Notes under the pieces: generated by a model
What the model was told of the DNA's origin: nothing
Database searches by the model: none
What the model saw: only the letters and a program-made list of their open reading frames with translations
Part shown: piece after piece, positions 1-64,000 of the stretch
How the letters are laid out: the number at the start of each line of letters is the position of its first letter
How positions within the stretch are numbered: the stretch's first letter is position 1
Made by a program: the position numbers and the translations under genes
NCBI RefSeq assembly: GCF_014712225.1
Contig: NZ_JACXBW010000003.1
Span: 186,001 to 250,000, forward strand
DNA: 64,000 nt
Direction of reading: 5' to 3'
Source of the DNA: Pseudarthrobacter sulfonivorans
Lineage (GTDB): Bacteria > Actinomycetota > Actinomycetes > Actinomycetales > Micrococcaceae

Positions 1-573
1 GAAGTCGAAATGCCCCTTGAACACCTTGTAGCGGGTGTACGTCCGGCGGTTGCTGAGGGATAAGGCGTAACCCGAGTTCTTCATGTGCGCGTGCAGGTTC
101 TTGGTGAAGAACGGATAGTTGAAGTCACCCACCATCAGCGTCATCAGGCCGCTGCCCATGCTGAGCAGTTCCGCGTGGGCAGCATGGATCTGCTTTCTCC
201 GCAGCGAATTGGATGCAGTGAGGGGAGCCGCATGGAACGAACCGATGACCAGCTCGTGCTGGGTCTCGTTGTCCACCACGCGGGTACCGATCAGCCGCTC
301 ATGGGCCGGTGCCAGGACCCTGTCATGCACTGACTTCTTCAACGCAAAGGATTGCGTGTCCACGGCGGTAAACCGGCCCGTCCGGTAGTAGATGGCCAGT
401 CCCAGTCGGTTGCCCTTGGTGGTATCGGCGAGGCGTAGCGGACCGAGCGCTTCCGGCAGCTCGGCGGCGTCCACTTCCTGCAGGCACAGCGCGTCGACGG
501 CGAAATTCCGTGCAAGCGCGAGCAGCTCGCCGCTCGCTTTGTGCTTACGGAGGTTGTAGCTGATGACGCGCAT
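1..573 (-). CDS. Endonuclease/exonuclease/phosphatase (EEP) family protein, copy 1, cut by window edge
   Basis: The protein begins MRVISYNLRKHKASGELL and contains the EEP fold landmarks: an early Asn (SYNLRKH), a Glu in the LCLQEVD motif, and GDFNYPFF. These are the metal and catalytic positions of Mg2+-dependent phosphodiesterases. The ATG at 573 follows a GAGGT Shine-Dalgarno site. The 191 codons present lack the C-terminal part, which lies beyond base 1. It closely resembles the gene at 1629-2336, so the two are paralogs flanking a thioesterase gene. The true substrate (DNA, RNA, phospholipid or other phosphodiester) cannot be told from the sequence. Confidence 0.85.
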   Translation of the reverse strand, partial: MRVISYNLRKHKASGELLALARNFAVDALCLQEVDAAELPEALGPLRLADTTKGNRLGLAIYYRTGRFTAVDTQSFALKKSVHDRVLAPAHERLIGTRVVDNETQHELVIGSFHAAPLTASNSLRRKQIHAAHAELLSMGSGLMTLMVGDFNYPFFTKNLHAHMKNSGYALSLSNRRTYTRYKVFKGHFDF

Positions 574-735
574 GCGTGGAACACCTCGCTTCGAGGTCAC
601 TGACGGGACCCAATTTCCGAGTCTAGTCCGAAAGGGGGCCGCGGGCGCCGGTACTTTGTTCAGTTCAGCACCCCGGGGCCCGGCACATACTAGAGTTAAT
701 CATCATTCACCCAGACATGTCAGAAGGGGCCAACG
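574..735. other. Divergent intergenic region between EEP copy 1 and thioesterase gene
   Basis: This 162-base gap separates two divergent genes and must hold promoters for both. A TACTAGAGT stretch near 688-696 is a possible -10 region for the rightward thioesterase gene. I see no strong inverted repeat and no small ORF worth calling. Confidence 0.4.
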
Positions 736-1539
736 TTGACCAAGGAACTGCCTGAACTTGCCCACGGGACTTTCTACTATCAGTCGCTGGGCAGCGGCCG
801 GTTCCGCTCAACGATTCACGCCCAGGGCGCCTGGAACGAGCATGAACAGCACATGGCGCCCGCCGCCGGCCTGATGGCTGACAGCCTGGAGCGGCACGAA
901 CCCCGCGCAGACATGCGGATGGCCCGGCTCAGCTACGAGATCCTCGGGCTGATTCCCGGCGGCGAATGCCACATAGAAACCACCACGCTTCGTCCGGGCC
1001 GGACCATCGAGTTGCTGCAGGCAGAGCTGGTTGCCAGCGGCCGTGTGGCGATCAGGGCCACTGCGTGGCGGATGATCACCAGTGACACGGCCGCGGTGGC
1101 CGCCGTCGAGGATGCCGCCATTCCTGCGCCGGAGGACTGTAAACCGTTCGATGGCGCCGCCATCTGGCCGGGCGGGTATATCCGGTCCCTTGAGATGCGC
1201 GTGGCTGAAGGGCACCGGGACGGAGCAGGAACGGTCTGGCTGCGCACCCAGCATCCCCTGACGGACGTGGCGGACAGCAGCGACTTCACCCGCCTGATGG
1301 GCCTGGTGGACACCGCCAACGGAATCGCGGCCAGGGTCGCCCCGGGCGAGGGCAGTTACGCCTTTCCCAATCTGGACCTGCAGATCCACATGTACCGCCG
1401 GCCCGGGGGCGAATGGCTTGGCCTGGACAACGCCGTTTCCTTCGGTACCGATGGGATCGGACTTACCTCCACTGTCCTCCACGACCTTCAGGGACCTTTC
1501 GGCCGTGCGGAGCAGATCCTGACCCTGCGCCGGACCTGA
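736..1539 (+). CDS. Thioesterase family protein (double hotdog, TesB-like)
   Basis: This 267-residue protein looks like a TesB-type acyl-CoA thioesterase with two tandem hotdog halves. The first half has the HMAPAAGLMADSLERH and GECHIETTTLRPGRTIELLQ segments, and the second has DSSDFTRLMGLVDTANG and FPNLDLQIHMYRRP followed by GLDNAVSFG. Family members hydrolyse acyl-CoA thioesters, but the physiological acyl chain is unknown. The start is a TTG with AGAAGGGG about 6 bases upstream. The stop codon lies inside a short 9-base tandem repeat. It sits between two leftward EEP paralogs and is transcribed in the opposite direction. Confidence 0.8.
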   Translation: MTKELPELAHGTFYYQSLGSGRFRSTIHAQGAWNEHEQHMAPAAGLMADSLERHEPRADMRMARLSYEILGLIPGGECHIETTTLRPGRTIELLQAELVASGRVAIRATAWRMITSDTAAVAAVEDAAIPAPEDCKPFDGAAIWPGGYIRSLEMRVAEGHRDGAGTVWLRTQHPLTDVADSSDFTRLMGLVDTANGIAARVAPGEGSYAFPNLDLQIHMYRRPGGEWLGLDNAVSFGTDGIGLTSTVLHDLQGPFGRAEQILTLRRT

Positions 1540-1567
1540 CGGACCTGACGGAGCTGACGGGCCCGAC
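1532..1567. repeat. Four imperfect 9-bp tandem repeats spanning the thioesterase stop codon
   Basis: Units GGACCTGAC, GGACCTGAC, GGAGCTGAC and GGGCCCGAC follow each other with a 9-base period, and a weaker fifth unit (GGGCCGTGC) extends to 1576. The TGA stop of the thioesterase gene is inside the first unit, so a change in copy number could alter the 3' end of the gene. No hairpin with a T-tract is seen. Confidence 0.75.
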
Positions 1568-1628
1568 GGGCCGTGCTTGGGATTCTTCTGCAGGGCCGCG
1601 GCCGGCTAATCCGTTCCTGGCCAAGCAG

Positions 1629-2336
1629 TCAGGAGGCAGGGGGCTCCTGCGCCGGGGTGGAATCCTGACCGTATTCGGCGGTCACCAGGATGGGCAGGTG
1701 ATCGGACGCGCCACGTGGCAGCGTCTCGACGTTCTCGATGTTCAGTCCCAGTGAGGTGGCAAAGTCGAAGTGCCCCTTGAACACCTTGTACCGCGTGTAG
1801 GTCCTGCGGTTGCTGAGCGAGAGCTCGTACCCGGAATCCTTCATGTGTTCGGTGAGGTTCTTGGTGAAGAACGGGTAGTTGAAGTCACCCGCCATCAGGG
1901 TCATCAGGCCGGAACCCATGCCGAGCAGTTCCTTGTGGGCCGCCTTGATCTGGTTGCGCCGCAGCGAGTTGGTGGCTGTCAGCGGCGCCGCATGGAAGGA
2001 AGCAATGACGAGTTCGTGGTCAGTCTCGTTGTCCCGCACACGCGTGCCGATGAGCCGTTCATGTGCCGGCGCCAGAACCATGTCGTGCAGGGACTTCTTC
2101 AGCGCAAAGGTATTGGTGCCGTGCGCGGTGAACCGGTCCGGCCGGTAGTAGATGGCCAGCCCCAGCCGGTTTCCTTTGGTCGAATCGGCCAGTTGGAGGT
2201 GACCCAGGGTGTCCGGCAGGTCAGTTGTGTCGCACTCCTGCAGGCAGAGCGCATCGACAGCGAAGTCCCGGGCCAGGGCCACGAGTTCCCCGCTGGCCTT
2301 GTGCTTGCGAAGGTTATAGCTAATGACTCGTATCAG
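1629..2336 (-). CDS. EEP family protein, copy 2, non-ATG start
   Basis: This is a full-length paralog of the gene at 1-573. It carries RVISYNLRKHKASGEL, a CLQECD motif (Glu, metal ligand), GDFNYPFFTKNL and a C-terminal GASDHLPILV, which supplies the EEP catalytic Asp/His pair. It is about 235 residues long. The codon aligned with the ATG of copy 1 is ATA (2331-2333), preceded in frame by CTG (2334-2336). AGGAGAGG lies upstream at the right distance. A GTG at 2282 is the nearest ordinary start but would remove the conserved first strand and its Asn. I therefore place the start at CTG 2336 with ATA 2333 as the alternative. The substrate is unknown. Confidence 0.85.
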   Translation of the reverse strand: MIRVISYNLRKHKASGELVALARDFAVDALCLQECDTTDLPDTLGHLQLADSTKGNRLGLAIYYRPDRFTAHGTNTFALKKSLHDMVLAPAHERLIGTRVRDNETDHELVIASFHAAPLTATNSLRRNQIKAAHKELLGMGSGLMTLMAGDFNYPFFTKNLTEHMKDSGYELSLSNRRTYTRYKVFKGHFDFATSLGLNIENVETLPRGASDHLPILVTAEYGQDSTPAQEPPAS

Positions 2337-2452
2337 TGGATTGCCTCTCCTGGAGGAGTGTGGGGGTACCGCCGGGTTCTGAGTTTAGCCACCCGGCGGG
2401 TGACGGTACGTCATAGTCCGTGCGTGTCAGGTAGCTTTTGCCGGGAGCCCGG

Positions 2453-2842
2453 TCAGGTGGACCGGAACACGAGCCAGCCGGCGAGCGTGGACAGCCCGGT
2501 CAGTGCGGCTCCCCAGAGAATGTCCACCACAATGAGCTGCAGCGGCCATGTCTTGAGGGTGGCGGCGTTGGTGAGGTCATACGTTGCGTAGGCAAAGGCG
2601 CCCAGCGCGGCACCGTAGCCGACGGCGGTCAGCCAGCTGCCGCCGTCGAGCGCCGGCCGCAGGGCGAAGAAGAGAATCCCCGCTATGTACATGACATAGA
2701 AAGCCACGGCGTAACCTAATTGGGGCTTGTCAGCGAGCAGGTCACCGATGTGGCTGCGGTAGAACGGGTTCATCAGCTTGAGCCAGATGGAGTCGATGAC
2801 CGCGAACGCCGCGGCCACGACAAGGAATTGCATTATGACCAT
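2453..2842 (-). CDS. DUF2177 family membrane protein
   Basis: This protein of about 129 residues has four hydrophobic segments and the family hallmarks: an N-terminal DSIWLKL, an Asn-Pro-Phe-Tyr, Gly-rich helices (GYGAALGAFAYATYDLTN) and a late DILWGAAL. DUF2177 proteins are small integral membrane proteins of unknown function. Starts are possible at 2842 (MVIMQF) or 2833 (MQF). Neither has a Shine-Dalgarno site, but TAAGCT lies 5 bases before the 2842 ATG, which suggests a leaderless start there. It is divergent from, and almost touches, the lipoate ligase gene. Confidence 0.75.
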   Translation of the reverse strand: MVIMQFLVVAAAFAVIDSIWLKLMNPFYRSHIGDLLADKPQLGYAVAFYVMYIAGILFFALRPALDGGSWLTAVGYGAALGAFAYATYDLTNAATLKTWPLQLIVVDILWGAALTGLSTLAGWLVFRST

Positions 2843-2847
2843 AAGGG

Positions 2848-2853
2848 AGCTTA
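2848..2853 (-). promoter_or_regulatory. Candidate -10 (TAAGCT) for leaderless DUF2177 mRNA
   Basis: Read leftward, TAAGCT is followed by 5 bases and then the ATG at 2842, with no Shine-Dalgarno site. It overlaps the ribosome binding region of the divergent ligase gene. Confidence 0.35.
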
Positions 2854-2858
2854 GCAAA

Positions 2859-3614
2859 ATGCAGGACGTCGAGGCCGACCGGACGCTCACCGTGGTGCGG
2901 CAGGACCATACTCTTGGCGCCGGGAGGGATCTGGAATTCGGCCTGGAACTGCTGACCCTGGCCAAGACCGGCGGGATCGGTCCCACCCTCCGGCTGTACC
3001 GGCCCGCCCCGACTGTTGCTTTCGGCCAGCGGGACACCCGCCTGCCGGGCTTCGAGGCGGCTGCGCAGGCCTGCCGGGACCACGGCTTCGAGCCCCTGGT
3101 GCGGAAGGCGGGAGGCCGCGCCGCCGCCTATCATGAGGGCACTTTGGTGGTTGACCACGTCATGCCGGACGCAGACGCCATTGCCGGCTCCAAAAGCCGG
3201 TTCGGTTTCTTTGGCGAGCTCCTGGCACAGGCGTTGCGGGACGCCGGCGTGCAGGCCGCCGTCGGCGAGATCCCCGGCGAGTACTGCCCCGGCGAGTTCA
3301 GCGTCCATGGCACCCACCCAGCGGATCCGACCCACCGGATCAAACTCGTCGGCACGGCGCAGCGTGTGGTGAGCGGCGGCTGGCTGTTCAGTTCGGTGAT
3401 CGTGGTGGAAAACTCCGCCCCCATCCGCGCCGTCCTCACGGACAGCTATGCGGCGCTGGGCCTTGACTGGGACCCGGCCACCGCCGGGGCGGCCGACGAT
3501 CTTGTGCCGGGGCTGACAGTCCAGGCCGTTGAGGACGCGGTAATTGCCGCCTACGCGGGCCACGCCACCCTCTGCCACGCTGACTTCAGCCGCGTGTACA
3601 GCAGGGAAGCGTAG
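2859..3614 (+). CDS. Lipoate-protein ligase A family protein
   Basis: This 251-residue member of the biotin/lipoate protein ligase fold shows the substrate-binding RKAGGRAAAYHEG motif, the central lysine in HRIKLVGTAQRV and a hydrophobic SGGWLFSSVIVV strand. The family attaches lipoate or octanoate to 2-oxoacid dehydrogenase and GcvH domains. No catalytic cysteine of the LipM octanoyltransferase type is evident, which favours a ligase-like role. The ATG at 2859 is chosen because GGGAGC lies 8 bases upstream. An upstream in-frame ATG at 2835 would overlap the divergent DUF2177 start. Which substrate it uses is inferred, not shown. Confidence 0.8.
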   Translation: MQDVEADRTLTVVRQDHTLGAGRDLEFGLELLTLAKTGGIGPTLRLYRPAPTVAFGQRDTRLPGFEAAAQACRDHGFEPLVRKAGGRAAAYHEGTLVVDHVMPDADAIAGSKSRFGFFGELLAQALRDAGVQAAVGEIPGEYCPGEFSVHGTHPADPTHRIKLVGTAQRVVSGGWLFSSVIVVENSAPIRAVLTDSYAALGLDWDPATAGAADDLVPGLTVQAVEDAVIAAYAGHATLCHADFSRVYSREA

Positions 3615-3634
3615 CCCGCTTCGGTGGTCGGGCC

Positions 3635-4315
3635 CTAGTGGCCCCGGGCGATCCATTCATCCAGGTGCGGGGCTTCGGCTCCGATGGTGGTGGTGTCGCC
3701 GTGCCCGGTCCGGACCACCGTTTCGGCCGGGAGCGGCAGCAGCCACGTCCTGATCGACTCGATGATGGTGGGGAAGTTGCTGTAGGACCTGCCCGTGGCT
3801 CCGGGGCCGCCCTGGAAGAGGGTGTCGCCGCTGAAAACCGTCCCCTCGCCGTCGGGACCGTCAGCCAGGTGGAAGGACACCGAACCCGGCGAATGCCCCG
3901 GGGTGTGCAGAGCCGTCAAGCTCGCTCCCGCCACTTCGAGCACGTCACCGTGGTTGATGCGGACGTCCGGTTCCACGTCCGGGTAGACACTCTTCCAGAG
4001 CATCCAGTCGGCCTCGTGCAGGTGGATGGGGGCCTGGACAAGGTCCCAGAAGTCGCCCACCGAACGGATGTGGTCGTCGTGGCCGTGCGTGAGCAGGATC
4101 GCCTTGAGCCTCCGGTCACCCACCGCCGCGGCAACAGCCTTGGCATCGTGCGCCGGATCAATCACCACGCATTCGGCGTCGTTGCCCACGATCCAGACGT
4201 TGTTGTCCACATCCCAGGTGCCGCCGTCGAGCGAGAACGTCCCGGAGGTGACCAGACGGTCGATCCGCAGCGGACCGCCGTCGGTGCCTGCTGCCGGCGA
4301 GGAAGCCGCGGTCAC
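3635..4315 (-). CDS. MBL-fold metallo-hydrolase, partner of mycothiol-dependent formaldehyde dehydrogenase
   Basis: This is a 226-residue metallo-beta-lactamase-fold hydrolase with the dinuclear zinc motif THGHDDH, then [19 protein letters not shown] and a late GHGDTT. These are the glyoxalase II-like ligands. Its start overlaps the 3' end of the mscR-like gene by 4 bases (ATGA), so the two are translationally coupled. MBL proteins occupy the same place beside mscR in other mycothiol producers. By analogy with S-formylglutathione hydrolase it may hydrolyse S-formylmycothiol, but this is inferred from context only. Confidence 0.85.
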
Positions 4316-5397
4316 AGCTCCACCACCGATCGCAGCACCGAACCGGAGTGCATCTTCTCGAACGCTTCCTCCACCTGGTCGATGGTGATCCGCTCGGTCA
4401 CAAAGGCGTCCAGGTCGAGCTTGCCCTGCTGGTAGAGGCTGATCAGCATGGGGAAGTCCCGGGACGGCAGGCAGTCGCCGTACCAGGAGGACTTCAGCGA
4501 GCCGCCGCGGCCGAAGACATCCAGCAGCGGCAGTTCCAGGGTCATGTCCGGCGTCGGGACGCCCACCAGCACCACGGTGCCGGCGAGGTCGCGGGCGTAG
4601 AACGCCTGCTTGTACGTTTCCGGACGGCCGACGGCGTCAATCACCACGTCAGCGCCGAAGCCGCCGGTGAGTTCCCGGATTTTCTCCACCGGGTCCGATG
4701 CCGAGGAGTCCACGGCATGGGTGGCGCCGAGTTCCAAGGCGCGTTCCAGTTTCTTGGCATCGATATCGACGGCGATGATGGTGGTCGCGCCTGCGAGCGC
4801 GGCGCCGGCGATGGCGGCCACCCCCACGCCGCCGCAGCCGATCACAGCGACCGAATCGCCGCGCTTGACCCCGCCGGTGTTGATGGCGGCACCGAGTCCC
4901 GCCATCACGCCGCACCCGAGCAGGCCGATGGCGGCAGCGTCGGCGTCGGGATCCACCTTGGTGCACTGCCCGGCAGCGACGAGGGTCTTCTCGATGAACG
5001 CGCCGATGCCCAAGGCGGCGGAGAGCTCGGTGCCGTCCTCGAGGGTCATCTTCTGGGTGGCGTTGTGGGTGTTGAAGCAGTACTGGGCTTCGCCCCTGCT
5101 GCAGGCGCGGCATTCGCCGCAGACGGCCCGCCAGTTCAGGACCACGCGGTCGCCCGGGACGACGTTGGTGACGTCCGGACCCACGGCGCTGACCACGCCG
5201 GTGGCCTCGTGGCCCAGGAGGAACGGGAAGTCGTCGCTGATGCCGCCCAGTTTGTAGTGCAGGTCAGTGTGGCAGACGCCGCTGGTGAGGATGTCCACCA
5301 GGGCCTCGCCCGGACCCGGTTCCGGGACCAGGACGGTCTCCAGAGTGACCGGGGCGCCCTTGGAGCGGGCAACGACACCTTTGACTTTATGGACCAC
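4312..5397 (-). CDS. mscR: S-(hydroxymethyl)mycothiol dehydrogenase (mycothiol-dependent formaldehyde dehydrogenase)
   Basis: This is a zinc-dependent, NAD-binding class III alcohol dehydrogenase of 361 residues. Catalytic zinc ligands are in GVCHTD, GHEA and LLGCGVMAG. The four structural-zinc cysteines are in [15 protein letters not shown]. The Rossmann segment is [15 protein letters not shown]. The family oxidises the formaldehyde-mycothiol adduct and also acts as an S-nitrosomycothiol reductase. The GTG at 5397 ([16 protein letters not shown]) is preferred because GAGGGAG sits 6 bases upstream. A TTG at 5412 is the alternative. It is coupled to the MBL gene and lies next to mycoredoxin, forming a mycothiol-related neighbourhood. 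Confidence 0.9.
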
Positions 5398-5423
5398 GGA
5401 AGGCTCCCTCAATGCAGATAGAC

Positions 5424-5456
5424 AAAAACGGGACCAACCCCTGAGGTTGGTCCCGT
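5424..5456 (-). terminator. Rho-independent terminator after mrx1
   Basis: A perfect 12-bp stem (ACGGGACCAACC paired with GGTTGGTCCCGT) encloses a 5-base loop, and on the minus strand it is followed by five T residues. It lies between mrx1 and the downstream mscR, so the two are probably separate transcripts. Confidence 0.85.
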
Positions 5457-5482
5457 TCTGTCTACCACATCAGCTGCCGGAC

Positions 5483-5740
5483 TTAGGCTGCGAGACGGCT
5501 CTTTACCTCGGCAACTGACGGATTGGTGGCGGCGGTGCCGTCCGGGAAGAGCACAGTGGGGACGGTCTGGTTGCCGCCGTTGAGCTGCTCCACGAGTTCG
5601 GCGGTGCCCTCCACCTCTTCGATGTTGATTTCCGTGTAGCCGATGCCCTGCGCGTCCAGCTGCTTCTTCAGCCGGTTGCAGTAGCCGCACCAGGTGGTGG
5701 AAAACATGGTGATGGTGCCGTTCTCGGGGGTAAAGTCCAC
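5483..5740 (-). CDS. mrx1: Mycoredoxin (glutaredoxin-like, CGYC active site)
   Basis: This is an 85-residue glutaredoxin fold with the active site TTWCGYCNRLKKQL near residues 15-25, the cis-Pro segment QTVPTVLFPDG and a C-terminal NPSVAEVKSRLAA. Mycoredoxins reduce mycothiol-protein mixed disulfides, the actinobacterial counterpart of glutathione/glutaredoxin chemistry. The start is the GTG at 5740 with GGAGA about 5 bases upstream. A longer open frame upstream lacks glutaredoxin similarity. It is followed by a strong terminator and then by mscR. Confidence 0.9.
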   Translation of the reverse strand: MDFTPENGTITMFSTTWCGYCNRLKKQLDAQGIGYTEINIEEVEGTAELVEQLNGGNQTVPTVLFPDGTAATNPSVAEVKSRLAA

Positions 5741-5859
5741 GGAGCTCTCCTGTATTCGTTGAGGGGGATTCCTTCTTCTCAACGGTAACCCTTGGCGGAC
5801 TATTCCCTGTTGCTGCGCCGGCGGATGACAGTCCTTAACGGTGATGGCATGCTGGTGCC

Positions 5860-6609
5860 ATGTGTGGACGCTATGTGATGGCCCGGGCCGTGGGTGACCT
5901 GCTGGCCGATTTTGACGCCCGGCTTGAGGATGAAGTGCAGCTTCCGCCGTCATGGAACGTGGCGCCGACGGACGATGTCCCGATTGTCCTGGAGCGGCTC
6001 ATTGACGATGAAGCGGTCCGGCAGCTGCACGTGGCCCGCTGGGGCCTGGTGCCCTCGTGGGCGAAGGATCCGGGCATTGGCGCCAGGATGATCAACGCCC
6101 GGAGCGAGAGCGTGTTGGAGAAGCCTGCCTTCCGCAAGGCCGTGAAGTCACGTCGCTGTGCTGTGCCCGCGGACGGGTACTACGAATGGAAGCAGGGGAC
6201 CGGCAAGGCCAAGCAGCCGTACTACGTCCATCCGGGATCCGGAAGCGGCCTGGTGTTTGCCGGCCTGTACGAATGGTGGAAGGACCCGTCCAAGGCCGAC
6301 GGCGATCCGGGCAGGTGGATGCTCTCCACCTCCATCCTCACCGCGGATACTCCGCCCCCGGGTGCCGAGTCCACGGTGTTCGGCAAGCTCACCGAGCTGC
6401 ATGACCGGGTGCCGCTGCCCATGGACCGGGCAACCATGGCCTCGTGGCTCGACCCGCAGATCGACGACGCAGCCTTCCTTGTGGACCTTGTCCGCGCCCA
6501 TGTGAAGGATGTTGCCGCCGACTGGCACGTGGATTCAGTGGGCCGCGAGGTGGGGAACGTGCGCAACAATTCCCCGGAACTCATCCGTCCCGTGGAGGCC
6601 CTGTTTTAG
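5860..6609 (+). CDS. SOS response-associated peptidase (SRAP/YedK/HMCES family)
   Basis: This 249-residue SRAP domain protein begins MCGRYVMA. Removal of Met exposes Cys2, which in this family forms a thiazolidine crosslink with abasic sites in single-stranded DNA. Other conserved segments are the NVAPTDD stretch, INARSES (Asn and Glu), GYYEWKQ and a TELHDRVPLPM motif carrying the conserved His. The function is inferred from the family: it shields abasic sites and prevents strand breakage. No good LexA box is seen in the 119 bases between it and mrx1, so SOS control is not supported here. Confidence 0.9.
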   Translation: MCGRYVMARAVGDLLADFDARLEDEVQLPPSWNVAPTDDVPIVLERLIDDEAVRQLHVARWGLVPSWAKDPGIGARMINARSESVLEKPAFRKAVKSRRCAVPADGYYEWKQGTGKAKQPYYVHPGSGSGLVFAGLYEWWKDPSKADGDPGRWMLSTSILTADTPPPGAESTVFGKLTELHDRVPLPMDRATMASWLDPQIDDAAFLVDLVRAHVKDVAADWHVDSVGREVGNVRNNSPELIRPVEALF

Positions 6610-6620
6610 ACAGGTGACGC

Positions 6621-6649
6621 CCGTCCAGGCGGTGACCGGTCCTGGACGG
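6621..6649. terminator. Candidate bidirectional hairpin between convergent genes
   Basis: A perfect 9-bp inverted repeat (CCGTCCAGG and CCTGGACGG) with an 11-base loop lies between the convergent SRAP and VOC genes. No T-tract follows on either strand. The gap also carries four copies of GGTGAC, which may be chance. Confidence 0.4.
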
Positions 6650-6660
6650 TGACTGTGCCC

Positions 6661-7083
6661 CTAGACGGTGACCTTGCCGTCGTCGTCCACTGCCCAGGTG
6701 GGGTTGTACGCAATCTCCCAGCGGAAGCCGTCCGGATCGGCAAAATAGCCGCTGTACCCGCCCCAGGGCTGGGTGACAGGCTCGGCCACGATCTCAGCGC
6801 CGGCGGCGCGGGCTTCGGCCATCACCCGGTCCACGTCCTCCGTGCTGGGAAGGTTGTGGCTGAGGGTGATGCACGGAACCGGTCCGGGGGTACCTACGCC
6901 CGCTTCGGCGTGCATCTGCCCGGCGTCCCACAGGGAAAGGATCAGTCCGTGGTTGGCCTGGATGAACACCACATCGCCGGCGTGTTCCCGGCGCACTGGC
7001 CAGCCGAGGCCTTCAACGTAGAAGCGGCGGGAGGCGTCAACGCTGCGAACGCCTAGTGAGATGAAGTCGACTCTGGGCTGCAT
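6661..7083 (-). CDS. VOC family (glyoxalase/bleomycin-resistance fold) protein
   Basis: This 140-residue protein has the vicinal oxygen chelate pattern: VDFISLGVRSVDASRRFYVEGLGW at the start, a central ILSLWD, and a C-terminal GGYSGYFADPDGFRWEIAYNP. The last is the usual metal-binding Glu strand. The fold covers glyoxalases, dioxygenases and antibiotic-binding proteins, so the substrate is unknown. The ATG at 7083 is only 19 bases from the divergent chorismate mutase start. No clear Shine-Dalgarno site precedes it. Confidence 0.8.
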   Translation of the reverse strand: MQPRVDFISLGVRSVDASRRFYVEGLGWPVRREHAGDVVFIQANHGLILSLWDAGQMHAEAGVGTPGPVPCITLSHNLPSTEDVDRVMAEARAAGAEIVAEPVTQPWGGYSGYFADPDGFRWEIAYNPTWAVDDDGKVTV

Positions 7084-7090
7084 GCTTCGA

Positions 7091-7096
7091 TACTGT
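7091..7096 (+). promoter_or_regulatory. Candidate -10 (TACTGT) for leaderless chorismate mutase mRNA
   Basis: TACTGT ends 6 bases before the ATG at 7103, and there is no Shine-Dalgarno site. This fits transcription starting at the A of the start codon. Confidence 0.35.
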
Positions 7097-7102
7097 CAGA
7101 AG

Positions 7103-7423
7103 ATGGCAACAATTCAAGGAAACGATCGGGAAGCATTGGCCGACAAAGAGCAGCTCGCTGCCGTTCGGATTGCGGTCGATGAAGTCGACGAGCAGATTGT
7201 CACGCTCATTGCGCGGCGTGAACGCCTGATCCGGATCGCCGGAACCCTGAAGGGGGACGACGCTGAAGTCCGCGCCCCGGGCCGGGTGGAGCGGGTGATT
7301 GCGCACGTTCGCGGAGCCGCGGAAAAGAAGGACATTGATCCGGACATCGTGGAATCCACGTACCGGGCCATGATCTCGGGTTTCATCGAACTCGAGATGA
7401 AGGTCCACAAAGAAAACAGCTGA
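7103..7423 (+). CDS. Chorismate mutase (AroQ fold)
   Basis: This all-helical protein of about 106 residues resembles AroQ chorismate mutases. The first helix carries AVRIAVDEVDEQIVTLIARRERL with the conserved Arg, followed by a Lys in AGTLKG and a C-terminal helix ending FIELEMK. The enzyme converts chorismate to prephenate for Phe/Tyr synthesis. Shikimate genes lie about 43 kb away in this window. In-frame ATGs at 7061 and 7082 overlap the divergent VOC gene, so 7103 is preferred. The downstream gene is convergent with a 2-base gap. Confidence 0.8.
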   Translation: MATIQGNDREALADKEQLAAVRIAVDEVDEQIVTLIARRERLIRIAGTLKGDDAEVRAPGRVERVIAHVRGAAEKKDIDPDIVESTYRAMISGFIELEMKVHKENS

Positions 7424-7425
7424 AG

Positions 7426-7815
7426 CTAGAGCGCTTCCTCGACGGCGACGCCGGACTGGAATTCCCGGCCGTCAGCCTCGCTGAAGGCTGACATGACGTG
7501 CCCCTTGCCCAGGCCGTGGACTGCGGCGAGGGGAAAATTCCCCGTGATGGTATTGCCGGAGTGTGTCACGCCATCAAGATCATAATTTTCTTCGGCGCTC
7601 TGATCGTGACTGAACGAGTAGAAGGCGATTGCCTCCCCGTTCATGAACTCAATGCCCAGCCGTCTTTGGGACGAGTAGTCAGGGCTGGCCGCCACGAGCC
7701 CTACTACGTACGCACCCGCTCCCGGTATGTTGCCGTCGATATCAAAGGTTGCCACGAGGGTTTCGTCCTCGGCTTTGATGCTTACGTGCTTGAGGAGTGC
7801 GCTTTGGGAGCTCAT
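7426..7815 (-). CDS. Conserved hypothetical protein, probably soluble and beta-rich
   Basis: I do not recognise a family. The 129-residue protein has alternating polar/hydrophobic stretches suggesting beta strands (ETLVATFDIDGN, GAYVVGLVAAS, GEAIAFYSFSHDQ). It has no signal peptide, membrane segment or cysteine pairs. The ATG at 7815 is supported by AGGA about 8 bases upstream. Coding potential is backed by its position exactly between the chorismate mutase gene and the SOS-controlled unit. Confidence 0.6.
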   Translation of the reverse strand: MSSQSALLKHVSIKAEDETLVATFDIDGNIPGAGAYVVGLVAASPDYSSQRRLGIEFMNGEAIAFYSFSHDQSAEENYDLDGVTHSGNTITGNFPLAAVHGLGKGHVMSAFSEADGREFQSGVAVEEAL

Positions 7816-7894
7816 GCCACAATCCTGCCCTCCTGCTGGCCGTCCGTCCACCCCTGTCTAGGTTTTGCCGGGGCACCGTCGTAGACTGGATTTA

Positions 7895-7912
7895 TTCGAA
7901 CATGTATTCGAA
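7895..7912. promoter_or_regulatory. LexA (SOS) box upstream of DUF6504-dnaE2
   Basis: The sequence TTCGAACATGTATTCGAA matches the actinobacterial SOS box consensus (TCGAAC-N4-GTTCGA) at 11 of 12 fixed positions. It lies about 57 bases before the DUF6504 start, where a repressor would block transcription of the mutagenesis unit. Confidence 0.85.
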
Positions 7913-7968
7913 CAATCCGCTTTTGCGTCAGCATCTCGCATCAGCCCAATTCAGTTCGGGAGGCGCCC

Positions 7969-8289
7969 ATGGGCATGTTCAGCGAGTCCGTGGACGTCGA
8001 CTGCGCCGCTTCCGGCCAGCCGCTGAAACTCCGGTGGGCCGGGCAGCATTACACGGTGTGTGCTGAACCTGTCCGGTGGTACGAGCGCCGGCAATGGTGG
8101 GCTGAGGAGCGCCGGGCACCCCTGGGCAGCGGCCCAGGCCTGGTGGACCACGAGATCTGGCGGGTCCAGGTCCGGTTGGACCCGCAGGATGCCGGGGAGC
8201 CGCTCACCCTTGACCTTTCCCGGCATCTCGGCAGCGGCCGCTGGCGGCTGGTGCGGATCCACGACGCCCTCCAGCCCCGAACAGCATGA
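7969..8289 (+). CDS. DUF6504 family protein, partner of error-prone polymerase
   Basis: This is a 106-residue basic protein rich in Trp and Arg (LKLRWAGQHYTV, VRWYERRQWWAEERR, DHEIWRVQV, GRWRLVRIHD). The pattern matches the DUF6504 family found beside imuB/dnaE2 genes in actinobacteria. Its role in translesion synthesis is unproven. The ATG at 7969 has GGGAGG 5 bases upstream. The last codon and stop overlap the dnaE2 start by 4 bases (ATGA), so the two proteins are made together after DNA damage. No imuA or imuB gene is adjacent. Confidence 0.8.
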   Translation: MGMFSESVDVDCAASGQPLKLRWAGQHYTVCAEPVRWYERRQWWAEERRAPLGSGPGLVDHEIWRVQVRLDPQDAGEPLTLDLSRHLGSGRWRLVRIHDALQPRTA

Positions 8290-11200
8290 GCTTCACCCAC
8301 CTCCACGTTTCCACCGCCTTCAGCGCGCACTACGGGGTTTCCTGGCCCGAGGAGCTCGCCCAGGTTGCCGCGGCGGACGGCGCGTCAGCGCTCGCGTGCA
8401 CGGACCGCGACGGCCTGTACGGCACCATCAAACACCTCAAAGCATGCATGGCGGCGGGCATCGATCCCCTTGTGGGAGTGGACCTCGCGGTCTTCGACGA
8501 CGACGGCGACCACCGCACCCAGCTCGCCGGCCGGGTGGTGGTGCTCGCCCGGGGCCACAACAACGGGGCCGGCTACCGGGCACTGTGCCGGCTGGTATCC
8601 GATGCCCATGCCCGCACTTCGGGTAAAGCCGGGGGAGCAGTGCCAGTAGCGGTCACCCGCGCCGAACTCGCCTCCCGGACCCTTGACCCCCAGACGCTCA
8701 AGCCGGTCCTGACCGTCCTGATCGGACCGGACTCCGACGTCGGACGGGCCATGGGCGGGCGGCGGTACCTGCGGCCCCGCACTCTCTTCAAACGCTGGCT
8801 GGAAGCCATGCCCGCCGGGAGCCTGGTGGCGGAAGTCGTTTCCCAACTCACCACCCCCGGCAAACCCCTGAGCACCGCCCACGCAGTGCGCATGCTCAAA
8901 CTCGCCGAAGAACACCATGTCCCGGCTGTCCTCACTAACGCTGTCCGTTATTGCGCCGAGGACGGCGCCGCCACGGCGGACGTGCTCGACTCAGCCCGGA
9001 CACTGAAGTCCCTGCCGGAACTTGCGGCAGAACCTTTACTCCAACCCAACGGGCAAGCCTGGCTCAAATCAGCAGAACAGATGCTTCAGCTGGGCAAGGA
9101 AATCATCCGCGCCGCAGGGTATGGCACGGCTGACCTCAAGCAACTGATGGCACAAACTGAGGCGCTCGCCGACTACTGCCGGATAGACCCGGTGAGTGAC
9201 ATGGGCTGGAAACAGCCCGTGGTACCGGAGGCCTCGGTCATCGGCATCAGCCAGGACCCGCACCTTGAACTGGTGCAGCGTTGCGAAGCGGGGATAGGCA
9301 GGCGGTTTCCTGGCATCTCAGGCCCGGCACACAAGGAAATGCGCTCGCGGCTGGAGCACGAGCTGGGGATCATCCGGAACCTCGGATTTTCCTCCTATTT
9401 CCTGACGGTGGCGGAAGTTTCCCGCATGATCCTGGACATGGGAGTGCGGGCAGCCGCCCGCGGTTCAGGAGCCTCCAGCCTGGTCAATTACCTGATCGAC
9501 GTCAGCCAGGTGGACCCGCTGCAGCATGACCTGATCTTCGAACGCTTCCTGTCCCGGGACCGGGCAACGTTGCCCGACATCGACATCGACGTCGAAAGCG
9601 CCGAACGGCACAACGTGTACCGGAAAATCTTTGACCGGTTTGGTGCTGAACGGGTCACCCTGATGAGTATGCAAAACGGGTACCGTGCACGCGGCGCGGT
9701 CCGGGATGCCGGCATGGCGCTGGGCATGGACGATGACGACGTCGGTGAGATCGCCAAACAGCTGTGGCGTTTTTCGGCCCGGAAATTCCGTGAAGCCCTG
9801 GTTGAAAAACCTGAACTCCGGGAATTCGCCGGGCGGGTGGAACAGCGTGGTTTCGCCGAAAACCAGCAGCTTGACCTGCTGGTGGACCTCACCGAACGCC
9901 TCGACAGGCTGCCCCGCCATATTTCCATGCACCCCTGTGGTGTGATCCTGGGCGATGCCACGCTGCTTGACCGGACGCCTGTCCAGCCCAGCGGGCTGGG
10001 GCTGCCGATGAGCCAGTTCGACAAACACGACATGGATCCCATGGGCATGCTCAAGCTGGATGTGCTGGGGGTCAGGATGCAGAGCGCGATGGCTTTCGCC
10101 ATCCGGGAAGTCATCCGGATCCATCCTTCCAAAGCGGAAGTGGTGGCGGCCGGTGCCCACCCTGCGGGGCCTGACGGCTCCGGGCCGGATTACATCGCTG
10201 AGAACGGCCACATCGACCTCAACGCTGTCCCTCTCGATGATGAGCCCACCTTCGAGCTGATCCGCAGCACCCACACCCTGGGCTGCTTCCAGATTGAGTC
10301 GCCCGGCCAGCGTGAGTTGATCGGCAAGATGGCCCCGCGTGAGTTCAACGACCTCATCATCGACATTTCGCTGTTCCGGCCGGGGCCCATGAAATCGGAC
10401 ATGGTGCGGCCTTTCCTGGAGCACCGGCACGGCTTCGCGCCGGAGGTCTATCCGCACCCTGACCTGAAACCCGTGCTGCAGGAAACACACGGCGTCACCG
10501 TCTTCCACGAACAGATCCTGAAAACCTTTGACGTGATGACCGGCTGCGGGCTGGCGCGGGCGGATGAGTTCCGCCGGGCCCTTGGCAATGAGGTCCTGGA
10601 GCTGAAAGTGGAGGAGTTCTTCCGCAGGGAGGCGCGCATCAGGGGGTATTCGCCGGAGGTGGTGGACAACGTCTGGGGGACCCTGAAAGCGTTTGGAAGC
10701 TTTGGTTTCTGCAAGGCTCACGGCGCGGCCTTTGCCGTGCCCACCTATCAGTCCGCCTGGTTGAAAGCGCACCATCCCGAGGCATTCCTGGCCGGGCTGT
10801 GGGAACACGATCCCGGCATGTATCCCAAGCGGCTGCTGGTGGCCGAGGCCCGACGGCTGGGTATCCCCATCCTTCCCCTGGACATCAACCGCAGCCAGGC
10901 CGAGTACCGGGTGGAACGGGTGGCGGACGGCGCGGATGCCGGCAAGCTGGGGATCAGGCTGAGCCTCAACGGCATCTATGGCCTCTCAGGGGCCGAGCTT
11001 AAGCGGATTGTGGCCGGCCAGCCCTACGACTCCCTTGCTGATCTCAGGGCCCGGTCCAGGCTGAGCAGGCCCAGCATCAAAAGGCTCGCACAGCTGGGGG
11101 CCTTTGATTCCCTGCACCGGGAGTCGGGCGGTGCTGCAAACCGGGCGGACCTCGTTCAGCATCTGCAGAAACTCCAGGCGGCAGGCGGCACCCGGAAGGG

Positions 11201-11774
11201 CCTGGACATCATGGAAGGGCAGCTGGCCTTGCCGCTTGGTGATGTGGAGCTGCGGAACGTTAAACCCGGCCTTCCTGCCCCGACCCTGGTGGACAATGTC
11301 CGGGCAGAACTTGACCTGATGGCCATTGATGTCAGCGGGCACCTGATGGACAGCCACCGGCCGATGCTGGACAGGCTGGGAGTCACCACTGCCGACAAGC
11401 TGCTGGGCCTGCGCAACGGCACAGAGGTTCTGGTGGCCGGGGTGCGCATCGCCACCCAGACCCCGCCCATGCGCGGCGGGCGGCGGGTGGTGTTCATCAG
11501 CATCGATGACGGCACCGGCTGCATCGACTCCGTGTTCTTCCACGAAGCCCAGGAACAGGCGGGACTGCTGCTCTTCGGCACCAGGTTGCTGCTCATCCGG
11601 GGCACCACGCGGCGGACAGGTCCACGGGGAATCAGTCTGAGCGCCAGCATGGCCTGGGACCTGAGCAAGGTGGAAACACTGCCCTTCCCTGAAAACCAGC
11701 GGGAGGGCACCGATGTGCCGCATCCCCTGGACGGGATCAGCCGAAGCCTTGCCATCACCGGAATGGGCGGCTGA
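8286..11774 (+). CDS. dnaE2: Error-prone DNA polymerase DnaE2 (ImuC)
   Basis: This is a C-family polymerase of 1162 residues, the usual DnaE2 length. It has an N-terminal PHP domain (starting FTHLHVSTAFSAHYG), the polymerase core with GSGASSLVNYLIDV and the catalytic aspartates in LPDIDIDVES, helix-hairpin-helix segments, and a C-terminal OB-fold region (VLVAGVRIATQTPPMRGGRR). DnaE2 carries out damage-induced mutagenic translesion synthesis, usually with ImuA'/ImuB and the beta clamp. It is coupled to DUF6504 and lies behind a LexA box, so SOS induction is strongly expected. The first PHP motif is HLHVSTAFS. I did not check whether PHP metal ligands are all intact. Confidence 0.95.
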   Translation: MSFTHLHVSTAFSAHYGVSWPEELAQVAAADGASALACTDRDGLYGTIKHLKACMAAGIDPLVGVDLAVFDDDGDHRTQLAGRVVVLARGHNNGAGYRALCRLVSDAHARTSGKAGGAVPVAVTRAELASRTLDPQTLKPVLTVLIGPDSDVGRAMGGRRYLRPRTLFKRWLEAMPAGSLVAEVVSQLTTPGKPLSTAHAVRMLKLAEEHHVPAVLTNAVRYCAEDGAATADVLDSARTLKSLPELAAEPLLQPNGQAWLKSAEQMLQLGKEIIRAAGYGTADLKQLMAQTEALADYCRIDPVSDMGWKQPVVPEASVIGISQDPHLELVQRCEAGIGRRFPGISGPAHKEMRSRLEHELGIIRNLGFSSYFLTVAEVSRMILDMGVRAAARGSGASSLVNYLIDVSQVDPLQHDLIFERFLSRDRATLPDIDIDVESAERHNVYRKIFDRFGAERVTLMSMQNGYRARGAVRDAGMALGMDDDDVGEIAKQLWRFSARKFREALVEKPELREFAGRVEQRGFAENQQLDLLVDLTERLDRLPRHISMHPCGVILGDATLLDRTPVQPSGLGLPMSQFDKHDMDPMGMLKLDVLGVRMQSAMAFAIREVIRIHPSKAEVVAAGAHPAGPDGSGPDYIAENGHIDLNAVPLDDEPTFELIRSTHTLGCFQIESPGQRELIGKMAPREFNDLIIDISLFRPGPMKSDMVRPFLEHRHGFAPEVYPHPDLKPVLQETHGVTVFHEQILKTFDVMTGCGLARADEFRRALGNEVLELKVEEFFRREARIRGYSPEVVDNVWGTLKAFGSFGFCKAHGAAFAVPTYQSAWLKAHHPEAFLAGLWEHDPGMYPKRLLVAEARRLGIPILPLDINRSQAEYRVERVADGADAGKLGIRLSLNGIYGLSGAELKRIVAGQPYDSLADLRARSRLSRPSIKRLAQLGAFDSLHRESGGAANRADLVQHLQKLQAAGGTRKGLDIMEGQLALPLGDVELRNVKPGLPAPTLVDNVRAELDLMAIDVSGHLMDSHRPMLDRLGVTTADKLLGLRNGTEVLVAGVRIATQTPPMRGGRRVVFISIDDGTGCIDSVFFHEAQEQAGLLLFGTRLLLIRGTTRRTGPRGISLSASMAWDLSKVETLPFPENQREGTDVPHPLDGISRSLAITGMGG

Positions 11775-11920
11775 GCCCCATCCGGGTGCCCGGACGGTCC
11801 GCCTGAACCAGCGGGTCCCGTTGGTCGGCCTCTGGCGGAACCGATAGCATTGACGATGGCTGGCTGTGGTCCCCGTATGCCGCAAGCTATGAAGCCTAAA
11901 ACTTTGAATAGGAGACACCC
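11775..11920. other. Intergenic region between dnaE2 and thrS
   Basis: These 146 bases contain only the thrS leader. AGGAGACACCC just before the GTG is the thrS ribosome binding site. I see no T-box-like structure or convincing terminator. Confidence 0.4.
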
Positions 11921-13930
11921 GTGTCAGATGCCCAGCAGATCACCCTCATCGTCGATGGCGAAGAGACCAAGGTGACTACCGGGACAACCGGTGCGGAACT
12001 CTTCTTTGAGCGCCGCGACGTTGTTGTTGCCCGCGTTAACGGCGAGCTGAAGGACCTGGACCAGGAGCTGACCGACGGCGCCGAGATCGAGGGCGTCACC
12101 ATCGATTCCCCGGACGGCCTGAACGTGCTCCGCCACTCCACCGCCCACGTCATGGCCCAGGCCGTGCAGCAGCTGCGCCCCGACGCCAAGCTCGGCATCG
12201 GCCCGTACATCACAGACGGCTTCTACTTCGACTTCGACGTCGCCGAGCCCTTCACGCCCGAGGACCTCAAAACCCTCGAAAAGATGATGCTGAAGATCAT
12301 CAACCAGAACCAGAAGTTCGTCCGCCGCGTGGTCAGTGAGGATGAAGCCCGCGAGGCCATGAAGAACGAGCCCTACAAGCTTGAACTGCTGGGTAAAAAG
12401 AATGAAGCCGCCGAAGCAGGCGAAGGCGTCAACGTCGAGGTCGGCGCCGGCGACATCACCATCTACGACAATGTGGAGCGCAAGGAGGGAACCACCGTCT
12501 GGTGCGACCTTTGCCGCGGCCCGCACCTGCCCAACACCAAACTCATCTCCAACGCGTTCGCCCTGACCCGGTCCTCTTCGGCGTACTGGCTGGGCAACCA
12601 GAAGAACCAGCAGCTCCAGCGCATCTACGGCACGGCCTGGCCCACCAAGGACGCACTGAAGGCCTACCAGGAACGCATCGCCGAAGCTGAGCGGCGCGAC
12701 CACCGCAAGCTCGGCGTCGAACTTGATCTCTTTTCCTTCCCGGACGAACTGGGCTCCGGCCTGCCGGTGTTCCACCCCAAGGGCGGCATCATCCGCAAGG
12801 AGATGGAGGACTACTCCCGGCAGCGCCACGTCGATGCCGGCTACGACTTCGTCTACACCCCGCACATCACCAAGGGCCACCTGTACGAAGTCTCGGGACA
12901 CCTGGACTGGTACAAGGAAGGCATGTTCCCGGCCATGCACGTGGACGCCGAGCTCAACGAGGACGGCACCGTCCGCAAGCCCGGCCAGGATTACTACCTG
13001 AAGCCGATGAACTGCCCCATGCACAACCTGATCTTCCGCTCCCGGGGCCGGTCTTACCGGGAACTGCCGCTGCGGCTGTTCGAATTCGGCGCCGTCTACC
13101 GGTACGAAAAGTCAGGTGTGGTGCACGGCCTGACCCGCGTCCGCGGCATGACCCAGGATGACGCCCACATCTACTGCACCCGCGAGCAGATGAAGGACGA
13201 ACTCACCAAGACCCTGACCTTCGTGCTTGACCTGCTGAAGGACTACGGCCTGAACGACTTCTACCTGGAGCTCTCCACCAAGGATCCGGAGAAGTTCGTC
13301 GGCGAGGACGCCGCCTGGGAAGAGGCCACCAGGACCCTTGCCGAAGTGGCCGAGGAATCCGGGCTTGAACTCGTCGCGGATCCGGGCGGGGCCGCGTTCT
13401 ACGGCCCGAAGATTTCCGTCCAGGCGAAGGACGCCCTGGGCCGCACCTGGCAGATGTCCACCATCCAGCTGGACTTCAACCTCCCCGAACGCTTCGAACT
13501 GGAATTCCAGGCGGCCGACGGCACCCGCCAGCGGCCCGTGATGATCCACCGCGCTCTCTTCGGTTCCATCGAACGTTTTATGGGCGTGCTCACCGAGCAC
13601 TACGCCGGCGCCTTCCCGGCGTGGCTTTCCCCCGTCCAGGTGGTGGGCATCCCGGTGGCCGAAACATTCAACGAGTACATGTTCGACGTCGTGGGCCAGC
13701 TCAAGGCGGCGGGCATCCGCGCCGAGGTGGATACGTCGTCGGACAGGTTCCCCAAGAAGATCCGCACCGCCAGCAAGGACAAGATCCCGTTTGTCCTGAT
13801 CGCCGGCGGCGACGACGCCGAGGCCGGCGCCGTGTCCTTCCGGTTCCGCGACGGCAGCCAGGACAACGGCGTGCCGGTGGCCGAGGCCGTCAAGCGGATC
13901 ACGGAAGCCGTCCGTAACCGGACCAGCTAG
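11921..13930 (+). CDS. thrS: Threonyl-tRNA synthetase
   Basis: This 669-residue class II synthetase has the expected order: an N-terminal TGS domain ([13 protein letters not shown]), the editing domain with [11 protein letters not shown] and the later [12 protein letters not shown], the catalytic core with KPMNCPMHN and [17 protein letters not shown], and a C-terminal anticodon-binding domain ([14 protein letters not shown]). It charges tRNA-Thr and clears mischarged Ser-tRNA. The start is a GTG preceded by AGGAGA. It heads the thrS-HIT-pgsA run seen in many actinobacteria. Confidence 0.97.
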
Positions 13931-13950
13931 CGGAAACGGAACAGAACAGG

Positions 13951-14538
13951 GTGCAGGAGAACACAGGGGCAGGGTATCCAGGGGATGCCGGCGTGACCGA
14001 TGACTTTGACCTCGCCGGCGTACCGGACGCATTCCAGCGCCTGTGGACTCCGCACCGGCTGGCCTACATCAAGGGCGGCCAGCACCAGTTCAAGAACGAA
14101 AACGACTGCCCCTTCTGTGTGGGTCCGAGCCGGACCGACGAGGATGCCCTCATCGTCCACCGGGGGAAGACCTGTTATGTGGTCCTGAACCTGTTTCCCT
14201 ACAACCCGGGCCATCTCCTGGTGTGCCCCTACCGGCATGTCCCGGACTACACGGACCTCACGACGGAGGAGACGGCGGAGTTCGCCGAGATCAGCCAGTC
14301 AGCCATGAGGGTTCTGCGCAAAGTGGCCAACCCGGGCGGCTTTAACCTGGGCATGAACCAGGGCGTGGTGGGTGGCGCCGGCATCGCAGCCCACCTGCAC
14401 CAGCACATTGTTCCGCGGTGGGGCGGTGACGGGAACTTCTTCCCGATCATTGCCCAGACCAAGGCGATTACGCAGACCCTCGACGAGGTCCGCCAAATGG
14501 TTGCCGAGGCCTGGCCAGGGGAGACGGATGCTGAATAG
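13951..14538 (+). CDS. HIT domain protein (Ap4A phosphorylase-like)
   Basis: This 195-residue histidine-triad protein has a CPFC zinc-type pair early (NDCPFCVGP) and the catalytic triad HLHQHIVPRW near residue 150. The FNLGMNQGVVGGAGIAAH segment precedes the triad. Members of this actinobacterial subgroup act as diadenosine tetraphosphate phosphorylases or related nucleotide hydrolases. The conserved place right after thrS fits, since synthetases make Ap4A. It begins with a GTG 20 bases after thrS and overlaps pgsA at its 3' end by 11 bases. Confidence 0.88.
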   Translation: MQENTGAGYPGDAGVTDDFDLAGVPDAFQRLWTPHRLAYIKGGQHQFKNENDCPFCVGPSRTDEDALIVHRGKTCYVVLNLFPYNPGHLLVCPYRHVPDYTDLTTEETAEFAEISQSAMRVLRKVANPGGFNLGMNQGVVGGAGIAAHLHQHIVPRWGGDGNFFPIIAQTKAITQTLDEVRQMVAEAWPGETDAE

Positions 14539-15151
14539 GCACGCGCGCGGCTTTTTTACCGCGCTGTTCACCCCGCTTGCCCGCTGGCTCCTGAAAATCG
14601 GTGTTTCCCCTGACGCGGTGACGGTCATCGGCACCGCCGGCGTGGTGGTGGGAGCCCTGGTCTTCTACCCGCTGGGCCAGCTTTGGTGGGGCACCCTGTT
14701 CATTACCACATTCATCTTCTCGGATGTGCTCGACGGCATTATGGCCCGCATGCGGGACACCGGCGGCCGGTGGGGCAACTTCCTGGACTCCACGCTGGAC
14801 CGGATCGCCGACGGCGCCCTGTTTGCGGGCGTGGCCATCTGGTTCTTCACCGGAGGAGCAGATTACGCGATTGCCGTGGCGGCCATGGTCTGCCTCGTTC
14901 TGGGCATGGTGGTCTCGTATGCGCGGTCCAAGGCCGAATCCCTCGGCTTCACGGCAAATGTCGGCATCGCCGAGCGTGCCGAGAGACTGGTGTCGGTTCT
15001 GGTGGTCACCGGATTCACGGGCCTGGGGCTGCCACCGGTGGTTCTGCTGGTGACGCTCGGACTGCTGGGCGTGGCCAGCCTCATTACCATTTGCCAGCGC
15101 ATAGCCACCGTCCACCGCCAGGCTTTTGCGGAGTCCGCGGCTACGGATTAA
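14528..15151 (+). CDS. pgsA: CDP-alcohol phosphatidyltransferase (phosphatidylinositol phosphate synthase type)
   Basis: This 207-residue membrane enzyme carries the complete CDP-alcohol phosphotransferase signature around residues 65-95: Asp-x2-Asp-Gly-x2-Ala-Arg then Gly-x3-Asp-x3-Asp, seen as DVLDGIMAR and GNFLDSTLD. Its position after the thrS and HIT genes matches mycobacterial PgsA1, which makes phosphatidylinositol phosphate from CDP-diacylglycerol and inositol phosphate. The ATG at 14528 has GGGGAGA upstream and overlaps the HIT gene. The acyltransferase and pimA mannosyltransferase genes that often follow are absent, and pdxS comes next. Confidence 0.85.
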   Translation: MLNRHARGFFTALFTPLARWLLKIGVSPDAVTVIGTAGVVVGALVFYPLGQLWWGTLFITTFIFSDVLDGIMARMRDTGGRWGNFLDSTLDRIADGALFAGVAIWFFTGGADYAIAVAAMVCLVLGMVVSYARSKAESLGFTANVGIAERAERLVSVLVVTGFTGLGLPPVVLLVTLGLLGVASLITICQRIATVHRQAFAESAATD

Positions 15152-15292
15152 GCCTGATTAAGCCCGCCGCCCGCCGGGGGACTAGTATTATCACTGCCCG
15201 GTCAATGGATCCGGCAACCCGGTGCGTGTACTTCCGGCTTCTTGCCGCCCTCACGTCCGGCGAAGATCATCTATCTACCCATAGGGGTTTTT

Positions 15293-16219
15293 GTGTCTAC
15301 ACCTGATGTAAGCAGCGAAGCCGGTTCGTCCGCGAACAGCGTCACGGGCAGCAACCGCGTCAAGCGGGGCATGGCTGAGATGCTCAAGGGCGGCGTCATC
15401 ATGGACGTCGTCAACGTTGAACAGGCCCGCATCGCCGAAGACGCCGGTGCCGTTGCAGTGATGGCGCTGGAACGTGTCCCGGCTGATATCCGTGCCCAGG
15501 GCGGCGTGTCCCGCATGTCCGATCCGGACATGATCGACAAAATCATCGACGCCGTGTCCGTGCCGGTCATGGCCAAGGCCCGGATCGGCCACTTCGTCGA
15601 AGCCCAGGTCCTGCAGTCGTTGGGCGTGGACTACATTGACGAGTCCGAGGTCCTGACCCCGGCCGACTACGTCCACCACATCGACAAGTGGAACTTCAAG
15701 GTTCCCTTCGTCTGTGGCGCCACCAACCTCGGTGAGGCGCTGCGCCGCATCAACGAGGGCGCGGCGATGATCCGCTCCAAGGGCGAGGCCGGCACCGGCG
15801 ACGTCTCCAACGCGACCGGCCACATGCGCCAGATCCGCGCCGAGATCGCCAAGCTCGCGGCCCTGCCCGAGGACGAACTCTACGTCGCGGCCAAGGAACT
15901 GCAGGCCCCGTACGAACTGGTCAAGGAAGTTGCTGCCGCCGGCAAGCTCCCCGTGGTGCTGTTCACCGCGGGCGGCATCGCCACCCCGGCCGACGCCGCC
16001 ATGATGATGCAGCTCGGCGCCGACGGCGTCTTCGTCGGCTCCGGCATCTTCAAGTCGGGCAACCCGGCCCAGCGTGCCGCTGCCGTAGTCAAGGCCACCA
16101 CGTTCTTCGATGACCCCGATGTCATCGCCAAGGCCTCCCGCGGCCTGGGCGAAGCAATGGTGGGCATCAACGTGGAAGAGATCCCGCAGCCGCACCGCCT
16201 CGCCGAGCGCGGCTGGTAG
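15293..16219 (+). CDS. pdxS: Pyridoxal 5'-phosphate synthase lyase subunit PdxS
   Basis: This 308-residue TIM-barrel enzyme is highly conserved: [37 protein letters not shown], the PLP-forming lysine in [25 protein letters not shown] and [16 protein letters not shown]. With PdxT it builds PLP from ribose 5-phosphate, glyceraldehyde 3-phosphate and glutamine-derived ammonia. The GTG at 15293 follows AGGGG. PdxT is not adjacent but lies 5.7 kb downstream (21964). A strong terminator follows. Confidence 0.97.
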
Positions 16220-16234
16220 TAACTTTAAAGAAGT

Positions 16235-16284
16235 ACGACGGCGGGTGGTCACCTTTTCGAAGGTGACCACCCGCCGTCGTTCTT
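16235..16284 (+). terminator. Rho-independent terminator after pdxS
   Basis: A perfect 21-bp stem (16235-16255 with 16260-16280) closes on a TTCG tetraloop and is followed by a T-rich TCTTTCTC stretch. It lies 15 bases after the pdxS stop codon. Confidence 0.9.
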
Positions 16285-16287
16285 TCT

Positions 16288-16349
16288 CATCGATTGCTCC
16301 GTAACCGCCCTTTTGGGCCCCCTAAACGGCCGTTACGGAGCAATCGATG
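16288..16349. repeat. Large 18-bp inverted repeat between pdxS terminator and M3 peptidase gene
   Basis: The arms 16288-16305 (starting CATCGATTGCTCCG) and 16332-16349 are perfect complements separated by 26 bases. The spacer has a smaller GCCC/GGGC pair of its own. No T-tract follows, so it is not a typical terminator and it is distinct from the pdxS terminator just upstream. It may be an extragenic palindromic element. Its copy number elsewhere in the genome is unknown. Confidence 0.75.
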
Positions 16350-16354
16350 CGGAT

Positions 16355-18367
16355 TTAGTCGAGGCCGCGGCGCTTCAGCAGCGGCTCGAGCCTGGCGTCG
16401 CGTCCTCGGAGGGTGCGGAAGGAGTCCAGCGGGTCCCGGCTGTTGCCGCGGGACAGCAGTTCGTTGCGGAACCGTTCGCCGTTGGTCCGGTTCAGGCCAC
16501 CGTTTTCGGTGAACCAGTCAACGGTTTCAGCATCCAGGACCTCACTCCAAATGTAGGAATAGTAGCCGGCCGCGTACCCGTCGCCCGCGAAGATGTGCTG
16601 GAAGTAGCCGGTGCGGTAGCGCGGCGGAATCAGGGCATGGGCCACCCCTGCTGCGGCCAGTGATTTGGCCTCGAAGGCCAGCGCGTCGTCCGGGATTCCG
16701 GCTTCCTCCAGCACGTGCCAGGCCAGGTCAAGCAGCGCGGCTCCCAGGTACTCGGTGGTCGCGAAGCCCTCGCCCCACATCCGCGCCTCATTAAGCCGGT
16801 CCACGACGTCCTGCGGGAGGGGCTCGCCCGTTGTGTGGTGACGGGCATAATTGGCCAGCACGTCGGGCCAGAGGATCCACATCTCGTTGACCTGCGACGG
16901 GTATTCCACAAAGTCCCGGGGGACCGCAGTCCCGGAAAACCGCGGATACGTCACGTTGGAAAACAAGCCGTGGAGGGCGTGTCCGAACTCGTGGAACGTG
17001 GTGCGAAGCTCGTCCAGCGTCAGGAGTGTGGGTTCGCCTGCCGGCGGTTTGGAGATGTTGAGGTTGTTGATCACCACGGGCCGGGTGCCGTGCAGTTCTG
17101 ACTGGTCCACGAGCGAGTTCATCCATGCCCCGCCCCGCTTGGACTCGCGCGTGTAGTAGTCGCCCAGGAACAGTCCGAGTCCCGTTCCGTCCGGGTTTCG
17201 GACTTCCCAGACACGGACGTCCGGGTGGTAACCGGCCAGGTCAGCGCGTTCGTGGAAGGTGATGCCGTAGAGGGACGTGGCAGCGAAGAAGACGCCGTCC
17301 CGGAGAACGCGGTCCAGCTCGAAATAGGGGCGGAGCGCCTGCTCGTCCACTGCATACTTTTCCCGGCGCACTTTGGCAGAGTAGAACGCCCAGTCCCAGG
17401 CCTCCAGCGGATGCCCGGCAATCCCGGCCAGGGCGCCAGCCTCGGCGTCCGCATTGCGGACTGCCGCCGGCGCCAGCCTGTTCAGCATCGACCGCACCGC
17501 CTCAAAATCGGGGGCCGTTTGGCGGTCCACCACGAGTTCGGCGTAGTTCGCGAAACCAAGCAGTGCGGCTTTTTCAGCGCGAAGCCGAGCCATTGAGGTG
17601 ACCAGGTCCAGGACGTCCAGGCTGCCGCCGTCGCTGCCCCGGCCTGTGGAGGCCTCGAACAGCCGACGGCGGACGTTACGGTTTTCGAGGGCAGCCATAG
17701 CGGGCTGGTTGCTGGGCTGGATCAGTGTCAGCAGAAATTTGCCGTCGTGGCCGGCGGTGCGGGCAGCCTCGGCGGCGCTGGCGATATCGTCCGCCGGCAG
17801 GCCGGCCAGCTCCTCTGCGCTGTCCAACAACACAGCCGCCGACTTCATGCCCTCCTTGACACGCTGCCCGAACTCCGTGCCAAGTTTGGACAGTTCGGCA
17901 TTGATTCCCCTCAGCCTGTCCTGCCCGGGCTTATCAAGCTGGATCCCGGATTGGCGGAACTCCTTCAGGTACTCCGCCACGAGCCGGACAGACTCAGGGC
18001 CGAGTCCGGAGGTGTCGATTGCCATGAACCGGTCGAACAGCGAACGGTTGAGGTAGACCTCGTCCTGGTGGGCGGAAAAGCGAGGTGAAAGTTCGGTCTC
18101 AAGGTCAAGGATTTCCGCCGACGCGTCGGCCGAGACGAGGGTGAAGAAAGACGCAGCCGCCCGCTGGAGCAGTTGGCCGGCCCGCTCCATGGCGACGGCC
18201 GTGTTCTCGAACGTCGCAGCCGCAGGGCTGTCCACGATCGCCTGGATTTCGGCCAGATGTTCCGCAAGGCCCGCGGCCACGGCCTCGGCGTATTCGGAGG
18301 GTCCGATGTCGGCAAACGGCGGCAGCCCGTAGGGCAGGGCGCTGGGGCTGAGGAGGGGATTCGTCAT
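16355..18367 (-). CDS. M3 family zinc metallopeptidase (oligopeptidase/dipeptidyl carboxypeptidase type)
   Basis: This 670-residue M3 peptidase carries the zinc motif FHEFGHALHGL (HExxH variant HEFGH) about two thirds of the way along, followed by the third-ligand Glu region. A helical N-terminal half covers the substrate channel, and a RYRTGYFQHIFAGDGYAAGYYSY segment near the C terminus is typical of Dcp/OpdA. These enzymes degrade short peptides in the cytoplasm. There is no signal peptide. The ATG at 18367 has GAAAGG upstream. It stands alone, divergent from the CapA-like gene. Confidence 0.92.
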   Translation of the reverse strand: MTNPLLSPSALPYGLPPFADIGPSEYAEAVAAGLAEHLAEIQAIVDSPAAATFENTAVAMERAGQLLQRAAASFFTLVSADASAEILDLETELSPRFSAHQDEVYLNRSLFDRFMAIDTSGLGPESVRLVAEYLKEFRQSGIQLDKPGQDRLRGINAELSKLGTEFGQRVKEGMKSAAVLLDSAEELAGLPADDIASAAEAARTAGHDGKFLLTLIQPSNQPAMAALENRNVRRRLFEASTGRGSDGGSLDVLDLVTSMARLRAEKAALLGFANYAELVVDRQTAPDFEAVRSMLNRLAPAAVRNADAEAGALAGIAGHPLEAWDWAFYSAKVRREKYAVDEQALRPYFELDRVLRDGVFFAATSLYGITFHERADLAGYHPDVRVWEVRNPDGTGLGLFLGDYYTRESKRGGAWMNSLVDQSELHGTRPVVINNLNISKPPAGEPTLLTLDELRTTFHEFGHALHGLFSNVTYPRFSGTAVPRDFVEYPSQVNEMWILWPDVLANYARHHTTGEPLPQDVVDRLNEARMWGEGFATTEYLGAALLDLAWHVLEEAGIPDDALAFEAKSLAAAGVAHALIPPRYRTGYFQHIFAGDGYAAGYYSYIWSEVLDAETVDWFTENGGLNRTNGERFRNELLSRGNSRDPLDSFRTLRGRDARLEPLLKRRGLD

Positions 18368-18437
18368 CCCGCTAACCTTTCACACCGGCCCGGCCTTCTC
18401 AATGCGCGGCCTTCCGGCTTTAGGGGGCGGCCGAACC

Positions 18438-18443
18438 TACAAT
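18438..18443 (+). promoter_or_regulatory. -10 element (TACAAT) placing a leaderless start at 18451
   Basis: TACAAT is a near-consensus -10 and ends 7 bases before the ATG at 18451. The alternative ATG at 18442 lies within this hexamer, so it is unlikely to be the real start. Confidence 0.5.
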
Positions 18444-18450
18444 GGCGCTT

Positions 18451-19698
18451 ATGGGGAACACACACGGCAGTGCGGCGCGCCGAATCGGGGCAGCCATCGG
18501 GGCTTTCACCCTGGCGGCGGTGCTCACTGCGTGCGGCCTGATTGCGGAACAAGGCCGGCCGTCCGCCACCGGAGTGTCGGGCGCGGCGTCAGAAGTGCAG
18601 AGCCCGACGGCGGCCCCCACGCCCACCCCCATCCCCACCCCGGGCGCGGGGCCTGCGTGTCCGACGCTGCGGTGCACATCCGTCCTGGTCACCGGCGACA
18701 TGCTGGTCCACGCCCAGCTCTGGCAGCAGGCCCGCGACGACGCCGCGGCGGCAGGAACGCCCGGCCTCGACTTTGTGCCACTCCTGGAAGGCCAGCGCCG
18801 GTACATCCGGAACAGCGATCTCGCCATCTGCCATCAGGAAACACCGGTCGCGGGGCCGGACGGACCATTTTCGGCCTACCCGTCGTTCAACGTCCCGCCG
18901 CAGATCATTGCAGCGTCCAAGAACGTGGGCTACCAGGCCTGCACCACCGCCAGCAACCACACGATCGACCGCAGCACTGACGGACTGCTGCGCACCCTGG
19001 ATGCACTGGACGCGGCAGGCCTCAAGCACACGGGTTCCTACCGGACGGAGGCCGAGTCGCAGGGAATCCTGATGATGCAGACGAAGGCCGCAAAAATCGC
19101 CGTCATTGAAGGAACCTACGGCCTCAACGGCCTGTCAGCAGAATACGGCTGGCAGGTGGACATGCTCGATGCGCCCACCATGATTGCCAAGGCCGTCAAA
19201 GCCAGGGCCCTTGGCGCGGACATCGTCCTGGGTGCCATGCACGCGGGGGAGGAATATGCCAGCGAGGCGAACGCCCAGCAGCAGGAAGTGGCCCACGCCC
19301 TGGTGGACAGCGGCCAATTCAGCATGATCTACGGCCACCACACGCATTCCGTGCTGCCGATCGAAAACTACAAGGGCACCTGGATCGTCTACGGTCTGGG
19401 CAACGGCGTCACTGAACTGTCGCCCTGGTACGTGGTGAACAACGAGGGGCTGCTGGTCCGCGCGCAGTTCAGCCAGGACGCGGCCGGCAACTGGACGGCG
19501 TCGGACCTCGCCTGGGCGCCGTCGGTGATTGTCCGTGATCCCTACCGGTGGTGCTCGGTCGCATCGGACGCCCCCCAAGGGGTCTGCGCAACCGCGGAAG
19601 CCGACGCGGCCACCAGACAGCGGACCGCCGCCGTCGTGGAGTCCCTGGGATCCGCGGCCGCAGGCGCCCACGAACTCTTGATCACCAAGGAACCGTAG
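18451..19698 (+). CDS. CapA family lipoprotein (PGA_cap metallophosphatase-like domain)
   Basis: The 415-residue product starts with a positively charged, hydrophobic signal and an LTAC lipobox at residues 25-28, so it is probably an outer-leaflet lipoprotein. A Pro/Thr-rich linker follows. The rest is the capsule synthesis CapA fold: LVTGDMLVH, NSDLAICHQETP, TTASNHTIDRSTDG, ADIVLGAMHAGEEY and YGHHTHSVLP. These metallophosphoesterase-like motifs place Asp, Asn and His at the metal site. CapA was defined for poly-gamma-glutamate export, but no other pga genes are here, so the substrate is unknown. The start at 18451 is chosen from the -10 position. Confidence 0.82.
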   Translation: MGNTHGSAARRIGAAIGAFTLAAVLTACGLIAEQGRPSATGVSGAASEVQSPTAAPTPTPIPTPGAGPACPTLRCTSVLVTGDMLVHAQLWQQARDDAAAAGTPGLDFVPLLEGQRRYIRNSDLAICHQETPVAGPDGPFSAYPSFNVPPQIIAASKNVGYQACTTASNHTIDRSTDGLLRTLDALDAAGLKHTGSYRTEAESQGILMMQTKAAKIAVIEGTYGLNGLSAEYGWQVDMLDAPTMIAKAVKARALGADIVLGAMHAGEEYASEANAQQQEVAHALVDSGQFSMIYGHHTHSVLPIENYKGTWIVYGLGNGVTELSPWYVVNNEGLLVRAQFSQDAAGNWTASDLAWAPSVIVRDPYRWCSVASDAPQGVCATAEADAATRQRTAAVVESLGSAAAGAHELLITKEP

Positions 19699-19745
19699 CC
19701 GTGTCCGGCGCAGACTTAGCCGTGCTTACGCGCCCACCGGGCAAG

Positions 19746-19785
19746 CCGCTGCCGGACGTGGTGCAGCCGGGTATGCCGGCAGCGG
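19746..19785. terminator. Candidate hairpin between convergent CapA and gatD genes
   Basis: A perfect 10-bp inverted repeat (CCGCTGCCGG and CCGGCAGCGG) with a 20-base loop lies in the 131-base gap between convergent genes. No T-tract is seen. Confidence 0.4.
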
Positions 19786-19829
19786 TCAGTGGCCTGTGGC
19801 AGGTTTGACCGCCGGAGGGGGGCGGCCCG

Positions 19830-20582
19830 TCAGCGCGGGCGGCGGGCAGCGTGCTCGCGTGCCAGCACGGCGAACCGGTCATCCGGGGCGCCCGGCTCAA
19901 ATGTCCCAAACTTGCGCTCCGCGGCCGTCCGGATGAGAAAGTCGGCGATGGCGGGATTCTTCGGCAGCAGCGAACCGTGCAGGTAGCTGGCCACCACATT
20001 CTTGTAGCGCGCCCCCTCATGGCCGTCGCTGCTGTTGTTGCCGGTTCCTTTTGCCGTGGTCCCCAGCGGCCGGACGCCGGGGCCCAGCGTGGTTTGCCCG
20101 CTGTGGTTCTCGTAGCCCAGGATCTCGCCGAACTCCTCCGTGGCCACCTTGACGTTGCCGATCAGGCGCTCGTCCGTGCCCCGGGTTTCCACGTCCAGGA
20201 TGCCGATTCCGGGAATGACTGTGCCCAGGTGGGTCTTGAAAAAGCGGCCAAACAGTTGGTAAAGCCCGCAGATTGCCAGCATGGGCGCGCCGTCCTCTGC
20301 CAGTTCCTTCAGGAGGCCGGCGCGTGACTGAAGGTCGTCCTGAATGACCAGTTGCCCGCTGTCCTGCCCGCCGCCGCCCACGATCAGGTCCACGTCGGCG
20401 GGGAATTCGTCGCCCACGTTGTACTCGAGCAGCTCCGGCGTATAACCGTGCCAGCTGATCCGCTGCTTCAGGACCAGGGCGTTGCCCCAGTCACCGTAGA
20501 TGTTCATGTCCCGCGGATACAGCTGCAGGACGCGGATGGTGCCCTTGCTGCCCGACACGGCTCCGGCCGATTCAGCGGTCAT
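19830..20582 (-). CDS. gatD: Lipid II isoglutaminyl synthase, glutaminase subunit GatD
   Basis: This is a 250-residue class I glutamine amidotransferase of the CobB/CobQ type. The nucleophile is in LAICGLYQLFG and the catalytic His in SYLHGSLLPKNP, with IVGGGGQDSGQ and the GYENHSGQT segment also conserved. GatD supplies ammonia to MurT, which amidates the D-Glu of lipid II to D-isoglutamine. Its ATG overlaps the murT stop by 4 bases (ATGA). This heterodimer is essential in several Gram-positive species. The gene ends 131 bases from the convergent CapA-like gene. Confidence 0.93.
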   Translation of the reverse strand: MTAESAGAVSGSKGTIRVLQLYPRDMNIYGDWGNALVLKQRISWHGYTPELLEYNVGDEFPADVDLIVGGGGQDSGQLVIQDDLQSRAGLLKELAEDGAPMLAICGLYQLFGRFFKTHLGTVIPGIGILDVETRGTDERLIGNVKVATEEFGEILGYENHSGQTTLGPGVRPLGTTAKGTGNNSSDGHEGARYKNVVASYLHGSLLPKNPAIADFLIRTAAERKFGTFEPGAPDDRFAVLAREHAARRPR

Positions 20583-21871
20583 GAGACCACCTCCACTGTG
20601 GTGATTTTGGACAGCTCCCGGCGGATGGCCAGCATGGCTGTGTAGGTGCAGAAAATCCGTTTCGGCTTGCCGCTGCCCTCGCGGATGAAGGCGGCCAGGG
20701 CTGGGGCGATGTCTGGCTGGACCGCGCCGATCCGAACCTCGTCGTACTGCAGCCGCAGCGCCATGTCGTACGCCCGCGACCCGGTCAACTGGTCCACGCC
20801 GCCGTCGCGGAGGGAATCAAATTCCACGTCCCAGAGCCAGGACATGTCCCTGCCGTCGGCGTAGTTGTCGTTGATGGCGATCATGGTTGCGTAACCGGCG
20901 GCCGGGAAGGACTTCAGCCCGAGCCGGAAACCGCTGGGGTTCTTGACCAGCACGAGGTCCAGGGGCTGGCCGTCAACGGTGAGGCTTTCGCCGCGGCCGA
21001 AGGCCGGCTCGACCTGGGACAGGGCGGTCAGCAGCGTCGCGTGGTCGGCCGTCGCCGCACCCCCGCCGCAGATGCTGCGCGCAAGTGCCAGCGCGGCCGC
21101 GGCATTGAAGATGTTGTAGACGCCGCGGAGCTTCATCGCGGTGGTGACGGTGACGCCGTCGTACTCAAAATCCGCGGTGTCCGGTCCTACCTTGCGGAGT
21201 ACGACGTCGGCCGCCGGCTTGTGGGGGAGCGCCGCGGGGGCGGGGCTGCCGGGCGCTGCGCGCATGTCGTCGTCGTTGGGGAAGGTGCTGAGGAGGGAAT
21301 CGTCCAGCCCGAAGTACTGGACGTCCTGCCCGGTGAGGGTGTCCGCGATGCGGGCAACGCGGGGGTCCTCGCGGTTGAGGACCACCGTGCCGGTGGTTTT
21401 CGCCGCGATGTGGTGCAGGAGCTGGGCCGTTTTGTCGATCTCGCCGAACCGGTCCAGCTGGTCCCGCAGGACGTTGAGCAGGAGGCTGTAGCGGGGCGGG
21501 ACACGGTTGACGAAATGGACTGCGTGGGCTTCGTCGAGTTCCAGGACGGCGACGTCGGCCCTGAGCCTGCCGCGCCAGTCCACCTCGCCGAGCAGGGCGG
21601 CCGCCACGCCGCGGGTGAAGTTGCTGCCGGTGCGGTTGGTGAAGACCTTCAGGCCCTGGCTTTCGAGGAGCTCAACCACCATCTTGGTGGTGGTGGTTTT
21701 GCCGTTGGTTCCGCTCACCACGGCCACACCGTGGGGGAGCGTGGCGAGTGTCCGCTGCATAAAGCCGGGGTCGATCTTTTCGACCACCAGCCCGGGCAGG
21801 GCGGACCCGCCACCCCTGAGCCGGGACACCCGGCGGACGAGCTTGCCGAGCGGAACGCTGATGTAAAGCAT
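20579..21871 (-). CDS. murT: Lipid II isoglutaminyl synthase, Mur ligase-like subunit MurT
   Basis: This 430-residue Mur ligase-type protein has the ATP motif [45 protein letters not shown], and the C-terminal [18 protein letters not shown] of the DUF1727 domain. It activates lipid II D-Glu with ATP for amidation by GatD ammonia. In characterised MurT proteins a four-cysteine zinc ribbon is inserted in the middle domain. Here the equivalent region (about residues 190-245) has none, and the whole protein has only two cysteines. The ATG at 21871 lacks a Shine-Dalgarno site but follows TATATT by 7 bases. A longer frame upstream has no family similarity. Confidence 0.93.
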
Positions 21872-21878
21872 GCTCTGT

Positions 21879-21884
21879 AATATA
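21879..21884 (-). promoter_or_regulatory. -10 element (TATATT) for leaderless murT-gatD mRNA
   Basis: On the minus strand TATATT ends 7 bases before the murT ATG and there is no ribosome binding site, so transcription likely begins at the start codon. Confidence 0.5.
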
Positions 21885-21951
21885 TCCCAGCAACGGCATG
21901 GAACCCTGCCCGGAGCGGGGCCGCCCGCACGGTCCGGCGCCGGGGGCACAT

Positions 21952-21957
21952 TATGCT
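21952..21957 (+). promoter_or_regulatory. -10 element (TATGCT) for leaderless pdxT mRNA
   Basis: TATGCT ends 6 bases before the pdxT ATG at 21964, again without a Shine-Dalgarno site. The 92-base gap thus seems to hold two divergent leaderless promoters. Confidence 0.45.
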
Positions 21958-21963
21958 GAATGG

Positions 21964-22674
21964 ATGACAAACCCCCTTTCTGCCGCTTCCGCACGCGTGG
22001 GCGCAGGCCTGAAGATCGGCGTCCTGGCGCTCCAGGGCGACTTCCGTGAACACCTGCGCGCCGTGGAAGCATCAGGTGCGGCCGGCGTCGGAATCCGCAG
22101 GCCCCAGGAACTGGATGGCCTGGACGGGCTTATCATTCCCGGCGGCGAATCCACAGCCATCGACAAGCTGGCCCGCGCCTTTGAACTGGCCGGGCCCCTG
22201 AAGGACCGCATCCGTGACGGACTGCCGGTCTACGGTTCCTGCGCCGGCATGATCCTCCTGGCCAACGACATCGCCGACCCAGCCACCGACTTGGCCGGCA
22301 ACCCGCAGCAGACCTTCGGCGGCCTGGATATTACGGTGCGGCGTAACGCGTTCGGCCGGCAGCGGGAATCGTTCGAAACCGACCTGGATTTCAAGAGCCT
22401 GGACTTCAGCGCGACCGAATCCGGGGTGGCTCCCGTCCACGCCGTGTTCATCCGCGGCCCCTGGGTGGAGCGTGTCGGCGCCGGCGTGGAGGTACTCGCC
22501 CAGGTGGAGCCGGCGGATCCTGAACATGCGTCCCACGCGGCGAGCCTGCCCGGGACAGCTAGAATTGTTGCAGTGCGTTCCGGCCACCTGCTGGCCACCT
22601 CCTTCCACCCGGAAGTGACTGGGGAGAAACGCGTACATGAACTTTTTATCCGGATGATCAGAGGAGACGCGTAA
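21964..22674 (+). CDS. pdxT: Pyridoxal 5'-phosphate synthase glutaminase subunit PdxT
   Basis: This 236-residue class I glutaminase has the motifs [27 protein letters not shown], the nucleophile in [13 protein letters not shown] and a C-terminal [17 protein letters not shown] with the catalytic His/Glu. It feeds ammonia to PdxS. An insertion or longer stretch before the C terminus ([17 protein letters not shown]) makes it somewhat longer than the roughly 200-residue norm. It is divergent from murT and closely followed by yebC (3-base gap), so the two are likely cotranscribed. Confidence 0.95.
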
Positions 22675-22677
22675 AGC

Positions 22678-23433
22678 ATGTCAGGCCACTCCAAATGGGC
22701 AACAACCAAGCACAAAAAGGCCATCCTTGATAGCCGCCGTGCCAAATCGTTCGCCAAGCTGATCAAGAACATCGAAGTTGCTGCCCGCATGGGCGGACCG
22801 GACCTTCAGGGCAACCCGGGACTGGAACTGGCCGTCACCAAGGCCAAAAAGACCTCGGTCCCCGCCGACAACATTGACCGCGCCATCAAGCGCGGCGCCG
22901 GCCTGACCGGTGAAGTGGTTGACTACACCGAGATCATGTACGAATGCCGCGGCCCGCAAGGCTCCGCGCTGCTGATCGAGTGCCTGACCGACAACAAGAA
23001 CCGTGCGGCCTCCGAGGTCCGTCTGGCGATTTCCCGCAACGGCGGCACCATCGCCGATCCCGGTTCGGTCAGCTACCTCTTCAGCCGCAAGGGCGTGGTC
23101 TCGCTGCCCAAGAAGGAACTTACGGAGGACGACGTCCTGATGGCAGTCCTCGACGCGGGTGCCGAGGAAGTCAAGGACAACGGCGACACCTTCGAAATCC
23201 ACTCGGAACCGACGGACCTCCAGGCTGTCCGCGACGCCCTCAAAGCGGCCGAAATCGAGTACGACACCGATGAAGCGGAGTTCGTTCCCTCGATGGTGGT
23301 GCCGCTCGACCTGGAAGCCGCCAAGAAGTTCATGAAGCTGGTTGACGCACTGGAAGAGCTCGACGACGTCCAGAACGTCTACAGCAACGCCGACCTTAGC
23401 GACGAAGTCCAGGCCGCCCTGGAATCTGAGTGA
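22678..23433 (+). CDS. yebC: YebC/PmpR family protein (TACO1-like)
   Basis: This 251-residue protein starts [19 protein letters not shown], the family signature, followed by [32 protein letters not shown] and [15 protein letters not shown]. YebC proteins have been described as DNA-binding regulators and, more recently, as ribosome-associated factors helping translation of proline stretches, so either role is possible. It lies directly after pdxT and before ruvC, the usual actinobacterial order. AGAGGAGA precedes its ATG. Confidence 0.93.
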
Positions 23434-23468
23434 ACCACCGCTTTGCGGCCTAGGGCGGACGTTGGAGC

Positions 23469-24047
23469 GTGACACTGCGCGTATTGGGCGTTGACCCGGG
23501 CCTCACGCGCTGCGGCATCGGGGTGGTGGACGTCGAGCGGAACAGGCGCGCCACGATGGTGGCCGTCGGCGTGGTGGGCACGTCCCCGGACGAAACCCTG
23601 GACCAGCGCCTGCTGGTCATTGCCCTGGCCATCGACGATTGGCTGGACCGCTACGAACCGCACGTGCTCGCCGTCGAACGCGTGTTCTCCCAGCTGAACG
23701 TCAGCACGGTGATGGGTGTGGCGCAGGCGTCCGGCGTAGTGATCGCCGCGGCGGCGCGCCGCGGGATCCCGGTGGCGCTGCACACGCCGTCGGAAGTGAA
23801 AGCTGCCGTCACGGGCAGCGGCACGTCCAATAAGGAAGCGGTGACCAAGCTCGTCACCAAGATCCTCCGGCTGGATGCGCCGCCCCGTCCCGCCGACGCC
23901 GCGGATGCGCTGGCGCTGGCCATCACCCACGCCTGGCGGGCCGGCAGCGGGGCCGCGGTGGCGACCACCGGCCCCGGCAGCCTGTCGCTGACGCCGGCCC
24001 AGCGCGCCTGGGCCGAGGCCGAGGCGAAGGCGCGCCGCGCACGCTGA
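23469..24047 (+). CDS. ruvC: Holliday junction resolvase RuvC
   Basis: This 192-residue RNase H-fold nuclease has the four acidic catalytic positions in [28 protein letters not shown] and [13 protein letters not shown], together with the [20 protein letters not shown] segment. It cleaves Holliday junctions symmetrically, directed by RuvAB. The GTG start follows GTTGGAGC. The C terminus is extended by an Ala/Arg-rich tail ([10 protein letters not shown]). It is separated from ruvA by 92 bases, which hold a possible LexA box. Confidence 0.95.
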
Positions 24048-24072
24048 ATGTCCGTGGCCCTTGCTAGGGTAT

Positions 24073-24088
24073 TCGTAGATATGTTCGG
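24073..24088. promoter_or_regulatory. Degenerate LexA-like box upstream of ruvA
   Basis: TCGTAGATATGTTCGG resembles TCGAAC-N4-GTTCGA with a good right half and a weaker left half. It lies about 50 bases before ruvA. SOS control of ruv genes is known in other actinobacteria, but this match is only suggestive. Confidence 0.35.
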
Positions 24089-24139
24089 ATAGCCGGTGGT
24101 TTCCCTCCAAGGGCCCGGCAGTACACCAGGAGCAAGGCC

Positions 24140-24784
24140 TTGATCAGTTTCCTTCGCGGAACCGTAGCGCACGTGGGCCTTTCCACCGCTGTCATCGACC
24201 TCAACGGCGCCGGGATGAGCGTCAATGCCACACCCCAGACACTCAGCGGCCTCCGCACCGGGGAGGAAGGCAAACTCTTCACCTCGCTGATTGTCCGTGA
24301 GGACTCGCTCACGCTCTTCGGCTTTGCCTCCGACGATGAGCGGGAAGTCTTTGATGTCCTGCTCAGCGTCAGTGGTGTGGGCCCGCGGCTTGCTCTGGCC
24401 GTACTCGCCGTCCACGAGCCCGAAGCCATCCGCGTTGCCGCCCACACCGGTGACAGTAAGACGTTCACCAAGGTGCCCGGCATCGGTCCCAAGGTGGCCG
24501 GCCGGATCGTGCTCGAACTTGCCGGCAAGCTGGTCCCCCACGGCACGGCAGGTGCCGCCGCCCCGGCCACCGCGGCCGAGGCAGCCTGGAAGCCGCAGGT
24601 AGTGGCGGCCATGACCAGCCTGGGCTGGTCGGAAAAGGACGCCACGGCAAGCATCGATAAGGCCCTCGCGGACGATCCCGAGGTCTCATTCCGCGGCAAT
24701 GTTGCTGAAATCCTCCGGACCACCCTCCGCTGGCTTGGGCAGGACGGCGCGCGGGCCGGCAACCGCGTAGGCAGCCGTGGTTGA
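24140..24784 (+). CDS. ruvA: Holliday junction branch migration protein RuvA
   Basis: The 214-residue protein begins [18 protein letters not shown]. It has the N-terminal OB fold, the two helix-hairpin-helix motifs ([16 protein letters not shown] and [17 protein letters not shown]) and a flexible Ala-rich linker to the C-terminal RuvB-binding domain ([17 protein letters not shown]). It starts with a TTG preceded by CAGGAG. RuvA tetramers hold the Holliday junction while RuvB hexamers drive migration. The last 8 bases overlap ruvB. Confidence 0.95.
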
Positions 24785-25862
24785 GCCTTCGGTGGTAGCA
24801 GGGGGGGAGGAGCCTGAGGAGCGCGCCATTGAGGCTGCGCTCCGGCCCAAGAACCTGGATGATTTTGTCGGCCAGCACCGGGTCCGCAAGCAGCTCTCCC
24901 TTGTCCTGCAGGCCTCCCGCATGCGCGGCCGCAGTGCTGACCATGTGCTGTTTTCCGGTCCTCCCGGGTTGGGAAAGACCACTCTGGCCATGATTGTGGC
25001 GGCCGAAATGAATGCGCCGCTGCGGATCAGCAGCGGCCCGGCCATCCAACACGCCGGAGACCTCGCCGCCATTCTTTCCTCCCTTTCCGAAGGCGAGGTC
25101 CTGTTCCTGGACGAGATACACCGCATGTCGCGGCCGGCCGAGGAAATGCTGTACATGGCCATGGAAGATTTCCGCGTGGACATTGTGGTGGGCAAGGGCG
25201 CCGGCGCTACAGCCATTCCGCTGGAACTCCCACCCTTCACCTTGGTGGGAGCCACCACACGCGCCGGACTTTTGCCCGGTCCGCTGCGGGACAGATTCGG
25301 GTTCACCGGGCACCTGGAGTTCTACAGCGTGGCCGAACTGGAACTGGTGCTGAGGCGTTCAGCGGGCCTGCTGGACCTCAAAGTCAACTCCGCAGGCTTC
25401 AGCGAAATTGCCGGCCGCTCCCGTGGTACGCCGCGTATCGCCAACCGCCTCCTCCGCCGGGTCCGGGACTGGGCACTCGTTCACGGGATTGAGCAGATCG
25501 ACGCTCGTGCGGCCTCTGCCGCCCTGGACATGTACGAAGTGGACAAACGGGGCCTCGACCGGCTGGACCGCGCGGTTCTCGAGGCGCTCATCACCAAGTT
25601 CGGTGGCGGCCCGGTGGGGCTTTCCACCCTTGCCATTGCCGTGGGGGAGGAAACCGAGACCGTGGAAACGGTGGCTGAACCGTTTCTTGTGCGTGAAGGC
25701 CTCCTGGGCCGCACACCACGGGGTCGCATCGCCATGGCGCCGGCCTGGACGCACCTCGGTTACGCGGTGCCGGCGGGTGTGTTCGGGCAGGAGCCCCTGG
25801 ACCTGTTCGAATTAGACCCGGACAGCAGCGAAGCAGCGGCCGATTGGGCACCGAACAGCTGA
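24777..25862 (+). CDS. ruvB: Holliday junction branch migration helicase RuvB
   Basis: This 361-residue AAA+ ATPase has Walker A ([14 protein letters not shown]), Walker B ([10 protein letters not shown]), sensor 1 ([19 protein letters not shown]) and an arginine-containing [15 protein letters not shown] segment. The C-terminal winged-helix DNA-binding domain follows. The GTG at 24777 lies within the 3' end of ruvA. RuvB is the motor of branch migration and is recruited by RuvA. Confidence 0.97.
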
Positions 25863-25888
25863 GAGGCTGTCCTTTCAGCTTTTCCCTT

Positions 25889-25894
25889 TAGACT
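25889..25894 (+). promoter_or_regulatory. Candidate -10 (TAGACT) for yajC-secD-secF
   Basis: TAGACT lies about 27 bases after ruvB and would give a leader of roughly 138 bases before yajC. No clear -35 hexamer or leader structure is visible in the remaining gap to 26038. Confidence 0.3.
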
Positions 25895-26038
25895 GGTATG
25901 AAACCCGGCACGTTCGGGGTCTTTGTTCCCGCCGGCGGCTCCGAGGGGCCGTTGCCGGCCAGCACGAACATCTGCACGGCGGAACGAAGCGGACGCAGCC
26001 ACACACCAGATACGCCAGTACAGAACGGATACTTCCCT

Positions 26039-26443
26039 GTGGATCCCATGAACATCGTCTTGTTTGCAATGCTCGGAATCTTTATCTTCATGATGTTCCG
26101 CCGCAACAAGAAGACCAAGGAGCAGCAGGCCACGCTGCAGTCCCAGTTCGCACCCGGGGTAGAGGTCATGACGAGCTTTGGCCTCTTCGGCCGGATTGTC
26201 TCCATGGACGACGCCGAGAACAAGGTGGTCCTGGAACTTTCGCCCGGAAATCTCGCCACCGTCCACCGCCAGGCAGTGACCAAGATCGTTGAGCCTGCCG
26301 TTGCTGCTGAGGATGAGCCGACGGTTGTCCCCGATGACGCGTCTTCACTGACTGCCCTGGACCTGAACAAGCCCCCTGCAGCCGCCGAAACCCCGGACGA
26401 GACCCTGAAGCGCCTCAACGATGAGGGTAAAAAGGACAGCTAG
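26039..26443 (+). CDS. yajC: Preprotein translocase subunit YajC
   Basis: This protein of about 134 residues has one N-terminal membrane helix (NIVLFAMLGIFIFMMFRRNK), the conserved KKTKEQQATLQSQFAPGVEVMTSFGLFGRIVSM segment and an acidic, Pro/Ala-rich tail. YajC associates with SecDF at the translocon. A GTG at 26039 or an ATG at 26048 may be the start. The longer open frame back to 25898 shows no YajC similarity. The gene lies 112 bases before secD and is probably in the same transcript. Confidence 0.9.
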   Translation: MDPMNIVLFAMLGIFIFMMFRRNKKTKEQQATLQSQFAPGVEVMTSFGLFGRIVSMDDAENKVVLELSPGNLATVHRQAVTKIVEPAVAAEDEPTVVPDDASSLTALDLNKPPAAAETPDETLKRLNDEGKKDS

Positions 26444-26555
26444 CCCGCGCCCTCAAGGCATCAGGCTTTACAACACCTCTACGGCTGCGGTGCGCCGCCG
26501 GTGGGAGCAACAGGCTCGCATCGGCGGTTCCTCCGTAATAAGAGAAAGATCGACA

Positions 26556-28313
26556 ATGGCACGAACAGGCCCCAAAAACTCAGGCCTCCGGGTCCTGGTG
26601 TGGCTCGGCGTAATCCTCGCCGTGCTGACCGCTGTATTGGCTGGCGGCACCATCGCCGGCCAGGCAAGTTGGGCACCTAAGCTGGCGCTCGACCTTGAGG
26701 GCGGCACCCAGATGATCCTGGCTCCCAAGGTTGAGGGCGGTTCGGACATCAATGAAGAGCAGCTCAACCAGGCGGTGGCGATCATTCGCCAACGCGTTGA
26801 CGGCTCCGGTGTCGCCGAAGCGGAGATCAGCACACAGTCCGGGCGCAACGTTGTAGTCAGCCTTCCCGGGACTCCCACGAAGGAAACCCGCGACCTGATC
26901 CAGGCCTCCGCGGACATGAACTTCCGCCCCGTCCTGCTTAACGGCGATGCCGCAGCTGTACCCACCGAGGCACTCACGCCCGAGGACCAGCTTCCGAAGC
27001 CGACGGCGGAACCGGCCAACGGCAGCGATCTCAACTGGATCACGCCCGAGGTGTACCGCCAGTTCGAAACCCTCGACTGCAACAACCCGCCCGCGGACAA
27101 CCCGGCCGCCTCCGATCCCACCAAACCCCTGGTCACGTGCGAGCCCGCCACCGCAACCACTCCGGCGATCAAGTACATCCTGGGCCCGGTTGAGGTCAAG
27201 GGCAGCAACATTGTCACGTCCTCCTTCCAGCTGCAGCAGGGCTCCCAGGGCGCAGTGACCAACCAATGGGCAGTCAATATCCAGTTCGACGGCGAAGGCA
27301 CCGCCAAGTTCAAAGAGGTCACCGAACGCCTGAACCAGTTCTATGTGGCCGCCGGTGGAGAATCCGGCAACGATCCGAAGGCCCAGTTCGCCATCGTCCT
27401 GGACGACCGGGTCATCTCCGCACCGAGGTCGCTGGCCATCATTACCGACGGGCGTCCCCAGATCACCGGCAACTTCAACGAACAGACGGCCAAGGCCCTT
27501 TCGGACCAGCTCCGCTTCGGCGCCCTGCCCATCAGCTTCGAAATCCAGAGCGACCAGCAGATTTCCGCCACCCTGGGCGGCGAGCAGCTTCGCATGGGCC
27601 TCCTCGCCGGTGTTATCGGCTTGCTGCTCGTGGTGGTCTACTCGCTCTTCCAGTACCGGGCGTTGGGACTTGTCACCATTCTTTCGCTGGTGGTTGCGGG
27701 CGCCCTGACCTACCTGGCCATCGCGATCCTCGGCTGGACGGAAAACTACCGGTTGTCCCTTGCCGGTGTGGCCGGGCTCATCGTGGCCATCGGCCAGACC
27801 GCTGACTCGTTCATTGTGTACTTTGAACGAATCCGTGATGAACTCCGCGAAGGCCGCGGCCTGGTTTCCGCGGTGGAGAACGGCTGGAAGCGCGCCAAGC
27901 GCACCGTGCTGGCTTCGAAGGCCGTCAACCTGCTCGCGGCGCTGGTGCTCTACTTCGTCGCCGTCGGCAACGTCCGCGGGTTCGCGTTTACCCTTGGCCT
28001 GACGGCCATAGCCGACCTCATTGTGGTCTTTATGTTCACGCACCCGACGCTGCAACTCCTCGCGCGGACCAAGTTCTTCGGGGAGGGCCACTCGTTCTCC
28101 GGCCTGGACCCCAAGCGTCTTGGTGCCGTTCCGCTTTATCGCGGTGCGGGCCGCCTGCGTACGCCGGAGGCCAAGCCGGCGGTAGTCCGGGCCAAGAACA
28201 CCGGCGCCGCTGCCGAAGCTGAAAGGCGCATGACCATCGCGGAACGCCGCCTCGCGGAAAAGCAGGAGCAGCTTACCGGCTCCTCCAAGAGCGCAGCCAA
28301 GGAGAACAAGTAA
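26556..28313 (+). CDS. secD: Protein translocase subunit SecD
   Basis: This 585-residue protein has an N-terminal membrane helix, then LALDLEGGTQMILAP (the SecD D1 motif), a long periplasm-side P1 domain with a Pro/Asn-rich insertion near residues 150-215, and five C-terminal membrane helices. The last block starts near LRMGLLAGVIGLLLVVVYSLF and includes the TADSFIVYFERIRDE loop. SecDF uses proton motive force to help pull exported proteins across the membrane. The ATG at 26556 has GAGAAAG upstream. A basic C-terminal tail of about 70 residues follows the last helix. The stop overlaps the secF start. Confidence 0.95.
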   Translation: MARTGPKNSGLRVLVWLGVILAVLTAVLAGGTIAGQASWAPKLALDLEGGTQMILAPKVEGGSDINEEQLNQAVAIIRQRVDGSGVAEAEISTQSGRNVVVSLPGTPTKETRDLIQASADMNFRPVLLNGDAAAVPTEALTPEDQLPKPTAEPANGSDLNWITPEVYRQFETLDCNNPPADNPAASDPTKPLVTCEPATATTPAIKYILGPVEVKGSNIVTSSFQLQQGSQGAVTNQWAVNIQFDGEGTAKFKEVTERLNQFYVAAGGESGNDPKAQFAIVLDDRVISAPRSLAIITDGRPQITGNFNEQTAKALSDQLRFGALPISFEIQSDQQISATLGGEQLRMGLLAGVIGLLLVVVYSLFQYRALGLVTILSLVVAGALTYLAIAILGWTENYRLSLAGVAGLIVAIGQTADSFIVYFERIRDELREGRGLVSAVENGWKRAKRTVLASKAVNLLAALVLYFVAVGNVRGFAFTLGLTAIADLIVVFMFTHPTLQLLARTKFFGEGHSFSGLDPKRLGAVPLYRGAGRLRTPEAKPAVVRAKNTGAAAEAERRMTIAERRLAEKQEQLTGSSKSAAKENK

Positions 28314-29332
28314 TGTCCAGCTTTGCCACTTTCGGTAACGAGCTCTACACGGGCAAGCGGTCCTACAACTTCGTGGGGGCCAAGAAGATCTGGTTCCTCA
28401 TCGCCTTGGTGGCCGTTGCGCTGTCCATCGTGATTCCCGTCGTCAAGGGCGGATTCAACCTCGGCATCGAATTCCGCGGCGGTTCTGAGTTCACGGTTTC
28501 CAATGTTAAGGACACCGACGCCGCCCTCGGTGAAAATGTCGTCCAAGATGTTGTGGCCGGCAGCGTGCCGCGCGTGGCGAACGTCGCCGGAACCACCATG
28601 CGGATCCAGACGGACAAGCTCACGGACGATGAGACGCTGAAGATCAAGGAAGGCCTCACCACGGCCTATGGCGTCACCGACAACGAGGTGACCTCTACCT
28701 TTATCGGACCCACGTGGGGGGCGGACGTCACCAAGCAGGCGCTGATGGGCTTGCTCGTCTTTGTGGCACTGGCTGCGGTGCTGATGGCGCTGTATTTCCG
28801 GACCTGGAAAATGTCGGTGTCCGCCCTGACCGCCATGCTGGTGACGATGTTCATCACCGCCGGCGTCTACGCCCTCAGCGACTTTGAAGTGACGCCGTCA
28901 GCCATCATCGGGTTCCTGACGGTGCTCAGCTATTCGCTGTATGACACTGTTGTGGTCTTCGATAAGATTCGAGAAAACACCGCCGATCTGGATGCTTCCA
29001 CGCGCCGGACTTTCGCTGAGGAAGTCAACCTCGCGGTGAACCAGACCCTGGTCCGTTCCATCAACACCATGATGGTGGCCATCCTTCCGGTGGGTGCCAT
29101 CCTGTTCATCGGAGCCGGCCTCCTGGGGGCCGGCACGCTGCGCGACTTGTCGCTTGCCCTGTTCGTCGGCATCTTCATTGGAACGGCGGCCACGATCTTT
29201 GTGGCGGCGCCTATGTACGCCTGGCTGCGACAGAGTGAGCCCGAGCTGGTCAAGCAGGCCAGGAAAGTCGAAAACCGCAGGGCGGAAAAAGCTGCCCGGG
29301 AGGAAGGGGCGGCGGCCGCCGCGGGGGCCTGA
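28313..29332 (+). CDS. secF: Protein translocase subunit SecF
   Basis: This 339-residue partner of SecD has the first helix IWFLIALVAVALSIVIPV, the NLGIEFRGGSEFTV motif, and five further membrane helices including VLSYSLYDTVVVFDKIREN, which is the SecF counterpart of the SecD TADSF loop. The start overlaps the secD stop by one base (TAATG), so expression is coupled. A charged Ala/Glu-rich C terminus completes the protein. A terminator follows 17 bases later. Confidence 0.96.
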   Translation: MSSFATFGNELYTGKRSYNFVGAKKIWFLIALVAVALSIVIPVVKGGFNLGIEFRGGSEFTVSNVKDTDAALGENVVQDVVAGSVPRVANVAGTTMRIQTDKLTDDETLKIKEGLTTAYGVTDNEVTSTFIGPTWGADVTKQALMGLLVFVALAAVLMALYFRTWKMSVSALTAMLVTMFITAGVYALSDFEVTPSAIIGFLTVLSYSLYDTVVVFDKIRENTADLDASTRRTFAEEVNLAVNQTLVRSINTMMVAILPVGAILFIGAGLLGAGTLRDLSLALFVGIFIGTAATIFVAAPMYAWLRQSEPELVKQARKVENRRAEKAAREEGAAAAAGA

Positions 29333-29349
29333 CTTCACCGCACGATGGC

Positions 29350-29396
29350 GGGCCGGGCTGCGTGGAATTTCCATGCAGGCCGGCCCGTACGCTTTT
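29350..29396 (+). terminator. Rho-independent terminator after secF
   Basis: An 18-bp near-perfect stem (GGGCCGG... with ...CCGGCCC, one mismatch and one G-T pair) sits directly after secF and is followed by GCTTTT. It closes the yajC-secD-secF transcript before rel. Confidence 0.8.
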
Positions 29397-29430
29397 ATGG
29401 TCCGGTTACAGAAGTGAACAGCCGGGGGAA

Positions 29431-29436
29431 TAGACT
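29431..29436 (+). promoter_or_regulatory. Candidate -10 (TAGACT) for rel
   Basis: TAGACT lies 34 bases before the preferred rel start, downstream of the secF terminator, giving a short leader that includes GAGGGG. The -35 region is weak. Confidence 0.35.
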
Positions 29437-29469
29437 GGGGTAATTAACAGGGTCGTGAGGGGTGCTTCA

Positions 29470-31863
29470 TTGGAAGAACGTTCGGCATCGGTGCCAATGG
29501 CAGGCGGGGATGGGCAGCCGGGCCACGGAGTCCAGGCCGGGCTGACCGCTTCCGCACGCCCTGGACCGGGTGTTCCGGTTGATAATTCCGGCGCGCGGCC
29601 CACGTTTCCCGGCCGCCGCGAGCGGACGCGTTCGCGTTTGGCCCGCCTCACGGGCCGCGGCGCCACCACATATTCACCGATCCTTGAGCCGCTGCTGCGA
29701 ACGGTCCGGGCGAACAACCCCAAAGAAGATTTCGACCTCATCCAGCGGGCCTTTGACGTTGCTGAGACGAGCCACCGCGGGCAGAAACGCAAAAGTGGCG
29801 ATCCCTACATCACCCACCCTGTCGCCGTAGCCACCATCCTCGCCGAACTGGGCCTCAGCGGGACCACCCTGGCCGCCGCGCTGCTTCATGACACCGTCGA
29901 GGACACGCCGTACACGCTGACGGACCTCAAAAAGGACTTCGGTCCGGAGGTTGCCATGCTGGTGGATGGCGTCACCAAACTGGACAAGGTCAGCTTCGGT
30001 GAGGCCGCGCAGTCAGAGACCGTCCGCAAGATGGTGGTGGCCATGGCCAAGGACATCCGTGTCCTGATGATCAAGCTCGCCGACCGGCTCCACAACGCAC
30101 GTACTTGGCGGTTTGTCTCCGCCGAGTCATCTGCCCGGAAAGCCCGGGAAACGCTGGAGATTTTTGCGCCCCTGGCCCACCGGCTTGGCATGAACACCAT
30201 CAAATGGGAGCTTGAGGACCTGTCGTTCGCTGCCCTGTATCCGAAGGTCTACGAAGAGATCGTCCGGATGGTGGGGGACCGCACGCCGGAGCGTGAAAAG
30301 AGCCTGAGCGTCATCCGGGACCAGATTACCGAGGACCTCCGTGCCGCCCGGATCAAAGCCACCATCACCGGCCGGCCTAAGCATTACTACTCGATCTACC
30401 AGAAGATGGTCGTCCGGGACAAGGATTTCGACGACATCAACGACCTGATGGGCGTTCGCGTGCTGGTCGATTCCGTGCGGGACTGCTATGCGGCACTTGG
30501 CACAATGCATTCGCGCTGGAACCCCCTGCCAGGGCGTTTCAAAGACTATATAGCCATGCCCAAGTTCAATATGTACCAGTCGCTGCACACCACGGTCATC
30601 GGCCCGGGGGGCAAACCCGTGGAGATCCAGATCCGCACGCATGAAATGCACCGCCGGGCCGAATACGGCGTTGCCGCGCACTGGAAGTACAAGGATCAGC
30701 CCAACCGAACCGCCGTTGGCCCGGGAAGCCCCCGTGACGGCGACATGGGTTGGTTGAGGTCCCTGGTCGACTGGCAGCAGGAAACGTCGGATCCGGGAGA
30801 GTTCCTGGATTCCCTGCGGTTTGAAATCAATGCACGTGAGGTTTTCGTCTTTACCCCCAAGGGTGAGGTGATGGCCCTGCCCGCCGGATCAACCCCCGTG
30901 GACTTTGCCTATGCGGTCCACACCGAAGTAGGGCACCGCACTATCGGTGCCCGCGTCAACGGCAAGCTGGTTCCGCTGAACAGCGAACTGAACCATGGCG
31001 ACTGGGTGGAAATTTTCACCTCCAAGGCCGAGGGCGCCGGGCCCAGCCAGGACTGGCAGCACTTCGTCAAGAGCGCCCGGGCCCGGAACAAAATCCGCCA
31101 GTGGTTCAGCAAGGAACGCCGCGAAGAGGCGATTGACCGCGGCAAGGAACTCCTGACCCGGGCCATGCGGAAGCAGAACCTGCCGCTGCAGCGCCTAATG
31201 ACGCACGAGGCGCTGGCGGCGGTGGCCGCAGACTTTAAGTATGTGGACATCTCGGGCCTGTACGCCGGTGTTGGCGACGGACACACGTCAGCGCAGTCGG
31301 TCATGGAGCGGCTCGTTGAAAGTCTCGGTGGCAACGAAAGCACTGACGACGACATCACCGAAGTCAGTATCCCGACGCAGGTCACCAAGACCAAGTTCTC
31401 CGACTCCGGAGTGGTGGTGCGCGGCGTCGGCGATGTGTGGGTGAAGCTGGCCCGTTGCTGCACACCCGTTCCGCCGGACCCGATCCTCGGATTCGTCACC
31501 CGCGGCTCCGGCGTGTCCGTGCACCGAACCGACTGCACCAATATCTCCGACCTCAAGGACCAGCCGGACCGGATCGTGGATGTTGACTGGGCTCCAACGC
31601 AGTCGAGCGTCTTCCTGGTCGAGATCCAGGTGGAGGCGCTGGACCGGAAGTCCCTTCTCTCGGACGTGACGCGGGTACTTTCCGAGAATCATGTCAACAT
31701 CCTGGCCGCCAGCGTCAACACATCCAGTGACCGCGTGGCCATCTCACGGTTCGCCTTCGAGATGGGTGACCCCAAGTACCTCAGCCACGTCCTCAGCGCT
31801 GTCCGGCGCATCGACGGCGTGTTCGATGTCTACCGGACTACCGGGAACAAGCGCCGGAGTTAG
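29470..31863 (+). CDS. rel: Bifunctional (p)ppGpp synthase/hydrolase Rel
   Basis: This 797-residue long RSH protein has a HD hydrolase domain with the [12 protein letters not shown] motif near residue 140, the synthetase domain ([38 protein letters not shown]), a TGS domain ([19 protein letters not shown]), a conserved-Cys segment ([20 protein letters not shown]) and a C-terminal ACT domain. Both catalytic halves look intact, so it should make and degrade (p)ppGpp. The start is TTG 29470 with GAGGGG 7 bases upstream, rather than GTG 29455. Its last 120 bases overlap an antisense-oriented gene. Confidence 0.96.
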
Positions 31864-32430
31864 CAGCGCAAGTTTTTCCAGGGCGGCCCGTTTGTGCGGG
31901 ACCCTTGGGGTGGCTTCGATGGCCAGGACCAGCAGGCGGATCCGGACGTCCTCCTCCGGACGGGCCAGCAGCCCGGCCAGGGCGGGCAAGGCCCGGTGCG
32001 CGTCCACGTGCAGTGCGATGTCCACGGCGGTCCGGAGCGGGCTTGACACCATCAGCCCGCCCATGCTGACCACGTCAAAGGGCCCGAGCCGGACTTCATG
32101 AAGTGTGCAGCCCCGGGTGTTGCGGAGACTGGATATCCGGCGTTTGGCATCCACGAGCAACGCCAGCTTGTCCGGCTCCTCGGCGCAGCCGTAGATCCAG
32201 GCCGCCGTCATCCTGCCTGCCACCACACGCTGCCGCACTGCCGCAGGCACCGCATTGGCTGCTGCCCTGGCCCTTAGCTGGGCCGAGACCTGGACGTCAG
32301 GCAGCGTATAGCCATGCTGCTGGAACCGTGAAAGGACGCCGTCAGCCGCCAGGGCCTGGAGTTCGGGCCATGTGAAAGGCCGCCCCGGCGAGTAAAGGTC
32401 AGGGAGCTGGGGAGGTGACGGGGTGGCCAT
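31744..32430 (-). CDS. AbiEi-like antitoxin family protein (orphan, no visible toxin)
   Basis: This 228-residue protein has an N-terminal winged-helix-like part ([20 protein letters not shown]) followed by the [44 protein letters not shown] pattern seen in AbiEi/COG5340-type proteins. Such proteins are antitoxins of type IV toxin-antitoxin systems or stand-alone relatives. No AbiEii-type nucleotidyltransferase is adjacent, so a role as a free-standing regulator is equally possible. Its 3' end overlaps the 3' end of rel by 120 bases in convergent orientation, which is unusual and supports a coding or regulatory constraint there. Confidence 0.6.
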
Positions 32431-32456
32431 CCACCCATCCTGCCGCGCGCGTGCTT

Positions 32457-32505
32457 AAAAGGCACAGGCCCGGTTCGGTCATGTGGATAACCGGAACCGG
32501 GCCTG
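32457..32505 (-). terminator. Rho-independent terminator for the DUF349 gene
   Basis: The arms CAGGCCCGGTTC and GAACCGGGCCTG flank a central stretch, forming a stem of 12 or more pairs with one bulge. Read leftward it is followed by GCCTTTT. Confidence 0.75.
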
Positions 32506-32524
32506 GACGGCCGGTGGCTGGGTC

Positions 32525-34234
32525 CTAGGCCAGTTCGCTCGCGGAGCGCTGGATCTGGTCAAGCCAGGCCTGCCGTGCCTCAAGGGCTTCCCTTGCGGCC
32601 TTGATCTTTCGCGCGTCGCCGGCCTTCTCGGCCTTCTCGAGATCGTCCTGGAGACCGGCAATGGCTGCCTCCAGCTGCGACAGTGCGCTGTTGGTGCGGG
32701 CCTTGGTCTCGGGGTTGGAACGCTGCCAGTTTTCCTCTTCGGCGTGGCGGACTGCGTCCTCCACCTTGCGGAGGCCCGCTTCGATCCGTCCCATATCGGC
32801 ACGGGGGACCTTGCCGGCTTCTTCCCAACGGTCCCGGACGGACTGGAGCGCCTTCTTCGCGGCAGCGAGGTCCTTGACCGGCAGGATGGCGTTGGCCTCA
32901 ACCAGGAGCTCTTCCTTCACCGTGAGGTTGGCCGCGTATTCCTGGTCGATCTCTTCGTTGGCTGCCTGCCGGGACGTGAAGAAGACGTCCTGGGCGGCGC
33001 GGAAACGGGCCCAGAGGGCGTCGTCGTCCTTGCGGCTTGCCCGCGGGGAGGCCTTCCAGTCATCCATGAGCCGGCGGTACTCGCCGGCGGCGAAGCCCCA
33101 GTCGGTGGAGGAGGACAATGCCTCGGCCTCGGCAATGAGCTTTTCCTTGGCCGATTTTGCCGCTGAGTTGGTGCTGTCGAGCTGGGAGAAGTAGGCGCGG
33201 CGGTGGCGGTCAAACACCGTCCGTGCGGCACGGAACCGCTTCCACAGGGCATCTTCGTTGCTGCGGCCAAGCCGCACGCCGCTCTTCTGGGCCGTCTTCC
33301 AGCTTTCAAAGAGTTCGTTCATCCGTGCACTGGAGGTTTTCCACTGGATCTGGGTAGGATCCTGGCCCGAGATTTCCTCTGCTTCGGCCACGATTGCCTC
33401 GCGGGCTGCGAGCTCGGCGGCGCGCACGGCGTCGTGCTCTGCCTTCTCCGCCTTCTCAAGCTCGGTGATCTGGGCCGACACGGCATCGAGACGCGCTTCG
33501 GCGGACCGGAGGTCACCCACCATGTTCCGCTCTGCCAGCTGTTCGCGCAGGTGGGTGACGGTCTTCTGCATGTCAGTGCTTGGAGCCTTGGAGCTGACGC
33601 GCTGCTCAAGGAGCAGGATCTGCGCCACAATGTCGTCATACTTCCGCGCGAAATACCCGAGGGCCTCATCGTTGCTGACGTCCGGGTATTGGCCCACCGG
33701 GTGTTCCTCGCCATCAATGGTCAGGAACACGTGGCCATCACCTTCGACGCGGCCCCAACGTGCGGCCTCCGCAAGTGAGGTGGCTGAAGCTACGGGTGCC
33801 GGGGCTGCGGCGGGTGCGGCTGCGGCTGGCTTGGGCCGGGCTGCGAAGGCTGCCGGCGACGGAGCGGGACGCAGCGCGGGGGACGGAGCCGCGGGCTGTG
33901 CAGCATCAGGCGCGTCGGGTGTGTCCTGCGATGACTCAGCCTGGGGGGCTTCGGCCTGCGGGGCCTCGGGGGCGGCGTCAGCCTGCGGGACTTCAGCCTG
34001 CGGGGCTTCGGGCGCCGCAGGTGCGGAGTCAGCCTGAGCCACTTCAGCCTGCGGGGCCTCGGGCGCCTCGTCCTGCGCGGCCTCGGCCGGCTCGGCGTCA
34101 GCCTGCGGAACCGCGGTCTCGGCAACTACTGCCGCATCGGTCACTGCCTGGTCAGCTACTGCCTGCTCAGCCTCGGGGGCCGTTGCCTCGGTCAGGTCTG
34201 CTGCTGTTTCGTCGGATTTCTGACTGTCTGTCAC
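32525..34234 (-). CDS. DUF349 domain protein with long Ala/Pro/Glu-rich N terminus
   Basis: The 569-residue product has a low-complexity N terminus (first ~150 residues) containing repeats such as APQAEV and PQAD. A long helical region follows, with several DUF349 repeats of the WKASPRASRKDDDALWARFRAA type near residues 295-455. DUF349 repeats occur in proteins of unknown function and are predicted to be coiled coils. The start is a GTG at 34234 with no strong Shine-Dalgarno site. It ends with a clear terminator. A small gap separates it from the upstream cyclophilin gene in the same direction. Confidence 0.85.
   Translation of the reverse strand: MTDSQKSDETAADLTEATAPEAEQAVADQAVTDAAVVAETAVPQADAEPAEAAQDEAPEAPQAEVAQADSAPAAPEAPQAEVPQADAAPEAPQAEAPQAESSQDTPDAPDAAQPAAPSPALRPAPSPAAFAARPKPAAAAPAAAPAPVASATSLAEAARWGRVEGDGHVFLTIDGEEHPVGQYPDVSNDEALGYFARKYDDIVAQILLLEQRVSSKAPSTDMQKTVTHLREQLAERNMVGDLRSAEARLDAVSAQITELEKAEKAEHDAVRAAELAAREAIVAEAEEISGQDPTQIQWKTSSARMNELFESWKTAQKSGVRLGRSNEDALWKRFRAARTVFDRHRRAYFSQLDSTNSAAKSAKEKLIAEAEALSSSTDWGFAAGEYRRLMDDWKASPRASRKDDDALWARFRAAQDVFFTSRQAANEEIDQEYAANLTVKEELLVEANAILPVKDLAAAKKALQSVRDRWEEAGKVPRADMGRIEAGLRKVEDAVRHAEEENWQRSNPETKARTNSALSQLEAAIAGLQDDLEKAEKAGDARKIKAAREALEARQAWLDQIQRSASELA
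33932..34066 (-). repeat. Internal APQAE/PQAD repeat tract in the DUF349 gene
   Basis: Residues about 57-101 are a run of near-identical units (for example APQAEV, APQAEA and PQADAAPE), and at DNA level this is a GC-rich imperfect repeat. Such tracts can change copy number. Confidence 0.65.
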
Positions 34235-34300
34235 CGCTAAAAGTCTTTCGCTTGGAGGAAAATACTCACATACCGCACCGCGGCCGTGAGGCCGGGCTTC

Positions 34301-35107
34301 CTACTTCAGAGAAACCGAGTCTATCGTGACTGGTTCCACGGGCGCGCCGTCCGTGTCGCTGCTGCCGGGAGTGATTCCCGCCGCGGCGATTCCGGACACT
34401 ACATCCAGTCCGGATGTCACCTTGCCCACCACCGTATAACCGCCGGCCGTGTCGGCCGGAATCATGGTGTCTTTGTAGACAATAAAGAACTGTGTGCCGT
34501 TGCCGTAGGCATTGTTGCCCGTCCTCGCTACGGCAATGGTGCCGGCCGGGTAAAGGTTGTCAGCGGGGACATTTTCCAGCGGACCCCACGTGTATTCGGG
34601 ATTTCCGCCGCCCTTGCCATCGGCGGATCCGCACTGCAGGACGCCGAAGCTTTCGCTGGTGGTGAGACGGTGGCAGGTCTTGCCGGTGAAGTAGCCCTCA
34701 TCGCTGAGGGACTTGAAGACGGCGGCCGCCTGGGGTGCTTTGGTGCCGTCCAGTTCGACGCCGAGTGTGCCGCGGTTCAGGGCAAGCTCGCCGGTGAACA
34801 CCTTTCCGGCGGCTGTTTCCGGCGACGGGATGTTTGCCGCGTTGGTGGGCGGCGCGGAGGGTGCGGGGGAGGCAGAGGGAGGGGTCAGGCCCGCCTCTAG
34901 TGCGGCGAATTCGTCTTCGGTGGGATTACCTGCAAAGGCAGTGAACTGAAGGACGACGGCGAGCACCACGGCGGCGGTTCCCGCACCGGCGGCGATGAGG
35001 TTGTCGCGTTTGCGCCGTGACTCCTGGTCCCGCCGTAGCTCGCGCTTTGCCTCCATCTGCTGGACGCGCCGTTTGGCTTCGCGGGCACTGCGTGAACTGG
35101 CCGCCAA
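34301..35107 (-). CDS. Membrane-anchored peptidyl-prolyl cis-trans isomerase (cyclophilin)
   Basis: This 268-residue protein has a basic N terminus with a coiled-coil-like stretch (EAKRELRRDQESRRKRDN), one membrane helix (IAAGAGTAAVVLAVVLQF) and a Pro/Ala/Ser-rich linker. A cyclophilin domain follows, including KTCHRLTTSESFGVLQCGSADG, AVARTGNNAYGNGTQFFIVYKD and YTVVGKVTSGLDVVSGI. It should assist folding on the outer side of the membrane. The TTG at 35107 has AGGAGG 4 bases upstream. An earlier ATG at 35239 is not supported. It lies just before and divergent from hisS. Confidence 0.88.
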   Translation of the reverse strand: MAASSRSAREAKRRVQQMEAKRELRRDQESRRKRDNLIAAGAGTAAVVLAVVLQFTAFAGNPTEDEFAALEAGLTPPSASPAPSAPPTNAANIPSPETAAGKVFTGELALNRGTLGVELDGTKAPQAAAVFKSLSDEGYFTGKTCHRLTTSESFGVLQCGSADGKGGGNPEYTWGPLENVPADNLYPAGTIAVARTGNNAYGNGTQFFIVYKDTMIPADTAGGYTVVGKVTSGLDVVSGIAAAGITPGSSDTDGAPVEPVTIDSVSLK

Positions 35108-35217
35108 GGGTCCTCCTGTAAGTCGGTCTGCGGCCGGGCGATCAGCGCCCCGGCACAGTGGTCTGGCGGCAGCCGACCGCGTCCCCTGCCGCCGTATTAG
35201 AGATGCGGGCGGATGAC

Positions 35218-35248
35218 GCATAAACTGACTGCCGCACATAGTTTATGC
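35218..35248. promoter_or_regulatory. 9-bp inverted repeat in the hisS upstream region
   Basis: GCATAAACT and AGTTTATGC form a perfect inverted repeat with a 13-base spacer, in the 234-base gap between the cyclophilin and hisS starts. It is AT-richer than the surroundings, so it may be a regulator site or part of the hisS promoter. No T-box structure is visible. Confidence 0.4.
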
Positions 35249-35341
35249 ATGAGTTGCTGGACAGCCGCCGTTCCTGGCCCGTTTCGGGCCGAATGCCGGG
35301 CAGAGTCCCAGGCGCCTTTCATCAAGAGGAGAACATCCACC

Positions 35342-36709
35342 ATGGCACGCACCGCCTCCCTGTCCGGATTCCCCGAGTGGCTTCCCGAGGAGCGGCTGGT
35401 GGAGCTGCACGTGCTGGACACGCTCCGCAACGTTTTTGAGCTGCACGGCTTCGGGTCCATCGAGACCAGGGCCGTGGAAACTGTCGGCCAGTTGCTGCGT
35501 AAAGGGGAGATCGACAAAGAGGTTTATGGGCTCAGCCGCCTTCAGGACGACGAAGCTGACCCGGACTCCGCCAAAGCCGGAAAGTCTGACCCGCACGCCC
35601 TCGCGCTGCACTTCGACCTGACGGTGCCTTTTGCCCGCTATGTCGTGGAAAATGCCGGCTATCTTGCCTTCCCGTTCCGGCGCTACCAGATCCAGAAGGT
35701 CTGGCGCGGGGAGCGCCCGCAGGAAGGCCGTGCCCGGGAATTCACCCAGGCCGACATCGACGTTGTGGGCGACGGCGAACTGCCCTTCCGCTACGACGTG
35801 GAAATCGCCTTGGTGATTGCGGAGGCCCTCAGCGCCCTGCCCATCCCGGACTTCCGCCTGCGCATCAACAACCGCAAACTTGCCGAAGGCTTTTACCGCG
35901 GGATCGGCCTGGACGATACCGCCGGCGTGCTCCGCAGCATCGACAAACTGGAAAAGATCGGTCCCGCCAAGGTTGCGGACTTGCTGAAGACCGAGCTGGG
36001 GGCATCCGACGAGCAGGCACAGCTGGCATTGAAGCTTGCGGGAATCCGTACGGAAGACACCACGTTCGTGGCCCAGGTCCGCGCCCTTGGCGTCACCAAC
36101 GATCTGCTCGAGGAGGGACTGAGCGAACTCGAACAGGTGATCGACGCCGCAGTGCAGCGCGCGCCAGGCAAGGTGGTGGCCGATCTCAGCATTGCCCGCG
36201 GCCTGGACTACTACACCGGCACCGTGGTGGAAACCGTGCTGGTGGGCCACGAGCAGCTCGGTTCCATCTGCTCAGGCGGCCGTTACGACGCCCTGGCGAG
36301 CAAGGGCAACCGCAAGTTCCCCGGCGTCGGCCTCTCCATCGGCGTTACCCGGCTGGTGTCGCGCATCCTCAGCCAGGACCTGGCCAAGGCTTCCCGTTCC
36401 GTCCCCACAGCTGTGCTGGTTGCACTGACGAACGATGACAGCTGGGGTGCGGCGCAGGATGTGGCTGCCCAGCTCCGCAGCCGGGGCATCGCCACGGAGG
36501 TGGCGGCCAAAGCAGAGAAATTCGGCAAGCAGATCAAGTTCGCGGACCGCCGCGGCATCCCGTTCGTCTGGTTCACCGACGACGACGGCAACCACCAGGT
36601 CAAGGACATCCGGTCCGGGGAACAGGTTGTTGCCTTTCCGGAACTCTGGACGCCGCCGTCGGAAGATCTCACCGTTCAGGTGACCACGGCAGCAGCCCTG
36701 CCGGCCTGA
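35342..36709 (+). CDS. hisS: Histidyl-tRNA synthetase
   Basis: This 455-residue class II enzyme has the motifs LHFDLTVPFARYV, FRRYQIQKVWRGERPQEGR, the His-specific RGLDYYTGTVVE, and SICSGGRYDALA, followed by a C-terminal anticodon-binding domain starting near TAVLVALTNDDS. It charges tRNA-His. The ATG at 35342 has GAGGAGAA upstream. A longer open frame from 35213 has no family similarity. The gene ends 124 bases before the convergent APC permease. Confidence 0.96.
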   Translation: MARTASLSGFPEWLPEERLVELHVLDTLRNVFELHGFGSIETRAVETVGQLLRKGEIDKEVYGLSRLQDDEADPDSAKAGKSDPHALALHFDLTVPFARYVVENAGYLAFPFRRYQIQKVWRGERPQEGRAREFTQADIDVVGDGELPFRYDVEIALVIAEALSALPIPDFRLRINNRKLAEGFYRGIGLDDTAGVLRSIDKLEKIGPAKVADLLKTELGASDEQAQLALKLAGIRTEDTTFVAQVRALGVTNDLLEEGLSELEQVIDAAVQRAPGKVVADLSIARGLDYYTGTVVETVLVGHEQLGSICSGGRYDALASKGNRKFPGVGLSIGVTRLVSRILSQDLAKASRSVPTAVLVALTNDDSWGAAQDVAAQLRSRGIATEVAAKAEKFGKQIKFADRRGIPFVWFTDDDGNHQVKDIRSGEQVVAFPELWTPPSEDLTVQVTTAAALPA

Positions 36710-36728
36710 CCAGGTCCCGAGGGCGCGC

Positions 36729-36810
36729 CGTCAGGGGGCACTTCGACACGGACACGCCGTCGTCTAGGCCGGATTGCCGGGCCAAGTGGCCCAAAGTGCC
36801 CCACGACGGC
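36729..36810. terminator. Imperfect long inverted repeat between convergent hisS and APC permease genes
   Basis: GCCGTCAGGGGGCACTT near 36729-36745 pairs with AAGTGCCCCACGACGGC near 36794-36810, with two internal mismatches and a spacer of about 48 bases. It could be a bidirectional terminator or a processed structure. Confidence 0.45.
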
Positions 36811-36833
36811 CCGAAGTGTTCGGCGGGATGAGG

Positions 36834-38099
36834 CTAGCGGCGCAGCCGGAGCACTAAAAACCGGACTGCGGCGCCGGCGGCCAGTACGGCGGCCATCCCC
36901 AGCACGGAGGCTGGCGGCAGCGTGAAGGCAAGAAGCAGGCAGCCGGCGCAGCCTGCCGCGTTCAGCCACTTGGGTGCGTGGGACGGGTGTGCCTCCAGCG
37001 TGAAGGCGGCAGCGTTGGTGACGGCGTAGTAGATCAGCACGCCGAAGCTGGAGAACCCCACCACCGTCATCACATCAGTGGTCAGGAGAAGCAGGATCAC
37101 GACGGCGGCCACGGCAAGTTCCGCCACGAACGGCACCGTGTGCCGGCCGCCCACCTTGGCCAGCGCAGCCGGCAGGTCCCGTTCCCGCGCCATGGCCAGG
37201 GTTGTCCTGCCTACTCCCGTAATGAGCGCCAGCAGGGCTCCGAGGCTGGCGGCCGCCGCGCCGGCCTGGACCAGCGGCGCCCCTGCGGCGAGTTGGGAAT
37301 GGAGCACGGCGTCCAGCAGCGGAACATCGGTGGCCGCCAGCCGGCCGTCCCGCAGATGGCTTTGGAGCACGAGCGCCAGCCCCAGGTAAATAACAAAGGC
37401 GGCGGCCAGGGCTGCGAGGATCGCGCGGGGAATAGTCCTCGCCGGATCCTTGACTTCCTCGCCGAGCGTGGCAATTCGGGCGTACCCGGCAAACGCAAAG
37501 AACATCAGGCCGGCTGCGGGCAGCACGCCCCCGAGCCCTCCCGCAGCGGATCCGCCGGCGAAGTGTCTGCCCGCGCCCGGTGCCGCGCCGGCAGGATGCG
37601 GCCCGACGACTGCCGCTACCGCCACAAAAACGAGAGCGGCCAGCACCAGGCACAGGAGGACCCGGGTGAGCAGTGCCGTCCGCGTGATGCCGAACATGTT
37701 CACGACCGTGAGTGCTACCACGGCCGCGACAGCAACAGGAACGGCGTAGTCCGGGGCCACATAGTGGCCGAAGGTCAGTGCCATGGCTGCGCACGACGCC
37801 GACTTTCCGCTGACAAAGCCCCACCCGGCTATGAAGCCCGGCCATTCGCCCAGCCGCTTCCGGCCATAGATGTAGGTCCCGCCGCTCGCGGGATACCGCG
37901 CCGCCAACTCCGCCGACGCGACGGCGTTGCAGTAGGCCACGGCGCCCGCGACGAGGACGGCCAGGACCAGGAAATTGCCGGCCAGGCCCGCAGCCGGGGA
38001 GAAGACCACAAAGACGCCGGCGCCAAGCATCGAACCGAGCCCTATGGACGTGGCGTCAAACACCCCCAGCCTGCGCTGGAGTTGCCGGTGGGGGTTCAT
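36834..38099 (-). CDS. APC-family amino acid permease
   Basis: This 421-residue membrane protein has about 12 hydrophobic segments and the APC opening [22 protein letters not shown]. Other conserved parts are [24 protein letters not shown] and [29 protein letters not shown]. It should import an amino acid or related amine using ion gradients, and its substrate cannot be read from the sequence. The ATG at 38099 has only weak Shine-Dalgarno support. It is divergent from aspS. Confidence 0.85.
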
Positions 38100-38210
38100 G
38101 GGGGAGCGAGGCCTTTCCAGCGGGTAAACTCAGACGGGATTGTTCCCGGAATGATCCTATGCATCTTTAGTCTTGAGTTTTCCCTGCTGTCTCTTTCAGA
38201 AAGGTGTGCT

Positions 38211-40013
38211 GTGCTGCGCACACATGACCTCGGATCCCTTCGCTCCGAGCACATTGGACAAACCGTAACCCTGGCTGGCTGGGTGGGCCGCCGTCGCGAT
38301 CACGGCGGTGTTGCATTCGTGGATCTCCGCGATGCGTCCGGCGTGGCCCAGGTTGTGGTCCGTGAAGAAGAGGTCTTCCACGGTCTGCGCAACGAGTACG
38401 TCCTGCAGGTCACAGGCACCGTCTCCCAGCGCCCCGAGGGCAACGAAAACCCAGCCCTGGCCACCGGCACCATCGAGGTCATGGCGGACAAGGTGGTCAT
38501 CCTGAACACCGCCGATCCGCTGCCGTTCCAGATCGACGAGCACGTTGAGGTGGGTGAGGAAGCTCGCCTGAAGCACCGCTACCTGGACCTGCGCCGCCCC
38601 GGCCCTGCCCGCAACCTCCGCCTGCGCTCCGAAGCCAACAGGATCGCCCGCGAACTGCTCCACCAGGACGGTTACGTCGAGATCGAGACGCCCACGCTGA
38701 CGCGTTCGACGCCGGAAGGCGCCCGTGACTTCGTGGTCCCCGCACGCCTGGCCCCGGGTTCCTGGTACGCCCTGCCGCAGTCCCCGCAGCTTTTCAAGCA
38801 GCTCCTTCAGGTGGGCGGCTTCGAGAAGTATTACCAAATCGCGCGCTGCTACCGCGATGAGGACTTCCGCGCCGACCGCCAGCCGGAATTCACCCAGCTG
38901 GACATCGAAGCCAGCTTCGTGGACCAGGACGACATCATTTCGCTCGGCGAAAACATCGTCAGGGCACTGTGGAAGCTGATCGACGTCGAAATCCCCACGC
39001 CCATCCAGCGCATCACCTACGCGGACGCGATGGCACGGTACGGCTCGGACAAGCCCGACCTCCGCTTCGGCGTGGAGCTGACCGAGCTTACCGAGTTCTT
39101 CAAGGACACCAACTTCGGCGTCTTCAAGGCCCCCTACGTCGGCGCTGTGGTCATGCCCGGCGGCGCTTCCCAGCCCCGCCGCACCCTGGACGGCTGGCAG
39201 GAATTTGCCAAGCAGCGCGGCCACAAGGGCCTGGCGTACGTGCTGTTCAAGGAAGACGGCGAACTGGCCGGCCCCGTTGCCAAGAACCTGACCGACACCG
39301 AGCGTGCCGGCCTGGCCGACGCCGTGGGCGCCAAGCCCGGGGACTGCATCTTCTTCGCCGCTGGCGAGAAGTCGGCTGCCCGTGCACTCCTCGGCGCTGC
39401 CCGCGTTGAGATCGGCCACCGTACCGGCCTGATCGACCCCAGTGCCTGGGCCTTCTGCTGGGTAGTGGACGCGCCGATGTTTGAGCCGGCCGCTGCTGCC
39501 GTTGCCTCCGGTGACGTGGCCGTTGGTGCCGGCTCCTGGACTGCCGTCCACCACGCCTTCACGTCGCCCAAGCCGGAGTTCATGGACACGTTCGACAAGG
39601 ACCCTGAATCGGCACTGTCCTACGCCTACGACATTGTCTGCAACGGCAACGAAATCGGCGGCGGCTCCATCCGTATCCACGAGCGCGACGTCCAGGAACG
39701 CGTGTTCGAACTGATGGGCCTGGACCGGGCGGACGCCCAGACCAAGTTCGGGTTCCTGCTCGAGGGCTTCAAGTTCGGTGCCCCTCCGCACGGCGGCATC
39801 GCCTTCGGCTGGGACCGCGTAGTGGCCTTGCTGGCCGGCGTTGAGTCCATCCGCGACGTCATCGCGTTCCCGAAGACCGGCAACGGCTACGACCCGCTGA
39901 CCCAGGCACCTGCGCCCATCACGGCGCAGCAGCGCAAGGAAGCGGGCGTCGACTTCAAGCCGCAGGCTAAAGCGGAAGAGCCCAAAAAGCCGGAAGCCAA
40001 AACGGCCGAGTAA
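38211..40013 (+). CDS. aspS: Aspartyl-tRNA synthetase
   Basis: This 600-residue class II enzyme has the N-terminal OB-fold anticodon domain ([19 protein letters not shown]), the catalytic core ([38 protein letters not shown]) and the bacterial GAD insertion in between. The GTG at 38211 has AAAGG about 5 bases upstream. A longer open frame, which runs antisense through the permease gene, is not coding. Whether it also charges tRNA-Asn cannot be told here. The C-terminal tail is Lys/Glu/Pro-rich ([14 protein letters not shown]). A terminator follows. Confidence 0.96.
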
Positions 40014-40033
40014 CTGAGGTACTGCGTGTCGAG

Positions 40034-40062
40034 AGGCTCCCCGGGTAACCGGGGGGCCTTTC
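40034..40062 (+). terminator. Rho-independent terminator after aspS
   Basis: AGGCTCCCCGG and CCGGGGGGCCT form a compact stem with a very short loop, then TTTCG. It precedes the next gene's Shine-Dalgarno site by about 15 bases. Confidence 0.7.
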
Positions 40063-40078
40063 GCATCGGAAAGGTGAC

Positions 40079-40942
40079 ATGACAGTTCCAGCGTTGCCTG
40101 ATGTCGAGGCGCTGATGGACGCTGCCTGGCCCGCTCCGGACCGCACGGAATCGAACGGCTGGGTCCTGCGGGCGGCGTCCGGCGTGACGCAGCGCGCCAA
40201 CTCGGTCTGGCCGCGCGAACCGGGCAGCGATTCCCACGCGCAGTACGCGCTGGTGCGGGAGGCCAGGCTTTGGTACCGCGACCGCCGGCTGCCGCTGATC
40301 TTCCAGGTGTTTGATGATCCGCGCTCCACTGGACTCAACTCCGTCCTGGACGCGGAAGGCTTTACCCGCCAGTCCGAAACACTCGTGATGTGGCGGGACA
40401 GCGGGGCAAAACAGGCGACCGCGGACAGTGCCGTGCCCCAAGCGCTCGTCCCGGAACCCGGCGTCGAAATTTCCACCGAACCGTCTCCGGAGTGGCTGGA
40501 GCTGTGGTGGCAGGTGGACGGGAGGGGCGGTCCTGCCGAGCTTGCCACTGCCCGCAGCATCCTGGCGGGCTGCCCGTCGGTATACGCGCTGGTGAGGTCC
40601 GACGGCGGCGCTCCCGCCGCCGTCGGTCGGCTCGCACTTCCACCTGCTCAGCCTGCTGTTGATGCCCCCAAACCTGCGGTTACCGGTGGTGCCGAAGCCC
40701 GTGGCTGGGGCGGGCTGTACTGTATGGCCACGCGCCCGGACGCCCGGCGTCGTGGCTATGCCCGTCGGATCATGCAGTCTCTCCTGCGCGAAGGCGCCGC
40801 CCGCGAGCTGGCCGGATACTGGCTGCTGGTCACCGCTGCGAACCACGGAGCGCAGCAACTCTACGCCGCCGCGGGATTCAGCGAGGCCGGCCGCTACCTC
40901 TACCGGCAGGACCGGCCCAAACGGCACCTGACCGGCTGTTGA
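40079..40942 (+). CDS. GNAT family N-acetyltransferase
   Basis: This 287-residue protein has two parts. The first half (WVLRAASGVTQRANSVWPREPG and RLPLIFQVFDDPRSTGL) resembles the N-terminal GNAT-like half of paired acetyltransferases. The second half has the acetyl-CoA binding strand YCMATRPDARRRGYARRIMQSLL and a C-terminal YAAAGFSEAGRYLYRQ. The substrate is unknown. The ATG at 40079 has GGAAAGGTG upstream. It stands between aspS and the dioxygenase gene. Confidence 0.82.
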   Translation: MTVPALPDVEALMDAAWPAPDRTESNGWVLRAASGVTQRANSVWPREPGSDSHAQYALVREARLWYRDRRLPLIFQVFDDPRSTGLNSVLDAEGFTRQSETLVMWRDSGAKQATADSAVPQALVPEPGVEISTEPSPEWLELWWQVDGRGGPAELATARSILAGCPSVYALVRSDGGAPAAVGRLALPPAQPAVDAPKPAVTGGAEARGWGGLYCMATRPDARRRGYARRIMQSLLREGAARELAGYWLLVTAANHGAQQLYAAAGFSEAGRYLYRQDRPKRHLTGC

Positions 40943-40999
40943 AGCTCCAGCCGCCAGCCCCGCGTTGGATGGGAGGGTTTGTCTATAGTTGAAGGTTCA

Positions 41000-41821
41000 A
41001 TGAAAAAGGAATACTATGAACTCATGACACAAACACTTGGCCAGCCCCCGGTTCTCTTTCTCAGCCACGGTGCGCCGCCGCTTGCCGACGACGCCACCTG
41101 GACCCGGCAGCTGCACGATTGGTCCGGCACGTTCAACAAGCCCAAGGACATCCTGATGATCTCCGCGCACTGGGAAAACGCGCCCGTGACCCTCAGCGCC
41201 ACCCAGCGGGATCCTGGCCTTGTGTATGACTTCGGCGGCTTCGCGCAGAAGTATTACGACGTCAAATACGACGCCCCGCAGGCGCCGGAGCTCGCTGCAG
41301 AGGTGGACCGGCTGGTCGCCAGCCATGGCCACCACGTTGAGCGCGATGAAAGCCGGGGGCTGGACCACGGCGCATACGTGCCACTGAAGGAGTTGTTCCC
41401 GGAGGCGGATGTCCCCGTAGTCCAGATGTCCATGCCCACCCTCGATCCGCAGGGGCTGTTCAACCTCGGCATGTCGCTGGCGCCGCTGCGCGAACGCGGC
41501 ACGCTCATCGTCGGCTCCGGGTTCACCACGCACAACCTGCGCTGGTTCAACCCTGCCGGTGGGCCGGACAGCGCTCCGCCGGCAGCCTCGAGCGAGTTTG
41601 ACCACTGGGCAGAAGAGGCCATGGTCCGCGGCGATGTGGATTCGATCCTGGACTTCCTGAACAAGGCCCCGGCCGCGCGCCATGCCCACCCGCGCAGCGA
41701 GCACTGGGCGCCGCTCTACGTTGCCCTCGGCGCAGCCTACGGGTCCGGCGAGCTGAACGCGAAGACCGCAATCGACGGGTTCTGGTACGGGCTGTCGAAG
41801 CGCTCCTGGACCCTGACCTAG
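41000..41821 (+). CDS. LigB/DODA-type extradiol ring-cleavage dioxygenase
   Basis: This protein of about 273 residues has the class III extradiol dioxygenase pattern: VLFLSHGAPPLADD (His ligand), ILMISAHWENAPVTLS, LDHGAYVPLKELFPEADVPVVQMS and a late GSGFTTHNLRW. These match the YgiD/4,5-DOPA dioxygenase group, whose usual substrates are catechols such as DOPA. The ATG at 41000 has GAAGG 5 bases upstream. The alternative at 41024 gives the more usual N terminus but has poor spacing. The final TAG shares bases with the stop of the convergent acVLRF1 gene. Confidence 0.87.
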   Translation: MKKEYYELMTQTLGQPPVLFLSHGAPPLADDATWTRQLHDWSGTFNKPKDILMISAHWENAPVTLSATQRDPGLVYDFGGFAQKYYDVKYDAPQAPELAAEVDRLVASHGHHVERDESRGLDHGAYVPLKELFPEADVPVVQMSMPTLDPQGLFNLGMSLAPLRERGTLIVGSGFTTHNLRWFNPAGGPDSAPPAASSEFDHWAEEAMVRGDVDSILDFLNKAPAARHAHPRSEHWAPLYVALGAAYGSGELNAKTAIDGFWYGLSKRSWTLT

Positions 41822-42549
41822 GAACTGTTCCGGCCTAAGTTGGCCTCATCAGGGGCGTCGGCCACCTGAACCCGCACCGAGCAGATATCGGCCGCTGCTT
41901 TCTTGAGGACTGAGCCGTTGGGATCCGCCACGTCCAGGAAGGCCAGCCGGGAGAGCGCGGTGTAAGGCCTCAGGGCGGGCTGGTCCAGCACCAGGCCAGC
42001 CAGGGTCCGGTCGCCGCCCGGGGCGAGGTACTCGATCGGGTGGCCGCCGAGGATCGCTGCCGCCTGGGCCGCCACCTTCTCCACCAGCTCGTCGGCCTGG
42101 TTGGCCCGGCGGCGGGCGAACCGCTGCTGGGACTGGCCGCCGGCGGCGGTCCGGCCCTGCACGTATTTGGAGCCGGTCTTGGACGCCACCACGGCACCTT
42201 CCCGCGCCACCGCCACTCCATAGCCGCCGCGCCGCACCAGCACCAGGCCCGCCGTCCGGGGCTGGCCGGCCACAGACCCCAGGCGCTCCAAGGGATCGCT
42301 GCCACGTCCGGGGCGTCCGTCCGGAGGCCAGGGGGCCTGGAGTAGCGCGACGGTGCCGTCGGCCGCCAGCAGCCGCACACCGTCGTCGTCGTCGCTGAGC
42401 CGGAAGCCGCCGTGCGCGGCACCGAAGCGCTCCACCCACCCGGCAAGTCGGGCCGCGGGCACAAAAGCGGTCCGCACGGATCCTTCGCGGCCGGACCCCG
42501 ACCGGGCTGATCCCGGACGGCTGGCGCCGTCGGCGCTGCGTGCGGTCAT
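41818..42549 (-). CDS. acVLRF1 family peptidyl-tRNA hydrolase (actinobacterial Vms1-like release factor)
   Basis: This 243-residue protein matches the actinobacterial VLRF1 family related to eukaryotic eRF1/Vms1. The core motif TGSKYVQGRTAAGGQSQQR near residues 125-143 contains the GGQ-like sequence that, in related proteins, hydrolyses peptidyl-tRNA on stalled ribosome subunits. A Ser/Arg-rich N terminus and a C-terminal segment with conserved Leu/Asp follow. It should act in ribosome rescue. The ATG at 42549 has AAGGGAA upstream. It is tail-to-tail with the LigB-type gene, sharing CTAG. Confidence 0.85.
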   Translation of the reverse strand: MTARSADGASRPGSARSGSGREGSVRTAFVPAARLAGWVERFGAAHGGFRLSDDDDGVRLLAADGTVALLQAPWPPDGRPGRGSDPLERLGSVAGQPRTAGLVLVRRGGYGVAVAREGAVVASKTGSKYVQGRTAAGGQSQQRFARRRANQADELVEKVAAQAAAILGGHPIEYLAPGGDRTLAGLVLDQPALRPYTALSRLAFLDVADPNGSVLKKAAADICSVRVQVADAPDEANLGRNSS

Positions 42550-42596
42550 GGCGGGTTCCCTTGTGAGCGTGCGGATTGCTGGTTGTGAACTATGAG

Positions 42597-42602
42597 TAGC
42601 CT
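42597..42602 (+). promoter_or_regulatory. Candidate -10 (TAGCCT) for leaderless rarA mRNA
   Basis: TAGCCT ends 6 bases before the GTG at 42609, which has no Shine-Dalgarno site. Confidence 0.35.
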
Positions 42603-42608
42603 ATCTAT

Positions 42609-44024
42609 GTGGATGATCTCTTCGGCCAAGGGCCCGGCAATGACGACGACGACAGTGACGAACCGTCGTCGCCCGACCGTGCCGGGGCAGGCCGTAGCGC
42701 TGCGCAGCGCAGTCCTTTGGCGGTCAGGATGCGGCCACGCACCCTCGACGATGTGGTGGGCCAGCAGCACCTTTTGGGGCAGGGCTCACCCCTCCGCCAG
42801 CTTGCGGCTGGCACCGATGCGGTGGGTCCCGCCGGCCCAAGCTCCCTGATCCTGTGGGGTCCCCCGGGGACCGGCAAGACCACGCTGGCGCATGTGATCG
42901 CCAAGGGCAAAGGCCGGAAGTTTGTGGAACTGTCCGCGATCACCGCCGGGGTCAAGGACGTACGCCGGGTGATGGACGAGGCCCTGACGGCCCGAGACCT
43001 CTACAAGACCACCACGGTGCTGTTCCTGGACGAGATCCACCGTTTCAACAAAGCGCAGCAGGATGCGTTGCTGCCCGGCGTGGAGAACCGCTGGGTGGTC
43101 CTCGTGGCGGCGACCACGGAGAACCCGTCCTTTTCGGTGGTTTCCCCACTGTTATCCCGGTCCCTGCTGCTGACCCTGAAACCGCTGACGGACGCGGACA
43201 TCGAAGGGCTCCTGCAGCGTGCTGTTGCCGATGAGCGCGGCCTGAACGGGAAAGTGGAGCTCAGTGCCGAGGCGCTGGGCCACCTCGTCAGGCTGTCCGG
43301 CGGGGACGCCCGGCGTGCGCTGACTGCCTTGGAGGCAGCCTCGGGTGTTGCCTTCGGTGACGCCGACGACGCCGATGAGGACTCGCCGGTATCCATCGAG
43401 CTCAAGCACACCGAACGCGCCCTGGATGTGGCCGCCGTGCGCTACGACCGGGCCGGCGACCAGCATTACGACGTGGCCAGCGCCTTCATCAAGTCGGTCC
43501 GCGGTTCCGACGTGGACGCCGCACTGCACTACCTCGCCCGGATGCTGGAGGCGGGGGAGGACCCCCGCTTTATTGCCCGGCGCATTGTGATTTCCGCCGC
43601 GGAGGACGTGGGCATGGCAGACCCCACCGCGTTGCAGACGGCAGTAGCCGCCGCCCAGGCGGTGCAGCTGATCGGCATGCCCGAAGGCCGGATTGTCCTC
43701 GCCGAGGCGGTGGTGCACCTCGCCACCGCGCCAAAGTCCAACGCCGCCTACATGGGCATCAACAAAGCCATTGCGGACGTCCGGGCGGGACTGGGCAACG
43801 GAATTCCGGCGCACCTGCGCGACGCGCACTACCCGGGCTCGAAGCAGCTCGGCCACGGCAAGGGCTACAAATACGCCCACGATGCACCGCACTCAGTGGC
43901 CAGCCAGCAGTACCCGCCGGACGACCTGGTGGGCCGGGACTACTATGAACCCACCGCCAACGGCGCGGAGCGCGATATCGCCGTGCGCCTGGAACGGCTG
44001 CGGAAGATCATCCGCGGCAGCTGA
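42609..44024 (+). CDS. rarA: Replication-associated recombination protein A (RarA/MgsA, AAA+)
   Basis: This 471-residue AAA+ ATPase has an acidic N terminus ([13 protein letters not shown]), then [16 protein letters not shown], Walker A ([15 protein letters not shown]), Walker B ([10 protein letters not shown]), [19 protein letters not shown] and a C-terminal clamp-loader-like helical part with [12 protein letters not shown]. RarA acts at stalled replication forks. The GTG at 42609 has no ribosome binding site and a -10-like hexamer just upstream. It is divergent from acVLRF1. Confidence 0.94.
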
Positions 44025-44247
44025 GCCGGGTGGGGGCGGGGGGGCGCCGAGTGCGGGAACGCAGGGTAATCCTGCTAAGATGGTTCGTTGTCTGGCAAGG
44101 CACGGACGCAATCCTCCACATTTTCCAGTTTTCACTGTTTCTTGTTGGGGTAGCCCTGTGCCCAGTAGCAAAAGGCAGCGGTTGGCCGATGCTCTCCATT
44201 ATGGAGGCCAGTAACACTGACACACCGCAGATATTGGAAGGACACAA
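44025..44247 (+). promoter_or_regulatory. rpsD promoter and leader region
   Basis: An extended -10 (TGCTAAGAT, hexamer 44076-44081) suggests a transcript starting near 44088 with a leader of about 160 bases before rpsD. A feedback structure is possible because S4 often regulates its own mRNA, but I could not identify a specific fold. Confidence 0.45.
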
Positions 44248-44874
44248 GTGGCTAACAACACTCGTGCTCGCCGTACAGCACGCCTCTCGCGTGCACTCGG
44301 CATTGCTCTGACCCCCAAGGCCGCCAAGTACATGGAGCGCCGCCCGTACGGCCCCGGTGAGCATGGCCGTGCCCGCAAGAAGCAGGACTCCGACTACGCC
44401 GTACGTCTGCGCGAAAAGCAGCGTCTGCGCGCCCAGTACGGCATCCGCGAAGCCCAGATGACCCGTGCCTTCGAAGAAGCACGCCGCACCAAGGGCCTGA
44501 CCGGTGAAAACCTGATCGAACTGCTCGAAATGCGTCTCGACGCACTCGTGCTGCGTGCAGGCTTCGCCCGCACCATCGCCCAGGCCCGCCAGCTGGTTGT
44601 ACACCGCCACATCATGGTTGACGGCATCCGCGTTGACCGCCCGTCCTTCCGCGTCGGCGAGGGCCAGCTGGTCCACGTCCACAGCCGCAGCGAAACCATG
44701 GTTCCACTTCAGGTTGCAGCAGCCGGCGCGCACCGCGACGTCCTGCCCCAGGTTCCGGCCTACCTGGACGTCAAGCTTGACGCCCTGCAGGCACGCCTGG
44801 TCCGTCGCCCGAAGCGCTCCGAGGTTCCCGTAACCTGCGAAGAGCAGCTCGTCGTCGAATTCTACGCACGCTAA
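44248..44874 (+). CDS. rpsD: 30S ribosomal protein S4
   Basis: This 208-residue S4 has the S4 RNA-binding domain (MRLDALVLRAGFARTIAQARQLVVHRHIMVDG). Its N terminus (NTRARRTARLSRALGIALTPKAAKYME) lacks the four zinc-binding cysteines seen in zinc-type S4, so this is a C-minus form. The gene sits alone rather than in the alpha operon. It starts with GTG after GAAGGACACAA. A perfect terminator follows. S4 nucleates 30S assembly by binding 16S rRNA. Confidence 0.97.
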   Translation: MANNTRARRTARLSRALGIALTPKAAKYMERRPYGPGEHGRARKKQDSDYAVRLREKQRLRAQYGIREAQMTRAFEEARRTKGLTGENLIELLEMRLDALVLRAGFARTIAQARQLVVHRHIMVDGIRVDRPSFRVGEGQLVHVHSRSETMVPLQVAAAGAHRDVLPQVPAYLDVKLDALQARLVRRPKRSEVPVTCEEQLVVEFYAR

Positions 44875-44890
44875 ATCCCAGCAGCGTATC

Positions 44891-44926
44891 CAAAGAAGCC
44901 CGTGGCAAGCGCCACGGGCTTCTTTG
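44891..44926 (+). terminator. Rho-independent terminator after rpsD
   Basis: A perfect 16-bp stem (44891-44906 with 44911-44926) encloses an AAGC loop, and the distal arm ends in CTTCTTTG. Confidence 0.9.
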
Positions 44927-45020
44927 TATGTAAGGTACTTGGGGGACATCTGCGGAACGCATCATGGCAGCGTGCGCGGACCGAAAAGATTCACGTCAGT
45001 TTCAAGGGAGTTGAACGTCT

Positions 45021-45395
45021 ATGTCTGGTGGCGATATTGCCGGCCTGGTCGCAGCCGGGGTGTTTGCGCTCCTGGTGCTGCTGCTCGCCGTACCCATCCT
45101 GAAGCTGGGCAGTGTCCTGGAAGAAATACGGACGTCCATCCGGTCCATCAGCGACGGCGCCACGCCCCTGATGGACGAAGTCACCGCGACGGTAACCACC
45201 ACTAACCAGCAGCTGAAGAAAGTGGACGGCATCGCCTCCAACGTTTCTGACGCGTCCGCGAACCTCTCCGCGCTTTCCTCCCTCGTAGCCGCAACGGTGG
45301 GCTCGCCGCTGATCAAGGTGGCAGCGTTCAGCTACGGAGTCCGCACCGCCCTCGCCAACCGCAAGAAGCCCGCGGCCGGCCGCCGCAGCCGCTAG
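45021..45395 (+). CDS. DUF948 domain protein
   Basis: This 124-residue protein has one N-terminal membrane helix (AGLVAAGVFALLVLLLAVPIL) followed by a coiled-coil-like helical region (EEIRTSIRSISDGATPLMDEV, TTNQQLKKVDGIASNVSD) and a basic C terminus. DUF948 proteins are small membrane proteins of unknown function. Many actinobacteria place this gene and DUF6167 before alaS. It may be cotranscribed with the next gene, 18 bases downstream. Confidence 0.85.
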   Translation: MSGGDIAGLVAAGVFALLVLLLAVPILKLGSVLEEIRTSIRSISDGATPLMDEVTATVTTTNQQLKKVDGIASNVSDASANLSALSSLVAATVGSPLIKVAAFSYGVRTALANRKKPAAGRRSR

Positions 45396-45413
45396 CCACC
45401 GGAAGAACAGAAC

Positions 45414-45659
45414 ATGAAACGACTTGTCTGGATGGGAATCGGCGTAGCGATCGGAGTCATCGCGTTCCGAAAGCTCACTGAAGCCCAATCAAACCTGGGG
45501 CCCGAGGGCCTGAACCGGGCCGTGGGCCGGCTGGCCGACGGCCTCTACGACTTTGCGGACGCTGTCCGGTCCGGAATGCACGAGCGGGAAACGGACCTCC
45601 GCACGGCACTCGGCGTCGAATCCCCGGTGGTTTCACCGCAGGATGTTGCCCGGCGTTAA
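45414..45659 (+). CDS. DUF6167 family protein
   Basis: This 81-residue protein has one hydrophobic N-terminal helix (MKRLVWMGIGVAIGVIAFRK) and an amphipathic region (LNRAVGRLADGLYDFADAVRSGMHERE). It fits the DUF6167 family that lies between the DUF948 gene and alaS. Its function is unknown. The start is ATG at 45414 with GGAAGAA upstream. It is very short but well positioned, so it is likely real. Confidence 0.75.
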   Translation: MKRLVWMGIGVAIGVIAFRKLTEAQSNLGPEGLNRAVGRLADGLYDFADAVRSGMHERETDLRTALGVESPVVSPQDVARR

Positions 45660-45775
45660 GGGCCGGAAAAACGCGAGAGAATTAAACCAGCAGTAGCGGC
45701 TTGCCCGGACTGCTCCCTGTATCAACCTGTCACGCACCAGAAACGCGTGAACCAAGAAGGGTAAGTAATCAGCTC
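45660..45775. other. alaS leader region, nothing recognisable
   Basis: The 116 bases before alaS show no T-box, terminator or strong promoter. AAGGGTAAG is 11 or more bases from the ATG and is a poor Shine-Dalgarno site. Confidence 0.3.
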
Positions 45776-48454
45776 ATGAAGTCGCAGGAGATCACCAAGC
45801 GCTGGATCGACTTTTTCGTCAGCAAAGGCCACACGGCGGTTCCCTCCGCCTCGCTGGTCTCCAGCGACCCCTCCCTGCTGTTCACCGTTGCCGGGATGGT
45901 CCCCTTCATTCCATACCTGACTGCCCGTGAAGAAGCGCCGTTCTCCCGCGCCACGAGCATCCAGAAGTGCATCCGCACCGGCGACATCGAGGAAGTGGGC
46001 AAGACTGCCCGCCACGGCACGTTCTTCCAGATGTGCGGCAACTTCTCCTTCGGCGACTACTTCAAGGAAGACGCCATCAAGTTCGCCTGGGAACTGCTCA
46101 CCACGGGCGTTGACGACGGCGGCTACGGCCTGCCGCCCGAACTCCTGTGGGTCACTGTGTACCAGGACGACGACGAAGCCCGGGACTTGTGGCTGAAGAA
46201 CACCGGCGTCCCGTCCGAGCGGATCCAGCGCATGGGCAAGGCTGACAACTACTGGCACACCGGCCAGCCCGGCCCCGCCGGCCCGTGCTCGGAAATCTAT
46301 TACGACCGCGGCCCCGCTTACGGTGTTGAAGGCGGCCCGCTGGCGGACGAGAACCGCTACGTCGAAATCTGGAACCTTGTCTTTATGCAGTACCAGATCG
46401 ACAATGTCCGCTCCAAGGACGATTTCGACATCGTGGGCGAACTGCCCAAGAAGAACATCGACACCGGCCTGGGCATGGAGCGACTCGCCATGATCCTGCA
46501 GGGCGTCGAAAACATGTACGAGACCGACCAGGTCCGTCCGGTGATCGACAAGGCAGCGGCGCTGTCCGGCCGGGAGTACACCTCCGCCGAAACCGCAGAC
46601 GATCCCCACCACACCGATGACGTCCGCATGCGCGTGGTGGGCGACCACATCCGTTCCGCGCTGATGCTGATCGCCGACGGCGTGACCCCGTCGAATGAGG
46701 GCCGGGGCTATGTCCTGCGCCGCCTCATCCGCCGCGCCGTGCGTTCGATGCGCCTGCTCGGCGTCGAGAAGGCCTGCCTGCCGGACCTGCTGCCCGCCTC
46801 ACGCGATGCCATGAAGGGCGTCTACCCGATCGTGGAGACGGACTTCGACCGCATCAGCCGGATCGCCTACGCCGAAGAGCGGGCCTTCCTGCGCACCATC
46901 GCTTCGGGCACCGCCCGCCTTGAGGATGCCGTGACGGTATCCAAGGCCGCCGGCGCACCGCTGTCCGGCGCCGACGCTTTCGCCCTGCACGACACCTACG
47001 GCTTCCCCATCGACCTCACCCTGGAGATGGCTGAGGAGGCCGGGCTCAAGGTGGATGAGGCCGGTTTCCGCGCCCTCATGCTTGAGCAGCGCCAGCGTGC
47101 CCAGGCAGATGCCAAGGGCAAAAAGGGCGGCCACGCCGACCTCAGCGCCTACCAGGAGATGCTGGGTGAGGGCGAGACCGTCTTCACCGGCTATGAAGAG
47201 CTCGACGGCGATGCCCGCGTCCGCGGCATCCTCAGCGCCGGCCAGCGCGTCGCCCACGCCGCTACCGGCGACGAGATCGAACTTGTCCTCAACGAAACGC
47301 CGTTCTACGCCGAGGCGGGCGGCCAGTCCGCTGACACGGGCCTCATCACCGGTGACGGTTTCGTCGTCGAGGTCCTGGACGTCCAGCGCCCGGTCAAGGG
47401 CCTGAGCGTGCACAAGGCGATCGTCCGTGAAGGCGAGATCTCCTCCGACGCCCTGGTGCGCGCCGCCGTCGACCGTGAACGCCGCCATGCCGCCGAGCAG
47501 GCCCACACCGGCACGCACATCGTGCACGCCGCCCTGCACCAGATCCTCGGCCCCCAGGCCACCCAGCGGGGCTCCTACAACAAGGCCGGCTACCTGCGCT
47601 TCGACTTCGCCTGGGGCGAGGGCCTGAGCACCGCCACGCGCTCGGAAATCGAAGAAGTGTCCAACCTGGCCATCCGCAACAACTATCGGGTGGACACCAG
47701 GGTGATGGCCCTGGCCGACGCGAAAGCACTCGGTGCCATGGCGCTGTTCGGCGAAAACTACGGCAGTGAAGTGCGGGTTGTGGAGATCGACGGCGCGTGG
47801 TCCCGTGAACTGTGTGGTGGCACCCACGTCGCCAACACGTCCTTGATCGGCAGCCTTTCTCTGCTGGGCGAGCAGTCAGTTGGCTCCGGAAACCGCCGCG
47901 TCGAAGCCTTCGTGGGCATGGACGCCTTCCGCCATCTCGCGGCCGAGCGTGCTCTGGTGACCGAGCTGACCGAGATGCTCAAGGTACCGTCCGGCCAGCT
48001 CGCCGACAGGATCGCGAGCACGCTGAACAAGCTCAAGGCCACTGAGAAGGAACTCGACCGCCTCCGCAAGGAGCAGCTCACCGCAGCGGCTGCCAACCTC
48101 GTGGGCACCGCCGAGGATGCCGCCGGCATCCGGGTGATCGCGCACGACGCCGGCCAGATCGGTGGTGCCGACGACGTCCGCAACCTTGCCCTTGACCTTC
48201 GCAACCGGCTCGGCTCCGAAGCCTCCACGGTGGCAGTGGCCGGTGTCAGCAATGACCGCCCCATGATCCTGGTGGCAACCAATGAGGCCGCCCGGGCGGC
48301 CGGCGTGAAAGCCGGAGCCCTGGTGCGGCTTGCCGCAGGGATCCTCGGTGGCGGCGGCGGTGGCAAGGACGACGTCGCCCAGGGCGGCGGCACGGACGCC
48401 ACCAAGGTCGCCCCGGCGCTTGCCGCCGTCGTGGACGCCATTTCCCGGCGCTAA
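45776..48454 (+). CDS. alaS: Alanyl-tRNA synthetase
   Basis: This 892-residue class II enzyme has an N-terminal catalytic core (KSQEITKRWIDFF, MCGNFSFGDYFKED), the tRNA-recognition part and the editing domain with the HTGTHIVHAAL and CGGTHVAN zinc motifs. A C-terminal coiled-coil/DHHA1 domain ends in GGGGGGKDDVAQGGG. It charges tRNA-Ala and removes mischarged Ser and Gly. The ATG at 45776 has weak Shine-Dalgarno support. The following ruvX gene starts 8 bases later, and the DUF6167 gene lies upstream. Confidence 0.97.
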   Translation: MKSQEITKRWIDFFVSKGHTAVPSASLVSSDPSLLFTVAGMVPFIPYLTAREEAPFSRATSIQKCIRTGDIEEVGKTARHGTFFQMCGNFSFGDYFKEDAIKFAWELLTTGVDDGGYGLPPELLWVTVYQDDDEARDLWLKNTGVPSERIQRMGKADNYWHTGQPGPAGPCSEIYYDRGPAYGVEGGPLADENRYVEIWNLVFMQYQIDNVRSKDDFDIVGELPKKNIDTGLGMERLAMILQGVENMYETDQVRPVIDKAAALSGREYTSAETADDPHHTDDVRMRVVGDHIRSALMLIADGVTPSNEGRGYVLRRLIRRAVRSMRLLGVEKACLPDLLPASRDAMKGVYPIVETDFDRISRIAYAEERAFLRTIASGTARLEDAVTVSKAAGAPLSGADAFALHDTYGFPIDLTLEMAEEAGLKVDEAGFRALMLEQRQRAQADAKGKKGGHADLSAYQEMLGEGETVFTGYEELDGDARVRGILSAGQRVAHAATGDEIELVLNETPFYAEAGGQSADTGLITGDGFVVEVLDVQRPVKGLSVHKAIVREGEISSDALVRAAVDRERRHAAEQAHTGTHIVHAALHQILGPQATQRGSYNKAGYLRFDFAWGEGLSTATRSEIEEVSNLAIRNNYRVDTRVMALADAKALGAMALFGENYGSEVRVVEIDGAWSRELCGGTHVANTSLIGSLSLLGEQSVGSGNRRVEAFVGMDAFRHLAAERALVTELTEMLKVPSGQLADRIASTLNKLKATEKELDRLRKEQLTAAAANLVGTAEDAAGIRVIAHDAGQIGGADDVRNLALDLRNRLGSEASTVAVAGVSNDRPMILVATNEAARAAGVKAGALVRLAAGILGGGGGGKDDVAQGGGTDATKVAPALAAVVDAISRR

Positions 48455-48461
48455 GGAACCC

Positions 48462-49079
48462 GTGACTGAACCTGTTGCAGCCGCCGACTACCCCCAGGGC
48501 CCCAAACTGGGGGTAGACGTCGGCACCGTCCGGGTGGGAGTGGCCATCTGTGACCGGGATGCCATCCTGGCCACGCCGTATAAGACCCTGGACCGGAACG
48601 CGAAGAAGAACTCCGACGTGCGGGTGATCGTCTCGCTCGCGCAGGAGCTCGGCGCCGTCCAGGTCATCGTGGGGCTGCCGCGCACCATGAAGGGGGAGGA
48701 ACATGCCTCCGCCCGGATGGCCGCCGAGTACGCGGAGCTGCTCGTGGCAGAGCTGGCCGGCCGGGGCCTTGACGTGCCCGTCAACCTCGTTGACGAGCGG
48801 CTCAGCAGTGTCACGGCCCACCGGAACCTGCACGAAGCTGGCATGAGCAGCCGCAACCACCGTAAAGTGGTTGATCAGGTTGCGGCGGCAGGCATTCTCC
48901 AGCACGCCATCGACATGCAAAAAGCCAGGGGAACGGACGTTGGGAGCCGCGTGAGCGCGCCGCCCCGTCCGCAGCCTTCCGGAACAGGCGGGTCGGCCCA
49001 GGCTGACGCCTCCGTCTCCGTCTCCGAAGGCAAGTCTCGACCTCAGAACACGGAAGGCTACAGTGAGCCCGTCCAATAA
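48462..49079 (+). CDS. ruvX: Holliday junction resolvase-like RuvX/YqgF nuclease
   Basis: This 205-residue RNase H-fold protein starts with the LGVDVGTVRVGVAICDRD motif near residue 15 and contains VIVGLPRTMKGEE and NLVDERLSSVTAHRNL, the family catalytic and structural positions. YqgF proteins are implicated in pre-16S rRNA processing as well as junction resolution. The C-terminal 45 residues are low-complexity (SAPPRPQPSG). The GTG at 48462 has AAGGAA upstream. It overlaps the mltG start by 17 bases. Confidence 0.88.
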   Translation: MTEPVAAADYPQGPKLGVDVGTVRVGVAICDRDAILATPYKTLDRNAKKNSDVRVIVSLAQELGAVQVIVGLPRTMKGEEHASARMAAEYAELLVAELAGRGLDVPVNLVDERLSSVTAHRNLHEAGMSSRNHRKVVDQVAAAGILQHAIDMQKARGTDVGSRVSAPPRPQPSGTGGSAQADASVSVSEGKSRPQNTEGYSEPVQ

Positions 49080-50778
49080 CGATGACGCCTCAGGCGCCAC
49101 CAATCATGATGGCGCCAGGCCGCTGACCCGAAAAGAGCTCCGCGCATTGGAGAAGCACACCGAAGACACCAGCGCGGTTCCGGAACAGGCCTACCAAACG
49201 GGCCAGGACGTGCCGTTGCCGGCGCAGGCGCCTGAAGCTTTCGAGGCTCCCGCCGCGGATCCCGTCGCCCCGGTGGTTGTACCGCCGGCGCCCGAACGCG
49301 AGCCTGACGCGACGGCCGAACCCGTTGTAGAGCCGGCTGAGCCGGTCCAGCCGGTCGCCGAGCCAGTCCATGCAGGCGAGCCCGTAGTCCCCAGGCAGCC
49401 GGACACCCGGCCCTCCATCCAGGAAGCGGCGCACACCGAGGTGCAGCACCAGGTCCCGGCCACCGTGCCCGACTATCACACGGACAATCACCAGGCCGTT
49501 GACGCCGAGGATGCCGAGCATTACGAGGGACACCCCACGGGTTACGCCCACCCTGACGAAGTCCATCACTATGATGACCAGCACTACGAGGGCCACCATT
49601 ACGATGAGCAAGACCTCCACGGGCACTACGTCGAGGATCCCCAGGCGGCCCACCCTCAAGACCACACTGACGCCGGCCTGCTCGCCGGGGCAGCGGGAAG
49701 CTCCGTCGTGACAAAACCCTCGAAGAAGGTGCGGCGCAGGCGCCGTCTGCTGGCACTGTTCCTGACGCTCGTGGTGTTTGTGGCCGCCCTTGCCGTGGGT
49801 GCGCAGTTCCTGAAGCCCCTGCTGGGAAGCGGCAAAGCGAGTGACTACCCCGGTCCGGGCACCGGCGAGGTCCAGGTGTCGGTCCAGTCCGGCGAGGGTA
49901 TGCGCTCAGTGGCCGCCAAGCTGGAAACCGGTAAGGTCATCGCCAATGCGGACACGTTCCTGCAGGCATTTGCCGCTTCCGGCGGGACCCTGACACCGGG
50001 GGACTTCACCTTCAAGTCGGAGATGAAGAACTCAGACGCCGTCAACGTCCTCCTGGGCCATGACAAAACCAAGGTCATCTACTTCGCGCTCAGCGCGGGG
50101 CTGCGGATCGATGAGTCACTGCAGGCGATTTCCGAAGGATCGGGCATCAAAGTGCAGCAGTTGAAGCAATTCAGCGACTCCCCGCAGCAGTTTGGCCTGC
50201 CGGCAAACGCCAAGAACCTTGAGGGCTTCCTGCACCCCGGTGAGTACAGGTTCCCCCTCGGCACCCCGGCCAAGGACATCCTCCAGGCCCTGGTCAAGAC
50301 GACCACCGACGAACTCGTGGCGCAGGGCATCACCGATCCCGCGAAGCAGTACGAGGCAATCATTGTGGCCAGCATCGTCCAGGCCGAAGGCGGCCAGGCC
50401 GAGTATGGCGACGTTGCCGGCGCCATCTACAACCGGCTCAAGCCCAACGACCAGACAGGCGGTTTCCTGCAGGTGGACTCGGCCGTAACGTATGGCCTGG
50501 GCACCAGGAGCTTCAACTTCACGGATGAGCAGCGCCAGGATAAGTCGAATGCCTACAACACGTACGCCAACCCGGGACTGCCGCCCGGCCCCATCGGATC
50601 GCCCGGCAAGACAGCCATCGATGCTGCCGCGAAGCCCAAGACCAACGACTTCCTGTATTGGGTGACCATCAACCTGGACACCAAGGAAACCAAGTTCTCC
50701 AAGACTCTGGCAGAGCACAACGGTTACGTGGAGCAGTACAACACCTGGTGCCGGGCAAATACCGGCCGCTGCGCGTGA
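49063..50778 (+). CDS. mltG: Endolytic transglycosylase MltG with His-rich cytoplasmic region
   Basis: The 571-residue protein has a long N-terminal region predicted to be cytoplasmic. It is Pro/Glu-rich (residues 45-115), then His/Tyr/Asp-rich (residues 137-201, 14 His in 65 residues). A membrane helix (LLALFLTLVVFVAALAVGAQF) follows near 229-250, then the YceG domain. The catalytic Glu is in SIVQAEGGQAEYGDVAG and is followed by IYNRL and LQVDSAVTYGLG. MltG cleaves nascent peptidoglycan strands and sets their length. The GTG at 49063 has GGAAGG upstream. It overlaps aroE by 4 bases (GTGA). Confidence 0.93.
   Translation: MSPSNNDDASGATNHDGARPLTRKELRALEKHTEDTSAVPEQAYQTGQDVPLPAQAPEAFEAPAADPVAPVVVPPAPEREPDATAEPVVEPAEPVQPVAEPVHAGEPVVPRQPDTRPSIQEAAHTEVQHQVPATVPDYHTDNHQAVDAEDAEHYEGHPTGYAHPDEVHHYDDQHYEGHHYDEQDLHGHYVEDPQAAHPQDHTDAGLLAGAAGSSVVTKPSKKVRRRRRLLALFLTLVVFVAALAVGAQFLKPLLGSGKASDYPGPGTGEVQVSVQSGEGMRSVAAKLETGKVIANADTFLQAFAASGGTLTPGDFTFKSEMKNSDAVNVLLGHDKTKVIYFALSAGLRIDESLQAISEGSGIKVQQLKQFSDSPQQFGLPANAKNLEGFLHPGEYRFPLGTPAKDILQALVKTTTDELVAQGITDPAKQYEAIIVASIVQAEGGQAEYGDVAGAIYNRLKPNDQTGGFLQVDSAVTYGLGTRSFNFTDEQRQDKSNAYNTYANPGLPPGPIGSPGKTAIDAAAKPKTNDFLYWVTINLDTKETKFSKTLAEHNGYVEQYNTWCRANTGRCA
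49471..49665 (+). repeat. His/Tyr/Asp-rich low-complexity tract in mltG
   Basis: Residues 137-201 carry 14 histidines in a run of HY, HH, GH and DH units interspersed with acidic residues. It is predicted to lie on the cytoplasmic side, before the membrane helix. It may bind metal, but that is not shown. Confidence 0.6.
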
Positions 50779-51635
50779 GCCTTCGGGCGGCAGTGCTGGG
50801 CCACCCGATCAGCCACTCCAAGTCACCGGCACTGCACCTGGCGGCCTACAGCAAGCTGGGGCTCGATATCGGCTACACGGCAGTGGATCTGACGGAGCAG
50901 GCGTTGCCCGCGTTTATGGACCGTGTCAGGCACCAGGACGGTTGGCGTGGACTCTCCGTCACCATGCCATTGAAGACCGGCATGGTCGCCGAAGTGGATG
51001 AAGTCCGCGGTGTTGCCCGCACGCTGGGCGTCGTTAACACCGTCGCTTTCGAGGAAGCCGGCGGGTCTGTCAGGCGGGTCGGCTACAACACGGACGTCGC
51101 GGGGATCGTCAACGCGGTCCTCAACGCCGGGGTAGTGGCGAGTCCTTCCGCAGTCGTCCTGGGCGGAGGCGGGACGGCCGCAGCGGCCGTCGCCGCGTTG
51201 AAGGACCTGGGCACCGCCCACGCACAGGTGTTTGTCCGCGATCCGTCGCGGGCAGCCGACGCGCAGGCCGCCGCCCGCGGCGTTGGCTTGGCCATCGACG
51301 TCCGGCCGATGACCGAAGCCGCCACTCCCACGGCGAGTGCCGACGTCGTGATTTCCACACTCCCGCCGCGCGCAGCCGACAACCTCGCCGCCGAGATCGC
51401 CGCCTTGGGATTCGGGACGCCGGGCGTTTTGCTTGATGTGGCCTACGACCCCTGGCCGAGCAGGATCGCTACGGTCTGGCAGGCCGGTGGTGGAACTGTG
51501 GTCCCGGGCCTGGAAATGCTGCTGTACCAGGCGGTGGAGCAGGTCCGGCTGTTTACCGGGCGCGGGGACGAGGTTAACGCAGGGGTCATAGATGTGATGT
51601 GTGACTCAGTCGGCCTTCCCCGACGGGCGTTCTGA
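50775..51635 (+). CDS. aroE: Shikimate dehydrogenase
   Basis: This 286-residue enzyme has the substrate-binding [15 protein letters not shown], the catalytic Lys in [15 protein letters not shown], the Asn/Asp pair in GVVNTV and GYNTDVAGI, and the NADPH-binding [13 protein letters not shown] motif. It reduces 3-dehydroshikimate to shikimate. The GTG at 50775 overlaps the mltG stop. It opens the run of aro genes. Confidence 0.93.
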
Positions 51636-51661
51636 CAGCCATACGTGGCAGGATGGAAATT

Positions 51662-52860
51662 ATGTTGCGTTGGTTGACAGCCGGTGAATCCCATGGTCCG
51701 GCTCTGATGGGAATTATTGAAGGCGTCCCCGCCGGTGTGGAAATCACCAGCGGGCAGATTGCCGAGTCACTGGCTCGCCGCCGCCTGGGCTATGGCCGGG
51801 GCGCCCGGATGAAGTTTGAACAGGACGTGGTCACCATTCTGGGCGGCGTCCGCCACGGCCTCACGCAGGGCGGCCCGGTCGCCGTCCAGGTGGCCAACAC
51901 CGAATGGCCCAAATGGGAACAGATCATGGCAGCCGACCCCGTGGATCCCGAGGTCCTCGCCGACCAGGCACGCAACGCACCGCTGACCCGGCCGCGCCCG
52001 GGCCACGCAGATTTCACCGGCATGCAGAAGTACGGCTTCGACGAAGCACGTCCGGTGCTGGAACGCGCCAGCGCCCGCGAAACGGCAACCAGGGTTGCCA
52101 TGGGCACCGTCGCCTCCCAGTTCCTCAAGCAGCTTGGTATCGAGCTGGTCAGCCACACCGTCTCCATCGCCAGCGTGACCGTCCCCGAAGGGCGGCCATT
52201 GCCTGTCCCTGCCGACGTCATCGCTTTGGACGCAGATCCGCTGCGGTGCTTCGACCGCGAAACCTCCGACGCTATGGTGGCCGAAGTGGACGCCGCGCAC
52301 AAGGAAGGCGAAACCCTGGGCGGCGTGGTGGAAGTCCTCGCCTACGGGCTGCCCCCGGGACTGGGAAGCTACGTCCACTGGGACCGCCGGCTCGACTCAC
52401 GGCTCGCCGCCGCACTCATGGGGATCCAGGCCATCAAGGGCGTGGAAGTGGGTGACGGGTTCCTGACCGCTGCACGCCGCGGCTCGGCTGCCCACGACGA
52501 GATTGTCAAGGATTCCGACGGCAGGATTGTGCGCACCAGCAACCGCGCAGGCGGGATCGAGGGCGGCATGAGCATCGGCGATGTGCTGCGTGTCCGTGCC
52601 GCCATGAAGCCGATCGCTACCGTGCCGCGCGCCCTGCGGACTGTCGACGTCAGCACGGGGGAGCCCGCCAAGGCCCATCACCAGCGCTCCGACGTCTGTG
52701 CCGTGCCGGCCGCCGGCGTCGTCGCGGAGGCGATGGTGGCTCTGGTCCTTGCGGAAGCCGTCACCGAAAAGTTTGGCGGGGACTCCGTAGCGGAGACCGC
52801 ACGCAACATCAAGGGTTACCTGGACAGCATTCCGGCCTCCCTGGACTCGATCGGCCACTA

Positions 52861-52861
<1 letters not shown>
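51662..52861 (+). CDS. aroC: Chorismate synthase
   Basis: This 399-residue enzyme starts [18 protein letters not shown], with the further family signatures [34 protein letters not shown] and [20 protein letters not shown]. It converts 5-enolpyruvylshikimate 3-phosphate to chorismate using reduced flavin. An in-frame ATG at 51653 is an alternative start. GGATGG upstream favours 51662. The stop overlaps the aroK start by one base. Confidence 0.96.
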
Positions 52862-54517
<1,656 letters not shown>

Positions 54518-54518
<1 letters not shown>

Positions 54519-55036
54519 TGCAGGGCGACATGGTAGGCACCAGCGACTGGCCCGAGGCCGGCTTCCCGGGCGTCCGGATCAATCCGGTGTCCCTGCTGCC
54601 TGAGATTGTCAACGAGGAAGTTTGCCGTGCTGCCCTGGCAGTGTCCACCGACCCCGCGGACACCATCTTTGTCCTGCTCGTGGAAGGACACGCCGCCGAG
54701 GCAGCCGAACTGCTGGCCGAAGCACGGTTCAAGGACCCGGAATCCTTCCGGCTCAGGGCTTTCGAAGCCGAGGTGCTGCGTGTATCGCACCGTTCCGATC
54801 GCGCCTTGGAGCTGTTCAAGCAACTGCTGGGGGAGTTTCAGGGAACTGACCGTGAAGCCCTCGTGCAGCAGTATCTGGGCAAGACGCACTTCGCTGCCGG
54901 TCACGCGGCGGCGGCGGTGGTGGCCTTTTCCCGTGCACTGGATCTGCGGGTCTCCCAATCGGCCGACGCCGCCCAGATCTACTCGTCCACCGTGGCACTC
55001 CAGCGGGCCCGCGACGTCCTGGACCTCGCCTGCTGA
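54518..55036 (+). CDS. Tetratricopeptide-repeat-like hypothetical protein in the aro operon
   Basis: This 172-residue protein is mostly helical, with TPR-like pairs such as DPESFRLRAFEAEVLRVSHRSDRALELFKQLLGE and YLGKTHFAAGHAAAAVVAFSRALDL. The function is unknown, and scaffolding of partners is plausible. The ATG overlaps the aroB stop (TGATG), so it is cotranslated. A second ATG at 54530 is possible. It lies between aroB and efp, where no catalytic function is evident. Confidence 0.7.
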
Positions 55037-55081
55037 GAGGCACGGAGCGCCACTGGACGCAGAGCGTCCCGGATTTACCGG

Positions 55082-55087
55082 TAGAAT
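55082..55087 (+). promoter_or_regulatory. Candidate -10 (TAGAAT) for efp-nusB
   Basis: TAGAAT would give a leader of roughly 95 bases before efp. A perfect TTGACA occurs just downstream at 55101-55106 and may belong to a second promoter, though its -10 is weak. Confidence 0.4.
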
Positions 55088-55189
55088 AGTTCTTGGATTT
55101 TTGACAAACACGCGCTGGCAGGCCGTTCGGCATGCTTGGCCGGCATAGAACGTCTGAGAACACCAGACTTAAGAAACCGAAGGAAACCA

Positions 55190-55753
55190 GTGGCAACCAC
55201 TAACGACATCAAGAACGGCACCGTCCTGAAGCTCGAGGGCCAGCTCTGGAACGTCATTGAATTCCAGCACGTCAAGCCCGGCAAGGGCGGCGCCTTTGTT
55301 CGGACCAAGATGCGGAACGTGATGTCCGGCAAAGTTGTGGATAAGACGTTCAACGCCGGCCTCAAGATTGAGACCGCCACGGTTGACCGCCGCGACTACC
55401 AGTACCTGTACCAGGACGGTGCGGACTTCGTCTTCATGGACACCGCCGACTACGACCAGATCACGGTCTCCGGTGCAACGGTTGGCGACGCCACCAACTT
55501 CATGCTCGAAAACCAGATGGTCAACATTGCCATCCACGAAGGCAACCCGCTGTACATCGAACTCCCGCCCAGCGTTGTCCTGGAGATCACGTACACGGAG
55601 CCCGGCCTGCAGGGCGACCGCTCCTCGGCCGGCACCAAGCCTGCAACCCTGGAAACCGGATATGAAATCCAGGTTCCGCTGTTCGTCGAGAACAACACCA
55701 AAGTCAAGGTCGATACCCGCGACGGCAGCTACCTCGGCCGGGTCAGCGAGTAG
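55190..55753 (+). CDS. efp: Elongation factor P
   Basis: This 187-residue three-domain protein starts [20 protein letters not shown] and has the KOW-like loop [17 protein letters not shown], the central domain YDQITVSG, and the C-terminal [17 protein letters not shown] relieves stalling at polyproline. The loop residue at the usual modification site is a lysine inside PGKGGAF, the type found in species whose EF-P may work unmodified. The GTG at 55190 has AAGGAAA upstream. It overlaps nusB by one base. Confidence 0.97.
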
Positions 55754-56163
55754 TGAGCGCACGCGGCAAGGCCCGGAACCGGGCGCTGGATGTACTTTTC
55801 GAAGCGGAACAACGCTCCGTTTCGCCTTTCGACGTGCTCAGGGCGCGACGGGAGAAAACCGATCAGATCGTGAACCCGTACACGCTGGAAATCGTGGAAG
55901 GTGTCGTCTCGCAGCAGACCGCCATCGACGAGTTCCTGGAAACCTATTCGCAGGGCTGGACCTTGGAGCGCATGCCCTCGGTTGACCGCATCATCCTGCG
56001 GATCGGCACCTGGGAACTGCTCTACAACGATGACGTTCCCGACGGGGTCGCCGTCAGCGAGGCAGTGGCCCTGGCCAAAACGCTCTCAACGGACGAGTCG
56101 CCGTCGTTCATCAACGGACTCCTGGGACGACTGCAGCAGCTGAAGCCTTCGCTGCTCGCCTGA
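55753..56163 (+). CDS. nusB: Transcription antitermination protein NusB
   Basis: This 136-residue all-helical protein has the family segments SARGKARNRALDVLFEAEQR, LEIVEGVVSQQTAID, MPSVDRIILRIGTWELLY and VAVSEAVALAKTLSTDESPSFINGLLG. NusB with NusE (S10) binds boxA RNA in rRNA antitermination. The GTG start overlaps the efp stop by one base. A terminator follows. Confidence 0.95.
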   Translation: MSARGKARNRALDVLFEAEQRSVSPFDVLRARREKTDQIVNPYTLEIVEGVVSQQTAIDEFLETYSQGWTLERMPSVDRIILRIGTWELLYNDDVPDGVAVSEAVALAKTLSTDESPSFINGLLGRLQQLKPSLLA

Positions 56164-56190
56164 CGCCCTGTCCTCAGAGGGAGAACATCA

Positions 56191-56236
56191 CAGAAGGGAC
56201 CAGTAACCACCGCTTGGTGGCTGCTGGTCCCTTCTG
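56191..56236 (+). terminator. Terminator-like hairpin after nusB
   Basis: A perfect outer stem of 13 pairs (CAGAAGGGACCAG with CTGGTCCCTTCTG) plus an imperfect inner stem forms a long hairpin, with CTTCTGCG at its end. It lies 17 bases before the convergent PrsW gene and may serve both directions. Confidence 0.7.
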
Positions 56237-56253
56237 CGTTGGCGTGCCCCGTT

Positions 56254-57522
56254 TCAGCCCGCGACGGCGGCGCGCAGCGACAGGATCCGCTGCAGCTGCT
56301 GCCTCTCCTCGGCCTGGTGCAGCGGGACGTCCCGGCCACTGAGGATCCGCTGGCGGATAAAGGCCAGCTGGGTGGCGGCGTGCAGGAATGCTTTCATCTG
56401 CGGCCTGCGGTGGTAGCCGGCCGCCCAATGCAGTGCCGTCCGCCGCCCGCGGGGTGTTGCCAGCAATTCCACCTCGGCGGGGCTGAACCAGCCGGCGGCC
56501 GAGTACTCCATGAGCCGCTGGCGCGTGAGCCGGTTTTCTGCCACGCGCAGCAGGATGATCCCCACCACTGCCAGCACGAAGATCGGCACCTGGATGAGGA
56601 CATACTCGGCCAGGAATCCAGCGCCCATGCTGTTCCATCGATTATGCAGCAGCATGGCCGGGATCAGGCCGATGAAAAAAGCCAGCACAGAGGCTCCGGA
56701 GTGCCAGCGCCGGGCGGCGAAACCCATGATGAGGCCCGTGGTCCCGGTGAAAATGGCATGCGCGAACGGCGACATCACCCCGCGAAGCAGGAAGACCTGG
56801 GCCAGGCCGGTGGCCGGGCTGGCGGACTCGGCAATGGCCCGGCCGAAGTACAGGATGTTCTCCGTGAACGCGAAGCCGCCGGCGATGGTGAACGCGAACA
56901 CCACGCCGTCTACCGGGCCGTCGAAGTGCTTCCGGGCCAGGAGCAGGAGCATTAGCAGGCCCAGGGACTTGGCAAATTCCTCCACGACGGGTGCCTGGAC
57001 TGTGGCCATGTAGGTCGGCAGGTCGGCAACGTCACTGAACTGGAACGTCAGGGCGAAAAACGGCTGGATCAGGAGCGTCACGGCCACCGACACGGCCGCG
57101 CCCCAGGTAAACGCAAAGAAGAGCAGCCGCTTCGGTTCAGGCTCCCAGCGGTCGATCGCGTGGACGGTCAGCAGAACCACTGACAGCGGTATGAGCGACA
57201 CCACAAAGCCGACGATGAACCCGCCCACGCCGGTGCTCGCCACCAGGAAGGGCACCACCAGCAGGAGGCTCACGAAAGCAAGGGCTGCGCCGCCTACAGT
57301 CAGGGCAAGCAGGCCACCGGACCGCATGCCCGCGCCGTCACGGCCGGGCTCCGGGGGACCCAGGGCAGGCAGGGGAGCAGCATAGGTACCGGGCGCGGGC
57401 CGGTAGTACTCCGGCTCGATCCGGCCTATCCAGGTGGGGTTGGCCTGACCCGGGAAAGGATCGGGGGGTCCGGCAGGCCCGCCGGGCCTGCCGGGGCCCT
57501 GCTGATAAGGGTTGGTGGACAT
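56254..57522 (-). CDS. PrsW family intramembrane metalloprotease
   Basis: This 422-residue protein has a Pro/Gly-rich N terminus (about 70 residues), about eight membrane helices, and the family motifs VVEEFAKSLG (Glu-Glu), GFAFTENILY, SPFAHAIFTG and LLHNRWN, which supply the putative zinc ligands. PrsW cuts anti-sigma factors inside the membrane in Bacillus, but the target here is unknown. The C terminus beyond the last helix is cytoplasmic. The ATG at 57522 has a -10-like hexamer 7 bases upstream and no Shine-Dalgarno site. A longer open frame beyond it runs antisense through pyrR and is not coding. Confidence 0.87.
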   Translation of the reverse strand: MSTNPYQQGPGRPGGPAGPPDPFPGQANPTWIGRIEPEYYRPAPGTYAAPLPALGPPEPGRDGAGMRSGGLLALTVGGAALAFVSLLLVVPFLVASTGVGGFIVGFVVSLIPLSVVLLTVHAIDRWEPEPKRLLFFAFTWGAAVSVAVTLLIQPFFALTFQFSDVADLPTYMATVQAPVVEEFAKSLGLLMLLLLARKHFDGPVDGVVFAFTIAGGFAFTENILYFGRAIAESASPATGLAQVFLLRGVMSPFAHAIFTGTTGLIMGFAARRWHSGASVLAFFIGLIPAMLLHNRWNSMGAGFLAEYVLIQVPIFVLAVVGIILLRVAENRLTRQRLMEYSAAGWFSPAEVELLATPRGRRTALHWAAGYHRRPQMKAFLHAATQLAFIRQRILSGRDVPLHQAEERQQLQRILSLRAAVAG

Positions 57523-57529
57523 AGGGCAA

Positions 57530-57535
57530 AGCCTA
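57530..57535 (-). promoter_or_regulatory. Candidate -10 (TAGGCT) for leaderless prsW-type mRNA
   Basis: Read leftward, TAGGCT ends 7 bases before the PrsW ATG, and TTACCA 16 bases further upstream could be the -35. Confidence 0.4.
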
Positions 57536-57621
57536 GTGCCCGGCGCCGATGTGGTAATTTTGAACCGCACATGATCCTTTTTTAATTCCGTCCTGTGAGG
57601 CGGGGAAAGGGGAGACGAGCG

Positions 57622-58209
57622 TTGACTTCCGTCACAAGCGCACCGGTTCCAGCCAGGGTTGTCCTCAACCAGGCCGATATTGACCGTGCCCTCACTCGTA
57701 TCGCCCATGAAATCCTCGAAGCCAACAAAGGCTCCAAGGACCTGGTCCTGCTGGGGATCCCTCGCCGCGGCTACCCGCTGGCACTCCGCCTGGCACAGAA
57801 GATCGCAGCAGCGGATCCCACCGTGGACGCCGCGGAAATAGTCGGACAGTTGGACGTCACCATGTTCCGCGACGACCTCTCGCACCAGCCCACCAGGCCG
57901 CCGTACCCCACCCAGCTCCCGCGCACGGGAATCGACAACAAGGTTGTGGTGCTCATCGATGACGTCCTGTACTCAGGCCGCACCATCCGGGCAGCCCTTG
58001 ACGCCATCATCGACCTCGGCCGTCCCCGGATCGTCAGGCTTGCCGTGCTGATCGACCGCGGCCACCGTGAACTCCCCATCCGGGCCGACCACGTGGGGAA
58101 GAACCTCCCCACCTCGTCCGCCGAGAAGGTCAGGGTCCGGCTCGAGGAAACAGACTCCGCCGCAGACGGTGCCAAGGTCAACGAAGTGGTCATTGAGGGC
58201 GGCGCGTGA
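57622..58209 (+). CDS. pyrR: Bifunctional pyr operon regulator/uracil phosphoribosyltransferase PyrR
   Basis: This 195-residue type I phosphoribosyltransferase has the PRPP loop [20 protein letters not shown], the [15 protein letters not shown] motif and [13 protein letters not shown]. PyrR senses UMP/UTP and binds pyr mRNA, and has minor uracil phosphoribosyltransferase activity. The TTG at 57622 has GGGGAG 7 bases upstream. A GTG at 57595 is less likely. The pyrR mRNA leader shows no obvious attenuator in the 99 bases upstream. It overlaps pyrB by 4 bases. Confidence 0.94.
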
Positions 58210-59234
58210 AACACCTCCTCTCCACCGAAGATCTCAGCCTCACCAACGCCATCCGCATCCTCGACACCGCCGAAGAAATGGCGGCCGTGGGGGACCGCGA
58301 GGTCAAAAAGCTCCCGGCCCTCCGCGGCCGCACCGTGGTGAACCTCTTCTTCGAGGACTCCACCCGCACGCGGATCTCCTTCGAAGCGGCCGCCAAACGG
58401 CTGTCCGCCGACGTCATCAACTTCGCCGCGAAGGGCTCCTCCGTCTCCAAGGGCGAATCCCTCAAGGACACGGCCCAGACGCTGGCAGCGATGGGTGCTG
58501 ACGCCGTCGTGATCCGGCATTGGGCCTCCGGCGCACCGCACCGGCTGGCCGCCACCGACTGGATTGACGCCGCCGTGATCAACGCCGGCGACGGCACGCA
58601 CGAGCACCCCACACAGGCCCTCCTGGACGCCTTCACCATGCGCCGGCACTGGGCCAAACTGTCCGGCAACGGGTCCATCGGCGCAGACCTCAAAGGCATG
58701 CGCGTAGCCATCGCCGGCGACGTCCTGCACTCCCGCGTTGCCCGCTCCAACGTTTGGCTGCTCCGCACGCTGGGGGCCGAGGTGACCCTTGTGGCGCCAC
58801 CCACCCTGCTGCCCATCGGCGTCGAACACTGGCCGTGCAAGGTCAGCTACAACATGGACGAAACCCTCGAACAGGGGGTGGACGCGGTGATGATGCTGCG
58901 TGTGCAGGGCGAGCGGATGAACGCGTCGTTCTTCCCCTCCACCCGCGAATACTCCCGCCGCTGGGGCTTCGATGACAACCGGCTCCGCGCACTGGACACC
59001 CTCGGGTTGAAGGACACCATCATCATGCACCCCGGCCCCATGAACCGGGGCCTGGAAATTTCCGCGGCCGCCGCCGATTCGCCCCGCTCCACCGTGCTCG
59101 CACAGGTCCGCAACGGCGTCTCGGTCCGCATGGCCGCCCTGTATCTGCTGCTCTCCGGGGACACCCGCGAACCAGCCGCCTCGGTGGGCGAAGCCCGCAC
59201 CAACACAGCCCGTTCCACAGAGGAGACCAACTAA
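58206..59234 (+). CDS. pyrB: Aspartate carbamoyltransferase catalytic subunit
   Basis: This 342-residue enzyme has the carbamoyl phosphate site [19 protein letters not shown], the [14 protein letters not shown] loop, [29 protein letters not shown] and [12 protein letters not shown]. It condenses carbamoyl phosphate with aspartate. No separate PyrI regulatory gene is seen. The GTG overlaps the pyrR stop, and the stop overlaps the pyrC ATG. Confidence 0.97.
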
Positions 59235-60586
59235 TGGCAGACAACAACGGAACGTACCTGATCCGCGGTGCGGCCATCCTGGGCGGCGACGCCGAGGACC
59301 TGCTTATCCGCGACGGCGTCATCGCCGCACGGGGCGCCGGCGCCGCAACGCACGCGGACGCTGAGGGCGCGACAGTCATCGAGGCAGCCGGCCTGGTGGC
59401 ACTTCCCGGCATGGTGGACGTGCACACCCACCTCCGCGAACCCGGCCGCGAAGACGCCGAAACGGTTGAGACCGGTACCCGCGCCGCAGCCCTGGGCGGC
59501 TTTACCGCCGTCCACGCCATGGCGAACAGCAACCCGGTGGCAGACACGGCCGGTGTGGTGGAACAGGTCCACAGCCTGGGCCGCGCCGCCGGCTGGGTGG
59601 ACGTGCGCCCCGTCGGCGCCGTGACCGTCGGCCTGGCGGGGGAGCAGCTCGCCGAACTGGGCGCCATGGCCGATTCCCGCGCCCGGGTGCGGATGTTCTC
59701 TGACGACGGAATCTGCGTCCACGACCCCGTGCTGATGCGCCGGGCCCTGGAATACGTCAAGGCGTTCGACGGCGTGGTGGCCCAGCATGCGCAGGAACCC
59801 CGCCTCACGGCAGGGGCCCAGATGAACGAGGGCGCCGTTTCCGCTGTCCTGGGACTCACCGGCTGGCCCGCAGTTGCCGAGGAAAGCATCATCGCCCGCG
59901 ACGTGCTGCTGGCGCAGCATGTCGACTCCCGCCTGCACGTCTGCCACGTCTCCACCGCCGGTTCCGTGGAGATCATCCGCTGGGCCAAGGAACGCGGCAT
60001 CAACGTCACCGCCGAGGTCACCCCGCACCACCTCCTGCTGACCGATGACCTGGTCCGCAGCTACAACCCCGTCTACAAGGTCAACCCGCCACTGCGCACG
60101 GACGCCGATGTGCAGGCCCTGCGCGCCGGCCTGGCCGACGGCACCATCGACGTGGTGGGCACCGACCACGCCCCGCACCCCAGCGAGCACAAGGAATGCG
60201 AGTGGGCGCAGGCGGCCATGGGCATGACCGGCCTGGAAACCGCCCTGTCCGTGGTCCAGCACACCATGATCGAGACCGGCCTCATGACCTGGGCCGACTT
60301 CGCCCGGGTGACGTCCACCGCGGCTGCCCGGATCGGCCGTCTGGCCGACCAGGGCCGTCCGCTGGACGCCGGCGAGCCCGCGAACATCATCCTGGTGGAC
60401 CCGGCTGCCCGCTGGACTGTCGATCCGGCGAAGATGGCCACCATGGGCCGCAATTCGCCGTTCGCCGGCCTTGAGCTGCCGGGCAAGGTGGTGGCCACCT
60501 TCTACAAGGGCCACCCCACCGTCCTGGACGGCAAGCTCAACACGCCTTACCGGGAATCGGCGGCGGCTGCGGCAGGCGCCGCCTGA
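59234..60586 (+). CDS. pyrC: Dihydroorotase
   Basis: This 450-residue amidohydrolase has the metal motif DVHTHLREPGREDAETV, a second ligand region with HAMANSNPVADT, VFSDDG-like MFSDDGICVHD (the class I bridging Asp), HVSTAGSVEIIRWA and GTDHAPHPSEHK. It closes carbamoyl-aspartate to dihydroorotate. Its ATG overlaps the pyrB stop (TAATG), and its own stop overlaps the next gene. Confidence 0.96.
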   Translation: MADNNGTYLIRGAAILGGDAEDLLIRDGVIAARGAGAATHADAEGATVIEAAGLVALPGMVDVHTHLREPGREDAETVETGTRAAALGGFTAVHAMANSNPVADTAGVVEQVHSLGRAAGWVDVRPVGAVTVGLAGEQLAELGAMADSRARVRMFSDDGICVHDPVLMRRALEYVKAFDGVVAQHAQEPRLTAGAQMNEGAVSAVLGLTGWPAVAEESIIARDVLLAQHVDSRLHVCHVSTAGSVEIIRWAKERGINVTAEVTPHHLLLTDDLVRSYNPVYKVNPPLRTDADVQALRAGLADGTIDVVGTDHAPHPSEHKECEWAQAAMGMTGLETALSVVQHTMIETGLMTWADFARVTSTAAARIGRLADQGRPLDAGEPANIILVDPAARWTVDPAKMATMGRNSPFAGLELPGKVVATFYKGHPTVLDGKLNTPYRESAAAAAGAA

Positions 60587-61116
60587 TGGACACCCAAATG
60601 CTCACGCTGGTCAGCACGGTGGCGATCATCGCCGCCGTGCTGGTCATGATCGGCTTCGGCTGGCGGAACCGCCTCAGGCGGCAGGCCGACGTCGCCCCCT
60701 TGCCCGAGGTGCCCATGGAACCCGGCGTGCCAGGCGCCCGGGCCGAAGGCCAGTACGTTGCCTCCACCACCGCCGGTGACTGGCTCGACCGGATCGCGGT
60801 GCACAGCCTCGGTATCCGGACCAACGCCGTCCTCAGCGTGTACCCCCACGGCGTACTCCTGGACCGCGCCGGCGCGCCGGCCGTCTATATCCCGGCCGAA
60901 CGCCTCAGCGCAGTCCGGCAGGAGAGCGGAATGGCGGGCAAGTTCGTGGAAAAGGACGGACTCCTGGTCATGACGTGGGACCTCGGGACCCACACCCTGG
61001 ACACCGGCTTCCGGACCCGCAGGGCAGCCGACAAGGATGCCCTCTATGACTCCCTTCAGCAATTGATCGCCGCAGCTTCCCAAGAACATTCCCAGGATCC
61101 CCAGAGTGGAAAGTAA
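60586..61116 (+). CDS. Membrane-anchored PH-like domain protein of the pyr operon
   Basis: This 176-residue protein has an N-terminal helix ([19 protein letters not shown]) and a soluble part with beta strands ([50 protein letters not shown]). The pattern is like a bacterial PH fold. A similar small membrane protein lies between pyrC and carA in mycobacteria, so the location is conserved, but the function is unknown. The ATG overlaps the pyrC stop by one base. Confidence 0.75.
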
Positions 61117-61120
61117 GACA

Positions 61121-62400
61121 GTGACTGAAACAGCGACACCACAGGCAGCGACAGTGGCACCAGCAGCCAGCACCCCCGCGGTATTCGTCCTCGAGGACGG
61201 CCGCATGTTCCGCGGCACCAGCTACGGCGCGCAGGGCACCGCCCTTGGCGAGGCAGTGTTCGCCACCGGCATGACGGGCTACCAGGAAACCATCACGGAC
61301 CCTTCCTACGCCCGCCAGCTCGTGGTGCAGACCGCGCCGCACATCGGCAACACGGGCGTGAACAGCGACGACGCCGAGTCCCGCCGCATCTGGGTGGCCG
61401 GCTACATCGTCCGCGACGCCGCCCGCCGGCCCTCCAACTGGCGCTCAGAGCGCTCCCTCGATGAGGAGCTCATTGAGCAGGGGATCGTGGGAATACAGGG
61501 CGTGGACACCCGCGCGATCACCCGGCACCTGCGCGAACACAAGACCATGCGCGCCGGAATCTTTTCGGGCGACGCCGCCAAGGCCCCGGACAAGGAGCTC
61601 CTGGACGCCGTCCTGGCCAGCGCCCCGATGGAGGGCGCCCGGCTGGCTGAGGAAGTCAGCGTCGACAAGGCTTACGTCGTGGACCCCAAGGACCACGGCT
61701 GGGACGGCGAGGCCCGGTTCAGCATCGCGGCGATCGACCTCGGCATCAAGGCCATGACCCCCATCCGCTTCGCCGAGCGCGGCGTCCGCGTCCACGTGCT
61801 GCCCGCCACCTCCACCCTCGAAGACGTCAAGGCCGTCAACCCTGACGGCTTCTTTATGTCCAACGGCCCCGGCGACCCCGCCACCGCCGACGCCCAGGTC
61901 AAGCTGCTGCGCTCCGTCCTGGACGAGAAACTGCCCTATTTCGGCATCTGCTTCGGCAACCAGATCCTCGGCCGTGCCCTCGGCTTCGGTACGTACAAGC
62001 TCCGCTACGGCCACCGCGGCATCAACCAGCCCGTGATGGACCGCCGCACCGGCAAGGTGGAGATCACTTCCCAGAACCACGGCTTCGCCGTGGACGCTCC
62101 GCTCGACGGCGCCACCCAGGCCCCCGAGGAGCGTTACGGCCGGGTTGAGGTCAGCCACATCAGCCTGAACGACGACGTCGTGGAAGGCCTCGCGTGCCTG
62201 GACATCCCGGCCTTCTCGGTCCAGTACCACCCGGAAGCCGCCGCCGGCCCGCACGACGCCGCCTACCTGTTCGACCGTTTCATCGACCTGATGGAAGGCA
62301 CCCGGGACGGCCGGACGGCCAACCTTTCCAAGGAACCGGTGGATTCCGCACACCCCGCCGCACCGCAGAAGACTGACAACAAGACTGAGGACAAGAAGTA

Positions 62401-62401
<1 letters not shown>
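61121..62401 (+). CDS. carA: Carbamoyl phosphate synthase small subunit
   Basis: This 426-residue protein has the CarA N-terminal domain ([43 protein letters not shown]) and the class I glutaminase domain with [13 protein letters not shown], the nucleophile Cys in [11 protein letters not shown], and a late [12 protein letters not shown]. It supplies ammonia to CarB. The GTG at 61121 has GGAAAG upstream. A GTG at 61106 would overlap the preceding gene and is the alternative. The stop overlaps the carB start. Confidence 0.95.

Positions 62402-64000
<1,599 letters not shown>

Follow-up and report, generated by a model that had tools for sequence, protein, structure and literature searches.

Results

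The murT/gatD locus

The window, by which we mean the whole 64,000-nucleotide stretch of Pseudarthrobacter sulfonivorans DNA analysed here, carries a murT/gatD pair on the minus strand between genes of other kinds. The features of the region are as follows.

16355-18367, minus strand: M3 peptidase, a neighbour
18442-19698, plus strand: protein with a PGA_cap domain (capsule synthesis type), convergent to gatD
19830-20582, minus strand: gatD, 250 amino acids, the glutaminase partner (Pfam GATase_3), overlapping the end of murT in an ATGA
19977-19979, minus strand: GatD His202, the catalytic histidine, present
20268-20270, minus strand: GatD Cys105, the glutaminase nucleophile, present
20508-20513, minus strand: GatD Arg24-Asp25, equivalent to S. 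pneumoniae Asn25-Leu26, facing the ribbon base
20579-21871, minus strand: murT, 430 amino acids, ligase subunit of lipid II isoglutaminyl synthase, Cys4 ribbon absent
20648-20650, minus strand: MurT Cys408 (in RIFCTY), beyond the ribbon region
21068-21070, minus strand: MurT Cys268 (in SICGGG), beyond the ribbon region
21206-21304, minus strand: MurT residues 190-222, a linker in the zinc ribbon's place according to alignments and model
21260-21283, minus strand: FPNDDDMR, MurT residues 197-204, the proposed acidic gate, a role that is putative
21464-21466, minus strand: MurT Arg136, counterpart of S. pneumoniae Arg135
21898-22674, plus strand: PdxT/SNO glutaminase, a neighbour
22678-23433, plus strand: YebC, a neighbour

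The first-pass annotation of this DNA had placed murT correctly at 20579-21871 without naming a strand. By Pfam, the protein combines the Mur ligase middle domain (Mur_ligase_M, residues 52-264, 63 bits against a cut-off of 24) with the MurT C-terminal domain (MurT_C, residues 308-413, 83.9 bits against a cut-off of 25). It also has the P-loop lysine (Lys58), the Glu/Asp residues of the metal site (Glu111, Asp113 and Glu114) and the C-terminal aspartate (Asp342), the counterpart of S. aureus Asp349 in the proposed triad, and its gene adjoins a gatD that encodes both glutaminase residues, Cys105 and His202. The top NCBIfam model for the window MurT, NF045635, scored 180 bits, far short of its equivalog cut-off of 800; judged from the score level, the cut-off appears to fit Bacillota-like MurT. 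The NCBIfam GatD model was likewise the top match for the window GatD, at 170 bits against a cut-off of 400. The nearest PDB sequences to both proteins are the streptococcal and S. aureus MurT and GatD.

All 62 ribbonless rows of our alignment, the window MurT included, retain eight catalytic positions (Lys58, Glu111, Asp113, Glu114, Asn133, Arg141, Asn311 and Asp342), which bears out the earlier view that the active-site motifs are intact. The genome (4.93 Mb in 58 contigs) has one clear MurT; two weaker matches, at E 3e-5 and 1.5e-4, correspond to other open reading frames. Among the best 80 loci of 236 GTDB relatives, the nearest named MurT record is that of Pseudarthrobacter polychromogenes, at 92% identity.

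A short linker in place of the zinc ribbon

The four-cysteine insertion that follows strand 6 of the middle domain is missing from the window MurT. Residues 184-250 contain no cysteine and a single histidine, His217, and the protein's only two cysteines, Cys268 and Cys408, lie away from the ribbon region, as had been noticed in the first reading of the sequence together with the Pro/Ala/Asp-rich character of the equivalent stretch, which spans 26 residues.

An AlphaFold2 monomer model of the window MurT, built with a 44-row alignment (mean pLDDT 89.6, pTM 0.90), predicts a short helix at residues 200-204 and then an irregular chain, with pLDDT below 50 at residues 208-210, until a strand at 223-228. 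A control model from the same rows, headed by the ribbon-bearing sequence L198 (mean pLDDT 92.0), has strands in the ribbon stretch at residues 219-224 and 228-232, so the modelling method is able to reveal a ribbon; as far as these predictions go, the window MurT has no strands at the ribbon site. In a fold search of the model against PDB chains, the top matches were the MurT proteins of S. pyogenes, with a Z score of 31.0 (3.4 A across 353 residues), and of S. pneumoniae, with 29.9. These were closely followed by cyanophycin synthetase (Z 29.1), MurC (Z 28.9) and the S. aureus MurT (Z 28.8; rmsd 7.4 across 353 residues). Since S. pneumoniae MurT is level with cyanophycin synthetase and near MurC, the search confirms the Mur-ligase fold and does not single out MurT identity.

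Ribbon states among MurT proteins

MurT was sought in the phylum of the window (137 of 296 genomes matched), in its class by Pfam MurT_C (102 of 197), in its order (46 of 119) and in its family (28 of 80, and again 28 of 80 by Pfam). Each genome search contributed its best-matching loci up to a ceiling of 30, which makes the locus sample uneven, and 80 further regions were picked by hand, in addition to the best GTDB loci mentioned above. Before alignment we set aside copies of the window (L001 and L063), short or partial sequences (L011, L060, L105, L185 and L254), low scorers (L003 and L259), the matchless L002, and rows that repeated an earlier key stretch, among them Kocuria L193. Viral contigs were scanned as well, and nothing was found in them. 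The figures for order and family give murT a patchy distribution; the murT/gatD operon has been called universal in Actinobacteria (PMC6085368).

When ribbon classes were assigned with text patterns of our own making, 129 of the 247 aligned MurT rows had a four-cysteine ribbon, 28 had the first CxxC pair with a broken second pair, 28 kept a ribbon frame with few cysteines (Mycobacteriales type), and 62 were ribbonless. Named rows with four cysteines come from Streptomyces, Kitasatospora, Micromonospora, Saccharopolyspora, Amycolatopsis, Clostridium and cyanobacteria. Seven named rows of Mycobacterium, Mycolicibacterium, Mycolicibacter, Rhodococcus and Gordonia have one cysteine within a retained frame, and Corynebacterium rows have no or one ribbon cysteine. 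Named ribbonless rows belong to Pseudarthrobacter, Arthrobacter, Kocuria, Bifidobacterium, Actinomyces, Candidatus Ancillula and three Saccharibacteria MAGs. In the family of the window, 25 of the 28 MurT-bearing genomes lack the ribbon, and its absence in the window MurT is thus neither a single-genome oddity nor a sequencing slip.

The first-pass annotation had treated a MurT without the zinc-ribbon cysteines as a departure from characterised MurT proteins, to be given up if the cysteines proved to be absent throughout the actinobacterial family. They are absent throughout the lineage of the window but not throughout Actinomycetota at large, where the named Streptomyces, Kitasatospora and Micromonospora rows have all four. 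The exceptional status falls away, given the 62 ribbonless rows and two papers of 2018, one stating that the tetrad is present in "some Actinobacteria" and replaced in Oenococcus, Weissella and Leuconostoc (PMC6085368), the other that the zinc finger apparently occurs in only "a subset" of the bacteria with these genes (PMC6113224).

The survey also turned up several variants. The MurT proteins of Mycobacteriales and Corynebacterium (L025, L067, L229, L236, L224, L235 and others) form one tree clade in which the frame CPR[ST]G...FxRP is kept and most of the cysteines are replaced. Three-cysteine ribbons, with the fourth replaced within CPxGDF or CPNNDF, occur in L015, L107, L108 and L199, on more than one branch. 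The other three MurT-bearing genomes of the window's family (L102, L103 and L104) all belong to one genus, g331, and carry a different MurT with four cysteines. It is of the main actinobacterial type and shares about 37% identity with the window MurT, which suggests gene replacement. The MAGs titled Saccharibacteria (L190, L194 and L197) carry a ribbonless MurT of actinobacterial type, at 62, 51 and 43% identity, together with GatD; transfer from host-like Actinomycetota is possible, as is mis-binning.

Phylogeny of the ribbonless lineage

Trees were built from hand-picked sets of 116, 57 and 40 rows, the largest from MurT minus the ribbon region combined with GatD minus three interface columns. 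In the 116-row tree the window MurT falls inside a clade of 40 rows, all ribbonless (SH-aLRT 100), and in the 40-row tree the 17 ribbonless rows of this clade hold together with support of 100/100. Placed beside the clade (100/99) are the ribbonless L007 and three sequences, L107, L108 and L198, with a long ribbon as in Bacillota and Chloroflexota rows. Because these nearest outside rows include ribbon-bearing sequences, loss of the ribbon is indicated. The ribbonless state changes three times on the 116-row tree and twice on the smaller ones, the changes falling on the main clade, on the Daviesbacteria-like pair L200 and L206, and perhaps on L007. A single loss may account for the main clade, with the nearby ribbonless L007 of uncertain placement. 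The absence of the ribbon is likely to be an old trait of the whole lineage, the result of losing the entire module. L200 and L206, from a Daviesbacteria MAG and from a relative, are ribbonless on a separate branch, have no acidic motif and leave the GatD Asp-Leu unchanged.

As to where the lineage came from, the free trees place the main actinobacterial rows apart from the window clade, and we favour descent from a Bacillota/Chloroflexota-like MurT that shed its long ribbon. We dropped this origin as a firm claim, since an AU test in which the window clade and the main actinobacterial rows were forced into one group did not reject that grouping (p 0.205). The same test is what speaks for the alternative, vertical inheritance of the main actinobacterial MurT with loss of a short ribbon along the way. 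We consider that history unlikely, though it deserves some weight, since it runs against the separation in the free trees, against the long ribbon of the neighbours L107, L108 and L198, and against the strand before the ribbon, which is YFG-like as in Bacillota rows, whereas the main actinobacterial rows are VWV-like.

The acidic gate and the MurT-GatD interface

In S. pneumoniae, Glu201 of the insertion forms a bridge with Arg135 where an acidic opening faces GatD, and hydrophobic residues of the insertion contact GatD Leu6, Asn25, Leu26, Ile36, Ile54, Leu57 and Phe77 (PMC6085368). The residues of these hydrophobic surfaces are described there as unconserved, except Trp360 with GatD Gly34. 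With serine in place of the four cysteines, 23% of the activity remained, the association with GatD was affected, and the change was not tolerated in vivo (PMC6085368), which indicates that the ribbon matters where it is present. When the S. pneumoniae numbering was transferred through alignments of the PDB sequences, Arg135, Asp355, Trp360 and Asp361 were found to be retained in the window MurT as Arg136, Asp342, Trp347 and Asp348; in the window GatD, Asn25-Leu26 is replaced by Arg24-Asp25 and Phe77 by Ser75.

An acidic residue stands four positions ahead of the first ribbon cysteine in 182 of the 185 rows with a ribbon or frame. Among the 62 ribbonless rows, 47 have the linker motif F[PLR]xD[DEN], which in the form found in the window reads FPxDD(D/E), and 56 keep Arg136. 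Arg136 is missing from six rows, each of the f4 type described below, and these lack the acidic motif as well; nine other motif-less rows retain the arginine, so the pairing of motif and Arg136 is not strict. To judge from this pattern of residues, the acidic gate may have outlived the ribbon by way of the FPxDD(D/E) motif.

GatD position 25 is Asp or Glu in 53 of the 62 ribbonless rows and Leu or Val in 154 of the 170 other rows with GatD (a usable GatD was missing at 15 of 246 loci). We considered whether this change compensates for loss of the ribbon and rejected the idea. The ribbon-bearing L107, L108 and L198 also have Glu at this position, and a test by independent pairs of GatD position 25 against ribbon loss gave no support (two pairs, none in the same direction), so the GatD change is best regarded as a trait of the lineage. 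It is possible that this trait made the loss of the ribbon tolerable.

A related family whose GatD lacks the nucleophile

In one family of the window's order, f4, represented by 79 genera in the sample, 63 of 80 genomes have a fast-evolving MurT that falls inside the ribbonless clade. The 40-row tree groups f4 with f3 (96/92), and the long branches make its position inside the clade less sure. The nucleophilic cysteine of GatD is lost in all 35 rows examined, being replaced by Gly in 23, Ala in 11 and Ser in one. These rows (L008, L009, L010, L055, L122, L203 and L270-L298) represent 33 distinct genomes, of which 32 belong to f4 (30 of them among the 63 that bear MurT) and one is a MAG. Six of them entered the main alignment; there they retain MurT Lys58, Glu111, Asp113, Glu114, Asn133 and Asp342 but differ at other gate residues. 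From the number of genera, the order and genome sizes down to 0.9 Mb, f4 is probably Microbacteriaceae.

Discussion

The window MurT is probably best explained as the ligase subunit of an otherwise ordinary MurT/GatD lipid II isoglutaminyl synthase, from a lineage whose ancestor lost the whole ribbon insertion, with a linker that keeps the acidic gate without a metal. GatD would hydrolyse glutamine, and MurT would activate the alpha-carboxyl of D-Glu with ATP and add the ammonia to yield D-isoglutamine in peptidoglycan; the short FPxDD(D/E) linker would form a metal-free acidic gate beside the retained Arg136. Since the ribbon is missing, no Cys/His cluster takes its place and the active site is intact, zinc at the ribbon site is unlikely and activity without zinc there is likely, so far as sequence can indicate. 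To this extent the interpretation offered in the first-pass annotation stands, and what does not survive is the idea of an exception, since the trait is lineage-wide and had been sketched in print.

The state of the linker bears on two ways in which a ribbon or a metal might persist. A ribbon fold could be kept in metal-free form, a state that does exist in the 28 rows of Mycobacterium, Rhodococcus, Gordonia, Corynebacterium and their relatives. We tried the window MurT as a degenerate ribbon of this Mycobacteriales type and rejected it, for its linker has no frame (neither a CP..G knuckle nor FxRP) and its model, unlike the L198 control, shows no ribbon strands, which makes this reading highly improbable. 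It is scarcely more probable that Asp200-202 and His217 bind zinc or another metal at the ribbon site. Although the linker does hold one histidine and a conserved cluster of aspartates, His217 lies in its variable part, cysteine is absent, and the chain is predicted to be disordered past residue 204. A different question is whether the pair still makes D-isoglutamine, given that GatD has lost its nucleophile in a related family of the same clade. A change of product seems very doubtful for the window pair, in which GatD Cys105 and His202 and MurT Asp342 are intact.

The window MurT has in common with S. aureus MurT/GatD (PDB 6gs2, 6h5e and 7q8e; PMC6113224) the two-domain Mur-ligase fold, the catalytic residues and the adjoining gatD, but the S. 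aureus structure has a Cys4 ribbon with zinc and the window protein has none. The closest solved folds are those of S. pneumoniae (PDB 6fqb; PMC6085368) and S. pyogenes (9sqj and 9sq9), at Z scores from 29.9 to 31.0. Where S. pneumoniae MurT meets GatD through a cysteine-rich, ribbon-like insertion (PMC6085368), the window protein has a short linker, and the partner's Asn-Leu is replaced by Arg-Asp. The S. pneumoniae crystal showed no metal, and disulfides were modelled (PMC6085368). MurT of the mycobacterial type (Rv3712; PMC8210147), represented here by seven named rows, also has no usable set of four cysteines, having a single one, yet these rows keep the ribbon frame and lie on another branch of the tree.

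In view of the two 2018 statements on the limited occurrence of the tetrad and zinc finger, the absence of the ribbon as such is already anticipated in print. M. tuberculosis MurT has been reported to be an ATPase (PMC8210147); a word search of the accessible text of that paper and of PMC10484409 found neither zinc nor cysteine, and the MurT phylogeny of PMC11915815 is, in its accessible text, likewise presented without them. Judging by titles and the openings of abstracts in a mostly open literature, we found no paper on ribbonless MurT, its lineage or its linker.

Antibacterial work has taken MurT/GatD as a target, and the interface of its subunits is where the ribbon lies. A natural lineage that has only a short, conserved replacement shows for what purposes the ribbon is dispensable and indicates that the acidic gate is the part worth keeping. 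It also cautions against taking the zinc site as family-wide.

The natural reading of the f4 pair, from the residues lost and kept, would be a ligase without a glutaminase. Microbacteriaceae are known for B-type peptidoglycan, in which the cross-link starts at the alpha-carboxyl of D-Glu. It is possible, if somewhat speculative, that new chemistry became accessible to the lineage once the ribbon was lost and the MurT-GatD face rewired, and that the f4 pair may join an amino acid (glycine or a D-diamino acid) instead of ammonia to the alpha-carboxyl of D-Glu and so start the B-type cross-link. If true, these relatives with a dead glutaminase would supply the gene for the first step of that cross-link, a prediction that is directly testable. 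Among the titles in a mostly open literature, we found none on a MurT-type D-Glu ligase of B-type walls. Peptidoglycan of the B2 types is on record for Rhodoluna and Clavibacter (PMC4156110, PMC5358740).
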